Positions 1 to 64,000 of a stretch of DNA of 64,000 nucleotides are shown piece after piece (the first letter of the stretch is position 1; each line of letters starts with the position of its first letter). Position numbers and translations under genes: made by a program. This DNA is from Pseudomonadota bacterium (GTDB lineage: Bacteria > Pseudomonadota > Gammaproteobacteria > Xanthomonadales > Rhodanobacteraceae): assembly GCA_021793195.1 (NCBI GenBank), contig JAJYTG010000001.1:62001-126000 (forward strand), given 5' to 3'. The notes beneath the pieces were generated by a model. The model was not told where the DNA came from. It did no database searches and worked only from the letters and a program-made list of their open reading frames with translations.

Positions 1-732
1 GTCCTTGTCCATGATCGCCATGCTGTGGTCGTCCTGCTCGAGCTTGTCGAAGATGTGCTTGGCGGCATCCAGCCGGAAGCCGTCGGCGCCTTGGCGCAAC
101 CAGTAGCGTCCGATCGAAATCATCTCGTTGCGCACGGCGGGATTGTTGTAGTTCAGATCGGGCATGCACCCGCAGAAAATGCCCATGTAATGCTGCTTGC
201 CCGACGTGCGCCACACCGGGCCGCCCCACGGGCTTTTCTCGTCGAGGTTGGTATGCGGTCCTGCCCAGAGGTACCAGTCGTGGTAGGGGCTGGCCGGATT
301 CTGCGCGGCGACGAACCATGGATTCCGGTCGCTGGTGTGGTTGATCACCATGTCCAGGATCACCTTGATGCCGTCGGTGTGCGCGGCCTTCACCAGGCGT
401 TCGAAGTCGGCCATCGTGCCGTACTGGGGATTGATGGCGCGGTAATCGGTGATGTCGTAGCCGTGATAGCTGGGCGAGGAGAAGATCGGCATCAGCCACA
501 GCCCGCTGACGCCGAGGCTCTTGAGGTAGGGAAGCTTGGCGGTGACGCCGTCGAGATCGCCGATGCCGTCACCGTTGCTGTCGTAAAACGAACGCACGAA
601 GACCTCGTAGTACACGCCCGAGGGCGCCGGTGCACCGATGCCGGGGGCGGTATGTGCGCGCGCGGCGAGCGGCAGCAGGGGCATCAGCAGCAGTGCGGGC
701 AGCAGGCTGCGCAGCGGACGTCTTGGCGTCAT
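1..732 (-). CDS. Alpha-amylase family (GH13) glycosidase, partial at the left window edge (C-terminus missing)
   Basis: Reverse-strand translation from ATG at 732: MTPRRPLRSLLPALLLMPLLPLAARA (signal peptide) ... YYEVFVRSFYDSNGDGIGDLDGVTAKLPYLKSLGVSGLWLMPIFSSPSYHGYDITDYRAINPQYG...VILDMVINHTSDRNPWF...GADGFRLDAAKHIF; GH13 motifs (DxVINH, GFRLDAAKH). Confidence 0.93.
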   Translation of the reverse strand, partial: MTPRRPLRSLLPALLLMPLLPLAARAHTAPGIGAPAPSGVYYEVFVRSFYDSNGDGIGDLDGVTAKLPYLKSLGVSGLWLMPIFSSPSYHGYDITDYRAINPQYGTMADFERLVKAAHTDGIKVILDMVINHTSDRNPWFVAAQNPASPYHDWYLWAGPHTNLDEKSPWGGPVWRTSGKQHYMGIFCGCMPDLNYNNPAVRNEMISIGRYWLRQGADGFRLDAAKHIFDKLEQDDHSMAIMDKD

Positions 733-892
733 GATCGGCATCTCTCCCGTGGTAGGGCCGGTGGTGGCGGCGGCACCGGTCGATGGTAGGCCGCCGCGCC
801 GCCGTCTGCAGCGGGTGCATACGTATTCATCGGGACCCGTGTGCGGCACCGTGGGGCCGCGACCACGGACGCCGCGCGCGGCGGCGGCGGAA

Positions 893-1360
893 TCAGGCGC
901 CCGGAACGGGATGCAGCTGCCTGCCCTCGGCGTCGATCACGCGCGCGCTCACCTCGATGCCCTCGCGCACGCTCTGCGTCACCACGCAGAACTGCTCGAA
1001 CTGCCCGAGGATGCGTTCGAGCTGCTGGTGGCCGGCGGCGGATTCGGCCAGCCGCAGTTCGACCTCCACATGCGGCACGCGCCAGCGGCCCTCGGCGTTG
1101 CGCGCGGGCGTGGCGCGCACGCGCACCGTGAGCGGCCCCGGTCGGTTCCTGAACTTGCGCAGCGCGAACACCAGGCTGGCGCCCATGCAGTTGCCGATCG
1201 CGGCCAGCAGCAGGCGCGAGGGATTGGGTCCTGCGCCCTGCCCCAGCGGCGGCGGCTCGTCGCCCAGCAGCGCCGGCACACCGGCACCGTCGAATTCGAT
1301 GCGGAAGGCGTAGTCGCCGACCTGGGTCAGGTGCAGCAGCAGCTCGCTGTCGATGCTCAT
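893..1360 (-). CDS. OsmC family protein
   Basis: MSIDSELLLHLTQVGDYAFRIEFDGAG...GPNPSRLLLAAIGNCMGASLVFALRKF...LERILGQFEQFCVVTQSVREGIEV; OsmC/Ohr-like fold with conserved Cys motifs. Confidence 0.85.
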   Translation of the reverse strand: MSIDSELLLHLTQVGDYAFRIEFDGAGVPALLGDEPPPLGQGAGPNPSRLLLAAIGNCMGASLVFALRKFRNRPGPLTVRVRATPARNAEGRWRVPHVEVELRLAESAAGHQQLERILGQFEQFCVVTQSVREGIEVSARVIDAEGRQLHPVPGA

Positions 1361-1379
1361 CGCGACATTCCGGAACGGT

Positions 1380-2756
<1,377 letters not shown>

Positions 2757-2819
2757 GACGGGCTCCTTGCGCGGACCGCCAGCATAGCCGCGCACGATCG
2801 CGTGTCGCGAGATGACGGC

Positions 2820-4058
2820 TCAGTCGTGCCGGTGCAGATCGTGCGTGACGAACGGCCGCGCGGCATCCGGCAGTGCGAACCAGTCGGCGTGCTGCAGCGT
2901 GGCGCGGGCATCGGCCAGGCCAGCCTGCCAATGGCGCAACATGGCGCGGCGGCCGAACTGGTAGTCCTTCTCGTGGCCGTCCATGACCTTGTCGCGATAG
3001 ATCAGGTGCACCACGTTGTAGCGCTCGTCGCGCGCCATCTCGGCCACCTGCGCGCACAGCGCATCGCGTTTGCCGGGCGGGATGCGCTCCAGCAGTTCGC
3101 GCAGGATGTGGCGCTGCTGGTGCGCACGTTCGAGCAGGTCGGTGATGGTGCGGGTGCGGCTGGAGTACTGGATGTCCTTCTGCCGCGACAGTACCTGGCC
3201 GAGATCCTTCGGCAGCGCGCCGCGCGCATTCCACAGGTCGACCTGGAACACCAGCGTGTGCTGCTTGGGGTGTCCGCCCAGCACCTGCATCAGCGGGGTG
3301 TTGGACACCAGCCCGCCGTCCCAGTACCAGTGCTTGCCCACCTGCACCGGCGGAAAGCCCGGCGGCAGCGCGCCGGAGGCCATGATGTGCTCGGGGCCGA
3401 TGCGCGTGTCGCGGCTGTCGAAGACCTCGAAGTTGCCGCTCTCCACGTTCACCGCCGCCACGCTCAGACGCACCGGACCACGGTTGAGCAGGTCGAAATC
3501 GACCAGTTTCTCCAGCGTCCCGCGCAGCGGCGCGGTGTCGTAGAAGCTGGTGAAGTGCGGCGCGTGCAGCAGCAGGTCGGCACGCGGCTGGAAGAATCCG
3601 CGCTGACCCTCGACGATGGCGCGCAAACTCTCGAGATGACTCTGCCACTCGCGCAGCGGCGCCGGCCACTCCAGCACGTCCTCGGCCAGTTCCCAGGGCG
3701 AGGGCGGCAACAGCGGCTGCCTCGTCACCAGGCGCCAGAATTCGTGCAGCGCCGGCAGGCGCCGCTCGCGCGGGTTGCCGGCGATCAGCGCGGCGTTGAT
3801 GGCGCCGATGGAGATGCCGGCGATGCGGTCGATGTGCACGCCGGCGGCATCCAGCGCCTCGTAGATGCCGCCCTGGTAGGCGCCCAGCGCGCCACCGCCC
3901 TGCAGCACCAGCGCGATCTCGCCGTAGTCGGCGAGGTGCGCGTGCAGACGGTCCGGCGCGTCGGGAGTCGCGGCGCTCGCGCCGTGCGCGGCCTGGTTCA
4001 TGGCCGCGGCGGCGCGCGGCCGCGACGACGATGGGCTTACCGCTCTGGACTTGGCCAT
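2820..4058 (-). CDS. Patatin-like phospholipase family protein
   Basis: ALVLQGGGALGAYQGGIYEAL, GISIGAINAALIAGN (GxSxG) and DGGLVSNTP (catalytic Asp); start MAKSRAV at 4058, alternative upstream start at 4091. Confidence 0.9.
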   Translation of the reverse strand: MAKSRAVSPSSSRPRAAAAMNQAAHGASAATPDAPDRLHAHLADYGEIALVLQGGGALGAYQGGIYEALDAAGVHIDRIAGISIGAINAALIAGNPRERRLPALHEFWRLVTRQPLLPPSPWELAEDVLEWPAPLREWQSHLESLRAIVEGQRGFFQPRADLLLHAPHFTSFYDTAPLRGTLEKLVDFDLLNRGPVRLSVAAVNVESGNFEVFDSRDTRIGPEHIMASGALPPGFPPVQVGKHWYWDGGLVSNTPLMQVLGGHPKQHTLVFQVDLWNARGALPKDLGQVLSRQKDIQYSSRTRTITDLLERAHQQRHILRELLERIPPGKRDALCAQVAEMARDERYNVVHLIYRDKVMDGHEKDYQFGRRAMLRHWQAGLADARATLQHADWFALPDAARPFVTHDLHRHD

Positions 4059-4078
4059 GATGTTCTCCGCGACCGCCG

Positions 4079-4870
4079 TCAGTTCATGCACCAGCCGTGG
4101 CTGGCGATGATCGACTGGCCGGTCAGCGCATTGCTCGGGAAAGCGGCGAGGAACAGCGCCAGGTTGGCGATGTCGGCGGTGGTGGTGAACTCGCCGTCGA
4201 CGGTGTCCTTGAGCATGACGTTCCTGACCACGTCCTGTTCGCTGATGCCCAGTTCTTTCGCCTGCTCGGGGATCTGCTTTTCCACCAGCGGCGTGCGCAC
4301 GAAGCCGGGGCAGATCACGTTGGCGCGCACGCCCCTGTCGCCGCCCTCCTTGGCCAGCACGCGCGCCAGGCCTAGCAGGCCGTGCTTAGCGGTGACGTAG
4401 GCGCTTTTCAGCTTGGAGGCTTCGTGCGAATGCACCGAACCCATGTAGATCACCACGCCGGACTTGCGCGCGTACATGCCCGGCAGCACCGCCCGGGTGG
4501 TGAGGAAGGCGCCGTCGAGATGGATGGCCAGCAGCTTCTTCCAGTCGGCGAAGCTGTATTTCTCGATCGGATTGACGATCTGGATACCGGCGTTGGACAC
4601 CAGGATGTCCACCGGCCCGTAGGCCTTGGCCACCGCCGCGCAACCCTCGTTCACCTGCTGTTCGCTGGTAACGTCCATGGCCACGCCCATGGCGCTGCCG
4701 CCGGCCTGCGCGATGGCCGCAGCAGTGGCCCTGGCGGCATCCGGGTTGAGATCGGCGATGGCCACCCTGGCGCCGGCACGCGCATAGGTCTCGGCGATTT
4801 CCTTGCCGATGCCGCTGGCGGCGCCGGTGACCAGGGCGACCTGGTCCTTGAGGCTGAGCTGCATGTTCAT
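4079..4870 (-). CDS. bdhA: 3-hydroxybutyrate dehydrogenase (SDR family)
   Basis: [42 protein letters not shown]...[19 protein letters not shown]...[15 protein letters not shown]; adjacent to acetoacetate decarboxylase. Confidence 0.88.
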
Positions 4871-4926
4871 GCGGAGGATCTCCTGTGCGGGATGCGGAGG
4901 ACGCGCGCGGCGCGTCGCGCGCGGGT

Positions 4927-5679
4927 TCATTTGCCGCGCGGCCGGGCCAGGTAGTCGTGCACCACGCGGCCCAGGCCCAGGGTGAGGTCGGTCATCAGGT
5001 GCACGGCGGAAACCACTTCCAGCACCGGCAGTTCGGCCACCGGCGCCAGTGCGTGCGCGTGCAGCTCCAGCGCGGCCGGACCGCTCCAGGCGCCTTGGAC
5101 GACGAGATCCTCGAGGTCGTATTCGACCAGCTCGCACACGCGCGGCGTGCAGTCGACGTGCGGGATGATCTTCAGCAGGTAGTTGGGCACCGCCAGACTC
5201 TTGCGCACCGCATCCACATCGAGCGTGCGGTGCTTGTAGCCCATGGTGCCGGTGGCCACGCGCACCGGACCGTAGTCGAGTGTGCCGAGCAGCGTGTCCT
5301 TCTCCACGCGCAACGTCGGCCGGCCCATGGTCTTGGGAAAGCCCCAGATTTCGCGGCCGCCGGCCAGCGGCGCCTCGTCGTCGAGGAACATGGCGATCTG
5401 GTAGGTGCCCGGCTTGCCCCTGTACGTCACCGGCACCACCTGGCCCGACTCGTGGTAACGGCCGAAACCGGTGGAATCCGGCATGGCGATGAACTCGAAC
5501 TTGACGGTGTCGTCCAGCGGCTGCAGCGGTGCGGGCACCAGCTTGCGCAACCGGGCCGGATCGGTGCGGTAGGTGATGACGAAGAACTCGCGATGGACGA
5601 AACGGTACGGCCCGCGCGGATAGGCGGGATGCGCCAGCGGCATGGCAAAGGCCTGGCGGGCGACGTCCTGGGCTTGCAT
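4927..5679 (-). CDS. Acetoacetate decarboxylase
   Basis: [54 protein letters not shown]...[14 protein letters not shown]...[17 protein letters not shown]. Confidence 0.93.
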
Positions 5680-5943
5680 GTACGGTCTCCTCGAAATCGG
5701 CGACGCCCTCGGCGCCGCGCCGGGTCGGCGCGCCACGCGACATGGCGCGCACCGCGGCAACGTGGGGACTCCGGCGGCCGCGTGTACCTGGGACACGCTG
5801 CGGCGCAACAAAGTTCCTGCGGGCGGCACAGCCGGGGCGGGTCGAACCACGGACCAGGAACGGCGACGAGGCCGCCCGCCGGCCGCCCCAGCATCGCGCG
5901 GCGGCCGCGGAATCCGTCCGCAGGCGTCGCCCCGCCGCCGCGC

Positions 5944-6540
5944 TCAGGGATACAGCAGCCGCTCGCGCCAGACGTCGGCGAAACGCTCCCAGCGCCGGCG
6001 TTCGTGCAGACGGAACTCGCGGCCGCGCCAGATCTCGACCATGTCCGGCAGCACGCGATAGCCGCCCCAATGCGGGGGCCGCGGTACCGGGCCGCCGGCG
6101 AACTGCCGTTCGTATCCGGCGACGCGCTCGTCGAATTCCTCACGCGATTCCAGTGTCTGCGACTGCAGCGAGGCCCAGGCACCGATCTGGCTGCCGCGCG
6201 GACGGGTGGCGAAGTAAGCATCGGATTCGTCGTCGCGCAGACGAGAGGCGCGGCCCTCGACGCGGAGCTGCACACCGCCGGCCTTCGCTTCTCCCAGCAG
6301 CTTCCAGTGCAGGCACAGCGCCACTTCGGCGTGTGCCTGCAGTTCCTCGCCCTTGGCGCTGAGGTAGTTGGCGTAGAAGCGCAGCCCGTCGGCCTCGATG
6401 CCTTTCAGCAATACGATGCGCGCGTGCGGCCGGCCGTCGCTGCCGACGGTGGCCAGGGTCATGGCAGCGGCGTCAGGATCGCCGGAGGCGCGCGCCTGTT
6501 CTAGCAGGTCGCGCAGCAGTTGCAGCAGATCGGGGCTCAA
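5944..6540 (-). CDS. pdxH: Pyridoxamine 5'-phosphate oxidase
   Basis: [43 protein letters not shown]...[18 protein letters not shown]...[21 protein letters not shown]; likely TTG start at 6540 with AAGGA 7 nt upstream. Confidence 0.92.
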
Positions 6541-6562
6541 GATGGTGTCCTTGCGTGATTCG

Positions 6563-7477
6563 ATGCGCCAGTCCGCGGCCTGCGGTCCACCCCGCGGGGG
6601 TGCGCGGCGGCGGGATGCTAGCACGCGCGCATGCGCGCTCGGCGCGCGGCTGTGGCCCGCGCTGGCGCACACATTGCACGGACGCAACGCGCCGCTGCTG
6701 GTGGGTCTCTCGGGGCTGCCGGGCAGCGGCAAAAGCACGCTCGCGGCAGCGCTGGTGGACGAGGCGCGTCGCCACGGTGTCGAGGCGCAGCGGCTCTCGC
6801 TGGACGATTTCTACCTGGGCCGTGCCACCCGCCGGCGCCTGGCGCGTGACGTGCACCCGCTGCTGCTGACGCGCGGCGTACCGGGCACGCACGACCTGCC
6901 GCTGCTGCGGGACACGCTGCGTGCGCTGGCCCGGGCCAGTGCGCGCAGGCCCGTGCGGCTGCCGCGATTCGACAAGGGCCGCGACACGCGCCAGCCGCCC
7001 TCGCGCTGGCCGCGGGTGACGCGGCCGCCGCGGCTGGTCATTCTCGAGGGCTGGTGCCTCGGCATGCCGCCGCAGACCACCGCGCAACTGCAGCGGCCGG
7101 TCAACGCGCTGGAGCGGCATGCGGATGCCGACGGCCGCTGGCGGCTCCACGTCAACGCGCAGCTGAGGCGCTACCAGCCGCTGTGGCAGGCGCCCGCGCT
7201 GCGCATCTGGCTGCACGCACCCGGCTTCGCATGCGCACGGCGCTGGCGCGCCGGAGCCGAGCGGACCCTGCGCCGGCGCGCGCTGCCGCAGGCCCTGTCG
7301 AGCCGCGCATTGGCAAGGTTTCTCGACCACTACCAGCGTCTCGGCACGCACGCGCAACGCACCCTGGATGCCTGGGCCGACCTGCGCGTGGATCTCGACG
7401 GCGCGCGCCGCGTGCGCGCGATCCGGCGGCTGCGGCCCTCTCAACCGGTCGGTTCGACCACGACCGCGGTGCCGTAG
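6563..7477 (+). CDS. P-loop kinase, D-glycerate 3-kinase-like
   Basis: [28 protein letters not shown]...[38 protein letters not shown]...[14 protein letters not shown]. Start codon uncertain. Confidence 0.78.
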
Positions 7478-7781
7478 GCCAGCACTTCGGTGACGCCTTC
7501 GGCGACGTCGTTGGCGTCGTAGCGCATGGCCAGTACGGCGTTGGCGCCCATCGCGGCGGCGTGCTGGCACATCAGTTCGAACGCCTCCTCGCGCGCCTTC
7601 TCGCACAGTTCGGTGTACAGCGTGATGTTGCCCCCCACCAGGGTCTGCAGGGCCGCGCCGATGTTGCCGAGGACACTGCGCGAGCGCACGGTGATGCCGC
7701 GCACGATGCCGAGCGTGCGCGTGACGCGGAAGCCGTGCAGTTCGTTGGCGGTGGTCACCGCGGCATGGGAAATGCCCGTGT

Positions 7782-7785
<4 letters not shown>
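7441..7785 (-). CDS. YbjQ/UPF0145 family heavy-metal-binding-domain protein
   Basis: [72 protein letters not shown]; 4-nt overlap with the upstream response regulator. Confidence 0.85.
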
Positions 7786-8492
<707 letters not shown>

Positions 8493-8723
8493 CCGTGCGG
8501 TTCCTCGTTGCGGGTCATCGACCGGGGCCGCGCCGCGCACCGGCGGTTCCGGTACGGGTTGGCCGCAGAGTGTAACAAACCGTCAAGCGTCCGCCGCCGG
8601 CGCGGTATGGCCGGCACGCGCATCCGGCTACCGGGTCGCAACCGCAGGCGCGTGGGCAAGCGTTGTGCAGGCACCTGCTGCCGATGCCGGGTGCGGCCCC
8701 GGCCGCGGCGGGTGACGCCACGT

Positions 8724-9095
8724 TCAAAGGGTGTGGGTGGGCTTGTCCGAGGCCAGCCGGGCGCCCAGCAGCGCCTCGATGCGCTGGCGCGCCGCCTCGC
8801 CTTCCGGCGATTCGGCGAACTGCACGCCGATGCCCGCCACGCGGTTGCCCTGCGCGCCGGGCGGCGTGATCCAGACCACGGTGCCGGTGACCGGCAGGCG
8901 CTCCTTGTCTTCCAGCAGGTGGATCAGCAGGAACAGTTCGTCACCCATGCCGTAACGCTTGTTGCCGGTGGGAATGAACAGCCCGCCGCCCTTGAGGAAC
9001 GGCATGTAGCTCTGGTAGAGCGTGGTCTCGTCCTTGATCGCCACCGGCAGAATGCTCTGGCGGGCACCGCCGACGGGCGGTTGGGTCGCAGCCAT
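8724..9095 (-). CDS. pilZ: PilZ domain-containing protein
   Basis: QSILPVAIKDETTLYQSYMPFLKGGGLFIPTGNKRYGMGDELFLLIHLLEDKERLPVTGTVVWITPPGAQGNRVAGIGVQF; typical PilZ of this group, downstream of holB. Confidence 0.9.
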   Translation of the reverse strand: MAATQPPVGGARQSILPVAIKDETTLYQSYMPFLKGGGLFIPTGNKRYGMGDELFLLIHLLEDKERLPVTGTVVWITPPGAQGNRVAGIGVQFAESPEGEAARQRIEALLGARLASDKPTHTL

Positions 9096-9153
9096 GACCG
9101 GCCTCGCGGATCAATCGTCGCTGCGCCCAGACTGGCCGAATCGCCGGCCGCGG

Positions 9154-10188
9154 TCAAGGCGCGGCAGCCACCTGCCGCCAGCCCCAGCGGTCGAAGATCC
9201 ACATGCTGCGCCGGCGGCTGTGCAGCTTGACGAACAGCGGGCCCGGCGGCGGCGCGGACCATTCCAGAGAGGGCTGCGGCCGCAGTCGCAGCCGCAGGGG
9301 TCCGCTCTGCACGCCATCCTGCCAGGGCAATTGCCAGCACTGCGCACCCGCAACAACCAGCAGTGCGCAGGCGGCGGGGCCGGGCAGCACCGGATGCCAC
9401 GGCAGGGCGATGCCGGCAGCGGAATCGCCCTGCAGTGGCGGCGGCGGCTGTATCTGGTAGAACTCGCCGGCATGCACCCGGCGCCGCCAGCGTCCGCCAG
9501 CCAGCGCCAACTGGCTGGTGTGGGCTTCGAGCGCGCGCAGCTTGGCCGCCCGTTCATGCGTGGCCAGCACCAGCGGCTGCGCGGCCGGCGCCGCGCCGTG
9601 CACGGCGAAGCCCCACAGCGGCGGCCGCGGCAGAGCGGACGCGGCCAGTGCCAACTCCACCAGCACGCGCGCGGCGCTGTGATCGGGATGGCGGTCGGCC
9701 AGCGCCGGCGCAACCACCAGGGTGGGCCGCAGCACCCCGAGCAGACCGCGCAGGCGCTCCAGGGTGTCCGGCAGATGGCGCTGGATACGTGCGGTGAGGC
9801 CCTGGTCGGGCCAGCCGAAGGCGTACAGATCGCCGGGATCGAGACCCAAACGGATCAACGCGGTCAGCGCCTCGGCGCGGCGGCGGCGGCCCCACGCGGC
9901 GCGTGCCGCGGCATCGATGCGCCAGCGCCGCTGCAGCCAGCGCTGCGGCCACGGGTTGTTGTCGCCATCGGTGAGCAGCAGCACCGACACGCGCGCGCCG
10001 GCCGCGCGCGCGCGCTGCAGCAGGCCGCCGGCGGCAAGGGTTTCGTCGTCGGGGTGCGGCGCCACCAGCACGATGCTGGCCTCCGGCTGCTGCAGCAGGG
10101 ACTCCAGCAGGGCCGCCGGTGCGCTGCGCGAGGCCGCATGCATGGACCGCAGCGCCGCTGCGGCGGGAACCGGAGCCGGCATGCTCAA
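9154..10188 (-). CDS. PIG-L family deacetylase
   Basis: IVLVAPHPDDETLAAGGLLQRARAAGARVSVLLLTDGDNN (HPDDE) and ADRHPDHSAARVLVE; 4-nt overlap with holB. Confidence 0.88.
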   Translation of the reverse strand: MSMPAPVPAAAALRSMHAASRSAPAALLESLLQQPEASIVLVAPHPDDETLAAGGLLQRARAAGARVSVLLLTDGDNNPWPQRWLQRRWRIDAAARAAWGRRRRAEALTALIRLGLDPGDLYAFGWPDQGLTARIQRHLPDTLERLRGLLGVLRPTLVVAPALADRHPDHSAARVLVELALAASALPRPPLWGFAVHGAAPAAQPLVLATHERAAKLRALEAHTSQLALAGGRWRRRVHAGEFYQIQPPPPLQGDSAAGIALPWHPVLPGPAACALLVVAGAQCWQLPWQDGVQSGPLRLRLRPQPSLEWSAPPPGPLFVKLHSRRRSMWIFDRWGWRQVAAAP

Positions 10189-11129
10189 TCCCCACGCAGG
10201 CTGAGAAAATCCAGCAGCGCGAGATCGGCACGCAGCGGCCCGCGCAGCAGTTCGCGCGTGCGCACCGCCTGCTCGTAACCGCGCATCAGCCGGCGCAGGT
10301 CACGGCCGCTGGCCAGCGGCCCGCGCTCGCCGGCGGCCTGCGCGCGCATCTCGCGGGCCAGCCACTGCGCCGCGAACAGCAGCCGCTGGCGCGGCTCGTC
10401 CTGCGCCCAGGACTGGGCCAGCGCCAGCGCGTCGGCGCGCCGCGCCAGCAACTGCGCCAGTTCGCTGCGCACCGCCTCGCGGCGCGCCAGCGCACCTTCG
10501 CGCAGATACCCGGCGGCCAGTCCCGGATTGCCGTCGGCGGCATCCAGGGCGTGTGCGCGATCGCCGGCGAGATCCTGCGCCTGCAGCCAGGCCACCGCCT
10601 CGGCCGCAGGCGGCAACCGGAACTGCACGCGCCGGCAGCGGCTGCGCACGGTGGCCGGCAGCCGCTGCGGATGGTCGGCCAGCAGGATCAACAGCGCGGC
10701 GGCCGGCGGCTCCTCCAGGGTTTTCAGCAGCGCGTTGGCGGCCGCCGCATTGAGCGCGTCGGCCGGATCCACCAGTGCCACGCGCCGCCCGCCCAGGGCG
10801 CTCGCCAGTTGCAACCGCTCGCACACTTCGCGGATCTGTTCGATCACGATCTCGCTGCGCGGCTTGCCTTCACGGTTCACGCCGAGACCTATGGCGTACG
10901 CGTCGGGATGCGTCTGCGCCAGGCGCAGCCGGCAACCGTGGCAGTGCCCACAGGCCTCGCCCTGCTGCGGCGCGGTGCACAGCAGCCGCGCCAGCAGACG
11001 TTGCGCGAAGACGCGCTTGCCCAGACCCGCAGGTCCGCACAGCAGCAGCGCGTGCGGCAGACGGTCGGCGTCGAGGGCGGCACGCAGGCGCTGCCAGTGC
11101 GGCGCGTGCCAGACGGGCGCCGCGCTCAC
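10185..11129 (-). CDS. holB: DNA polymerase III delta' subunit
   Basis: GTG start; PHALLLCGPAGLGKRVFAQRLLARLLC...CGHCHGCRLRLAQTHPD...VALVDPADALNAAAANALLKTLEEPPAAALLILLADHPQRLPATVRSRC. Confidence 0.94.
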   Translation of the reverse strand: MSAAPVWHAPHWQRLRAALDADRLPHALLLCGPAGLGKRVFAQRLLARLLCTAPQQGEACGHCHGCRLRLAQTHPDAYAIGLGVNREGKPRSEIVIEQIREVCERLQLASALGGRRVALVDPADALNAAAANALLKTLEEPPAAALLILLADHPQRLPATVRSRCRRVQFRLPPAAEAVAWLQAQDLAGDRAHALDAADGNPGLAAGYLREGALARREAVRSELAQLLARRADALALAQSWAQDEPRQRLLFAAQWLAREMRAQAAGERGPLASGRDLRRLMRGYEQAVRTRELLRGPLRADLALLDFLSLRGD

Positions 11130-11758
11130 GGCCTCCCCCGCAGCAGCGGCGCGATCTGCTCCAGCGCCTGCGCCAGTACCGCGGCGGCGGAAGCCTCGGC
11201 GCGCAGCACGCGGAAGCGCTGCGGCGCGGCTTCGACGCGTGCGCGGTAGGCGCCACGCACACGCTCGAAAAAGGTGTCGTCCTCGCGCTCGATGCGGTCG
11301 GGCGCCTCGCGTCCGGCGACGCGTGCGCGGCCGGCGGACACCGGCAGATCCAGCAGCAGCGTCAAGTCCGGCTGCAGATCCAGCGCAGCCCAGCGCTCCA
11401 GCTCGCGGATGCGCGCCTGCGGCTGGCCGCGGCCGCCGCCCTGGTAGGCGTAGCTGGCGTCGGTGAAACGGTCGGCCAGCACCCACCGTCCCGACGCCAG
11501 CGCCGGTTGCACCACCTTGCGCACCAGTTCGGCGCGCGCGGCGAACATCAGCAACAGTTCGGATTCGGCGCATACGGCGTCGCGTTCCGCGTCCAGCAGC
11601 AACGTGCGCAGGGCCTCGCCCAGCGGCGTGCCGCCCGGCTCGCGCGTGCGCAGCACGGGCACGCCCCGGCCCTGCAGCCACTGTTCGATGCCGGCCAGCA
11701 ACGTACTCTTGCCGGCGCCTTCGCCGCCCTCGAGCGTGATCAAGCGTCCGCGGCTCAT
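11126..11758 (-). CDS. tmk: Thymidylate kinase
   Basis: MSRGRLITLEGGEGAGKSTLLAGIEQWLQGRGVPVLRTREPGGTPLGEALR...VLADRFTDASYAYQGGGRG. Confidence 0.96.
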   Translation of the reverse strand: MSRGRLITLEGGEGAGKSTLLAGIEQWLQGRGVPVLRTREPGGTPLGEALRTLLLDAERDAVCAESELLLMFAARAELVRKVVQPALASGRWVLADRFTDASYAYQGGGRGQPQARIRELERWAALDLQPDLTLLLDLPVSAGRARVAGREAPDRIEREDDTFFERVRGAYRARVEAAPQRFRVLRAEASAAAVLAQALEQIAPLLRGRP

Positions 11759-12783
11759 GGCTTGCGATGCAGGATGTAACGGTCGATGGCCGCGTCCTGC
11801 TGCCGGAGGGTCTCGGAAAACACGTGGGTGCCGTCGCCGCGGGCCACGAAGTACAGCGACTTGCCCGCAGCCGGGTGCAGCGCGGCGATCACCGCCGGCG
11901 CGCCGGGCATGCAGATCGGCGTGGGCGGCAGCCCGGCATGCACGTAGGTGTTCCAGGGCGTGTCGGTCTCGAGGTCCTTGCGGGTGATGACGCCGTGGTA
12001 GGCCGCGCCCATGCCGTAGATGACCGTGGGGTCGGTCTGCAGCTTCATGCCGCGTTCGAGCCGGCGCACGAACACGCCGGCGATGCGTGCGCGTTCGTCG
12101 GGCCGCGCGGTCTCCTTCTCGACGATCGAGGCCAGGATCAGTGCCTGGTACGGCGTGCGCAGCGGCAGGCCGGAAGCGCGCCGCGGCCACTGCGCGGCCA
12201 GCAGCCGCTGCATGGCGCGGTACGCGCGGCGCAGCACGTCGAGGTCGGAATCGCCCAGCACGTAGGCGTAGGTCTGCGGCAGCAGCCAGCCTTCCGGGCC
12301 GGGTGCCGGGATGCCCAGCGCGCGGGTCGCCTGTGCGTCGTCCATGTGCTGCAGCGTGTGCCGCAGCTCCGGCGCCCGCGCCAGCGCCGCGCGCACCTGC
12401 GCGAACGTCCAGCCGTCCACCAGCGTGAACATGTGCTGCACCACGCGACCGGCGGCCATGTCCTGCAGCAGCACCCGCGGCGTCATGCCGGGCGCCAGCG
12501 CGTATTCGCCCGCATGCAGGCGGCCGGTCACACCCATCCACGCCGCCAGCGCACGCCAGTACAGGGTCGGCGCGCGCGTGTAGCCCCGTCGTTCGAGCTG
12601 CGCGGCGATGGCCTTCAGCGCGCTGCCGCGCGCCACCACGATGCGCGCCGGCGCGGCCACGGACAGCGGCGCATCGGCAAAGGCACGCACGTCGCGGACC
12701 AGCCATGCGACGCCGCCCGCCGCCAGCAGCAGGGCCAGCAGGATCAGCAGTGCGGCCAGGCGTGTGCTTGGGTGCAGGCTCAT
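11755..12783 (-). CDS. mltG: Endolytic transglycosylase MltG
   Basis: N-terminal TM; LILASIVEKETARPDERARIAGVFVRRLERGMKLQTDPTVIYGMG...ETDTPWNTYVHAGLPPTPICMPGAPAVIAALHPAAGKSLYFVARGDGTHVFSETL. Confidence 0.96.
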   Translation of the reverse strand: MSLHPSTRLAALLILLALLLAAGGVAWLVRDVRAFADAPLSVAAPARIVVARGSALKAIAAQLERRGYTRAPTLYWRALAAWMGVTGRLHAGEYALAPGMTPRVLLQDMAAGRVVQHMFTLVDGWTFAQVRAALARAPELRHTLQHMDDAQATRALGIPAPGPEGWLLPQTYAYVLGDSDLDVLRRAYRAMQRLLAAQWPRRASGLPLRTPYQALILASIVEKETARPDERARIAGVFVRRLERGMKLQTDPTVIYGMGAAYHGVITRKDLETDTPWNTYVHAGLPPTPICMPGAPAVIAALHPAAGKSLYFVARGDGTHVFSETLRQQDAAIDRYILHRKP

Positions 12784-13604
12784 GCATCCGCCCCGCCGAT
12801 CCCCACCGCCGCGAACAGCTCCTGCAGCCGCCGCGCCCAGGGGCCGACCCGCAGCCGGTGGTCCTGCAGCCGCCGTACCGGCAACGCGCCGCGCACCGCG
12901 GAAACCAGGATCAGCTCGCTGGCCTGCGCCAGGACCGCGGCCGGCAGCGTGCGTTCCCGCGCTTCGGCCACGTCGCGCAGCACCAGCGCACGGCCGACGC
13001 CGGCGACGCCGGCACGGTCCACGCGCGGCGTCAGCAGCCGCCCGTCGAGCACGGCGAAGAGATTGGCCGCGGTGGCACCGATCACCAGGCCGGTCGTATC
13101 CAGCATCAGACCCTCCGCGATCGCGGGATCGCACCATTCGGCGCGCGCCAGCACCTGCTCCAGCCGGTTGAGGTGCTTGAGGCCCGCCAGCCGCGGCTGG
13201 CGTGCGACACGCAGGTCGCAGAAGCGTACCCGGATTCCCCGCCGGTACCAATGCGCCGGCACCCGTGGCGCCGGTGCCAGACCGAGGACGCCACGCGGAT
13301 GCGCCGGCCGCGGCGGCGCGTAGCCGCGCGCACCGCTGCCGCGCGTCCAGGTGATGCGCAGGACTGCATCGGCCGCGCCGCGGATCAGCCGGTCGCGCTC
13401 GTCGGCCAGCCACCGTGGATCAGGCGTCGGCAGGTGCAGCCGCCGGCAACCCTCCTGCAGCCGCCGCAGATGCTCCCGCCACAGCGGGCAGCGGCCATGT
13501 CGCACGCGCAGGGTCTCGAACAGGCCGTCGCCGTAGAGCAGGCCACGGTCATCCGCCGCCAGCGTGGCGCAGGTCCGGCCATCGACGCGGACGCGGGTTT
13601 TCAC
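12780..13604 (-). CDS. pabC: Aminodeoxychorismate lyase
   Basis: GTG start; RGLLYGDGLFETLRVRHGRCPLWREHLRRL...GLKHLNRLEQVLARAEW...EGLMLDTTGLVIGATAANLFAVLDGRLLTP. Confidence 0.93.
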   Translation of the reverse strand: MKTRVRVDGRTCATLAADDRGLLYGDGLFETLRVRHGRCPLWREHLRRLQEGCRRLHLPTPDPRWLADERDRLIRGAADAVLRITWTRGSGARGYAPPRPAHPRGVLGLAPAPRVPAHWYRRGIRVRFCDLRVARQPRLAGLKHLNRLEQVLARAEWCDPAIAEGLMLDTTGLVIGATAANLFAVLDGRLLTPRVDRAGVAGVGRALVLRDVAEARERTLPAAVLAQASELILVSAVRGALPVRRLQDHRLRVGPWARRLQELFAAVGIGGADA

Positions 13605-14950
13605 GCCTGCCCCAGAGCGCGCAGCAGCCCGCGCGCCTTGTGCCGGGTCTCCTCCAGCTCGTTCGCGGGCTCGGAGTCGGCGACGATGCCGGCGCCGGCG
13701 CGCAGCCGGACGCGATCGCCGCACAGCAGCAGGGTACGGATGAGGATGTTCAGATCCAGGTCGCCGCTGCGGTCCAGGTATCCCAGCGCGCCGGTGTAGG
13801 GCCCGCGGCCGACGCCCTCCAGTTCGGCGATGATCTCCATGCAGCGCACCTTGGGGCAGCCGGTGATGGTACCGCCGGGGAACACCGCCGCGATCGCCTC
13901 GCCCGGCGTGATCCCGGCGCGCAGCCTGCCGCGCACGTTGGAAACGATGTGGTGCACGTGCGCATAGCTTTCCACGACCATCAGCTCGTCCACGCGCACC
14001 GATCCCGGCTCGCAGACGCGGCCCAGATCGTTGCGCTCCAGATCGATCAGCATGACATGCTCGGCCCGCTCCTTGGGGTGGCCCACCAGCTCGTGCACGC
14101 GCGCCGCGTCGGCGCCGCCGGCCATGCGCGGTCTCGTGCCGGCGATCGGACGCGTCTGCGCTTCGCGGCCGCGCACTTCGAGCAGCCGCTCGGGCGAGGA
14201 ACTGGCCAGCGCCCAGCCCCCGGCCTGCAGCAGCCCGGCAAACGGTGCCGGATTGGCCTCGCGCAGGGCCGCGTACAGCGCCGACGGCACAGGCGCGCGC
14301 GTGAACCGCGCGCGCCATTCGCGCGACAGATTGACCTGAAAGGTGTCGCCGGCATGCAGGTAATCGCGGATGCGCGCCACGCCATCGAGGAAACGCTGCG
14401 GCGGATCTTCGTGCAGCCACGCCCGCGGCAGCGGCGGCATGGCCTGCGCCGTCGCCTCCAGGTCGGCCCGCAGCGTGTCCAGCAGCGCGGCATGGCCCTC
14501 CTCGGCCACCAGCACGGTGCGCCCGCCGGCATGATCCACCAGCGCGGCGGCCGGACAGCGCAGCGCCAGCGCGACCGGAACGCCGGACTCCGGGGCCGCC
14601 GGCAGGCGCAGGCGCGGCTCGATCTCGCCGGCCAGTTCGTAGCCGAGGTACAGCGCCCAGCCGCCGGTGAAGGGCAGCCCGCACGCCCGCGGCGGCCGTC
14701 GTTCGGCGCGCCAGGCCGCATCCAGCGCATCGAGAAAACGCACTGCGCGCGGCAGACCCCCGCCGTCGTGCACGCGACCGTCGGCTTCGAGGCGCAATGC
14801 ATTCTGCGGAAAGGCGAACAGGATGTCCCAGCGCGCCTGCGCGGTACCGCACGCCACGCTCTGCAGCAGCAGCGGATAGCGCTGCGGAAATGCCGCGGCC
14901 GGAACCAGCAGATCGCTGCGGACCGGCAGGATGCGTGTGATCGCACCCAT
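13601..14950 (-). CDS. pabB: Aminodeoxychorismate synthase component I
   Basis: GDTFQVNLSREWRARF...SSSPERLLEVRGREAQTRPIAGTRPR...ERAEHVMLIDLERNDLGRVCEPGSVRVDELMVVESYAHVHHIVSNVRG...GGTITGCPKVRCMEIIAELE. Confidence 0.95.
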   Translation of the reverse strand: MGAITRILPVRSDLLVPAAAFPQRYPLLLQSVACGTAQARWDILFAFPQNALRLEADGRVHDGGGLPRAVRFLDALDAAWRAERRPPRACGLPFTGGWALYLGYELAGEIEPRLRLPAAPESGVPVALALRCPAAALVDHAGGRTVLVAEEGHAALLDTLRADLEATAQAMPPLPRAWLHEDPPQRFLDGVARIRDYLHAGDTFQVNLSREWRARFTRAPVPSALYAALREANPAPFAGLLQAGGWALASSSPERLLEVRGREAQTRPIAGTRPRMAGGADAARVHELVGHPKERAEHVMLIDLERNDLGRVCEPGSVRVDELMVVESYAHVHHIVSNVRGRLRAGITPGEAIAAVFPGGTITGCPKVRCMEIIAELEGVGRGPYTGALGYLDRSGDLDLNILIRTLLLCGDRVRLRAGAGIVADSEPANELEETRHKARGLLRALGQA

Positions 14951-14961
14951 GCGGGCGACAG

Positions 14962-16200
14962 TCAGAGCGGGCGGAACGCCAGCGTGCCGTTGGTGCCGCC
15001 GAACCCGAACGAGTTGGAAAGCACGGCACGCAGGTGCGCCTGGCGCGCGCGGTTGGGCACGAAATCAAGGTCGCAGCCTTCGCCCGGCCGCTCGAGGTTG
15101 ATGGTCGGCGGCACCACGCCGTCGCGCAGCGCCAGCACCGAGAAGATCGCCTCGACGCCGCCGGCGGCACCCAGCAGGTGTCCGGTCATCGATTTGGTGG
15201 AACTGACCATCAGCCTGCGCGCCTGCGCGCCGAACAGGCTCTTGATGCCCTGCACCTCGGCGAGGTCGCCGGCCGGCGTGGAGGTTCCGTGGGCGTTGAT
15301 GTAATCCACGTCCTCGGGATTGAGCCCGGCATCGCGCATGGCGTTGGCCATGCAGCGCGCGCCGCCTTCGCCGTTGTCGCTGGGCGCGGTGATGTGGTAG
15401 GCGTCGCCGCTCATGCCGAAACCGGCCAATTCGCAATAGATGCGCGCGCCGCGCCGGCGCGCGTGCTCGTACTCCTCCAGCACCAGCACTCCGGCGCCGT
15501 TGGACAGCACGAAGCCGTCGCGGTCGGCGTCCCAGGGGCGGCTGGCGCGGGTGGGCTCGTCGTTGCGCGTGGACAGCGCGCGCGCCGCGCAGAAGCCGCC
15601 GACGGCGGTGCCGGTGGTGGCGTATTCGGAGCCGCCGGCGATCATCACGTCGGCATCGCCGTACTGGATCATGCGCATGGCCAGGCCCAGATTGTGCGTG
15701 GCCGTGGTGCAGGCGGTGACGCAGGCGATGTTGGGGCCCTTCAGGTCGAGCATGATCGACAGGTTGCCCGAGATCATGTTGATGATCGAACTGGGCACGA
15801 AGAACGGCGAGATCTTGCGCACGCCGGCCTCGTGGAAGGTGATGCTGGTGCGCTCGATGGTGGCGATGCCGCCGATGCCCGCGCCGATGGCCACGCCGAT
15901 GCGCTCGGCGTCGTGCTCGTGCGGGTGCAGCCCGGCATCCTTCAGCGCGTCCACCGCGGCGGCGATGCCGTAGTGGATGAACGGGTCCATCTTCTTGACG
16001 TCCTTGGCCGGCACGTAGGCGGCCGGATCGAAATCGCGCACCTCCCCGGCGATGCGGGTGGGAAAGGTGGAGGCATCGAACTGGGTCAGCGGGCCGATGC
16101 CGCTGACGCCCTCGCGGATGGCGCGCCAGGCGCCGTCCAGGTCGTTGCCGACCGGCGACTTGATGCCCATGCCGGTGATGACGACGCGTCTCTTGCTCAC
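14962..16200 (-). CDS. fabF: Beta-ketoacyl-ACP synthase II
   Basis: [28 protein letters not shown]...[36 protein letters not shown]...[24 protein letters not shown]...[14 protein letters not shown]...[12 protein letters not shown]. Confidence 0.97.
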
Positions 16201-16275
16201 GCTCTACCTACCCCGGGCGCGCCCGCCCGCGCTGTCTGCACGCCATACGCGCGCGCAGGGACCCTCAGAAAACGA

Positions 16276-16299
16276 AAGCTGCGCCTTACGACGCAGCTT
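16276..16299 (-). terminator. Hairpin between acpP and fabF; possible attenuator or weak terminator
   Basis: AAGCTGCG-N8-CGCAGCTT perfect 8-bp stem; on the minus strand followed by an imperfect T-tract (TTTCGTTTTC). Confidence 0.45.
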
Positions 16300-16341
16300 C
16301 GCGGATGCAGCCCTGGCCATGCCGCGCATGGCGCGCCGGAT

Positions 16342-16581
16342 TCAGGCCTTGACGTGCGCCTTGATGTAGTCGATGGCCTGCTGCACGGTGGTGATCTTCT
16401 CCGCTTCTTCGTCGGGAATCTCGCACTCGAACTCCTCCTCGAGCGCCATCACCAGCTCGACGGTGTCGAGCGAATCGGCACCCAGATCGTCCACGAACGA
16501 GGCCGTGGGGGTGACGTCCTCCTCCTTCACACCCAACTGCTCGACGACGATCTTCTTGACGCGCTCTTCGATGGTGCTCAT
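16342..16581 (-). CDS. acpP: Acyl carrier protein
   Basis: [79 protein letters not shown] phosphopantetheine site. Confidence 0.98.
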
Positions 16582-16664
16582 GGGATCTCAAGACCTCGCG
16601 GGAAAAAAGCCGGCGCATTGTAGTGTGAAAGCGGGGGTGTCGCTACCGTCCGGCGCCGGCGCCG

Positions 16665-17408
16665 TCACGGCATGTACATGCCGCCGTTGACGTGCAACGT
16701 TTCGCCGGTGATGTAGCCGGCCGCAGGTGATGCCAGGAACAGCACCGCCTGGGCAATGTCCGCCGGCGCGCCCAGGCGGCCCAGTGCGATCTGCGCCTCC
16801 AGTGCCTTGCGCTGCTCCGCGCCCAGCGCGCGCGTCATGTCGGTATCGATGAAGCCGGGCGCCACCACGTTGACGGTGATCCCGCGCGAACCGATCTCGC
16901 GCGCCAGCGATTTGGAGAATGCGATGATGCCGGCCTTGGACGCGGCGTAGTTGGCCTGTCCCGGATTGCCGGTGACCCCGACCACCGAGGCGATGTTGAC
17001 GATGCGCCCGCGGCGCGCCTTCATCATCGTGCGCAACGCCGCCTTGCAGGTGCGGTAGACCGAGCTGAGGTTGGTGTCGAGGATGGCCTGCCAGTCCTCG
17101 TCTTTCATGCGCAGCAGCAGCTGGTCGCGGGTGATCCCGGCGTTGTTGACCAGAATGGACAGCTTACCGTGCCGCCGCACGATGTCCTCGACCAGCGCCT
17201 CCACCGCGGCACCGTCGGTCACATCCAGCACGCAGCCTTCGCCGCCGCGCGCGGCCAGCCGCTGCGTGATCGCAGCGGCGCCCTCGCCGCGCGTAGCGGT
17301 GCCGACCACATGCGCGCCGGCGGCGGCCAGCACGTCGGCGATGGCGGCGCCGATGCCGCGGCTGGCGCCGGTCACCAGCGCGACTTCGCCTTCGGGAAGA
17401 GTCTGCAT
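16665..17408 (-). CDS. fabG: 3-oxoacyl-ACP reductase
   Basis: EVALVTGASRGIGAAIADVLAAAGAHVVGTATRGEGA...YAASKAGIIAFSKSLAREIGSRGITVNVVAPGFIDTDMT...GYITGETLHVNGGMYMP. Confidence 0.97.
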   Translation of the reverse strand: MQTLPEGEVALVTGASRGIGAAIADVLAAAGAHVVGTATRGEGAAAITQRLAARGGEGCVLDVTDGAAVEALVEDIVRRHGKLSILVNNAGITRDQLLLRMKDEDWQAILDTNLSSVYRTCKAALRTMMKARRGRIVNIASVVGVTGNPGQANYAASKAGIIAFSKSLAREIGSRGITVNVVAPGFIDTDMTRALGAEQRKALEAQIALGRLGAPADIAQAVLFLASPAAGYITGETLHVNGGMYMP

Positions 17409-17467
17409 GGGATCTCCGGTTGCAGGGTGGGAACGATGGCCGCCGCGCGGCGCGTGGACTCGGGCTC

Positions 17468-18478
17468 TCAGGCCCAGGCCGCAAGCGCGGCTTCCAGATC
17501 CGCCGGCAGGCCCAGCGCACGCGCATCCAGCGCGCGGTCGATGCGCCGGGACAGCCCCGTCAGCACCTTGCCCGGGCCGCACTCGGCCACGCGCGTGATG
17601 CCCTGCGCGGCCATCGCCTGCACGGTGTCGGTCCAGCGTACCGGCATGTAGAGCTGGCGTTCCAGCGCCGCACGGATGTATTCGATCCCGCCGTAGGCGC
17701 GCGCCTCGACATTCTGCAGCACCGGCGTGTGCGGCGTGCGCCAGGTCACGCCGGCCATACGCTCGGCCAGGCGCGAGGCGGCATCGCGCATCAGCTCGCA
17801 GTGCGAGGGCACCGAGACCGGCAGGCGCACCGATTTGCGCACGCCGCGTTCGGCCAGTCGCGCCAGTACGCGCTCGACCGCCTCGACGCGGCCGGCGATC
17901 ACGGTCTGCCCCGGGGCGTTGTAGTTGGCCGGCGTCACCACCTGGCCTTCGGCCACCTCGGCGCAGACTTCGGCGATCAGTTCGTCCTCGCCGCCCAGTA
18001 CCGCGGCCATCGCGCCCTGCCCTTCGGGCACGGCGTCCTGCATCAGGCGTCCGCGCTCGGCCACCAGTGCGGCAGCCTCGCCCAGTTCCAGGGCACCGGC
18101 GGCGACCAGCGCGGTGTACTCGCCCAGGCTGTGTCCGGCCAGCAGCGCCGGCTGCGCGCCGCCGCGGGCCTGCCAGACCCGCCACACCGCCACCCCGGCC
18201 GCCAGCAGCGCCGGCTGGGTGTGCTCGGTGCGGTTGAGCTGCGCCTCGGGACCCCGCTGCGCCAGCGCCCACAGGTCCAGGCCCACGGCGGCCGAAGCCT
18301 CCGCGAACGCGCGCTCCACTGCCGGCTGCAGTGCGGCCAGCTCGCCCAGCATCCCCAGCGCCTGCGAGCCCTGGCCCGGAAAGACGAAGGCGAGACCCGG
18401 ATCGACGCGCGTGCCGGGCCCACCGCCCGCGGACGGATCGTGGGACAAGAGCGTCGCGGAGGGGGTGATCTCGTTCAT
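17468..18478 (-). CDS. fabD: Malonyl CoA-ACP transacylase
   Basis: LAFVFPGQGSQALGMLGEL...LLAGHSLGEYTALVAAGAL...PVSVPSHCELM. Confidence 0.96.
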   Translation of the reverse strand: MNEITPSATLLSHDPSAGGGPGTRVDPGLAFVFPGQGSQALGMLGELAALQPAVERAFAEASAAVGLDLWALAQRGPEAQLNRTEHTQPALLAAGVAVWRVWQARGGAQPALLAGHSLGEYTALVAAGALELGEAAALVAERGRLMQDAVPEGQGAMAAVLGGEDELIAEVCAEVAEGQVVTPANYNAPGQTVIAGRVEAVERVLARLAERGVRKSVRLPVSVPSHCELMRDAASRLAERMAGVTWRTPHTPVLQNVEARAYGGIEYIRAALERQLYMPVRWTDTVQAMAAQGITRVAECGPGKVLTGLSRRIDRALDARALGLPADLEAALAAWA

Positions 18479-18593
18479 GTGCGGTCAGGCTGCGGCATCG
18501 GACCGGTGCGGAATGCGGCTGTGGGCATGGGCTGGGCTGACGGTCAAAGGGTCGCGCGCCGCATCCGGCGGCAGGCCGGCCCGTGCGCGCGGA

Positions 18594-19562
18594 CTAGTAG
18601 CGAATCAGCGCCGAGGCCCAGGTGAAGCCGCCGCCGAAGGCCTCCAGCAGCAGGGTCTGGCCGCGCTGGACACGACCGCTGCGCACCGCCTCGTCCAGCG
18701 CCAGCGGCACCGAACCGGAGGAGGTGTTGCCGTGCCGGTCCACGGTGACGATCACGCGCTCCATCGGCAATCCCAGACGCCGTGCGGTGGCCTCGATGAT
18801 GCGCAGGTTGGCCTGGTGCGGAATCAGCCAGTCGACCTGCGATTCGTGCATGCCGGCCGCTTCCAGCGTCTCGCCGACGATGCGATCGAGCGTACGCACC
18901 GCCACTTTGAACACCTCGTTGCCGCTCATGCGGATGCTGACGCCGGCATTTTCGGCGCCGGGCCTGAAACCGACCGATACGCCCACCGGGTTGTACAGCA
19001 GATTCTTGTAACCGCCGTCGGCGTGCAGCTTGGTGGTGAGGATGCCGGGCTCGTCGCCGGCCTCCAGCACCACCGCGCCGGCGCCGTCGCCGAACAGCAC
19101 GCAGGTGGAACGGTCGCCCCAGTCGACCATGCGGGTCAGGGTTTCGGAACCCACCACCAGCGCCCTGCGCGCGCTGCCGGCACGGATGAAGCTGTCGGCC
19201 ACACCCAGCGCGTAGACGAACCCGGAACACGCGGCGTTGACATCGAACGCGGCACAGCCGTTGGCGCCCAGGCGGTGCTGCAACAGACAGGCGGTGGAAG
19301 GAAAGACCAGGTCCGGCGTGGTGGTGCCCAGCACGATCAGGTCGATCTCGCCCGGCGCCACTCCGGCATCCTGCAGCGCGGCGGTGGCGGCATGGAAGGC
19401 CAGATCGCCGGTGGTCTCGCCCTCGGCGGCCTTACGCCGTTCGCGGATGCCGGTGCGGGTGCGGATCCACTCGTCGCTGGTGTCGACCAGGCGCTCGAGA
19501 TCGGCGTTGGTCACGACATGGCTGGGCAGATAGCTGCCCGTGCCGGCAATGCGTGCGTACAT
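18594..19562 (-). CDS. fabH: Beta-ketoacyl-ACP synthase III
   Basis: [43 protein letters not shown]...[25 protein letters not shown]...[23 protein letters not shown]...[16 protein letters not shown]. Confidence 0.97.
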
Positions 19563-19634
19563 CGGGCCTGCCCCCCGGAGCGTGGCGTTGCGGACGCTGG
19601 CGCGGCTGGAATCGGCCGCGGCAGAGCGGCCGGT

Positions 19635-19829
19635 TCAGTCTTCGTCGACCGCCGCGGCGACGTCCTGGATCACCTTCCTGCCGCGGTAGTAGCCATCCTT
19701 GGTGATGTGATGGCGGCGGTGCACTTCACCGCTGGTCGGGTCGGTGGACAGCTGGACGGGCGTGAGCGCGTCGTGCGCGCGGCGCATGCCGCGGCGGGAA
19801 GGCGTCTTGCGGCTTTTCTGGACTGCCAT
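19635..19829 (-). CDS. rpmF: 50S ribosomal protein L32
   Basis: [64 protein letters not shown]. Confidence 0.97.
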
Positions 19830-19848
19830 GGGGTATCTCCGGAGATCC

Positions 19849-20352
19849 TCAGTCGTGCTTCAGTTGTTGCAGTGCGGCGAAGGGCTTGGCCGATGCCTCT
19901 CCGGCCGGGCCCGCCGCCAGCCACGGCGCCAGCGCCGCCTCGCTGCCGGGGCGCACCGGTACCAGCGGCAGCGCCAGCAGCAGTTCGTCCTCGATCACCT
20001 CCGCCAACCGCAGCGGGCCCTGCACCAGCAGGGGCTCGTGCCGCGGCGGCAGGCCCGCTTCCTCGGCCTCGTCCGCAATCAGGCCCAGCCGCTGCGCCAC
20101 CTGCAGCGTGGCGTCGAACGGCTCCAGCGTACGCTGGCACAGCAGCCGCACCGAAGCCGTGGCCTCCAGCGCAAGGTAGCGCGTGCCCAGCTCGTCAAGG
20201 CCAAACTCGAGCCGGTACGCCACACTTCCGCCATCGGTGGCCAGCAAACCCGCCAGCCGGGGCAGGCCAGCGACCGGCAGGGCACCGGTGAAGGAGCGCC
20301 GCGCCGCCACCATGCGCCAAGCGTCCACCGATTCGGGCAGATGCGCGGACAT
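19849..20352 (-). CDS. yceD: YceD family protein (DUF177; 23S rRNA accumulation protein)
   Basis: [77 protein letters not shown]; adjacent to rpmF. Confidence 0.9.
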
Positions 20353-20385
20353 GAACGAGGCATGGTAGCAGCGCGGCGCAGCGAG

Positions 20386-20754
20386 TCAATCGCCCGTGCC
20401 CGCCGCCGGGGCACCGCCCTCCAGCTGGTCGAGGAAATCGACCGCGCGCCGCAGATGGGGGATGACGATCGAACCCCCGACCACCAGGCCCACCTGGAAC
20501 GCTTCCATCATTTCCTCGCGGCCTACGCCGGCCTCCCGGCACTGCGCCACGTGGTAGCTGACGCAGTCGTCGCAGCGCAGCACCAGCGAGGCCACCAGTC
20601 CCAGCAGTTCCTTGGTGCGCACATCCAGCGCACCGTCGCGGTAGCACTGCGTGTCCAGCGCGAAGAAACGCCGCACCACCTGGTTGTCGTGTTCGAGGAT
20701 GCGCGCGTTCATGCGCTGGCGGAACTCGGTGAACCGGCGCACACGGTCGCTCAT
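20386..20754 (-). CDS. Carboxymuconolactone decarboxylase/AhpD-like family protein
   Basis: FALDTQCYRDGALDVRTKELLGLVASLVLRCDDCVSYHVAQCREAGVGREEMMEAFQVGLVVGGSIVIPHLRRAVDFLDQL; CxxC...H signature. Confidence 0.88.
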   Translation of the reverse strand: MSDRVRRFTEFRQRMNARILEHDNQVVRRFFALDTQCYRDGALDVRTKELLGLVASLVLRCDDCVSYHVAQCREAGVGREEMMEAFQVGLVVGGSIVIPHLRRAVDFLDQLEGGAPAAGTGD

Positions 20755-21023
20755 GCGCCCTGCCCCGTGAGCCAGTCTGCCAGACGGCCGTCGCGGTCGG
20801 CGGCAGCCAGCTCGTCGAAGCCGCCCACGTGACGTGCGCCGATGAAGATCTGCGGTACCGTGCGGCGGCCGTGGCTGCGCGCGAGCATGGCCTCGCGCGC
20901 GGCGTGGTCGGTGTCCACGCGCGTTTCGCTATAGGCGAGGCCGCGCGCGGCCAGCAGATTCTTGGCGGCCACGCAGTAGGGGCAGACCGCAGTGGTGTAG
21001 ATCTCGATGGACTGTTGCGACAC
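20751..21023 (-). CDS. Glutaredoxin (GrxC type)
   Basis: GTG start; SIEIYTTAVCPYCVAAKNLLAARGLAYSETRVDTD...RRTVPQIFIGARHVGGFDELAAADRDGRLADWL; CPYC active site, TVPQIFI. Confidence 0.93.
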   Translation of the reverse strand: MSQQSIEIYTTAVCPYCVAAKNLLAARGLAYSETRVDTDHAAREAMLARSHGRRTVPQIFIGARHVGGFDELAAADRDGRLADWLTGQGA

Positions 21024-21234
21024 GGGATGCTCCGGCCTGACGGGTCGAGACGGCTGCGCGGCAGGGTGCCGCGGCCGCAGCGCGTTCAGGATTGGGCCGC
21101 CGCGCCCAAAACGCAAGGCGACGCGGCATCCCGGCTGGCTGAACCACGGACGGCGTCGCGCTGGCCAGCCTGCGGGGCGCCGGCTAACGTAAGGATCCGC
21201 GGGCGTGCGCCACGGCCCGCGAACCGGGTCCGCC

Positions 21235-22857
21235 ATGCGCCTCCGTCCGTTGCTGCTTTCGCTGTCGATCGCCCTGCTCACCGCCGCCTCCGGGGCCAAG
21301 GACACGGTGCGCCTGCCGCATCTGGGCAGCCGCGCGGACCAGGCCTTCACCCAGGCCGAGGCCCGCGCCTACGGCGCGTCCATGCTGCGGCAGATGCGGG
21401 CGCTGGGCCTGGTGGTGGACGACCCGCTGGCCAACCAGTACCTCAACGCGCTGGGCTACCGGCTGGTGGCGGCCAGCGAATCACCCGGCACCCGCTTCAC
21501 GTTCTTCATTCCGCGCGAGCAGGTCATCAATGCGTTCGCCGCACCCGGCGGCTACGTGGGCATCAACGCCGGCCTGATCATCGCCACTCAAAGCGAGGAC
21601 GAGCTGGCGGCGGTGATGGCGCACGAAATCAGCCACATCGAACAACATCATCTGCAGCGTGCCTTCGACGACGCGCGCAAGATGGGTCCGCTGTACGCGC
21701 TGGTGATGCTGGGGGCGCTGGCGGCGGCGGCCGGCAGCGGCAACGCCAACGCACCGATGGCCATCGCGGCGCTGGGACAGGGTGCCGCGATGCAGCACCA
21801 GATCAACTTCACGCGCAAGGACGAGGCCGAAGCCGATCGTGTGGGCATCCAGACGCTGGCCAACGCCGGATTCGACCCCGACGGCATGGCCGAGTTCTTC
21901 GGACGCATGCAGATGCTGCTGCGTGCCGACAGCGGCGGCTACGAGGTGCCGGCACTGCTGCAGGACCACCCGGTCACCAGCGTACGCATCGCCGAGGCCG
22001 AGGCGCGTGCGCACACGCTGAAGCTGGAAATGGCACGGCGCCGGCTGCCCGGTGGAACCGCACTGCACCTGCCGCGCTGGGAAACCGGCCTGCTGCCGCT
22101 GCCGCTGGCGCGCAACGGCGAGAGCCTGCTGCTGGATCGGGCGCAACGCACCGACGCGCCGGGCAGCGCGCAGGCGCATGCCTACTACCTGATGATGCGC
22201 GAGCGCGTGCGCGTGCTTTCCAGCAACGACCTCAGCGGCCTGCTGCGCTACTACGCCGCCAACCTGGCCGATGATCCTGCATTCGGCACCGCATCCAACC
22301 ACTACGGGTATGCCCTGGTGCTCATGCGCAGCAACCGGGCCGCGGCGGCCATCGCACAGTTGCGGCCGCTGCTGGCCGCGCAGCCCGATAGCCTGCCGCT
22401 GCGGCTGGCGATGGCGCACGCCGAACTGCTGGACGGCCGGCGCAGCGATGCGCTGGCGCGCTATGCGCGCATCAGCCGCGACTGGCCGCGCAACACGGCA
22501 GTGGCGCTGGAATACGCACATGCGCTGATCCTGGGCGGCGACCGCCGCGACGGCAGCACCGCCGAGGCGCTGCTGCGGCCGTTGCTGGACGCCAGCGACG
22601 AGCCCGAGGTCTACCGCACCTACGGGCGCGCCGCGGAGCTGGCCGGGCTGAAAATCCGCGCCGCCGAGGCGTTCGCCGACGCTACCTTCCTCTCCGGACA
22701 TGCGGCCGCGGCACTGGACCAGTTGACCCGTCTCGGCCAGCGCCCGGATCTGGACTATGCCCAGCGCGCGCGGATCGGCGCGCGCATCGCCTTTCTCACG
22801 CCGATCGTGCTGGAGCAGCAGCGGCAGCGCGACAGCGCCACCCGGCACGGCCCGTAA
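21235..22857 (+). CDS. M48 family metalloprotease, BepA-like, with TPR-rich C-terminus
   Basis: Signal peptide; INAFAAPGGYVGINAGLIIATQSEDELAAVMAHEISHIEQHHLQRAF (HExxH); EAEADRVGIQTLANAGFDPDGMAEFFGRM. Confidence 0.93.
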   Translation: MRLRPLLLSLSIALLTAASGAKDTVRLPHLGSRADQAFTQAEARAYGASMLRQMRALGLVVDDPLANQYLNALGYRLVAASESPGTRFTFFIPREQVINAFAAPGGYVGINAGLIIATQSEDELAAVMAHEISHIEQHHLQRAFDDARKMGPLYALVMLGALAAAAGSGNANAPMAIAALGQGAAMQHQINFTRKDEAEADRVGIQTLANAGFDPDGMAEFFGRMQMLLRADSGGYEVPALLQDHPVTSVRIAEAEARAHTLKLEMARRRLPGGTALHLPRWETGLLPLPLARNGESLLLDRAQRTDAPGSAQAHAYYLMMRERVRVLSSNDLSGLLRYYAANLADDPAFGTASNHYGYALVLMRSNRAAAAIAQLRPLLAAQPDSLPLRLAMAHAELLDGRRSDALARYARISRDWPRNTAVALEYAHALILGGDRRDGSTAEALLRPLLDASDEPEVYRTYGRAAELAGLKIRAAEAFADATFLSGHAAAALDQLTRLGQRPDLDYAQRARIGARIAFLTPIVLEQQRQRDSATRHGP

Positions 22858-22900
22858 GGTCCATGCCACGGCCGCGGCGGCGCGGTGGCCGGGCCGCCGC

Positions 22901-22945
22901 CTGTCATCGGCCTGCAATAGCGGGTCGCTGTAATAATCCCGTCAA
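22901..22945 (+). promoter_or_regulatory. Two Pho-box-like sites upstream of phoB
   Basis: 22901 CTGTCAT-CGGC-CTGCAAT 22918 and 22928 CTGTAAT-AATC-CCGTCAA 22945; 7-mers spaced 11 nt as in the PhoB consensus CTGTCAT-N4-CTGTCAT; immediately upstream of the GTG start at 22963. Confidence 0.6.
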
Positions 22946-22962
22946 AACCACGGGGGTACGGC

Positions 22963-23652
22963 GTGCAGAAGCGCATCCTCATCGTCGAAGACGAAGCGTC
23001 GATCCGCGACATGGTCGCCTTCGCCCTGCGCAAGGCCGGCATGGAGCCGGTACCCGCCGCCGATGCGCGCGCGGCGCAACTGGCCATCGCCGAACAAGTG
23101 CCCGACCTGATCCTGATGGATTGGATGCTGCCCGGACTCAGCGGTCTGGAACTGGCGCGGCGGCTGCGCAGGGAACAGCTCTCGCGCGAGGTGCCCATCA
23201 TCATGCTCACCGCGCGCGGCGAGGAGAGCGACCGGGTCAGCGGTCTGGAGGCCGGCGTCGACGACTACGTGGTCAAGCCATTCTCCTCGCGCGAGCTGGT
23301 GGCGCGCATCCGTGCCGTGCTGCGCCGCAGCCAGGGCGAGGACAGCGAAGGCGTGATCGTGGTCGGCCGGTTGCGCCTGGATACCGCCGCGCACCGCGTC
23401 ACCGCCGACGGCCAGGCGGTACCCATCGGCCCCACCGAGTACCGCCTGCTGCACTTTTTCATGACCCACGTCGACCGGGTCTACTCGCGCCCGCAACTGC
23501 TGGACCACGTCTGGGGCGGCAGCGTGTACGTCGAGGAGCGCACCGTCGACGTGCACATCCGCCGCCTGCGCAAGACCCTGGAGCCGTTCGGCCTGGACGG
23601 CATGGTGCAGACCGTGCGCAGCGCTGGCTACCGCCTGTCCGTCGAGTCCTGA
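22963..23652 (+). CDS. phoB: Phosphate regulon response regulator PhoB
   Basis: GTG start; [29 protein letters not shown]...[23 protein letters not shown]...[10 protein letters not shown]-like...[35 protein letters not shown]; followed by phoR. Confidence 0.95.
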
Positions 23653-23655
23653 GGA

Positions 23656-24936
23656 ATGCTGCGCACGAGCCGTCCGCGTGCGCTGGCGCTGCTGGCCGTG
23701 TGGCTGCTGGCCGCCACCGCCGCGGGGGCGTGGGCGGGCCACGCGCTGGCCGGATTCGCGCTGGCCTGTTTTGCCGCCCTGCTGCTGCTGGTGCTTCCGC
23801 GCCGGGGCCCGCCCCGCGGCGCCTCTCCCGCTGCGACCGGCATGCCGGTCCGCACCGCCGCACCGGCCGGCGATGTGCGCCGGATCCGCCGCCTGGCCAC
23901 GCAATTCCGTGCGCTGCGCGACGCGGTGGCGGCACTGTCCGACGCGGTGGTGCTGCTGGATGCCGGGTACCGCGCGCTGTGGTTCAACGCCGCCGCCGGC
24001 CGGCTGCTGGGGCTGCAGCGTCCGCAGCATCTGCGCCAGGACCTGCGCACACTGCTGGCGGGCAGCAATCCCATCGGTCCCTGGCTGGCGCAGGATGGCC
24101 AGCCGCCGCTGGAGGATGCCCACGCGCCGGCCGATGCCAACGTGCACCTCAGCCTCACGCTGATCCCGGTCGGCAGCGGCCAGCGCCTGCTGCTGGCGCG
24201 CGACATCAGCGCGCTGGTGCGGCTGGAGCAGATGCGCCGCGACTTCGTGGCCAACGTCTCGCACGAACTGCGCACGCCGCTGACGGTCATCCACGGCTAT
24301 CTCGAACTGCTCGACCCCGAGGACGTGCCGCAACTGGCGGGAGTGCTCGCCGACATGCGCGCGCAGTCCAAGCGCATGGCACAGATCGTCGAGGATCTGC
24401 TGACCCTCTCGCGCCTGGAGACGCAGAGCGGCTTCAGCGAGGAGCCGGTGGCGATGGCGCCGCTGCTGGCCACCCTGCGCCGCGAGGCGGAGGCACTCAG
24501 CCAAGGGCGCCATCGCATCGTGCTGGAAGCCGCCTGCCCGTCCGACCTGCTGGGCTCGCTGAAGGATCTGCACAGTGCGTTCTCCAACCTGGTCAGCAAC
24601 GCGGTGCGCTACACGCCCAGCGGCGGCAGCATCAGCATCCGCTGGACGCGGCGCGAGGATGGGCGCGGCGCTTTCTCGGTCACCGACACCGGCTACGGCA
24701 TCCCCGCCCACCACATCAGCCGCCTGACCGAGCGCTTCTACCGGGTGTCCTCCAGCCGTTCGCGCGAACTGGGCGGCACCGGTCTCGGCCTGTCCATCGT
24801 CAAACACGCGCTGGGCATGCACCAGGCGCAGATCGAGATCCGCAGCGAGCCCGGCCAGGGCTCGACCTTCACCGCGGTGTTTCCGCGCGAGCGCCTGCTG
24901 CCGGCGCCTGGAGGTGCCGCCCCGGCCACCGACTGA
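23656..24936 (+). CDS. phoR: Phosphate regulon sensor histidine kinase PhoR
   Basis: N-terminal TM, PAS-like domain, DFVANVSHELRTPLTVIHGYLELL (H-box), SNAVRYTPSGGSISI, GGTGLGLSIVKHAL. Confidence 0.95.
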   Translation: MLRTSRPRALALLAVWLLAATAAGAWAGHALAGFALACFAALLLLVLPRRGPPRGASPAATGMPVRTAAPAGDVRRIRRLATQFRALRDAVAALSDAVVLLDAGYRALWFNAAAGRLLGLQRPQHLRQDLRTLLAGSNPIGPWLAQDGQPPLEDAHAPADANVHLSLTLIPVGSGQRLLLARDISALVRLEQMRRDFVANVSHELRTPLTVIHGYLELLDPEDVPQLAGVLADMRAQSKRMAQIVEDLLTLSRLETQSGFSEEPVAMAPLLATLRREAEALSQGRHRIVLEAACPSDLLGSLKDLHSAFSNLVSNAVRYTPSGGSISIRWTRREDGRGAFSVTDTGYGIPAHHISRLTERFYRVSSSRSRELGGTGLGLSIVKHALGMHQAQIEIRSEPGQGSTFTAVFPRERLLPAPGGAAPATD

Positions 24937-25017
24937 ACCGCGCCGCAGCCCGCCTGCCGGCGGCCCTTGCCCGGCGGCGCAGCGAGCGCGATGCTGGCCG
25001 GCCGCACGGAACCGATC

Positions 25018-27090
25018 ATGGACGCGCCGACCGATCTCACCCGCCCGGAGCTGTACCTCAACCGCGAGCTGGCCGCGCTGGAGTTCAACTTCCGCGTGCT
25101 CGCGCAGGCGCGCGACCCGCGCATGCCGCTGCTGGAACGCATGCGCTTCCTGTGCATCAGCTCCAGCAATCTCGACGAGTTCTTCGAGGTGCGCGTGGCT
25201 GTGCTGCGCCAGCACATCGCCTTCGGCGACGCCCGCCCCGGCTCCGACGGCATGCCGCCGCAGGATGTCCTGGCGCGCATCCGCGAGCGCGCGCTGGAAC
25301 TGGTGTCCGGGCAGTACCGCGTATGGTCCGACGAACTGCAGCCGGCACTGGCCGAGGAGGGCGTGCGCTTCCTCACCCGCGACCGCTGGAACGCGCGCCA
25401 GCGGCGCTGGCTGCAGGGCTATTTCCGCAACGAGATCCTGCCGGTGCTCTCGCCGCTGGGCCTCGACCCGGCGCATCCGTTCCCGCGCATCCTCAACAAG
25501 AGCCTCAACATCGCCGTGGTGCTCGAGGGCCGCGACGCCTTCGGCCGCGCCGGACACATGGCACTGGTGCGTGCGCCGCGCTCGCTGCCGCGACTGATCC
25601 GGCTGCCGCCACAGGTCTCCGAAGCGCCCTTCGAGTTCGTATTCCTGGCCGGACTGCTGCAGCAGTTCGCCGACGAGATGTTCCCGGGCTTCAAGGTGCA
25701 GGGCTCGTACCAGTTCCGGGTCACCCGCAACAGCGAGCTCAGTGTCGAGGAGGAGGAAGTCGAGAACCTGGCCAGCGCGCTGTCGGCGGAGCTGGCCGTG
25801 CGCGGCTACGCGCGGCCGGTGCGGCTGGAGGTCGCCGAGAACTGCCCCCGCGGCATCACCGACCTGCTGATGGCCAACTTCGAGTTGAGCGAGCAGGACG
25901 TGTACCGCTGCGCGGGTCCGGTCAATCTCAGCCGCGTCGTGTCCATCTACGACCAGGTCGAACGCCCCGATCTGAAGTTCCGGCCGTTCACGCCGCGGCT
26001 GGACCCTGCGCTGGTGCAGGGCGGCAACGTGTTCGAGGTGATCGGCAAGCGCGACGTGCTGCTGCACCACCCCTACGAATCGTTCCAGTCGGTGATGGAG
26101 CTGCTGCGGCAGGCCGCCTCCGATCCCGACGTGCTGGCCATCAAACAGACGCTGTACCGCGTCGGCAGCGAGTCGCCGCTGGTCGAGCACCTGGTCGAAG
26201 CCGCGCGCGCCGGCAAGGACGTGACGGTGGTGGTGGAACTGCGCGCGAGATTCGACGAAGAGGCCAACATCCATCTGGCCAACCGCCTGCAGAGCGCCGG
26301 CGTGCAGGTGGTGTACGGCGTGGTCGGCTACAAGACTCACGCCAAGATGCTGCTGGTGGTGCGCCGCGAAGGCCGGCGCCTGCGCCGCTACGTTCACCTG
26401 TCCACCGGCAACTACCACCAGGTCACCTCGCTGCTGTACACCGACCTGGGGCTGATGACCGCACACGCCGAGATCGGCGAGGACGTGCACAAGGTGTTCC
26501 AGCAGCTCTCCGGGCTGGGCCCGGAAATCCGGTTGAAGCGTCTCCTGCAATCGCCGTTCACCCTCTATCGCGGACTGATGCAGCGCATCGAGCGCGAAAT
26601 CACCCACGCGGCGTCCGGGCGGCCCGCGCGCATCGTGGCGCGCATCAACGCCCTCAACGAACCCAGCGTGGTCGAGGCGCTGTACCGCGCGTCCATGGCG
26701 GGGGTCGAGGTCGATCTCATCGTGCGCGGTGCCTGCACGCTGCGGCCGGGGATGCCCGGGGTGTCTGAGCGCATCCGCGTGCGTTCGGTGGTGGGGCGTT
26801 TCCTCGAGCACAGCCGTGTCTACTGGTTCGCCAACGACGGTCATCCGGAGCTGTTCTGTTCGAGTGCCGACTGGATGGAGCGCAACCTGATGCACCGCAT
26901 CGAGGTGTGCTTTCCCATCCTCGATTCCCGGCTGGCCCAGCGTGTCCATGACGAGGCGCTGGCCAACTACCTGGCCGACAACACGCAAGCCTGGCTGCTG
27001 CAACCCGACGGGCGCTACACGCGCGTGCAGCGCGGCGAGGATCCGGCGCATTCGGCGCAGCGTACGCTGCTGGCCAAGCTCGCCGGCTGA
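25018..27090 (+). CDS. ppk1: Polyphosphate kinase 1
   Basis: LYLNRELAALEFNFRVLAQARDPRMPLLERMRFLCISSSNLDEFFEVRVA...VVGYKTHAKMLLVVRREG...YVHLSTGNYH...SADWMERNLMHRIEVCFPI. Confidence 0.97.
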   Translation: MDAPTDLTRPELYLNRELAALEFNFRVLAQARDPRMPLLERMRFLCISSSNLDEFFEVRVAVLRQHIAFGDARPGSDGMPPQDVLARIRERALELVSGQYRVWSDELQPALAEEGVRFLTRDRWNARQRRWLQGYFRNEILPVLSPLGLDPAHPFPRILNKSLNIAVVLEGRDAFGRAGHMALVRAPRSLPRLIRLPPQVSEAPFEFVFLAGLLQQFADEMFPGFKVQGSYQFRVTRNSELSVEEEEVENLASALSAELAVRGYARPVRLEVAENCPRGITDLLMANFELSEQDVYRCAGPVNLSRVVSIYDQVERPDLKFRPFTPRLDPALVQGGNVFEVIGKRDVLLHHPYESFQSVMELLRQAASDPDVLAIKQTLYRVGSESPLVEHLVEAARAGKDVTVVVELRARFDEEANIHLANRLQSAGVQVVYGVVGYKTHAKMLLVVRREGRRLRRYVHLSTGNYHQVTSLLYTDLGLMTAHAEIGEDVHKVFQQLSGLGPEIRLKRLLQSPFTLYRGLMQRIEREITHAASGRPARIVARINALNEPSVVEALYRASMAGVEVDLIVRGACTLRPGMPGVSERIRVRSVVGRFLEHSRVYWFANDGHPELFCSSADWMERNLMHRIEVCFPILDSRLAQRVHDEALANYLADNTQAWLLQPDGRYTRVQRGEDPAHSAQRTLLAKLAG

Positions 27091-27240
27091 TCCGCGACCC
27101 GGCCGGAACGCGATGCGACCCGCGCCGGCGCGCTAGAATACGCGCCCCATCGCGCGCTCTGACGCGGCCGAGGCCGCCGGCGCGCTCCGCCCGTCCATCG
27201 CGCCGCCGTGCCGGCGCGCCACGCTCCGGAGCTCCCCCGC

Positions 27241-28341
27241 ATGATCTTCGAAACCCTCGGCACCTACGGCCACGAACAGGTCGTGTTCTGCCACCAGAAG
27301 GACGTCGGCCTGAAGGCCATCATCGCCATCCACAACACCGTGCTGGGGCCCTCGCTGGGCGGTCTGCGCATGTGGGCCTACAAGACCGAGCAGGAAGCGC
27401 TGAACGACGTGTTGCGCCTCTCGCGCGGCATGACCTACAAGAACGCGGTGGCCGGCCTCAACCTGGGCGGCGGCAAGGCGGTGATCATCGGCGATCCGAC
27501 CCGCGACAAGTCCGAGGCGCTGTTCCGCGCCTTCGGCCGCTTCGTGCAGTCGCTGGGCGGACGCTACATCACCGCCGAGGACGTCGGCATCGACGTCAAC
27601 GACATGGAATACGTGTTCCGCGAAACCGAGTTCGTCACCGGCGTGCACCAGGTGCACGGCGGCTCCGGCGATCCCTCGCCCTTTACCGCGTACGGCACGC
27701 TGCAGGGCCTGATGGCCGCGCTCAACCACAGGTACGGCCACGAGGACGTGGGCAAGCTCAGCTACGCCGTGCAGGGCGTGGGCCATGTGGGCATGGAGTT
27801 CGTCAAGCTGCTGCGCGAGCAGGGGGCCAAGGTGTTCGTCACCGACATCAACAAAGCGGCCGTGCAGCGCTGCGTGGACGAGTACGGCTGCGAGGCGGTG
27901 GCGCTGGACGAGATCTACGACGTGGACGCCGAGGTCTACAGCCCGGCGGCACTGGGTGGCACCGTCAATGAGCAGACCCTGCCACGCCTCAGGTGCAAGA
28001 TCATCTGCGGCCCCGCCAACAACCAGCTGGCCAGCGACGCCGTCGGCGACGAGGTCAGCAGGCGCGGCATCCTGTACGCACCCGACTACGCGGTGAACGC
28101 GGGCGGCGTGATGAACGTGTCGCTGGAGATCGACGGCTACAACCGCGAGCGCGCCATGCGCATGATGCGCACGATTTACTACAACGTCGGACGCATCTTC
28201 CAGATCGCCGAACGGGACAGCATCCCCACCTACAAGGCCGCCGACCGCATGGCCGAGGAACGCATCGCCACCATCGGCAAGATCAAGTTGGCGACCATGG
28301 GCAACGGTCCGCGTTTCCTGGGCCGCATGCGCGGGCAGTGA
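27241..28341 (+). CDS. Glu/Leu/Phe/Val dehydrogenase, leucine dehydrogenase-like
   Basis: [45 protein letters not shown]...[25 protein letters not shown]...[20 protein letters not shown]. Confidence 0.92.
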
Positions 28342-28429
28342 CCAATGCGCGCGGTCGGGCATCCTGCCGCGACGTGCGCGATACGGGCGCGGAGCGGCCG
28401 CGCCCGGTCCGAGCCATCCGGAGCCAACC

Positions 28430-29587
28430 ATGCGCCCTTTCTCCCTCGGTGACGACCTCGACCTGCTGCGCGAGACGGTGCACGCCTTCGCCGAGAAGGA
28501 GATTGCGCCGCGCGCCGACCGCATCGACCGCGAAAACGCCTTCCCCGCCGACCTCTGGCGCAAGCTCGGTGAACTGGGCCTGCTAGGCATCACCGTCGCG
28601 CCGGAGTACGGCGGCAGCGGAATGGGCTATCTGGCCCACCTGGTGGCCATGGAGGAGATCTCGCGCGCATCCGGCAGCGTGGGCCTCAGCTACGGCGCGC
28701 ACAGCAATCTGTGCGTCAACAACATCTTCCTCAACGGCACGACGGAACAGAAACGGCGCCTGCTGCCCAAACTGTGCAGCGGCGAGTGGGTGGGTGCACT
28801 GGCGATGAGCGAACCGGGCTCGGGCTCGGACGTGGTCGGTTCGATGGCGTGCCGCGCCGAACGCAAGGGCGACGGCTGGATCGCCAACGGCTCGAAAATG
28901 TGGATCACCAACGGCCCCGACGCAGACGTGCTGCTGGTGTACATGCGCACCGCCGGGCGCGAGGCCGGCAGCCGCTGCCTGACCGCTTTCATCGTCGAGA
29001 AAAGCATGCCCGGCTTCCGCACCGCGCAGAAGCTGGACAAGCTGGGCATGCGCGGCTCCAACACCTGCGAACTGGTGTTCGAGAACTGCGAGATCGCCGA
29101 TGCCAACCGCGTCGGTGAAGTCAACGAGGGCGTGCGCGTGCTGATGAGCGGGCTGGACAGCGAGCGCCTGGTGCTCTCCGGCGGCCCGATCGGCCTAATG
29201 CAGGCGGCGCTGGACCTGACCCTGCCCTACGTGCGCGAACGCAAGCAGTTCGGTGCGCCGATCGGCACCTTCGAACTGATGCAGGCCAAGATCGCGGACA
29301 TGTACACCGCGCTGCAGTCCAGCCGCGGCTACGCCTACATGGTGGCGCGGCAGTTCGACGCCGGCCAGCGCTCGCGCATCGATCCGGCGTCATGCCTGCT
29401 GCTGGCCAGCGACAACGCCGTGCAGATCGCGCTGGAGGCCATCCAGGCGCTGGGCGGCAACGGCTACATCAACGACTACCCGGCCGGCCGCATCCTGCGC
29501 GATGCCAAGCTGTACGCCATCGGCGCGGGCACCAACGAAATCCGCCGCATGCTGATCGGCCGCGAGCTCTATCACGGCAAGTCCTGA
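28430..29587 (+). CDS. ivd: Isovaleryl-CoA dehydrogenase (acyl-CoA dehydrogenase family)
   Basis: [84 protein letters not shown]...[43 protein letters not shown]. Confidence 0.95.
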
Positions 29588-29618
29588 GCGATCGCACCGC
29601 AGGTCGCGCCCGCCCATA

Positions 29619-29632
29619 TTACGCAATCGTAA
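29619..29632. promoter_or_regulatory. Short dyad TTACG-CAAT-CGTAA upstream of the lipoprotein/BNR gene pair
   Basis: Perfect 5+5 inverted repeat in an AT-richer intergenic stretch between ivd and the lipoprotein gene; possible operator. Confidence 0.3.
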
Positions 29633-29687
29633 CTTGCCGCATCCTCCCGCCGGCGCTGTGATGGCGCAACGGAGGGGGGCGCAAGCG

Positions 29688-30170
29688 ATGCGCGGCATGG
29701 ACACAGCCTTGATCGCCGGTTTCCTGGGTGCGACCACACTGCTGGCCGCAGGCTGCAGCGCACTGCCATTGCACGCAGCGCCCGAAAGCGCAGCACCCGA
29801 CTACAGAGCAGAGACCGCCGCACCCGCGGTGCGCGTCGACGTGCGTACGCTGGGCGCGCTGCAGGCCGCACTCATCGTGCATCTGACTACCCGCTCACCG
29901 CTGGCCGAGGTGATCGTGTCGATCGACCAGCAGGGCACCGCATTGTCCGTGCAGCCCGCCGCATGCCGCTTCGCACCACTGCGGCCGCCCGTGGTCCGGC
30001 ATGCCTCCGCGCCGCCCTATCCGCTGCCGGCCATCCCGCTGTGCAGCCTGGTGCTGAGCGCGCCGCGCGGCGGGCGTTATCCGGTCACCGTGCGCGTGAC
30101 CGACGGTCACGGCCGTGATCTCGTCACCCCCATCCGCACCACCATCGTCATGCAAGGGGAATCACCGTGA
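29688..30170 (+). CDS. Small putative lipoprotein of unknown function
   Basis: MRGMDTALIAGFLGATTLLAAGC (lipobox LAAGC); RBS-like GGAGGGGG upstream; stop overlaps the GTG start of the next gene (GTGA). Confidence 0.65.
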   Translation: MRGMDTALIAGFLGATTLLAAGCSALPLHAAPESAAPDYRAETAAPAVRVDVRTLGALQAALIVHLTTRSPLAEVIVSIDQQGTALSVQPAACRFAPLRPPVVRHASAPPYPLPAIPLCSLVLSAPRGGRYPVTVRVTDGHGRDLVTPIRTTIVMQGESP

Positions 30171-33100
30171 AGGGAACCTCCTGGTGGGCCATGCTGGCCA
30201 TCACCTGTCTGACCGCCGCAGCTGCGACGGCGCCCGCGCCGCGGCATGCCTCGGCGCGCGACCGTGCGCTGGCGGCCTACACCGCGCGCGCACTGTCCAC
30301 GGCCTCGGGGCAGTACGCCGGCGCGCAATACCAGGCCGCACTGCGCGCCCGCGCGCGCATGCTGAGGAACGCGCAGGTGCAGACGCGCGCCCGGCCGCCG
30401 GGCGGCGCGGTGACGCGCGCCGGCACCGCGCCCTCGGTGATCAACTGGACCGAGATCGGGCCCGGCAACGTCGGCGGGCGCATCAACAGCATCTGGATCG
30501 ACCCCGCCAATGCCCAGCATCTCATCGTCGGCGCCGCCGGCGGCGGTCTCTGGCAGAGCAGCGACGGCGGCGGCAGTTGGACGGCGGTGGCCGAGTTCCC
30601 CGGATCGCTGGCGGTCGGCGCGATCGCGCAACTGCCCAACGGCACCCTGCTGGCGGGCACCGGCGACGAGTTCAACGAGTTCCAGCCCGGCGACGGCCTG
30701 TTCCTGTCCACCGACGGCGGCAATACCTGGAGCCCGGTCGTCGATACCGCGCCGCAGTCGAACACCGACTTCTGGAGCGTGATCCTCTCCATCGCCACCA
30801 GCAGCAGCGGCGTGGCGCTGGCCTCGACCTGGGGCGGCATCGCGCGCAGCACCGACGGCGGCCAGACCTGGACGCAGGTGTGGCCCAGTGGCGGCGGCGT
30901 CAACGCCAGCGACCAGGTGGTGTTCGATCCCAACAACCCCAACAGCGCGGCAGCCGACAACGAGAACGGCGGCGTGGTCTATTCCACCGATGCCGGCGCC
31001 ACCTGGAACGCAGCCACCGGCCTGCCCGGCACCGCCGGCGCGCGCACCGCGCTGGCCTTCGACCCCAGCGTCGCCGGCTCGGTGTACGCGCTGGTCGACA
31101 ACAACAACGGCAGCAGTCCCAGCGGCGAGGTGTTCCATTCCACCGACGGCGGCAAGACCTGGACGCTGCTGGCCGGCACCAGCGCCTTCAACAACCCCGT
31201 GGGCGGCAGCGCCGTGGGCGCGCTGTGCGACAACTCCTTCAGCGGCAGCCCGGTGGAATGCCAGGGCGGCTACGACAACGCGATCCTGGTCGAGCCGCAC
31301 GCCAGCGGCAACCCGCCCACCATCGTGGTGGGCGGTATCGACATTTTCACCTCCACCGATGGTGGCAGCACCTGGACCATGAACGGCGAGGCCTATGGAC
31401 GCAGCGACCATCTGCACGCCGATCAGCACGCGTTCGCATACAGCAGCGCGACCAGCACGCTGTATGTAGGCAACGACGGCGGCTTCTACCGGCAGCTGCC
31501 GCTGGGCAACTGGCTGCAGCAGAACAGCGGCCTGGCCGATACGCAGTTCTACGCGATCTCGGGCCACGAGGGCGTCACCGCGGCCAAGAACACCGCGGGC
31601 GGCACCGCGATCACGCCGATCACCGCCGGCGCGCAGGACAACGGCACGCTGCTGTATCGCGGCTACAGCAGCGGCGGCGCGCCGCTGCCGGACGACTGGA
31701 CGCCGATCTTCGGCGGCGACGGCGGGCAGACCCATGTCGACCCGGTCGATGGCGACTACCTGTACGGCGAGTACACCAACCTGTCGCTGTTCTACTCCGA
31801 CACCGGTTCCACGGCACAGCAGTACGGCACCGAGCCGCCCGATACCGCCGGACAGAACGCCAATTTCATCGCGCCCTTCGCGCTGGTGCCGAGTGCCGGT
31901 GCCAGCGCCTCGCAGATGATCGCCGGCGGCGCATCGCTGTGGCTGGGCAGCAACATCCAGACGGCCAATCCGACCTGGACGGCGGTCAACGGCAGCGGCA
32001 TGCCGGCCAACACCGCCAACAGCAACTATGTCAGCGCCATCGCCATCGATCCGGCCAACAGCAGCGATGCCTGGGTCGGTTACAACGACGGCGAGGTCTG
32101 GCACTCCACCAATGCATTGGGAGGCAGCCCGACCTGGACGCAGTGCGGCGCCGGCACCCTGCCCAGTGGCCGGCCGGTGGAGAGCTTCTGGATCGTGCCC
32201 GGTCGGTCGAACACCGTGTACGTGACCTATCTCGGCTTCAAGGCCACCGGCAGCGACGACAACGTATGGATGACCGGCGATGCCGGGTCGAGCTGGACCG
32301 GCATCGGCACCGGGCTGCCACCCGGCCCGGTCTATTCGCTGGTCACCCATCCGGCCTATCCGCAGATCCTCTACGCGGGCACCCTGACCGGCGTTTACAC
32401 CAGCATCGACAGCGGCCAGAGCTGGTACGCCAGCAGCCAGGGGCCGGCCAACATCTCGGTGAACCGGCTCAGCTGGTTCGACACCAGTACGCCCAGCCAG
32501 CCCGTGCTGCTGGCCGCCACCGACGGCCGCGGCGCATGGATGGGCTCGCCTGCCTACAACCCCACACCGGTGCTGACCGGAGTCAGTCCCGACCAGGTGA
32601 CGGTCGGCTCGCCGGCTACCGTGGTCATGCTCGACGGCAGCGGCTTCGTGGCGCACAGCACGGCCACGCTGGACGGCGCGCCGATCAGCGTCAGCTACCA
32701 ATCGGCGACCCAGCTGCAGGCGACGGTGCCGGCCGCGACGCTGGCTACGCTGGGCACGCACAGTTTCGCGGTGAGCAACCCCATTCCCGGCGGCGGCGCG
32801 GCGGCGGCGGCCAGCCTCACCGTGGCCTACCCGGCACCGGCGATCAGCGGGCTGTCGCCGTCTGCGGCCATGATGGGTGACGCCGGCTTCACGCTCACCG
32901 TCGCGGGCAGCGGCTTCGAACCGGTTTCCGAGGTGCAATGGAACGGCAACGCGTTGGCCACGACCTACGTCTCGGCCTCGCAGCTCACCGCCAGCGTGCC
33001 GGCGGGCGATCTGGCCGGCGGCGGCAACGCCACGGTCACCGTGAGCACGCCCGCCCCCGGCGGCGGTACCGCCAGCGCCACGTTCGCCGTGGACTATCCG

Positions 33101-33481
33101 ATGCCGACGCTGGTCTCGATCTCGCCGACCTCGGCACAGGCAGGCTCCGGGGCCGCCACGATCACCGCCTCGGGCGGCAACTTCGTGCCGGCCTCGACCC
33201 TCGACTGGAACGGCATGCCGCTGACCACCACCTTCGTCAGCGCCTCCCAGCTCACCGCCGGTGTGCCCGCCGGCGACCTGGCACAAGCCGGCAGCGCATC
33301 GGTGACGGCCGTCAATCCCGCACCCGGCGGTGGCCGCTCGACCGCCGTGACCTTCTCCGTGAATGCCGCACCGGGATCGGCCTCGGGCGGCGGCGGGGGC
33401 GGCGCGCTGGGCTGGCGGGCGCTGGCCGCGCTGGCCATGCTGGCGGCGGTTTCATGGTCCCGGCGCCGCCGTACCGTGTGA
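30167..33481 (+). CDS. Large secreted BNR/Asp-box repeat protein with three IPT/TIG domains and a GlyGly-CTERM-like tail
   Basis: Signal peptide; at least 8 Asp-box-like motifs (SSDGGGSWTAV, STDGGNTWSPV, STDGGQTWTQV, STDAGATWNAA, STDGGKTWTLL, STDGGSTWTMN, TGDAGSSWTGI, SIDSGQSWYAS); three ~89-aa TIG repeats; C-terminus SGGGGGGALGWRALAALAMLAAVSWSRRRRTV. Confidence 0.85.
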   Translation: MKGTSWWAMLAITCLTAAAATAPAPRHASARDRALAAYTARALSTASGQYAGAQYQAALRARARMLRNAQVQTRARPPGGAVTRAGTAPSVINWTEIGPGNVGGRINSIWIDPANAQHLIVGAAGGGLWQSSDGGGSWTAVAEFPGSLAVGAIAQLPNGTLLAGTGDEFNEFQPGDGLFLSTDGGNTWSPVVDTAPQSNTDFWSVILSIATSSSGVALASTWGGIARSTDGGQTWTQVWPSGGGVNASDQVVFDPNNPNSAAADNENGGVVYSTDAGATWNAATGLPGTAGARTALAFDPSVAGSVYALVDNNNGSSPSGEVFHSTDGGKTWTLLAGTSAFNNPVGGSAVGALCDNSFSGSPVECQGGYDNAILVEPHASGNPPTIVVGGIDIFTSTDGGSTWTMNGEAYGRSDHLHADQHAFAYSSATSTLYVGNDGGFYRQLPLGNWLQQNSGLADTQFYAISGHEGVTAAKNTAGGTAITPITAGAQDNGTLLYRGYSSGGAPLPDDWTPIFGGDGGQTHVDPVDGDYLYGEYTNLSLFYSDTGSTAQQYGTEPPDTAGQNANFIAPFALVPSAGASASQMIAGGASLWLGSNIQTANPTWTAVNGSGMPANTANSNYVSAIAIDPANSSDAWVGYNDGEVWHSTNALGGSPTWTQCGAGTLPSGRPVESFWIVPGRSNTVYVTYLGFKATGSDDNVWMTGDAGSSWTGIGTGLPPGPVYSLVTHPAYPQILYAGTLTGVYTSIDSGQSWYASSQGPANISVNRLSWFDTSTPSQPVLLAATDGRGAWMGSPAYNPTPVLTGVSPDQVTVGSPATVVMLDGSGFVAHSTATLDGAPISVSYQSATQLQATVPAATLATLGTHSFAVSNPIPGGGAAAAASLTVAYPAPAISGLSPSAAMMGDAGFTLTVAGSGFEPVSEVQWNGNALATTYVSASQLTASVPAGDLAGGGNATVTVSTPAPGGGTASATFAVDYPMPTLVSISPTSAQAGSGAATITASGGNFVPASTLDWNGMPLTTTFVSASQLTAGVPAGDLAQAGSASVTAVNPAPGGGRSTAVTFSVNAAPGSASGGGGGGALGWRALAALAMLAAVSWSRRRRTV
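32562..33360 (+). repeat. Three tandem IPT/TIG domain-coding repeats (~267 bp each)
   Basis: Repeats begin PTPVLTGVSPDQV, PAPAISGLSPSAA and PMPTLVSISPTSA; each carries a conserved ...VSASQLTAxVPAGDLA...NPxPGGG core (more divergent in the first). Confidence 0.75.
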
Positions 33482-33596
33482 GGATGGTGCGCACGGCGCA
33501 GCGGGATGCTGTTTCCCGCCGGTTTGCCGCGTCGCAACAGACGGCGCGATAATCGCGGCTTTCCAGTCCGCGGCAGCCGTGCCGCCGGGAGTCAGC

Positions 33597-34772
33597 ATGT
33601 CGGAGATCGTCATCGCCGGTGCCAAACGCACCGCCATCGGTTCCTTCCTCGGCCAGTTCACCGGCGTGCCGGCGCCCGCCCTGGGTGCGACCGCCATCCG
33701 CGCCGCGCTGGCGCAGAGCACGCTGGCCGCGGACCAGGTATCCGAGGTGATCATGGGCTGCGTACTGCCGGCCAACCTGGGGCAGGCGCCGGCACGGCAG
33801 GCCGCTTTGGCCGCGGATCTGCCCGCCGCCGCCGGCTGCACCACGATCAACAAGGTGTGCGGATCGGGCATGAAGGCGCTGATGCTGGCACACGATCTGA
33901 TCCGCGCCGGCAGCGCCGATGTCGTCGTCGCCGGCGGCATGGAGTCGATGACCAACGCCCCGCACCTGGTGCAGGCGCGCGTGGGCATCCGCTACGGCGA
34001 GGCTACGCTGGTGGACCATATGGCCTGGGATGGTCTGACCAACCCCTACGACGGCAAGGCCATGGGCGTGTTCGGCGAGAGCTGTGCCGAGCAGTACCAC
34101 TTCACCCGCGAGGCGCAGGATGCGTTCGCGGCCGAATCCGTGCGCCGCGCGCTGGCCGCGCAGCAAACCGGCGCCTTTGTCGGCGAAATCGCTGCGGTGA
34201 AGGTCGCCTCGCGCAAGGGCGAGGTGGAGATCGCCACGGACGAACAGCCCGGCCGTTGCGACATCGCCAGGATTCCCACGCTCAGGCCGGCTTTCCGCAA
34301 GGAAAACGGCACCATCACCGCAGCCAGTTCCTCCAGCATCTCCGACGGTGCCGCTGCGATGGTGGTGATGCGCGGCGAGGATGCGGCCAGGCGCGGCATC
34401 GAGCCGCTGGCGCGCGTCGTGGCGCATGCTACGCACTCGCAGGCACCCGAGTGGTTCACCACCGCGCCAGTAGGGGCCATCCGCAAGGTGCTGCAGAAGA
34501 CCGGCTGGCGGGTGGAGGACGTGGACCTGTTCGAGGTCAACGAGGCCTTCGCCGTGGTGGCGATGGCGCCCATCCGCGAGCTGGGCATCCCGCACGAGCG
34601 GCTGAACGTGCACGGCGGCGCCTGCGCGCTGGGCCACCCCATCGGGGCCAGCGGCGCACGCATCGTGGTGACGCTGCTGCACGCACTGCAGCAGCGCGGT
34701 GGACGGCGTGGCGTGGCCGCGCTGTGCATCGGCGGCGGCGAGGCTACCGCGGTGGCCATCGAAAGGCCCTGA
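33597..34772 (+). CDS. Acetyl-CoA C-acetyltransferase (thiolase)
   Basis: MSEIVIAGAKRTAIGSFLGQFTGVPAPALGATAI...NKVCGSGMKALMLAHDLIRAGSADVVVAGGMESMTNAPHL...NVHGGACALGHPIGASGARIVVTLLHAL. Confidence 0.95.
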   Translation: MSEIVIAGAKRTAIGSFLGQFTGVPAPALGATAIRAALAQSTLAADQVSEVIMGCVLPANLGQAPARQAALAADLPAAAGCTTINKVCGSGMKALMLAHDLIRAGSADVVVAGGMESMTNAPHLVQARVGIRYGEATLVDHMAWDGLTNPYDGKAMGVFGESCAEQYHFTREAQDAFAAESVRRALAAQQTGAFVGEIAAVKVASRKGEVEIATDEQPGRCDIARIPTLRPAFRKENGTITAASSSSISDGAAAMVVMRGEDAARRGIEPLARVVAHATHSQAPEWFTTAPVGAIRKVLQKTGWRVEDVDLFEVNEAFAVVAMAPIRELGIPHERLNVHGGACALGHPIGASGARIVVTLLHALQQRGGRRGVAALCIGGGEATAVAIERP

Positions 34773-35071
34773 CGCGCATCCATGAGAGCGGCCATGCGCA
34801 CGACTGGCGCGCGGCGCCGGCTTGTCGTTTAATGCCTGCGCATGGACGGCCGGACCGGGGGCATGCAGATGGCCGCCCGCAGTCCGCAGCAGGTGCCGCA
34901 TCGCAGGATTTCCGCCCGGCGTCAGGCCCGCGCCGGGCGGGATGAACCACCGATTTCCGGCCGGTGTCCGGTGACCGTCTCCACGGCGGCCACCACTGGC
35001 GCCCACGCTGGAGTCGCGTTTTAATATCGTGGCCATCCTTTGGCACTCACGGCATTTAGGAGAGACACACA

Positions 35072-35323
35072 ATGAAGCTCACCCGCATCGTTTTTGCGGC
35101 TTCGCTGGTTGCCCTGCTGGCTGCGTGCAGCCACCAGAGTTCCAGCGAGCAGGCCCCGGCCGCCGCCAGCTCGGCTGCCGCACCGACCGAGGCCCCGGCC
35201 CCGGCCGTCACCGCGCCGGCTCCGGCCAGCACGGCAACCCCGGCTCCGGCCACGACCGCCACGGCTCCAGCGCATGCTGGTACCGCGACCCCGGCCGAGG
35301 CGGGCACCGCCCACGGCGGCTGA
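35072..35323 (+). CDS. Small Ala/Pro/Thr-rich lipoprotein
   Basis: MKLTRIVFAASLVALLAACSHQSS (lipobox LAAC) then A/P/T low complexity; RBS TAGGAGAGA; followed by a strong terminator. Confidence 0.7.
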   Translation: MKLTRIVFAASLVALLAACSHQSSSEQAPAAASSAAAPTEAPAPAVTAPAPASTATPAPATTATAPAHAGTATPAEAGTAHGG

Positions 35324-35346
35324 CCGGCGTCCCTGCCGAGTACCGA

Positions 35347-35377
35347 AACCGGCCGCATCGCGCGGCCGGTTTTTTTT
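35347..35377 (+). terminator. Rho-independent terminator
   Basis: AACCGGCCGC-ATCGC-GCGGCCGGTT (10-bp perfect stem, 5-nt loop) continuing into an 8-T run. Confidence 0.92.
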
Positions 35378-35455
35378 CCGCCCTGACGGATTCCGCATTT
35401 GCGGCTGCCGCCCGGCGCAGGCTTATCATTGCCATTCCGATTCCGGACCGGATGC

Positions 35456-37060
35456 ATGAGCCTTCTGCCCACGCGCATCGATGCGCGCTCAGCCGAGTTC
35501 CTCGGCAACCGCCGGCATATGTGCGCCCTGGTGGAGGAACTGCGCCGGCGCATGCGGCAGGCTGCGGAAGGTGGCGACGCCCGCGCCCGCGAAAAGCACG
35601 GTTCGCGCGGCAAGCTGCTGCCGCGCGAACGCGTACGCGTACTGCTGGATGACGGCAGTCCGTTTCTGGAGATCGCACCGCTGGCCGCCCACGGGCTCTA
35701 CGACGGCCAGGCACCCGCCGCGGGCCTGATCGCGGGTATCGGTCGCGTGCACGGCCTCGAGGTACTGGTGATCGCCAACGATGCCACCGTCAAGGGTGGC
35801 ACCTACTTTCCGATCACCGTCAAGAAGCACCTGCGTGCGCAGCAGATTGCTCTGGAGAACCGCCTGCCCTGCGTGTACCTGGTCGATTCCGGAGGCGCCT
35901 TCCTGCCGCTGCAGGACGAGGTGTTCCCCGACCGCGAGCACTTCGGCCGCATCTTCTACAACCAGGCGCGCATGAGCGCGCTGGGCATCGCACAGATCGC
36001 CGTGGTGATGGGCTCGTGCACGGCCGGCGGCGCCTACGTGCCGGCGATGAGCGACGAGACCATCATCGTGCGCGGGCAGGGCACCATTTTCCTGGGTGGC
36101 CCGCCGCTGGTGAAGGCCGCTACCGGCGAGGTGGTGGACGCCGAGGCGCTGGGCGGCGCCGAGGTGCATACCGGCGTCTCCGGCGTGGCCGATCATCTGG
36201 CCGAAGACGACCGTCACGCCCTGCAGCTCGCGCGCGCGGCCGTCGCCCGGCTCAACCGCGCGCCTGCACCGCAGCCGCGACAGGCGCCGAGTCCTCCGCG
36301 CTACTCCGTCGAAGAGCTGTACGGCATCGTGCCGCCCGACACGCGCGTGCCCTATGAAGTGCGCGAGGTGATCGCCCGCATCGTCGACGACTCCGACTTC
36401 CACGAGTTCAAGGCGCGTTACGGCAAGACCCTGGTCACCGGCTTCGCCGCCATCGAGGGCTACCCGGTGGGCATCGTGGCCAACAACGGCATCCTGTTCT
36501 CCGAATCCGCGCTCAAGGGCGCGCACTTCATCGAACTGTGCGCGCAACGCGGCGTGCCGCTGGTGTTCCTGCAGAACATCACCGGCTTCATGGTGGGCAG
36601 GAAGTACGAGAACGGCGGCATCGCCCGCGACGGCGCCAAGATGGTCACCGCCGTGGCCTGCGCCGACGTACCCAAGTTCACCGTGGTGATCGGCGGCAGT
36701 TTCGGTGCCGGCAACTACGCCATGTGCGGCCGCGCCTATGGCGGCCGCTTCCTGTGGATGTGGCCCAACGCGCGCATCAGCGTGATGGGGGGCGAGCAGG
36801 CCGCCGGTGTGCTGGCCACGGTGCGCCGCGATGGCCTGGAAGCGCAAGGCAAGACGTGGAGCGCGGAAGAGGAAGAGGTCTTCAAGGCGCCCATCCGCGA
36901 ACAGTACGAGCGTCAGGGCCATCCCTACTACGCCACCGCCCGGCTCTGGGACGATGGCGTCATCGATCCTGCCGACACGCGCCGGGTGCTGGCGCTGGCG
37001 CTGGCCGCCAGCGCCAACGCCCCGCTCGAACCGACGCGTTTCGGCGTGTTTCGCATGTGA
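35456..37060 (+). CDS. Methylcrotonoyl-CoA carboxylase beta subunit (carboxyltransferase)
   Basis: [34 protein letters not shown]...[61 protein letters not shown]...[69 protein letters not shown]. Confidence 0.96.
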
Positions 37061-37084
37061 CGTCTGCGCTCCTGCGGGCGCTGC

Positions 37085-37114
37085 AGCCGCGGCGCAGTTC
37101 ATTGCGCCGCGGCT
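37085..37114. terminator. Symmetrical hairpin between convergent genes; possible bidirectional terminator
   Basis: AGCCGCGGCGCA-GTTCAT-TGCGCCGCGGCT: 12-bp perfect stem between the MCC-beta stop (37060) and the stop of the opposing gene (37114); no strong U-tract. Confidence 0.55.
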
Positions 37115-37866
37115 CAGAAAAACTCGTATTCGAGCTGGAAACGGAGCGTCCGGTCCGGCGATCCGTTACGGGTGCCGAACAGCAGGGCGGCGTCGTACTT
37201 CAGGGCCCGGCCGGCACCCAGCAGGACGCGGCCGAAGAACGCCGGACCAAGCTTGTTCTCGGCCGCATGCAGATCGCCGATGCGGCCGAACGAGCCGAAC
37301 CCCTGCAGTCCAGGCTCGAACGACGCAGTGCCGCGCCACTTCCACTGCCAGGCGTACTCGAACTCGGTGCCGGGCTCGCGGCCACGGGCGAGTCCGCGCT
37401 TGAACAGCAGGTTGAGGTTGACCAGAGCGCGGCCGAATTCCTTCTGGAACATCGGCCCCAGTTCCAGGTAGTTCTTCTTTTCCAGACGGTCATGGGCAAG
37501 TTCGGCGAACAGGCCGACGTCCATCCAGTGCTCGCCGATCTCGGTCAGCTGGAACACGTTCTCCCATTCGTAGCCTTCGACCTGCAGGGCTCGATCCGGC
37601 GTCTTCGCGTAGAACACCGCGAGTTCGGTGAACCATCGCGGCGCGATGCCGTAACCGATGTCGGTGACGTACTGCTGCGCACGATCGCCGGGCCGTCCGG
37701 GCCACTGCTGCGCGCCGCCGCGCAGTTCCAGTTCCCACTCGCCGTAGCTGACCTGCGGCATATAGACCTTCGAGGCCGGTCCGGCTAGGGCCGGACCCGG
37801 CACCCATGCCAGCAGCAGCAATACGAACGCACGTCGGAAGGGTCGCAGGGATCGGTCAGGACGCAT
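37114..37866 (-). CDS. Putative outer membrane beta-barrel-like protein of unknown function, linked to the iron permease operon
   Basis: Signal peptide (AFVLLLLAWVPGPALAG), alternating amphipathic segments, C-terminal aromatic residue (LRFQLEYEFF) typical of BAM substrates. Confidence 0.7.
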   Translation of the reverse strand: MRPDRSLRPFRRAFVLLLLAWVPGPALAGPASKVYMPQVSYGEWELELRGGAQQWPGRPGDRAQQYVTDIGYGIAPRWFTELAVFYAKTPDRALQVEGYEWENVFQLTEIGEHWMDVGLFAELAHDRLEKKNYLELGPMFQKEFGRALVNLNLLFKRGLARGREPGTEFEYAWQWKWRGTASFEPGLQGFGSFGRIGDLHAAENKLGPAFFGRVLLGAGRALKYDAALLFGTRNGSPDRTLRFQLEYEFF

Positions 37867-37950
37867 CGGAGCATCTCCTCGGTCTGGATTCGGAGCAAAC
37901 GGAACCCGCGCGCCGCGCAGGCACGGTCGAAGCGGAACGACAGGAAAGAC

Positions 37951-38784
37951 TCAGCCGGTCATGACGCGCCGCGCCGTCGGCATCCGGCGGGACGACCTGC
38001 CCGCGATGCGCATGCCGGCGCCGAGCAGCAGTACCGTCACCAGCCATGCCAGCGCCTGGACCGGCGCGGGTCGCGCGGTGTAGCCCACCAGCACATGCAG
38101 AACCTGGCCTGGCAGCGACCGCTCGTCGAGCAGGGCCGCGGTATCCCAGAACGGTTCACCCAGCGCCGGCAGCAGATTCGCCTGTACCAGGAATGTCATG
38201 GCGTCGGCCGCAAGCCCTGCCGCCAGCAGGACCAGCAGTGCATTGGTGGCGCCGAAGAAATGCCGCATCGGAATGCGCAGCAGACCGAAGTACAGCAGCG
38301 CGCCGACTGCGGCGCCCGCAGCCAGACCCAGACCCAATCCCGTGCCTGGGTAACTGGCGCCACCGGCGAGCATGCCGTAGAGGAACAGCACGATCTCGGA
38401 GCCCTCGCGCAGCACCGCCAGCGCAACGACCGCGACCAGCACCGTCAGCGGACTCGTGCCGGCGCGCACCGCGTATCCCACGCCCTGCACGCGCGCGGAC
38501 AGCTCGCGCGCATGCGACGACATCCAGATGACATGCCAGGCGATCATCAGCACCGCCGCCAGCAGCACCCCCGCGTTGAAGACCTCCTGGCCGGCTCCGC
38601 TGAACAGCGCGGCGATACGGTCGGCCCCCAGCGCCACCAGCCCGGCACCGAGCACGCCGGCACCGATGCCGGTCAGCAGTGCCGTTCCGCGATACGGCAC
38701 GCCGCGCGTCGCCGCGGCCACGATCGAAACGATCAGCGCCGCCTCGAGCACTTCACGGAACACCAGCAGGGCAATCGCAAGCAT
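37951..38784 (-). CDS. FTR1 family iron permease
   Basis: Multi-TM; two RExxE motifs: ALLVFREVLEAALIVSIV and ALAVLREGSEIVLFLYGML. Confidence 0.93.
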   Translation of the reverse strand: MLAIALLVFREVLEAALIVSIVAAATRGVPYRGTALLTGIGAGVLGAGLVALGADRIAALFSGAGQEVFNAGVLLAAVLMIAWHVIWMSSHARELSARVQGVGYAVRAGTSPLTVLVAVVALAVLREGSEIVLFLYGMLAGGASYPGTGLGLGLAAGAAVGALLYFGLLRIPMRHFFGATNALLVLLAAGLAADAMTFLVQANLLPALGEPFWDTAALLDERSLPGQVLHVLVGYTARPAPVQALAWLVTVLLLGAGMRIAGRSSRRMPTARRVMTG

Positions 38785-38788
38785 GGCC

Positions 38789-39136
38789 TCACTCCACTCG
38801 CAGCACGCCCTGCGCCGTCGCAGGATTGAACTCGCCGAAGAAGCGGTACTGCCCTGCACGCAGCGGACCGACAAAGACCACGGCACTGCTGTTGGGCAGG
38901 ATGATCTTTTCGCGGTTGAACTCGTTGCTCTCGAACTCCTCCGGGGTGGCGTCGCGGTTCTCGATCACCAGTCGCACTTTGGTATCGGCCGGAATCACCA
39001 GCGTGGCCGGCTCGAACCGGTGGTTCACGATCGCCAGCCGGAACGTCGGCGGGTCCGCGGCGCCGGCGACACGCGTCGCGGCGATGGCCGCAAACGCGAA
39101 CACGGCGGGAAGCATGCGGATGGTGCGCGGCTGCAT
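38789..39136 (-). CDS. Cupredoxin-domain periplasmic protein
   Basis: Signal peptide (MLPAVFAFAAIAATRVAGAA); FRLAIVNHRFEPATLVIPADTKVRLVIENRDATPEEFESNEFNREKIILPNSSAVVFVGPLRAGQYRFFGEFNPATAQGVLRVE; 4 nt upstream of the FTR1 gene. Confidence 0.88.
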   Translation of the reverse strand: MQPRTIRMLPAVFAFAAIAATRVAGAADPPTFRLAIVNHRFEPATLVIPADTKVRLVIENRDATPEEFESNEFNREKIILPNSSAVVFVGPLRAGQYRFFGEFNPATAQGVLRVE

Positions 39137-39158
39137 GACGGATCCTCCTGAAAGTTTG

Positions 39159-39182
39159 CTAATAATAACCATTCTCATTATA
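39159..39182 (-). promoter_or_regulatory. Fur-box-like site upstream of the cupredoxin/FTR1 operon
   Basis: Minus-strand TAATGAGAATGGTTATTATTAG resembles the Fur consensus GATAATGATAATCATTATC; AT-rich island in a GC-rich window, just upstream of the operon RBS (CAGGAGGATCC). Confidence 0.75.
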
Positions 39183-39251
39183 TGATGCAAGCCCGCCAGG
39201 ACCGGACGCTCCGGGCTGCCCGCTATCATTCCGCCCAGGCCGGGAGTCCGC

Positions 39252-40049
39252 ATGTCCAGTCCGATCGAAATCCGCCGCACGGGGGCCGTCGCCACGCTGA
39301 CCCTGGCACGTCCGCAGGTGCATAACGCCTTCGACGATGCCCTGATCGCACGGCTCACCGGGGCATTGCTCGAACTGGACCGGGACACGCGCGTACGCGC
39401 GCTGGTGCTGCGTGGCGCCGGCAGCACGTTCTCGGCCGGTGCCGACCTGCACTGGATGCGCGCTATGGCGGACGCCGGCCGCGAGGACAACGAGGCCGAC
39501 GCCGTGCGCCTGGCGGCGCTGATGCGCGCACTGGACAGGCTGTCCAAACCCGTCCTGGCCTGTGTCAACGGCTCGGCCTACGGCGGCGGCGTGGGCCTGA
39601 TCGCCTGTTGCGACATCGCCATCGGCGTCACCGGCGCCAAATTCGCATTGAGCGAGGTGAAGCTGGGCCTTGCCCCGGCGGTGATCTCGCCCTACGTGGT
39701 GGCCGCCATCGGCCTGCGCCAGGCGCGGCGGCTGTTCCTCAGCGGCGAGGTCATCGATGCCGCCGAGGCGCAGCACATCGGGCTGCTGCACACGGTGGTG
39801 CCGCCCGGCCAGCTGGAAGACGCCTGCGCGCGCCAGCTGCACCTGCTGGCCAAGGGCGGTCCCCAGGCGCAGGCGACCTGCAAGCGGCTGCTGCGGCAGA
39901 TGCGCGATGCACCTACGTCCGCGGACGCGCAGGATGCCGACCATGCCGCGCTGATCGCGCGACTGCGGGTATCCGCCGAAGGACAGGAAGGCATGCGCGC
40001 CTTTCTCGACAAGCGCGCGCCGCACTGGGCGAACGGAGACGAACGGTGA
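39252..40049 (+). CDS. Enoyl-CoA hydratase, probable methylglutaconyl-CoA hydratase
   Basis: VATLTLARPQVHNAFDDALIARLTGALLELDRD...VLRGAGSTFSAGADLHWMRAM...GSAYGGGVGLIACCDIAIG; next to MCC alpha. Confidence 0.92.
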   Translation: MSSPIEIRRTGAVATLTLARPQVHNAFDDALIARLTGALLELDRDTRVRALVLRGAGSTFSAGADLHWMRAMADAGREDNEADAVRLAALMRALDRLSKPVLACVNGSAYGGGVGLIACCDIAIGVTGAKFALSEVKLGLAPAVISPYVVAAIGLRQARRLFLSGEVIDAAEAQHIGLLHTVVPPGQLEDACARQLHLLAKGGPQAQATCKRLLRQMRDAPTSADAQDADHAALIARLRVSAEGQEGMRAFLDKRAPHWANGDER

Positions 40050-42031
40050 GTTTCCCCTTCGACAGCGTGCTGATCGCCAACCGCGGCGAGATCGCCTGCC
40101 GCATCATCCGCACCCTGCGCCGGCTGGGATTGCGCAGCATCGCGGTGTACTCCGAGGCCGACCGCGATGCGCAGCATGTGCGTCTGGCGGACCTGGCGCT
40201 GCCCATCGGCGGGCCGCGTCCGCAGGACAGCTATCTGCGCATCGAAGCCATTCTCGACGCAGCCAGAACCGGTGATGCCGGAGCCGTGCACCCGGGCTAC
40301 GGATTTCTCTCCGAGAATCCCGCCTTTGCCGAGGCGGTGGCCGCCGCCGGACTGGTATTCGTGGGGCCGACTGCGGCGAGCATGCGGCGCATGGGCTCCA
40401 AGGCCGGCGCCAAGCGGCTGATGGCCGCGCACGGCGTGCCGGTGGTACCCGGCTATACCGGCGAGGAGCAGGATCCGTCCCTGCTGGCGCGGGAGGCGGC
40501 ACGCATCGGCTATCCGCTGATGATCAAGGCCGCGCACGGCGGCGGCGGCAAAGGCATGCGCATCGTGCACGCGGCGCAGCAGTTCGACGAGGCGCTGGCA
40601 TCCTGTCGGCGCGAAGCGCAGGGCGCATTCGGCAACGCGCGCGTGCTGCTGGAGCGCTATATCGAGCAGCCGCGTCACATCGAATTCCAGATCATCGGGG
40701 ATGCGCACGGACACCTCGTCCATCTCAACGAACGCGAGTGTTCGGTGCAGCGCCGCTACCAGAAGGTGCTGGAAGAAACCCCCTCGCCCTTCCTCACGCC
40801 CGCGCTGCGCGCACGCATGGGGGCTGCCGCCGTCGCCGTGGGCCGGGCGCTGGACTACCGCAACGCCGGCACCGTCGAGTTCATCGTGGCGCCGGACGGG
40901 GCGTTCTACTTCATGGAACTCAACGCGCGCCTGCAGGTCGAGCATGCGGTCACCGAGATGACGCTGGGGCTGGATCTGGTCGAGTTGCAACTGCGCATCG
41001 CGGGCGGCGAGCCACTGCCGGATGCGCTGCTCGCGGCCACGCCCGCGCAGCACGGTCATGCCATCGAGGCGCGCCTGTATGCCGAGGACCCGGCACAGGG
41101 TTTTCTGCCCGGTTCCGGGCGGCTCGAACATCTCAGGCTGCCGGTGCCATCGCCGCACGTGCGCGTGGATGCCGGCGTGATCGAGGGCGACACCGCCAGC
41201 ATCCACTACGACCCGATGATCGCCAAGATCATCGCCTGGGACCGCGACCGCGACCGCGCGCTGGCACGCATGCGCGAGGCCCTGGCCGATTGCCACGTGC
41301 GCGGGCCGAAATCCAACGTCGCCTTTCTGGAGCGCCTGATCGCGCACCCGGCACTGCGCGAGGCGCGCATCGACACCGGTTACCTCGATCGCGCCCCCGG
41401 TGAATTCCTGCCGGCGCAGGATGCCGCGGAAGGCTGCGCCGCGATCGCCGCCGCGGTGGCGATACTGCTGGCGCAGGAATGGACCGCACGGGGCGACCGC
41501 TCGCCCTGGGCGCGCTGCGACGGCTGGCGCCTGCAGGATGCCGAGGCGCGCGAGCTGGTGCTGCAGGCCGGCGCGCGGCGCGTGAGCGTGCTGGCGACCG
41601 GCCGCGACGGTGACTACCGGCTGCAGATGGACGGATGCGCGCATCACGTCGAAGGCGCGCGTCGGGATGCGGATGCGCTCAGCCTGCGCCTGGACGGCCG
41701 GGCACTGCGCCTGCCGGTGCATGACATGGAGACAGCCATCGAGGTCCACATCGACGGACAGCGCCATGCGTTCGAGCGCAGCGCCGCCCGCCTCGCCACC
41801 ACGCAGGCGGATGCCGATGCCGGCACGCTGCACGCGCCCATGCCCGGCCGGGTGGTGCTGGTGCAGGCGCAGCCCGGTGTGGCGGTCGACACGGAAAGCG
41901 TGCTGGTGGTGATGGAAGCCATGAAGATGGAGCTTGCGCTGCGCGCCCCGCGTGCCGGCATCGTGGCCGCGGTGCAGGTTGCGGCCGGCGAGTTCGTCGA
42001 AGCCGATGCCGTACTGGTGCGGCTCGATTGA
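40046..42031 (+). CDS. Methylcrotonoyl-CoA carboxylase alpha subunit (biotin carboxylase + BCCP)
   Basis: GTG start; FDSVLIANRGEIACRIIRTLRRLGLRSIAVYSEADRDAQHV...KAAHGGGGKGMRIV...MELNARLQVEHAVTEMTLGLDLVELQLRIAGGE...VVMEAMKMELALRAP (biotinylation motif). Confidence 0.96.
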   Translation: MSFPFDSVLIANRGEIACRIIRTLRRLGLRSIAVYSEADRDAQHVRLADLALPIGGPRPQDSYLRIEAILDAARTGDAGAVHPGYGFLSENPAFAEAVAAAGLVFVGPTAASMRRMGSKAGAKRLMAAHGVPVVPGYTGEEQDPSLLAREAARIGYPLMIKAAHGGGGKGMRIVHAAQQFDEALASCRREAQGAFGNARVLLERYIEQPRHIEFQIIGDAHGHLVHLNERECSVQRRYQKVLEETPSPFLTPALRARMGAAAVAVGRALDYRNAGTVEFIVAPDGAFYFMELNARLQVEHAVTEMTLGLDLVELQLRIAGGEPLPDALLAATPAQHGHAIEARLYAEDPAQGFLPGSGRLEHLRLPVPSPHVRVDAGVIEGDTASIHYDPMIAKIIAWDRDRDRALARMREALADCHVRGPKSNVAFLERLIAHPALREARIDTGYLDRAPGEFLPAQDAAEGCAAIAAAVAILLAQEWTARGDRSPWARCDGWRLQDAEARELVLQAGARRVSVLATGRDGDYRLQMDGCAHHVEGARRDADALSLRLDGRALRLPVHDMETAIEVHIDGQRHAFERSAARLATTQADADAGTLHAPMPGRVVLVQAQPGVAVDTESVLVVMEAMKMELALRAPRAGIVAAVQVAAGEFVEADAVLVRLD

Positions 42032-42100
42032 ACCTGCGACCCGCGCCGCATCACGCAATGATCGGACCATGACGACCGCAGTCCCGCCCCGGAGTCGCCC

Positions 42101-42817
42101 ATGACGCGCGCGCTGTACGACCAGGACGCCTACCGCAGCGGTTGCCCCGCGCAGGTGGTGCGGGTACACGACGGCGACGTGGAACTCGACCAGACCGTTT
42201 TCTATCCGCTGGGTGGTGGCCAACCGGGCGACAGCGGCTGGATCGGGCGCGCCGACGGCACGCGCCTGCGCATCACGGACACCCGCCGCGACAAGGCCAG
42301 CGGCGCGATCCTGCATCGGCTCGATGCCGGCGTGCCGCCGCCCGCTGCGGGCAGCACCGTCACGCTTGAGCTGGACTGGGCGCGCCGCCACCGCCACATG
42401 CGCATGCACAGCGCATTGCACCTGCTCTCGGCGGTAATCCGCCACGGCGTCACCGGCGGCAATCTCACCCACGAGAGCGGTCGGCTGGACTTCGACACCG
42501 GCGGCGAAGCACTGGACGCCACACGCATCCAGCACAAGCTGGAGCGTCTGGTGCAGGTCGATCTGCCGGTGTCCATGCGCATGATCCGCGGCGAGGAACT
42601 GGCCGCGCAGCCCGAGCTGATCAGGACGCTCTCGGTGACCCCGCCCATGCACCTGCCGTGGATCCGCCTGGTCGAAATCGAAGGCGCCGATCTGCAGCCT
42701 TGCGGCGGTACCCACGTGCGCCGCACCGGCGAGATCGGCGCGCTGCGCGTGCTGAAGATCGAAAGCAAGGGCGCGCGCAACCGCCGCGTGGTGCTGGCTT
42801 TCGCGGAGGATGCATGA
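42101..42817 (+). CDS. Alanyl-tRNA editing protein (AlaX-like)
   Basis: ELDQTVFYPLGGGQPGDSGWI...RRHRHMRMHSALHLLSAVI (HxxxH) ... IEGADLQPCGGTHVRRTGEIGALRVLKIESKGARNRRV (CxxxH). Confidence 0.93.
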   Translation: MTRALYDQDAYRSGCPAQVVRVHDGDVELDQTVFYPLGGGQPGDSGWIGRADGTRLRITDTRRDKASGAILHRLDAGVPPPAAGSTVTLELDWARRHRHMRMHSALHLLSAVIRHGVTGGNLTHESGRLDFDTGGEALDATRIQHKLERLVQVDLPVSMRMIRGEELAAQPELIRTLSVTPPMHLPWIRLVEIEGADLQPCGGTHVRRTGEIGALRVLKIESKGARNRRVVLAFAEDA

Positions 42818-43713
42818 ACGGATACGTGCGCGTGGTCGAGGTGAGCCCACGCGATGGTCTGCAGAACGAAAAGGCCATCGTGCCCACCGCGGTCAAGATC
42901 GAGCTGATCCGGCGCCTGGCCGATTGCGGCTGCAGCACGGTGGAAGCCACCAGCTTCGTCAGCCCGCAATGGGTGCCACAGCTGGCCGATGCCGAGGCGG
43001 TGATGGCGGGCCTGGTGCGCAAGCCCGGCGTGCGTTACCCGGTGCTGGTGCCCAACCTGCACGGCTACCGCCGCGCGCGCACCGCCGGTGTCGGCGAGGT
43101 CGCCGTGTTCACCGCCGCCTCCGAGGCCTTCAACCGCAAGAACGTCAACGCCTCGATCGACGCGTCGATCGCGCGCTTCGAACCGGTGCTGGCGCAGGCG
43201 CGCGCGGACGGCGTGACGGTGCGCGGCTATGTGTCCACCGTGCTGGGCTGCCCCTACCAGGGCGAGGTGCCGGTGGCCGACGTGGTACGCGTGGCGGCGC
43301 GCCTGTTCGAGCTGGGCTGTGCGGAAATCTCGCTGGGCGACACCATCGGCGTGGGCACGCCCGGCCGCGCGCGCGCCATGCTGCGCGCGGTGGCCGCGGC
43401 GGTACCGATGCCGGCGCTGGCGGTGCACTTCCACGACACCTACGGGCAGGCGCTGGCCAACATCCTGGCCTGCCTGGAAGAAGGCGTGCGCGTGGTGGAC
43501 GCCGCGGTGGCCGGGACCGGCGGCTGTCCCTACGCACGCGGCGCCAGCGGCAACGTGGCCAGCGAAGACGTGGTGTACATGCTGCACGGGCTGGGCTTCG
43601 AGACCGGCATCGATCTCGACGCCCTGGTCGCCACCGGCCACTGGCTGGCGGCGCAACTGGGCCGCACCACCGGCAGCCGCGTCGGCCGCGCACGTACCCC
43701 GGAGACCGCATGA
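42814..43713 (+). CDS. Hydroxymethylglutaryl-CoA lyase
   Basis: YVRVVEVSPRDGLQNEKAIVPTAVKIELIRRLADCGCSTVEATSFVSPQWVPQLADAEAVM...AVAGTGGCPYARGASGNVASEDVVYMLHGLG. Confidence 0.95.
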   Translation: MNGYVRVVEVSPRDGLQNEKAIVPTAVKIELIRRLADCGCSTVEATSFVSPQWVPQLADAEAVMAGLVRKPGVRYPVLVPNLHGYRRARTAGVGEVAVFTAASEAFNRKNVNASIDASIARFEPVLAQARADGVTVRGYVSTVLGCPYQGEVPVADVVRVAARLFELGCAEISLGDTIGVGTPGRARAMLRAVAAAVPMPALAVHFHDTYGQALANILACLEEGVRVVDAAVAGTGGCPYARGASGNVASEDVVYMLHGLGFETGIDLDALVATGHWLAAQLGRTTGSRVGRARTPETA

Positions 43714-44201
43714 GCGCGGCGTTTTCGATCCGTCCCATCACGCCCGCCGATGACGCCGCCGTCGCCGGCATCATCCGCACCGTGATGCCCGAGTTCGGCG
43801 CCAGCGGTCCGGGCTTCGCCATCCACGATCCCGAAGTGGGCTTCATGAGCCACGCCTACGCCGCGCCGCGCAGCGTCTACTTCGTGGTCGAGCGTGACGG
43901 CGCGGTGCAGGGCGGCGGTGGCATCGCGCCGCTGGCCGGCGCCGCGGTCGACCTGTGCGAGCTACGCAAGATGTACTTCCTGCCCGGACTGCGCGGCGCA
44001 GGCGCAGGCGCCGCGCTGATGGCGCGCTGCCTGGAGGCCGCGCGCGGATTCGGCTTCCGCCGCTGCTACATCGAGACCCTCACCGGCATGGACGCGGCGC
44101 AGGCGCTGTATCTCAAGTCCGGCTTCGCGCGCATCGACGCGCCGCTGGGCGCCACCGGCCATCACGGCTGCAACCGTTTCTACCTGCGCGATCTGGACTG
44201 A
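43710..44201 (+). CDS. GNAT family N-acetyltransferase
   Basis: SIRPITPADDAAVAGIIRTVMPEFG...CELRKMYFLPGLRGAGAGAALMARCLEAARGFGFRRCYIETLTGMDAAQALYLKSGF. Confidence 0.9.
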   Translation: MSAAFSIRPITPADDAAVAGIIRTVMPEFGASGPGFAIHDPEVGFMSHAYAAPRSVYFVVERDGAVQGGGGIAPLAGAAVDLCELRKMYFLPGLRGAGAGAALMARCLEAARGFGFRRCYIETLTGMDAAQALYLKSGFARIDAPLGATGHHGCNRFYLRDLD

Positions 44202-44261
44202 CCGGCAATCGGTGCGCCGCGGCGGCGGCTACAATCGCGGGCTGCACCGTCATCGGAGTTC

Positions 44262-45032
44262 ATGATGCGACTCGACCAGGTCAAGGCCGTCATCAGCGGC
44301 GGCGCTTCCGGACTCGGGCGCGCCGTGGCCGAGCACCTGCTGCGCCACGGCGCGCGCGCGTGCCTGCTGGACGTGGACGCCGCGCGCGGCGAGCAGGCGG
44401 CCGCCGATCTGGGTAGCACGGCGTTCTTCCTGCGCACCGACGTGACTGACGAGGCGCAGGTCGCCGCCAGCCTCGCCGAGGCCACCGAGCGCATGGGCGG
44501 ACTCAACGCCGCCATCGCCTGCGCCGGCATCCTGGGTGCCGGGCGCGTGTTGGGCAAGGGCGGGCCGATGCCGCTGGCCGGCTTCGCGCGCACCGTCGGC
44601 GTGAACCTGGTCGGCAGCTTCAACCTGGCCAAGGCCGCCGCCGACCTGATGCAGCACAACGCGCCGGGCACCGACAGCGAGCGCGGCGTCATCGTGTTCA
44701 CCGCTTCGATCGCGGCGTTCGAGGGCCAGATCGGCCAGGCGGCCTATTCCGCCTCCAAGGGCGGTGTGGTGGGCATGACCCTGCCGATCGCGCGCGAGCT
44801 GGCGCGCATCGGCGTGCGCGTGATGACGCTGGCTCCCGGGGTGTTCCACACGCCGATGGTCGAAGGCATGCCGCCGCAGGTGTACGAGAGCCTGTGCGCG
44901 CAAGTGCCCTACCCCGCGCGCCTGGGCCAGCCGCAGGAGTTCGCCGACGCGGTGGCCTTCATCCTGGGCAATCGCTATCTCAACGGCAGCGTCATCCGCC
45001 TGGACGGCGCCATCCGTCTGCAGCCCAAGTGA
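44262..45032 (+). CDS. SDR family oxidoreductase (3-hydroxyacyl-CoA / 2-methyl-3-hydroxybutyryl-CoA dehydrogenase-like)
   Basis: [44 protein letters not shown]...[38 protein letters not shown]. Confidence 0.9.
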
Positions 45033-45046
45033 TCGGCGGGGCCACG

Positions 45047-45610
45047 ATGAAAGCCTCCGAGACCAAACGCGGCATGGCCGTGGAGCACGCCGGCAAGACC
45101 TGGCAGGTGCGCGAGGTGGAGAAAAGCGCACCCACCGCGCGCGGCGGCAACACCACTTACCGCTTCGCGCTGTACGCCATACCCGGCGGACAGCGGCTGG
45201 ATCTGACCCTGCGGGCCGACGACGACCTGCGCGAAGTCGGACTGGGCCGGCGCCAGGCGCACTACTCGTACCGGGACGCCGACGGCTACGTATTCATGGA
45301 CGCCGAGGACTACACCCAGTATCTGCTGGGGGCCGATGCGCTGGGCGACGCCGCGGGCTACATCACCGAGGGCCTGGAAGGCTGCTACGTGCAGTTGATC
45401 GACGATCAGCCGGTCGGCCTGCAACTGCCGCCCAACGTGGCCCTGCGTGTCGTCGAGACGGCTCCGGAGCTGAAGGGCGCCACTGCTACCAAGCGGTCCA
45501 AGCCGGCTCGCCTGCAGACCGGACTCGAGATCCAGGTGCCCGACTACATCGGCAACGGCGATGTGGTGCTGGTCAGCACGGCGACCGGCGAGTTTGCGGG
45601 ACGCGCCTGA
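45047..45610 (+). CDS. Elongation factor P-like protein (YeiP/EfpL)
   Basis: [61 protein letters not shown]...[14 protein letters not shown]...; SAPTARGG loop carries an Arg instead of the modified Lys of EF-P. Confidence 0.9.
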
Positions 45611-45640
45611 AGGCGCGTCGCACGCACCGGAGCGCCGGTC

Positions 45641-47593
45641 GTGAACCCGCGCTGGCACCTGCTTGAAGCGATGCGCGAGACGCTGCGCATGCGGCGTCCG
45701 GACGTGCCGTGGCGAATCGCCGCACGCAACGCCGCCGGCGTCACCGTACCGCTGCTGGCCGGCTGGGCGCTCGGCCATCTCGGCGTCGGCATCTGGCTCG
45801 CGTTGGGCGCGCTGGTGGTGATGTTCTCCGACCAGCCCGGTCCCTACCGGCAGCGCCTCAGTCACATCGCACTGGCGGCAGCGGGTGCGGCGGCGGCGGG
45901 CTGGGCCGGATTCATGTTCGGTGCCCGCTACGAGGTGATGGTGGCGCTGGCGCTGCTGCTCGGCTTCGGCGGCGGTTTGCTGGTGCAGTTCGGCGTGGCG
46001 GCCTCGCGTATCGGCATGACCGCCATGATCCTGCTGGTGATCGCCGGCGCCACGCCGATGCCGCCGCTGGCGGCCGCGCAGCACGCCGCGCTGATCCTTG
46101 CCGGCGGCCTGCTGCAGGCGGTGCTGGCGGTGGCGGCCTGGCCGCTGGGCCGTTACCGGCCGGAACGCAATCTGCTGGCGGAGATCTACGCGCAGTTGGC
46201 GCGGCTGGCGAGACAGCGCCCCGAACCGGACAGCGCGCCGCCGCTGAGCGGGCGGCTGCTGGATGCACAGCGCATGCTGCTGGGAGGCTATCGCACGCGC
46301 GGCCGTGCCAGCGAGGCGTTCCTGGTGCTGCTGGACGCTGCCGAGACGCTGCGCCTGCACCTGCTGGCCGACCGCGTGCAGGCACCCTGGCGCGACAGCA
46401 GTGCGGCAACCGATGCGGTCGCCGCGGTGCTGGAAGCCGTCGCCGCCGCGCTGGCCGCCGGCCATGACAACGCCGATGCCGAGACCGCGCTGGTCGCGCT
46501 CAAGACACAATCCGCGCTGCTGCCCGCCGCACTGCAAGGCGCCCTGGCGCGCGCGGTGCGCAACTGCAATTGGGCCGGCAGCGCGGGCGAACTGCGAGCC
46601 GCTGCGGTCCAGCGCAGCCTACCGGCGACGCTGCGCGACGACGCGCCGCTAGCGCAACTGCGCGCCTCGCTCGATCTGCACTCGGCCGCGTTCCGCCACG
46701 CACTGCGCATGGGCGTCGCGCTGGCCGCGGGCGTCGCCGTCGAGCGCCATCTCGGCCTGGCGCACGGCTACTGGCTGCCGATGACGCTGGCCATCGTGCT
46801 GCGCGCCGACTTCGCCGCCACGCTGAGCTACGGCGTGCAGCGCACCCTGGGCACGGTGCTGGGCCTGCTGCTGACCACGCTGCTGCTGATGCTGGCACCG
46901 TCGCTGCCGGAGAAGATCCTGCTGCTGGGCGCGCTGTCCTTCCTGTTCCGCTGGCTGGCCAACGCCAGCTATACCGGCGCGGTGGCGGCGCTCACCGGGG
47001 CGGTGGTGATTCTGCTGGATCTGGCCGGCGAGCCTGCCGCGCAGTCCATGCATGACCGCCTGATCGCCACACTGCTGGCTTGCGCGGCGGCCCTGGTCGG
47101 CTATCTGCTCTGGCCCACCTGGGAGCGCGGGCGTATCCAGCCGGTATTGGCCGACATGCTCGCGGCCTACGCCGCCTACCTGCGTGCGCTGGCCGCGGCC
47201 GATCCGGACGAGCTGGCGCACCGGCGCGGCAGATCGCGGCGCGCACGCGTGGAGGCAATCGCCTCGCTGGAGCGCCTGCGCAACGAGCCGTTCGTGGAGG
47301 CCATGCTGCGCCTGCGCACCGAGCGCGTGTTCGCACACGCCAACCGCCTGATCCGCGGCGCCATGAATCTGGAGCTGCTGCCGCCTTCGGCGCGTGTCCA
47401 CGGCGCACTGTCGGACGAGCTCGGGCAGTCCGCGCGCTGGCTGGACGACTGTGCCGCGGCGCTGCACCAGGGCCGGATGCCGCCCCGTGAGCCGCCGCCC
47501 GTCGCAGCCGACGCCACGCTGGACCGCCAGCGCCTGGCGGATGCGCTGCTCGCACTGGACGCGGTCCTGCGCGAAACCGCGGCTTCCGCGTGA
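45641..47593 (+). CDS. FUSC family (YccS-like) inner membrane protein
   Basis: GTG start; two sets of N- and mid-protein TM helices; GVALAAGVAVERHLGLAHGYWLPMTLAIVLRADFAATLSYGVQRTLGTVLGLLLTTLL. Confidence 0.88.
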   Translation: MNPRWHLLEAMRETLRMRRPDVPWRIAARNAAGVTVPLLAGWALGHLGVGIWLALGALVVMFSDQPGPYRQRLSHIALAAAGAAAAGWAGFMFGARYEVMVALALLLGFGGGLLVQFGVAASRIGMTAMILLVIAGATPMPPLAAAQHAALILAGGLLQAVLAVAAWPLGRYRPERNLLAEIYAQLARLARQRPEPDSAPPLSGRLLDAQRMLLGGYRTRGRASEAFLVLLDAAETLRLHLLADRVQAPWRDSSAATDAVAAVLEAVAAALAAGHDNADAETALVALKTQSALLPAALQGALARAVRNCNWAGSAGELRAAAVQRSLPATLRDDAPLAQLRASLDLHSAAFRHALRMGVALAAGVAVERHLGLAHGYWLPMTLAIVLRADFAATLSYGVQRTLGTVLGLLLTTLLLMLAPSLPEKILLLGALSFLFRWLANASYTGAVAALTGAVVILLDLAGEPAAQSMHDRLIATLLACAAALVGYLLWPTWERGRIQPVLADMLAAYAAYLRALAAADPDELAHRRGRSRRARVEAIASLERLRNEPFVEAMLRLRTERVFAHANRLIRGAMNLELLPPSARVHGALSDELGQSARWLDDCAAALHQGRMPPREPPPVAADATLDRQRLADALLALDAVLRETAASA

Positions 47594-47668
47594 AGCGGGT
47601 GCAGCGGCGCGCAGCCGATGCGCCCGCGGGCGGCATTACACTGGCATCCCCCCAGCACGAGCCGCGCC

Positions 47669-48202
47669 ATGACCCGCATCACGCTGCCGACCGCTGTCCT
47701 GCTTGCCGGCGTACTGCTGGCGCCCGCCCTGGCCAGGGCCGCCCAGTACCAGCTGGCCGACGGCCGCGTGCGTTTCCAGGTACCGGACGCATGGCCGCAG
47801 ATCATGGTGCAGGACAGCGGCAATCCGCAGTTCATGGCCTTCCAGGTGCCCGATCCCTCGCCGGTGGGCCGGCGCGTGCTGGCGCGCGTGACCGTGACCG
47901 TCGAACAGATGACCGATCTCGCCGCGTTCCGGCGCTGGGTCAGCCAGCGGCTGGCGCACAGCCAGCGTCTGCCCGGCTACCAGGCCGAGGCCGGTGGTCG
48001 CACCGACCCCAGCGCAGCGCGCTACAAGGCCATGGAGAGCGGCGTGCCGATGCGCTACAGCGAGCGCTACTACTTTCGTGCCGGCGAGGGCGTGCAGTTG
48101 CGTTGCCTGCGCCCCGCGCGCAGCGACGTGGATGCCGCCTGGGTGGTCCGTTTCGACCGCGGCTGCGATGCCATCGCGGCCAGTCTGCAGCGGGGCGGTT
48201 GA
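47669..48202 (+). CDS. Hypothetical secreted protein
   Basis: Signal peptide MTRITLPTAVLLAGVLLAPALARAAQ; mature ~150 aa; directly upstream of kynU. Confidence 0.7.
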   Translation: MTRITLPTAVLLAGVLLAPALARAAQYQLADGRVRFQVPDAWPQIMVQDSGNPQFMAFQVPDPSPVGRRVLARVTVTVEQMTDLAAFRRWVSQRLAHSQRLPGYQAEAGGRTDPSAARYKAMESGVPMRYSERYYFRAGEGVQLRCLRPARSDVDAAWVVRFDRGCDAIAASLQRGG

Positions 48203-48207
48203 GCCCG

Positions 48208-49476
48208 ATGCCGGACGCCGAAGAAGCGCGCGCGCTGGCGCTGGATGCCGCCGACCCGCTCAGCGCGCTGCGCGACGAGTTCCTGATCCCGCCGCACGGC
48301 GCCGACGAGCAGGCTTATTTCTGCGGCAATTCGCTGGGGCTGCAGCCGCGCGCTGCACGTGCCGCGCTGGAGGAGGAACTGGCCGTCTGGGCCACGCGCG
48401 CGGTCGATGGCCACTTCGAAGGCGTACGCCCCTGGCAGGATCTGCCGGAGCAGTTGGCCGCGCTGATGGCGCCGCTGGCGGGCGCCGCCGCGCGCGACGT
48501 GGTGGTGATGAACACGCTCAGCGTCAATCTGCACCTGCTGCTGGCCGCGTTCTACCGGCCGCGGGGTCCGCGCCGCGCCATTCTCATCGAGCGCGGCGCA
48601 TTCCCCTCCGACCGCCATGTGGCGGTTTCCCACCTGGCCTGGCACGGACTGGGCGAGGATGCGCTCATCGAAGTGGAACCGGATGCACAGGGTTGCTACA
48701 GCGCGGAATCCTTCGCCGAAGCGTTCACCCGGCACCACGGACACATCGCGCTGGCGCTGCTGCCCGGGGTGCAGTACCGCAATGGACAGGTGCTCGATCT
48801 GGCGACACTGACCGCGCTGGCCCACCGTCATGACGCCGTCGCGTGCTTCGACCTGGCGCATGCCGTCGGCAACGTGCCGCTGCGGCTGGCCGCATGGGAC
48901 GTGGACTGCGCCGTATGGTGCAGCTACAAATACCTCAACGGCGGTCCGGGTGCGCCGGGAGGCGTATACATCGCTCCGCGGCATCACCGCCGTCCGCATC
49001 TGGCCGGCTGGTGGGGACACGCCCGCACCACACGCTTCCGCATGGCGCCGGATTTCTCGCCCGAGGCCGGCGCCGCCGGCTGGCAGCTCTCCAACCCGCC
49101 GATACTGGCGCTGGCGCCGCTGCGCGCCAGCCTGGAGCCGTTCGCGCGCGCGGGCATGCCGGCGCTGCGCGTGCGCGCGCAGCGGCTCACCGGTCATCTC
49201 GATGCGCTGTTGCGTGCACACGCCGCGGAGACGATCGAAATCCTCACGCCTGCCGACCCCGAACAGCGCGGCTGCCAGCTCAGCCTGCGCGTGCGCGCGG
49301 GGCACGAGGCCGGGCGCGCGCTGTTCGCGTACCTGCTGGCGCGGGGCGTGGTCGGCGACTGGCGGGAACCGGACGTGATCCGCCTGGCGCCGGTACCGAT
49401 GTACAACCGGCACACCGACAACCTGCGCGCGGTGCGCGCGATCGCCGCCTGGGCGGCGGGCGGCGACGTGGCCTGA
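48208..49476 (+). CDS. kynU: Kynureninase
   Basis: AYFCGNSLGLQPRAARAALEEELAVWATRAVDGHFEG...VVVMNTLSVNLHLLLAAFYRP...CFDLAHAVGNVPLRLAAWDVDCAVWCSYKYLNGGPGAPGGVYIAPRH. Confidence 0.96.
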   Translation: MPDAEEARALALDAADPLSALRDEFLIPPHGADEQAYFCGNSLGLQPRAARAALEEELAVWATRAVDGHFEGVRPWQDLPEQLAALMAPLAGAAARDVVVMNTLSVNLHLLLAAFYRPRGPRRAILIERGAFPSDRHVAVSHLAWHGLGEDALIEVEPDAQGCYSAESFAEAFTRHHGHIALALLPGVQYRNGQVLDLATLTALAHRHDAVACFDLAHAVGNVPLRLAAWDVDCAVWCSYKYLNGGPGAPGGVYIAPRHHRRPHLAGWWGHARTTRFRMAPDFSPEAGAAGWQLSNPPILALAPLRASLEPFARAGMPALRVRAQRLTGHLDALLRAHAAETIEILTPADPEQRGCQLSLRVRAGHEAGRALFAYLLARGVVGDWREPDVIRLAPVPMYNRHTDNLRAVRAIAAWAAGGDVA

Positions 49477-49545
49477 AAACGGTGGGGCGGTGGAGCCCTG
49501 TCGGCGGGGCTGGACGGAGGCGGTCCGGCGCACCACCGAACGCGG

Positions 49546-50616
49546 TCAGTCGCCGATCTGCTTCTGCAGATGCTCGCGGCGTTCCTGCGCGTCCAGGCTC
49601 AGCGTGGCGATGGGGCGCGCTTCCAGGCGTTCTAGGCCGATTTCCTCGTCGGTCTCCTCGCAGTAGCCGTAGCGGCCTTCCTCGATGCGGCGTAGGGCCT
49701 TGTCGATCTTGGCAATCAGCTTGCGGTAGCGGTCGCGCGTGCGCAGCTCCAGCGAGTTCTCGGTTTCGCGCGTGGCGCGTTCGGCGTCGTCGCCGACGTC
49801 GCGCACTTCCTCGCGCAGATTGTCCATGGTCTGCCGCGACTCCTCCACCAGTTGCCCGCGCCATTCGCGCAGCTTGTTGCGGAAGTAGGCCAGGTGGCGG
49901 GGGTTCATGTACTCCTCGCTGGCCTTGGGCCGATACCCCCTGGGTAGTTCGATCACGGTGGTCGCAGGGAGGGCGTAACGGCCGTCGTCACGCGTGAGCG
50001 CGACGTCGTCGAGGGATTTGACCGGCGGTGGCTTGATGGCGGAGGTCACGGTGCTGCGGGTCTTTGCTGCGGTGGGAGGCGGAGTGGTGGAGACCGTCCG
50101 CGTGCCGGTCGGCACGCCGGACCGGGAGGCACCCGGGCGCGCAGCCGGCTTCGGGAGAGGCTTCGCAGCGGACCTGACGGCCGATTTGACCGCGGGTTTG
50201 GCCGCCGGCCTGGCCCGCCGCGCGGCGGTCGCGGCCCGCGCTGCCGTCCTGGCCGTCACGGCGGCGGACTTCCTGCCGCGCTGCGCCGGCGCTGCCCTCT
50301 TCGTGGAACGGATCGGCGTCTTCGCGGCCTTCCCGCCACGCGCGGACGCGGTCGATGGCAACGCCTTGGCTGCCTTGGCGAGCTTGACGGGCTTGACGGG
50401 CTTGACGGGCTTGACGGGCTTGACGGGCTTGACGGGCTTGACGGGCTTGACGGGCTTGACGGGCTTGACGGGCTTGACGGGCTTGGCCGGCCGCGCTGCG
50501 CGCGCAGCCTTGGCCGGTTTTGCCACTGGCTTTGCTGCCGGCTTGACGGCCTTGGCCGCCTTGACGGGCATGCGCCGCGCCTTTTTCTTGGCGGATGCGG
50601 GTGCGTGCTTGTTCAT
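49546..50616 (-). CDS. dksA: RNA polymerase-binding transcription factor DksA with long basic low-complexity N-terminal extension
   Basis: C-terminal ~120 aa: YMNPRHLAYFRNKLREWRGQLVEESRQTMDNLREEVRDVGDDAERATRETENSLELRTRDRYRKLIAKIDKALRRIEEGRYGYCEETDEEIGLERLEARPIATLSLDAQERREHLQKQ; preceded by ~235 residues rich in K/A/P. Confidence 0.88.
   Translation of the reverse strand: MNKHAPASAKKKARRMPVKAAKAVKPAAKPVAKPAKAARAARPAKPVKPVKPVKPVKPVKPVKPVKPVKPVKPVKPVKLAKAAKALPSTASARGGKAAKTPIRSTKRAAPAQRGRKSAAVTARTAARAATAARRARPAAKPAVKSAVRSAAKPLPKPAARPGASRSGVPTGTRTVSTTPPPTAAKTRSTVTSAIKPPPVKSLDDVALTRDDGRYALPATTVIELPRGYRPKASEEYMNPRHLAYFRNKLREWRGQLVEESRQTMDNLREEVRDVGDDAERATRETENSLELRTRDRYRKLIAKIDKALRRIEEGRYGYCEETDEEIGLERLEARPIATLSLDAQERREHLQKQIGD
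50382..50480. repeat. In-frame 9-bp minisatellite, 11 perfect copies of GCTTGACGG (minus strand CCGTCAAGC, encodes repeated Pro-Val-Lys)
   Basis: Exact 9-nt periodicity from 50382 to 50480, then a degenerate unit GCTTGGCCG. Confidence 0.95.
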
Positions 50617-50786
50617 CCTCTCCTCCCAGATAACGTGCGGCGCATGCCGCGCGTGTACAGGTCCGGGCCATGCGGCCTCAACCCTCGACGGTTGAGGCTC
50701 GAAGGCGGCGTGTTATAGCCTACGCACCCTCCCCCGGCAACACGCGCGACGCCGCGTGCACGGGCCGATACCGGTGCTGCCCTGGC

Positions 50787-51062
50787 GTGACCCGCCTTCT
50801 GCTCGCCCTGCTGGCGTTGTACAAGCGCTGGATCAGTCCCCTGCTGGGGACGCGCTGCCGCTTCCATCCCAGCTGCTCCGACTACGCGCGCGCGGCCGTC
50901 CAACGCCACGGCGCGCTGCGCGGCGGCGTGCTGGCCGCATGGCGCATCCTGCGCTGCCAGCCGTTGTGCGGCGGCGGATTCGACCCGGTGCCCGAACGCT
51001 TCCACCTGTCCCGTTGCCATCCCAAGGATTCCAATCATGAGCGAACGCTGGCTGATCCGTGA
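50787..51062 (+). CDS. yidD: Membrane protein insertion efficiency factor YidD
   Basis: GTG start; [69 protein letters not shown]. Confidence 0.93.
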
Positions 51063-52374
51063 CGCCGAACTGGTCAACGAAGGCCGCCGCTTCCATGCCG
51101 ATCTGCGGATCCGCGACGGCCGCATCGCGCGTATCGACCGGGCGCTCGCCGCCGAGCCGGGCGAGCGGGTGCTGGAGGCGCGCGGACGCTGGCTGCTGCC
51201 GGGGATGATCGACGACCAGGTGCACTTCCGCGAACCGGGGCTCACCGACAAGGCCGACATCGAGCACGAGTCGCGCGCCTGCCTCGCCGGCGGCATCACC
51301 AGCTTCATGGACATGCCCAACACGCGCCCGCCGGCGCTGGACGCCGAACGCCTGGAAGCCAAGTACGCTCGCGCCGCCGAGGTCAGCCGTGCCAACTACG
51401 GTTTCTACATGGGCGCCAGCAACGACAACCTCGAGCACATCAAGCGCCTCGACCCGCGCAGCGCGCCGGGGGTGAAGGTGTTCATGGGGTCGTCCACCGG
51501 CAACTTGCTGGTGGACGACCCGCACACGCTCGAGGGCATTTTCGCTCATGCGCCCACGCCGGTGATCACCCACTGCGAGGACACGCCCACCATCGAGGCC
51601 AACCTGGCGGCGGCGCGCGCGCGCTGGGGCGCGGACATCCCCGTCGAGCAGCACCCGCTGATCCGCTCGCGCGAGGCCTGCATCAAATCCACGCGCCTGG
51701 CGATCGGACTGGCCGCGCGGCATGGCACGCGCCTGCACGTGCTGCACATCTCCACCGCCGACGAACTGGAGCTGTTCACACCCGGGCCGGTGCAGGGCAA
51801 GCCGGTCACCGCCGAGACCTGCATGCACTACCTGCATTTCTGCGATGCCGATTACGTGCGCCTGGGCAACCGCATCAAGTGCAACCCGGCGATCAAGACT
51901 GCGGCCGACCGTGACGCCATCGTCCGTGCCGTGGCCGGGGGCCGCATCGACGTGCTGGCCACCGACCACGCGCCGCATCTGGAAAGCGAGAAGGCGCAGG
52001 ATTACGGGCACGCCCCGTCCGGCCTGCCGCTGGTGCAGTTCGCGCTGCAGCTCGCGCTGGAGCGCGTGTTCGACGGGCTGCTCACGCTCGAGCGCGTGGT
52101 GGAGGCGGCCTGCCATGCGCCGGCGTTGCGCTTCGATATCGCCGAACGCGGCTTCCTGCGCGAGGGCTTTCGGGCCGACCTCGTGCTGGTCGATCCCGCC
52201 CGGCCGCACACCGTCACCCGCGGCGAGGTGCTGTCCAAATGCGGCTGGTCGCCGTTCGAGGGGGAAACGCTGCGCAGTTCCATCGCGGCAACGTTCCTCA
52301 ACGGCCAGCTTGCCTGGGATGGTGAGCGGGTGATCGACGGCGTGCGCGGGCAACGCCTGGCGTTCGCACGCTAG
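51037..52374 (+). CDS. Dihydroorotase
   Basis: [52 protein letters not shown]...[36 protein letters not shown]. Confidence 0.93.
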
Positions 52375-52381
52375 GTCCGGC

Positions 52382-53458
52382 ATGCAGACGATGGATCCAC
52401 GACCCACCGCGTCGCGCAGCATCGTCCAGGCGCTGGCCGCGGCCGCGCTGTTCGGCATCAGCACGCCGCTGGCCAAGCTGCTGGTCGGCACGGTCCCGCC
52501 GGTCTTTCTGGCCGGCCTGCTGTATGCGGGTTCCGGCGCCGGGCTGTCGCTGTGGCTGCTGCTGCGCCGGCTGCGGCGCGTGCCTGCGCCAGAAGCGCCG
52601 CTGCGGCGGCAGGATCTGCCGTGGCTGGCGGGGGCGATCCTCTCCGGCGGCTTGCTGGGCCCGGTGCTGCTGCTGTTCGGACTGGTGCACACCCCGGCAT
52701 CGACCGCCTCGCTGCTGCTCAATCTCGAAGTGGTGTTCACCGCCCTGCTGGCATGGCTGGTTTTCAGGGAGAACGCCGGACGGCGCGTGCTGGCCGGCAT
52801 GGCGGCCATCGTCGGGGCCGGCCTGATCCTGTCCTGGCGCGGATCCTGGAGTGGCGGGATACCGTGGAGCGCGCTCGCCATCGCCGGCGCATGCCTGTGC
52901 TGGGCGATCGACAACAATCTCACGCGCGTCATCGCCGGCGCCGATCCGGTACACATCGCGGCACTCAAGGGCGGTGTGGCCGGCGCGGTCAATATCGCCA
53001 TCGCCATCGGCATGGGCAACCCCGTCCCCGCGGTCCTGCCCGTTCTGGCCACCGCCGCGCTGGGCTGTGCGGGCTACGGCATCAGCCTCGTGCTGTTCGT
53101 GCTGGCGCTGCGCGGCCTCGGCACCGCACGCACCAGCGCCTACTTCGCCACCGCGCCCTTCCTGGGCACCGGTGTTTCGCTGCTGATCTTCCTGCAGCAT
53201 CCGGACGCCTCGTTCTGGGCCGCCGGTGCGCTGATGGCGCTCGGCGTCTGGCTGCATCTCGGCGAACGCCACACCCACTGGCACGTGCACGAGGCGCTGG
53301 TCCACGAACACCCCCACCGTCACGATGCGCACCACCGGCATGCGCATGATTTTCCGTGGGACGGATCGGAACCGCACACGCACCCGCACGCGCATGAGCG
53401 GCTGGAGCACTGCCACGCACACGTGCCGGACCTGCACCATCGTCATCGGCACCGCTGA
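52382..53458 (+). CDS. EamA/DMT family transporter with His-rich C-terminal tail
   Basis: Ten-TM EamA-like architecture; tail HTHWHVHEALVHEHPHRHDAHHRHAHDFPWDGSEPHTHPHAHERLEHCHAHVPDLHHRHRHR. Confidence 0.9.
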   Translation: MQTMDPRPTASRSIVQALAAAALFGISTPLAKLLVGTVPPVFLAGLLYAGSGAGLSLWLLLRRLRRVPAPEAPLRRQDLPWLAGAILSGGLLGPVLLLFGLVHTPASTASLLLNLEVVFTALLAWLVFRENAGRRVLAGMAAIVGAGLILSWRGSWSGGIPWSALAIAGACLCWAIDNNLTRVIAGADPVHIAALKGGVAGAVNIAIAIGMGNPVPAVLPVLATAALGCAGYGISLVLFVLALRGLGTARTSAYFATAPFLGTGVSLLIFLQHPDASFWAAGALMALGVWLHLGERHTHWHVHEALVHEHPHRHDAHHRHAHDFPWDGSEPHTHPHAHERLEHCHAHVPDLHHRHRHR

Positions 53459-53533
53459 ATCGCGGGCCGTTGCCGTCCACGGCGCCCGCGCCGGTCCTAG
53501 AATTGCGGCTTTTCGCCGAAGGTGTCCCCCTCG

Positions 53534-56500
53534 ATGTTGAACGCTCCGCCGCTGCCGGCCGATGCGCGCCAGTGGCGTCGCTGGGTGCGCCCGCCCGGCG
53601 CCGGGCTGGCGCTGGCCCTCTGCGAAGCGGCGCGGGCCGCCGACGCTCCGCTGGTGGTGGTGACCGCCGACAGCGCCGGCGCACTGGCGCTGGAGCAGGA
53701 CCTGGCCGTCTTCGCCGGCGATCTGCCGCTGCTGGCGCTGCCCGACTGGGAAACCCTGCCCTACGAGCTGTTCTCGCCGCACGGCGAAATCGTCGCGCAG
53801 CGCATCGGCACACTGAACCGCCTGCCGGGACTGAAGCGGGGTGTGCTGGTGCTGCCGGCGGCGACCCTGATGCAACGGCTGGCACCGCGCGAGTACCTCG
53901 CGCGATCGGCTCTGCAACTGGCGCGCGGCCAAAAACTCGACCTGGATGCGGAAACGCGCCGTCTGGAGGCAGGCGGCTACCGGCGCGTGCCCCAGGTGGG
54001 TGACCCCGGCGAATTCGCGGTGCGCGGCGCCGTGCTGGACATCTATCCCAGCGGCGCGGCGCAGCCCTACCGCATCGAGCTGCTGGACGAGGTCATCGAG
54101 TCGCTGCGCAGCTTCGATGCCGACACGCAGCGCTCGCTGCAGACGCTCGATCGCATCGACCTGCTGCCGGCGCGCGAGTTTCCGCTGACCGACGAGGCCA
54201 TCCGCGCATTCCGCACGCGCCTGCGCGAGCGTTTCCCCATCGACGTACGCCACTGCCCGGTCTACCAGGATCTGCGCGAAGGTGTCACCCCGGCCGGCAT
54301 CGAGTACTACCTGCCGTTGTTCTTCGCAGCCACCGAAACGCTGTTCGACTACCTCGACGCACGCACGGTGTTCGTGCTGGATGGTGCGGCACTCGATGCC
54401 GCCGGGCGCTTCTGGCAGCAGACCGGCGAGCGCTACGAGCAGCGTGCGCACGATCTTGCCCGTCCGATCCTCCAGCCGGCCGAGCTGTACCTGGCGCCGG
54501 ACGTGCTGCGCGAAACGCTCAACCGCAGCCGGCGGGTCGAACTGGTCGCCGCCGGCGCCGAACATGCACATGCGCTGGGCATCGTCGCGCCGCCCGCCGC
54601 CGCGTCCGCGGCGCACGCCACGCCGGCCCAGTTGCTGGCGGCACAGTTGGATGCCTGCACCGGCACCGTGCTGCTGGCCGCGGACTCGCCCGGCCGCCGC
54701 GAAATGCTGCGCGAACTGCTGGCCGCCGCCGGCCATTCCGCGACGAATGTCGAGGACTGGGCGGGGCTGCTGGTGCTGCGCACCGCGACAGCGGCCGACG
54801 CCCGGCCGATCGCGCTGGCGCTGACGGTCGCTCCGCTCAGCGCCGGTTTCGCCGTGCCCGCGGCCGGCATCACCGTGCTCAGCGAGCAGGAACTGGCCGG
54901 CGAACGCGTGCGCCAGGAACGCCGCAGGCGCGGCGCCACGCGCGATCCGGAAACGGTGCTACGCGACCTCACCGAGCTGTCCATCGGCGCGCCCATCGTG
55001 CACGTGGACCACGGCGTCGGCCGCTATCTCGGCCTGGCGGCCCTGGACGTGGGCGGCAGCGCCGGCGAATTCCTGGCCATCGAGTACGCCAAGGGCGACA
55101 AGCTCTACGTGCCGGTGGCGCAACTGGGCCTGATCAGCCGCTACAGCGGCGCCGCACCCGAACTGGCGCCGCTGCACAGCCTGGGCGGCGACGCCTGGGA
55201 GCGCGCCAAACGCAAGGCCGCCGAGAAAGTGCGCGATGCCGCCGCCGAGCTGCTGGCCATCCACGCCGAACGCGCCGCGCGCGGCGGCGTGGAATTGCGC
55301 GCGGACCCGGCGCTGTACGCGCAGTTCGTTGCCGCATTCCGCTTCGAGGAGACGCCCGACCAGCAGGCCGCCATCGACGCCGTGCTGGCCGACCTGGCGG
55401 CCCCCAGGCCGATGGACCGCGTGATCTGCGGCGATGTCGGCTTCGGCAAGACCGAGGTGGCGCTGCGCGCGGCCTTCGTGGCCGCGCTGGCCGGCCGCCA
55501 GATCGCGGTGCTGGTACCGACCACGCTGCTCGCGCAGCAGCACTGGCAGAACTTCCGCGACCGCATGGCCGATTGGCCGATCCGCATCGAGGCGCTGACG
55601 CGCTTCCAGTCGCGCGGTGACGCCGCGGACGTGTTGGCACGCTTGGCCAAGGGCGAGACCGACATTGTCATCGGCACTCACCGTCTACTGCAGAGCGACG
55701 TCAAATTCGCGCGTCTGGGCCTGGTGATCGTGGACGAGGAACACCGCTTCGGCGTGCGCCACAAGGAACAGCTCAAGCGCCTGCGCGCCGAGGTCGACCT
55801 GCTGACCCTCACCGCCACGCCCATCCCGCGCACGCTGAACATGGCGATGATGGGCATGCGCGATCTGTCCATCATCGCCACGCCGCCGTCACAGCGGCTG
55901 GCGGTGAAGACCGTGATTACGCCCTGGGACGCGGCGCTGGTCCGCGAGGCGTTCCAGCGCGAGCTGGCGCGCGGCGGCCAGATTTATTTTTTGCACAACG
56001 AAGTCGACAGCATCGAGCGCATCGCGCGCGAACTGGGTGCGCTGGTGCCCGCGGCGCGCATCCGCATCGCCCACGGCCAGATGCCGGAGCGCGAGCTGGA
56101 AAGCGTGATGCTGGATTTCCATCGCCAGCGCTTCAACACATTGGTGTGCACCACCATCATCGAATCCGGCATCGACATTCCCACCGCCAATACCATCCTG
56201 GTCAACCGCGCCGATCGCTTCGGCCTGGCGCAGCTGCACCAGCTGCGCGGCCGCGTCGGCCGCTCGCACCACCGCGCCTACGCCTATCTGATCGTGCCCG
56301 AACAGGCGGCCCTGACCGGCGACGCCGAAAAGCGCCTCGACGCGCTGGCCTCGCTGGAAGAGCTGGGCGCCGGCTTCACCCTGGCCACGCACGACATGGA
56401 GATCCGCGGCGCGGGCGAACTGCTGGGCGAGGAGCAGTCCGGCCAGATCGAGGCCATCGGCTTCACGCTGTACGCCGAACTGCTGGAGCGCGCCGTGCGC

Positions 56501-57013
56501 GCGCTGCGGCAGGGCGAGGTGCCCGACTACACGCTCGGCACCGGACACGAGGCCGAAATCGAACTGCACGCTCCGCTGCTGATCCCGGACGACTACCTGC
56601 CGGACGTGCACGCGCGGCTCACGCTGTACAAGCGCATCGCCAGCGCGCCCACGCCGGCCGCGCTGCGCGAGCTGCAGGTGGAGATGATCGACCGCTTCGG
56701 CCTGCTGCCGCAGCCGGCGCGCGATCTGATCGCCGCGGCCGAACTGAAGCTGGCCGCCAACGCGCTCGGCATCCGCAAGCTGGAGCTGGGCGAGTCGGGC
56801 GGACGCGTGCGGTTCCGCGCGCAGCCGGCGGTCGATCCTCTGGGCGTGATCCGCATGATCCAGCGTGAACCGCACGTGTACCGGCTCGACGGTCCGGACA
56901 AGCTGCGCATCAGCCAGGCACTGCCCGATGCCGCGGCGCGCATCGACTTCGCGCGCCGGCTGCTGGAGCGGCTGGGTCCGCCTGCGACGCAATCGTCCGG
57001 TCCGCCCGGCTGA
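53534..57013 (+). CDS. mfd: Transcription-repair coupling factor
   Basis: LLALPDWETLPYELFSPHGEIVAQRIGTLNRLPG...VHVDHGVGRYLGLAAL...RVICGDVGFGKTEVALRAAFVAALAGRQIAVLVPTTLLAQQH...TATPIPRTLNMAMMGMRDLSIIATPP; alternative start at 53522. Confidence 0.97.
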   Translation: MLNAPPLPADARQWRRWVRPPGAGLALALCEAARAADAPLVVVTADSAGALALEQDLAVFAGDLPLLALPDWETLPYELFSPHGEIVAQRIGTLNRLPGLKRGVLVLPAATLMQRLAPREYLARSALQLARGQKLDLDAETRRLEAGGYRRVPQVGDPGEFAVRGAVLDIYPSGAAQPYRIELLDEVIESLRSFDADTQRSLQTLDRIDLLPAREFPLTDEAIRAFRTRLRERFPIDVRHCPVYQDLREGVTPAGIEYYLPLFFAATETLFDYLDARTVFVLDGAALDAAGRFWQQTGERYEQRAHDLARPILQPAELYLAPDVLRETLNRSRRVELVAAGAEHAHALGIVAPPAAASAAHATPAQLLAAQLDACTGTVLLAADSPGRREMLRELLAAAGHSATNVEDWAGLLVLRTATAADARPIALALTVAPLSAGFAVPAAGITVLSEQELAGERVRQERRRRGATRDPETVLRDLTELSIGAPIVHVDHGVGRYLGLAALDVGGSAGEFLAIEYAKGDKLYVPVAQLGLISRYSGAAPELAPLHSLGGDAWERAKRKAAEKVRDAAAELLAIHAERAARGGVELRADPALYAQFVAAFRFEETPDQQAAIDAVLADLAAPRPMDRVICGDVGFGKTEVALRAAFVAALAGRQIAVLVPTTLLAQQHWQNFRDRMADWPIRIEALTRFQSRGDAADVLARLAKGETDIVIGTHRLLQSDVKFARLGLVIVDEEHRFGVRHKEQLKRLRAEVDLLTLTATPIPRTLNMAMMGMRDLSIIATPPSQRLAVKTVITPWDAALVREAFQRELARGGQIYFLHNEVDSIERIARELGALVPAARIRIAHGQMPERELESVMLDFHRQRFNTLVCTTIIESGIDIPTANTILVNRADRFGLAQLHQLRGRVGRSHHRAYAYLIVPEQAALTGDAEKRLDALASLEELGAGFTLATHDMEIRGAGELLGEEQSGQIEAIGFTLYAELLERAVRALRQGEVPDYTLGTGHEAEIELHAPLLIPDDYLPDVHARLTLYKRIASAPTPAALRELQVEMIDRFGLLPQPARDLIAAAELKLAANALGIRKLELGESGGRVRFRAQPAVDPLGVIRMIQREPHVYRLDGPDKLRISQALPDAAARIDFARRLLERLGPPATQSSGPPG

Positions 57014-57164
57014 ACCGCATCCGCACCGGCGCGGTGCGGGCATGTTGCTTTGCAGCGCAACTTGTGCTTGCAGCACGCGGCGATGCCGGCGTAGCGTTGC
57101 GCCTGCGGCGCATTGCCGCAGGCCTGCCGGATCCACGGCGGGTTCCGCCTGAAAACGGGAGTGG

Positions 57165-57596
57165 ATGATGACGGTGAAGTTGCAACGCGCAGTACGGATT
57201 TCGGGCGCGGTTCTCGCAGCACTCGCACTGGGTCTCTGCATGCCGCGCCAGGTCGCGGCGCAAGGCACGTCCGCCTCGCCGGAAGCACAGTGCCGCACGC
57301 TCTCGCAGCAGATGCTCGATGCGTTGACGCGTGGCGACAGCCGGGCCGCGTCCAGCGCCTTCGATGCCGACATGCGCAGCGCCCTGCCCCCGGACAAGCT
57401 GGCGGAACTGTGGCGTCAGGTCCAGCAGAACTACGGCAACCTGAAGGCCCGCGGCACCGTACAGTCGCTGCAGGTCAACGGCCTCGATGTGGTGATCATC
57501 CCCATGCGTTTCAGCCGGACCACTCTGGATGCGCAGGTCGCCTGCAACCCGCAGCAGCAGATCGCCGGGTTCTTCCTGCGGCCGGTTTCGGCCTGA
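57165..57596 (+). CDS. Hypothetical secreted protein (DUF3887-like)
   Basis: Signal peptide; CRTLSQQMLDALTRGDSRAASSAFDADMRSALPPDKLAELWRQVQQNYGNLKARGTVQSLQVNGLDVVIIPMRFSRTTLDAQVACNPQQQIAGFFLRP. Confidence 0.72.
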   Translation: MMTVKLQRAVRISGAVLAALALGLCMPRQVAAQGTSASPEAQCRTLSQQMLDALTRGDSRAASSAFDADMRSALPPDKLAELWRQVQQNYGNLKARGTVQSLQVNGLDVVIIPMRFSRTTLDAQVACNPQQQIAGFFLRPVSA

Positions 57597-57653
57597 GCTT
57601 CGGGCGCGCAAGCCATCTGGTCCGTGCCGGGCGCGCCGCGCGATGATGGGCGC

Positions 57654-58298
57654 ATGCCCCGCCCGACGCCACCCAGCACTTCCGGCCCCGCCGCGCGCGC
57701 ACGCGCCATGGCCGCTGCACGCGAACTGGGCGTGCCGCCGCACTACGGCCGCGAACGGCACCTGCGCCCGCAGCGCGAACCGGCGCGGCTGGTCTGCATC
57801 GGGCCGGACCTGCAGCAGCGCCCGGCCTGGCTGCGACCGCGCGCGGCGGCGGCTTTCCAGCGCATGCGGCGCAGCGCGGCGCGTGCGGGGATCGAACTGC
57901 AGGTAGCCTCGGCCTGGCGCTCCTTCGGGTACCAACTAGGCATCCTGTGCGGCAAGCGCGAGCGCGGCCTGGCGATGGAAGCCATCCTCGCGGTCAGCGC
58001 GGCGCCCGGCTACAGCGAGCATCACAGCGGACGCGCCCTCGATCTGGCCACGCCCGGCTACGCGGTGCTGGAGGAGGATTTCGAGCGCTCGCCGGCCTTC
58101 GCCTGGCTGCAGCGGCACGCGCAGCGCCATGGTTTCAGCCTGTCCTATCCGCGCGGCAACCGCCACGGCATCGCCTACGAGCCCTGGCACTGGTGCTGGC
58201 ATGCCGCCCTGGCGCGGCGGGCGCGGGCGCTCAACGGCGGCCGGCCGCCGCCCGGTGCACGCGACGCGCGAAGGCATCGTCCAGCCACACGCGCATGA
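57654..58298 (+). CDS. M15 family D-alanyl-D-alanine carboxypeptidase (VanY-like)
   Basis: SAWRSFGYQLGIL...VSAAPGYSEHHSGRALDLATPG...YPRGNRHGIAYEPWHWCW; zinc-ligand motifs SEHHSGRALDL and EPWHW. Confidence 0.9.
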   Translation: MPRPTPPSTSGPAARARAMAAARELGVPPHYGRERHLRPQREPARLVCIGPDLQQRPAWLRPRAAAAFQRMRRSAARAGIELQVASAWRSFGYQLGILCGKRERGLAMEAILAVSAAPGYSEHHSGRALDLATPGYAVLEEDFERSPAFAWLQRHAQRHGFSLSYPRGNRHGIAYEPWHWCWHAALARRARALNGGRPPPGARDARRHRPATRA

Positions 58299-59046
58299 AC
58301 TGGTAGGCGCGCCGGGCCACCGGTGGGTCATAGGCGCAGTTGGGAGCCGGCTTCTGCGCCGCCTCGGTGAAACAGTGCTCGGCACCACCGAAATCCACCA
58401 GCGCCCAGCGCTTGACATGGCCCCGGCGCATCTCCTGCTCGAACGCCGCGCGCGCCGCCGGCGGCACCGCCTGGTCGGCGTCGCCGGTCAGCACCAGCAC
58501 GTCGGCCTTGATGTTGCGCGCCAGCGCCGGATCATCGGTGGAGAGGATGCCGTGGAAGGTCACCACCGCGGCGACGTCGGCTCCGGCGCGCGCCAGGTCC
58601 AGTACCGCCGAGCCGCCGAAGCAGAAGCCGATGGCGGCGATGCGTGCCGGGTCGATGGGTGCATGGCCCTCCTGCGCGCGCAGTTCGGCCAGCGCCTTGA
58701 GCATGCGCGCCCGCAGCAGCGCGCGGTCGGCGTACAGCGGCTTGACCGCGGCCTGCGCCTGTTCGGTGTTCGCCGGGCGCACGCCTGCGCCGTACAGGTC
58801 GGTCAGCAGGATCACGTAGCGATGGCCAGCGATCATCCTGGCCTTGGCGATGGCATCGGCGTTGACGCCGTACCAGTTGGGCACCATCAGCAGCCCGGGG
58901 CGCAACGTGCGCGAGGCGCCGTCGTAGACCAGGTAGCTCCGGTAGCGCGTGCCATCCAGCGTCCACGCCACCGGCCTCACCACCATGGCGGCGTGGACGG
59001 CGGCGGTCCCCAGCAGCAGGATCCAGGCAAGCATGATGCGGCGCAT
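58231..59046 (-). CDS. Dienelactone hydrolase family protein
   Basis: Signal peptide; [43 protein letters not shown]...[31 protein letters not shown]...[14 protein letters not shown]. Confidence 0.9.
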
Positions 59047-59141
59047 GGCGGTCCTCCCCTTCCGGGTGGCGCGCCCAGCTTAGCGCGCCGGCGCGGCGTG
59101 CACCGCGTCCGCGACCGCCCCGGCGCGCGGATCCGCCGGCC

Positions 59142-59147
59142 TATAAT
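59142..59147 (+). promoter_or_regulatory. Candidate -10 element (TATAAT) of the tdh promoter
   Basis: CCTATAATCGCGC located 33 nt before the tdh ATG. Confidence 0.5.
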
Positions 59148-59174
59148 CGCGCTTCGCATCCGCCGGAGCCTTCC

Positions 59175-60209
59175 ATGCCGCAGACCATGCGCGCGCTGGT
59201 CAAGCGCGAGCCCGCCAAGGGCATCTGGATGGAGCAGGTGCCCATCCCCGCCATCGGCCCCAACGAGGTGCTGATCAAGCTGGAGAAGACCGCCATCTGC
59301 GGTACCGACCTGCACATCTACAAGTGGGACGAGTGGTCGCAGCGCACCATCAAGCCGGGGCTGGTGATCGGCCACGAGTTCGTCGGACGCATCGTCGAAA
59401 CGGGTGCGGGCGTCAGGGGCTATGCGCCCGGACAGCGCGTCAGCGCCGAGGGCCACATCGTGTGCGGCATGTGCCGCAACTGCCGCGCCGGGCGCCAGCA
59501 CCTGTGCCCCAACACCGTCGGCATCGGCGTCAACCGCAACGGCGCATTCGCCGAGTACATCGCCATGCCGGCATCCAATCTGTGGCCGATTCCGGACCCG
59601 ATCCCCTCCGAGCTGGCAGCGTTCTTCGACCCCTACGGCAACGCCGCGCACTGCGCGCTGGAATTCGACCTGATCGGCGAGGATGTGCTGATCACCGGCG
59701 CCGGCCCCATCGGCGTCATCGCCGCCGGCATCGCCAAGCACGTGGGCGCGCGCAACGTGGTGGTCACCGACGTCAACGACTACCGCCTCAAGCTGGCCGC
59801 CGACATGGGCGCCACGCGCGTGGTCAACGTCGCCAACCAGTCGCTGCGCGAGGTGGTGAAAGACCTGCACATGGAAGGTTTCGACGTGGGCCTGGAGATG
59901 AGCGGCAACCCGCGCGCCTTCAACGACATGCTGGACGTGATGTACCACGGCGGCAAGATCGCGCTGCTGGGCATCCTGCCCAAGGGGGCCGGCGTCGACT
60001 GGGACAGGATCATCTTCAAGGGTCTCACCGTGCAGGGCATCTACGGCCGACGCATGTACGAGACCTGGTACAAGATGACGCAGATGCTGCTCACCGGCTT
60101 CCCGCTGCAGAAGGTGCTCACCCATCAGGTGGCCATCGACGACTTCCAGCGCGGCTTCGAGCTGATGGAAGCCGGCAACTGCGGCAAGGTGGTGTGCTCG
60201 TGGAGCTGA
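59175..60209 (+). CDS. tdh: L-threonine 3-dehydrogenase
   Basis: [71 protein letters not shown]...[15 protein letters not shown]; followed by kbl. Confidence 0.97.
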
Positions 60210-60234
60210 GCGCCGCACCGATGAGGACACCCGC

Positions 60235-61433
<1,199 letters not shown>

Positions 61434-61434
<1 letters not shown>

Positions 61435-62174
61435 TGCGCACCGACAGCGTCCGCCTGTTCCAGACCCTGCCGCAGGCCTGCGGTTACTGGTCCGGGCGGA
61501 CCGCGGTGAACCTGGTGCTCGATCCGGCGCATCCCGCGCTGGATGCGTTGTACGCACAGGCGCTGGCGCACGGTTTCCGCCGCGCCGGCAGCCACGTGTA
61601 CCGGCCGCGCTGCCCGCGTTGCAATGCCTGCGTCGCCTGCCGCATCGCACTGGCGCGCTTCCGTCCGGACCGCAGCCAGCGCCGCTGCCTGGTGCGCAAT
61701 GCCGGCGTCGAACTGCTGGACGCCGAACCCGGTTTCACCCCCGAACGCTGGGCGCTGTACCAGCGCTACCAGAAGCTGCGGCATCCCGGCGGTGGCATGG
61801 ACGAGGGCACGGCCGAGGATTTCCGCGAGTTTCTCAGTGCCGGCTGGAGCCGCACGCGGCTTCTCGAACTGCGCGAAGGCGGGCGCCTGCTCGCGGTGGC
61901 CGCGACCGACCTCGCCGGCGAGGCGCTTTCGGCGGTGTACACCTGGTACGACCCGGACTGTGCGCAGCGCGGGCTGGGCACGCTGGCCATCCTGCGGCAG
62001 ATCGGCTATGGCCGCGCGCTGGGGCTGAACTATCTGTACCTGGGGTACTGGATCGCGCGACACCCCAGGATGGACTACAAGCGCCGCTTCCGGCCGGAGG
62101 CGCTGGACGGCGGCAACTGGGTGCCGCTGGCGGAAACGGAAAAGCGGCCAGCGGCCGGCACTCAGCCGCGGTAA
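61434..62174 (+). CDS. bpt: Arginyltransferase / aspartate-glutamate leucyltransferase
   Basis: MRTDSVRLFQTLPQACGYWSGRTAVNLVLDP...GFRRAGSHVYRPRCPRCNACVACRIALARFRPDRSQRRC...LNYLYLGYWIARHPRMDYKRRFRPEALDGGNWV. Confidence 0.95.
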
Positions 62175-63127
62175 CGGTCGGTGGCGCGCACCAGCGCGTC
62201 GATGTTGCCCGGTTCGAATGCCGAATGCCCCGCGTCCGCCACGACCTGCAAGTCGGCTTCGGGCCAGGCGCGATGCAGATCCCAGGCCGAACGCAGCGGA
62301 CAGACCACGTCGTAACGTCCCTGCACGATGGTGGCGGGGATGTGGCGGATGCGGTGCACGTCCTCCAGCAACTGGCCGTCGCCGCGCATGAAACCGCCAT
62401 GCACGAAGTAGTGGCACTCGATGCGTGCAAAGGCCAGCGCGAAAGCATCCGCCCCGCTGGACTCGATGTGTGCCGGATCCTGGAACAGGAAACTGGTGCT
62501 GCCCTCCCACACCGCCCAGGCGCGCGCGGCGGCCAGGCGCACGGCGTCGTCTTCGCCGGTGAGGCGGCGGTGGTAGGCGCTGATGAGATCGCCGCGCTCG
62601 GCCGGCGGGATGGGGTCGAGGTAGCCTTCCCAGGCATCCGGGAACAGCGCATCGCAACCCTGCTGATAGAACCATTCCAGCTCCCAGCGGCGCAGCAGGA
62701 AAATGCCGCGCAGCACCAGTTCGCTGACGTGCTGCGGATGGGTTTCGGCATAAGCCAGCGCCAGGGTCGATCCCCAGGAGCCGCCGAACACCTGCCACTG
62801 CCCGATCTCCAGGTGCGCGCGCAGACGTTCGATGTCGGCGACCAGATCCCAGGTCGTGTTCTCGCGCAGTTCGGCATGCGGCGTGCTGCGGCCGCAACCG
62901 CGCTGGTCGAACAGCACGATGCGGTAGGCGGAGGGATCGAAGAACTGCCGGCAGCGTGCGTTGCAGCCGCCTCCGGGACCGCCGTGCAGGAACACCACCG
63001 GCTTGCCCTGCGGATTGCCGCACTGCTCGTAGTACAGCGTATGCAGCGCCGACACCTGCAGGCGGCCGCTGTCGTAGGGCTCGATCTCCCCATACAGGCT
63101 GCGGCGCGGATTCGGCGGGCTCGTCAT
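62162..63127 (-). CDS. pip: Prolyl aminopeptidase
   Basis: RRSLYGEIEPYDSGRLQVSALHTLYYEQCGNPQGKPVVFLHGGPGGGCNARCRQFFDPSAYRIVLFDQRGCGRSTPHAELRENTTWDLVADIERLR...FGGSWGSTLALAYAETHP. Confidence 0.96.
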   Translation of the reverse strand: MTSPPNPRRSLYGEIEPYDSGRLQVSALHTLYYEQCGNPQGKPVVFLHGGPGGGCNARCRQFFDPSAYRIVLFDQRGCGRSTPHAELRENTTWDLVADIERLRAHLEIGQWQVFGGSWGSTLALAYAETHPQHVSELVLRGIFLLRRWELEWFYQQGCDALFPDAWEGYLDPIPPAERGDLISAYHRRLTGEDDAVRLAAARAWAVWEGSTSFLFQDPAHIESSGADAFALAFARIECHYFVHGGFMRGDGQLLEDVHRIRHIPATIVQGRYDVVCPLRSAWDLHRAWPEADLQVVADAGHSAFEPGNIDALVRATDRYRG

Positions 63128-63222
63128 CGGCGGGATCTCGCGGGCTGGAACGCGCGCCATCGCGGGCGGTGCGCCCCGGAAACGCGCGCGGCGCCTGCGG
63201 GCGCCGCGGAATGGCTGGAAAC

Positions 63223-63299
63223 TGGTCGGGGCGGCGAGATTCGAACTCGCGACCCCCACAACCCCATTGTGGTGCGCTACCAGGCTGCGCTACGCCCCG
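63223..63299 (-). tRNA. tRNA-Pro(GGG), 77 nt, CCA encoded
   Basis: Minus strand CGGGGCGTAGCGCAGCCTGGTAGCGCACCACAATGGGGTTGTGGGGGTCGCGAGTTCGAATCTCGCCGCCCCGACCA; 7-bp acceptor stem, anticodon loop ATGGGGT, GTTCGAATC T-loop. Confidence 0.96.
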
Positions 63300-63357
63300 A
63301 CACGGCTCCAGAACGGCGGATTGTAACAGCGGCGGCGCGCCGAACAGAAGCGAGGTC

Positions 63358-63711
63358 TCAACGCAGCAGGGCCAGCAGTTCCTCCAGTTCGACGCGCAAC
63401 TGCCGTGCCACCTGCCCTGAATAGCTGGCCTCGACCTTGGCCTGGCTGCCCTCCAGACGCTGGCGGGCGCCGGTGATGGTGAAACCCTGTTCGTACAGCA
63501 GCGCACGGATCTGGCGGATCATCAGCACGTCGTGGCGCTGGTAGTAGCGGCGGTTGCCGCGGCGCTTGACCGGGTTGAGTCCGCTGAACTCCTGCTCCCA
63601 GTAGCGCAGCACGTGCGGCTTCACCCCGCACAACTCGCTGACCTCACCGATGGTGAAGTAGCGCTTGGCGGGGATCGGCGGCAGCTCGTTGTTGCTACCT
63701 GGGTCCAGCAT
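63358..63711 (-). CDS. MerR family transcriptional regulator
   Basis: [71 protein letters not shown]. Confidence 0.94.
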
Positions 63712-63991
63712 AGGCTTCCACCCGCTGCTTCAGGCGCTGGCCGGCGCGGAAAGTCACCACGCGTCGCGCCGAAATGGGGATTTCCTCGCCGGTCTTGGGA
63801 TTGCGGCCCGGCCGCTGGTTCTTGCTGCGCAGTTCGAAGTTGCCGAAACCCGAGAGCTTGACCTGCTCGCCACGCTCCAGCGCCGTGCGGATGGTCTCGA
63901 AAAACGCATCCACGAATTCCTTGGCTTCGCGCTTGTTCAGCCCGACTTCGGCAAACAGGTGCTCGGCCATCTCCGCTTTGGTCAGTGCCAC
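63695..63991 (-). CDS. ihfA: Integration host factor subunit alpha
   Basis: [94 protein letters not shown]. Confidence 0.97.
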
Positions 63992-64000
63992 GTTACCCCC

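Follow-up and report, generated by a model that had tools for sequence, protein, structure and literature searches.

A lipoprotein gene paired with a double-propeller, TIG-repeat protein bearing a GlyGly-CTERM-like tail: a candidate rhombosortase-dependent surface system

The overlap of a short lipoprotein gene with the gene of a very large exported protein raises the question of whether the two products act together and, if so, how the larger one would reach its destination. Both genes lie in the window, by which we mean the whole stretch of 64,000 nucleotides that was analysed. Open reading frame and domain analysis confirmed the anatomy described in the initial annotation, namely the lipobox, the overlap, the sizes of the two proteins, the three TIG domains and the tail (Table 1). 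The lipoprotein frame has an alternative start at ATG 29697. The overlap suggests that the two genes are translationally coupled, and adjacency and overlap together point to co-expression; the same 4-nt overlap is present in nine of the 13 lipoprotein-first copies that were measured. The GC3 values of the two frames (0.79 and 0.91) are as expected for local coding frames, and both frames are kept in other genomes, with 49-85% identity between the large protein and its orthologues in the genus, 44-64% outside it, and 36-64% identity for the lipoprotein among genus relatives. Conservation, GC3 and the domain matches exclude chance or shadow frames as an explanation of the pair; the long minus-strand frame at 30107-33286 is a codon-position shadow. 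The genomes compared are mostly metagenome bins, several of them incomplete; one copy of the pair (L088) is frameshifted, and contig C196 of genome G001 looks chimeric.

Table 1. Coordinates of the gene pair and its features in the window
Feature	Position	Strand	Description
Lipoprotein gene	29688..30170	+	160 aa from ATG 29688; lipobox LLAAGC, lipidated Cys23, +2 residue Ser
Stop/start overlap of the two genes	30167..30170	+	GTGA, sequence ACCGTGAAGG
Large exported protein gene	30167..33481	+	1104 aa, GTG start
Double beta-propeller with Asp-box repeats	30431..32560	+	~residues 89-798; Pfam Sortilin-Vps10, AlphaFold2 model, Foldseek, profile alignment with 2cn2/2cn3
Three tandem TIG / choice-of-anchor Z (PGGG) repeats	32561..33367	+	~residues 799-1067; NF058597, Pfam TIG
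GlyGly-CTERM-like tail	33368..33478	+	Gly run 1074-1079, predicted hydrophobic helix 1083-1098, basic RRRR end

The Asp-box motifs of the large protein had been put at eight or more; eight are present when the S-x-D-x-G-x-T-W pattern is relaxed to allow [ST] and [STA] (residues 131, 181, 228, 273, 325, 396, 703 and 746; mean of 0.02 and maximum of 1 after 2000 shuffles), and five under the strict pattern (shuffle mean 0.004). A propeller of the VPS10 type, one of the possibilities raised at that stage, is supported by the match to Pfam Sortilin-Vps10 (PF15902), which at 80.5 bits passes the gathering cut-off of 33. The AlphaFold2 model (24 sequences, mean pLDDT 82, pTM 0.73) has a body rich in beta-strands up to about residue 798, then three domains of Ig-like type, a disordered linker and the C-terminal helix. 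Its nearest solved folds according to Foldseek are the GH74 tandem-propeller xyloglucanases (5fkt: E 2e-24, target-normalised TM 0.64), and a profile search leads to the same group (2cn2/2cn3). This relationship, together with a match of 98 bits to the NCBIfam F510_1955 glycosylhydrolase model (below its cut-off of 175), would suit an active GH74-like or sialidase-like glycosidase on the surface, a reading that we consider improbable. The large protein shares the tandem beta-propeller fold with the GH74 xyloglucanases (2cn2, 5fkt, 6mgj), but the identity is 16-18%, the TIG repeats and the tail are additions, and the base has been replaced by alanine. The column in question holds an Asp in 2cn2, which we take to be the GH74 catalytic base, an Ala in the otherwise matching 2cn3, and Ala124 in the large protein, a residue that all nine aligned relatives in the pair family share. 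The sialidase sequence matches are short Asp-box stretches only. We rejected an active GH74 or sialidase identity on account of the missing base. As Ala124 stands at the catalytic-base column, a GH74-type reaction is unlikely, and we therefore read the large protein as a binding protein that is probably non-enzymatic.

The initial annotation had presented the locus as a candidate uncharacterised system; as a claim to a new class of protein, this gives way to the profile matches, by which the TIG repeats are already known as the NCBIfam choice-of-anchor Z domain. NF058597 matches the large protein in three stretches (269.3 bits, cut-off 30), as does Pfam TIG (70.6 bits). The proteins that carry NF058597 repeats have three PGGG-ending TIG-type repeats beside a C-terminal anchor, as the large protein does; the model describes the repeats only and is silent on the propellers and the lipoprotein.

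The tail reads SGGGGGG, then the helix, then RRRR; its Gly-rich motif lacks Cys, and the whole arrangement lies at the extreme C-terminus. A GGG core within the same tail architecture is found in every pair-family copy whose 3' end is present. The GlyGly-CTERM model, TIGR03501, gave no match to the large protein at E <= 1; elsewhere in the genus, it scores the paralogue G010b at 14.8 bits (cut-off 15.5) and other proteins at 15.8-18.1 bits. Because the tail is below the threshold, we do not file the large protein as a formal TIGR03501 member, and treat the tail only as one that would function in the same manner. A profile of the pair-family tails also matches the ends of unrelated proteins in the genus, FG-GAP/DUF11 proteins and one PKD-domain protein, and this is the many-to-one pattern, one tail on unrelated proteins, by which GlyGly-CTERM was defined (PMC3237569).

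If the tail is a sorting signal, its processing enzyme should be encoded in the same genome. We counted as rhombosortases only matches to TIGR03902 above the curated cut-off of 84 bits. The genome that carries the window (97 contigs, 72.9% complete) has none, its best match being an ordinary rhomboid at 36.9 bits, and no GspD of the type II secretion system (T2SS) was found over the cut-off. A genome without rhombosortase and a tail without a hit to the sorting-signal model were together what the initial annotation had named as telling against it, and for this 72.9%-complete assembly, both are the case. A near-identical relative (G006), whose lipoprotein is the same, has both rhombosortase and GspD, and rhombosortase is present in 10 of the 12 other genomes of the genus (121-144 bits), including all nine of those that bear the pair. 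Across the order (61 related genomes), the enzyme accompanies the pair in 9/10 genomes and is found in 3/51 without it, the sole pair-bearing exception being the genome of the window (Fisher p = 1.2e-7, with kinship of genomes ignored). Outside the genus, rhombosortase occurs in 6/7 genomes with tail and lipoprotein as against 1/13 with tail-less homologues (p = 0.0012, kinship again ignored); G318, a genome whose copy was recognised later, also has it, and pair-bearing G426 (L087) has none above the cut-off.

Within the genus, rhombosortase heads a type II secretion operon, being followed by gspC, gspD, gspE and gspF in that order. Since rhombosortase adjoins these genes, a single missing contig would remove both it and GspD, as in the genome of the window. 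In two genomes, G011 and G008 (L065 and L066), the lipoprotein gene and the large gene come directly after gspF. The arrangement was not seen outside the genus in L173-L183, where rhombosortase is not beside gsp genes. These observations bear on another explanation of the tail, that it does no more than anchor the C-terminus in the inner membrane or is cut by a rhomboid of the GlpG type, which would leave the protein in the periplasm or shed it. The sub-threshold TIGR03501 score and the lack of rhombosortase in the window's own assembly would agree with such an anchor, as would G002 and G003, two incomplete genomes with tail-like proteins and no rhombosortase detected; moreover, GlpG can process VesB in the absence of rhombosortase (PMC13393428). 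We nevertheless think it a poor prospect: the Cys-free Gly run is invariant, tails of the same type are found on unrelated proteins, the tail co-occurs strongly with true rhombosortase, and that enzyme belongs to one operon with GspC-F, next to which the pair itself can lie. The earlier proposal of a rhombosortase-type tail thus stands as regards the shared tail and the co-occurrence with the enzyme in relatives, and falls short as regards the TIGR03501 threshold. In our view, the tail very probably serves as a signal for rhombosortase.

The two genes had also been proposed to form one unit, and their distribution bears this out: of the 20 copies that could be assessed, every one has the lipoprotein gene next to the large gene. 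Twelve of these belong to the genus, counting a second pair in G010 (49% identical), and eight come from outside it. The order is reversed, with the lipoprotein after the large gene, in L089, L090 and L093, and the genes flanking the pair vary between genomes. Over 369 genomes of the class, the lipoprotein profile found three with a relative, each with the large gene beside it; weak matches in G017 and G018 (E 0.004-0.007) were treated as noise. In the regions flanking the tail-less propeller homologues of L097-L159, the same profile detected no relative. As tail-less homologues are without the lipoprotein and tagged copies have it, the lipoprotein tracks the tagged protein and not the propeller as such. 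The two genes are together in every relative examined, and the lipoprotein is therefore probably a dedicated partner of the large protein, serving to bring it to the cell surface.

That the lipoprotein belongs to no recognised family holds for searches by sequence of Pfam, NCBIfam, PHROGs and the PDB. Its AlphaFold2 model (pLDDT 78.9 for the whole chain and above 90 in most of the sandwich) predicts that the mature protein is an Ig-like beta-sandwich. A fold search returned generic Ig-like and E-set domains only, with no informative structural neighbour; the best match, a BBSome subunit (E 5e-5, TM 0.53 over the query), is too generic to speak to function. Among relatives, the lipobox Cys is invariant, a loop LxPPxV...PPYPLPAIPLCS is conserved, and Cys93 and Cys119 of the mature protein are kept in most members. 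A role as an immunity protein found no support, the sub-threshold match to Tli3 falling in the propeller, and a search for plasmid carriage of the lipoprotein gave no match. No copy in the genus has Asp at the +2 position of the lipobox; in Escherichia coli, a residue other than Asp at this position directs a lipoprotein to the outer membrane.

The closest precedent is VesB of Vibrio cholerae, in which cleavage by rhombosortase leaves the second Gly exposed, the new C-terminus receives a glycerophosphoethanolamine moiety, and the T2SS then exports the protein to the surface (PMC6219818); its secretion signal is the Ig fold that adjoins the tag (PMC13393428). The large protein resembles this pathway in having a signal peptide, a folded head, an Ig-type domain, a flexible linker, a Gly-rich motif, a helix and a basic end, and the relatives of its genome have an enzyme of the rhombosortase subfamily, a T2SS and one tail on several unrelated proteins. 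It differs in that the head of VesB is a protease, whereas that of the large protein is a double propeller without recognised catalysis; further differences are the sub-threshold tail, the lipoprotein adjacent in every copy and the placing of rhombosortase within the gspCDEF operon. On this basis, we favour, with some reserve, a binding protein that is processed by rhombosortase, exported by the T2SS and anchored at the surface, with the lipoprotein as its dedicated partner. The signal peptide would take the large protein across the inner membrane, where the C-terminal helix would hold it until rhombosortase cuts at the Gly run and joins the new end to a lipid head group, after which the protein would leave through the T2SS. 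The TIG repeats beside the tail would take the place of the Ig fold in VesB. The Ig-like domain of the lipoprotein, tethered probably to the outer membrane, would bind the large protein while the latter folds in the periplasm or is passed to the T2SS, and the two may remain together once at the surface.

That the lipoprotein would act as a chaperone and not as a permanent surface subunit is the step of this scheme that we hold least firmly. It may instead be a stable component, at the outer membrane or the surface, of a binding complex made up of both proteins, in which, for example, the propellers capture the ligand and the lipoprotein docks. The outer-membrane location indicated by the +2 residue would suit such a complex, the strict pairing, reversed order included, fits a stoichiometric assembly as well as it fits a chaperone, and the conserved proline-rich loop could be the interface. 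However, the large protein has its own predicted anchor and would not need a second tether, and dedicated, membrane-tethered chaperones encoded adjacent to T2SS substrates form a recognised group (PMC4713064). We regard the surface complex as a serious possibility that we do not expect to hold, and retain the chaperone as our working view of the lipoprotein.

Most work on rhombosortase substrates has been done in Vibrio. A lineage with rhombosortase encoded beside GspC-F, and with one tagged substrate that is accompanied by the same small lipoprotein in every copy examined, provides a two-gene unit on which the idea of a helper specific to one substrate, for its recognition and transfer to the T2SS, could be tested directly. 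The lipoprotein family carries no name in the libraries searched, and we tentatively put forward a further possibility, that its members are T2SS partners of a new family, Ig-like and anchored by lipid, serving only rhombosortase-tagged cargo, with the lipoprotein recognising the propeller/TIG protein and delivering it to rhombosortase or to the T2SS and rhombosortase counting as one of the gsp genes. The T2SS chaperones CpaB and LipB/Lif (PMC4713064) offer a comparison: each is a small envelope protein encoded beside a single T2SS-type substrate gene, and they resemble the lipoprotein in having one N-terminal membrane tether and a domain in the periplasm. Their folds are of the SRPBCC or lipase-foldase type, whereas that of the lipoprotein is predicted to be Ig-like, with no sequence relation found, and where they have a transmembrane helix at the N-terminus, the lipoprotein has a lipobox with an invariant Cys.

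In every genome of the genus in which the rhombosortase was found and the contig could be checked, its gene heads an operon with gspC, gspD, gspE and gspF, a direct genetic tie of the protease to the type II secretion system. The tail of the large propeller/TIG protein is not confined to the pair: tails of the same kind end FG-GAP/DUF11 proteins and one PKD-domain protein (L196, L197, L201, L210 and L215), all of which are candidates for further rhombosortase substrates. The PKD-domain protein gave no peptidase match, despite a subtilase-like GTSA motif.

The order of the pair is reversed in three genomes, where the large gene comes first and the two genes still adjoin. The genome G010 carries a second copy of the pair, 49% identical, whose lipoprotein is shorter and lacks the mature cysteines. 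In L010 (G001, contig C196), a cytochrome-oxidase-subunit-III-like stretch opens the reading frame and is fused to the propeller, probably a chimera of bin or assembly. A second copy in bin DBS2-4.bin109 (L088) is split by a frame change near residue 290, reflecting either gene decay or assembly error.

Amino-acid and acyl-CoA degradation genes surround the pair in the window; as its neighbours in other genomes are different, this setting is probably incidental. Downstream of the thiolase lies a small lipoprotein-like ORF (83 aa, Ala/Pro-rich), which bears no relation to the pair.

Coordinates of the features discussed
Feature	Locus	Position
Rhombosortase-gspC-gspD-gspE-gspF operon	L065	3186-9782
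Same operon	L066, L070, L071, L072, L076-L079	
Lipoprotein gene downstream of large gene	L089	6509-7015
Same arrangement	L090	6843-7433
Same arrangement	L093	4329-4841
Second pair, G010	L069	4173-7856
Split second copy	L088	4469-7823
Leu/Trp-type dehydrogenase, acyl-CoA dehydrogenase, thiolase and carboxyltransferase genes around pair	window	27208-37060
Lipoprotein-like ORF	window	35072-35323
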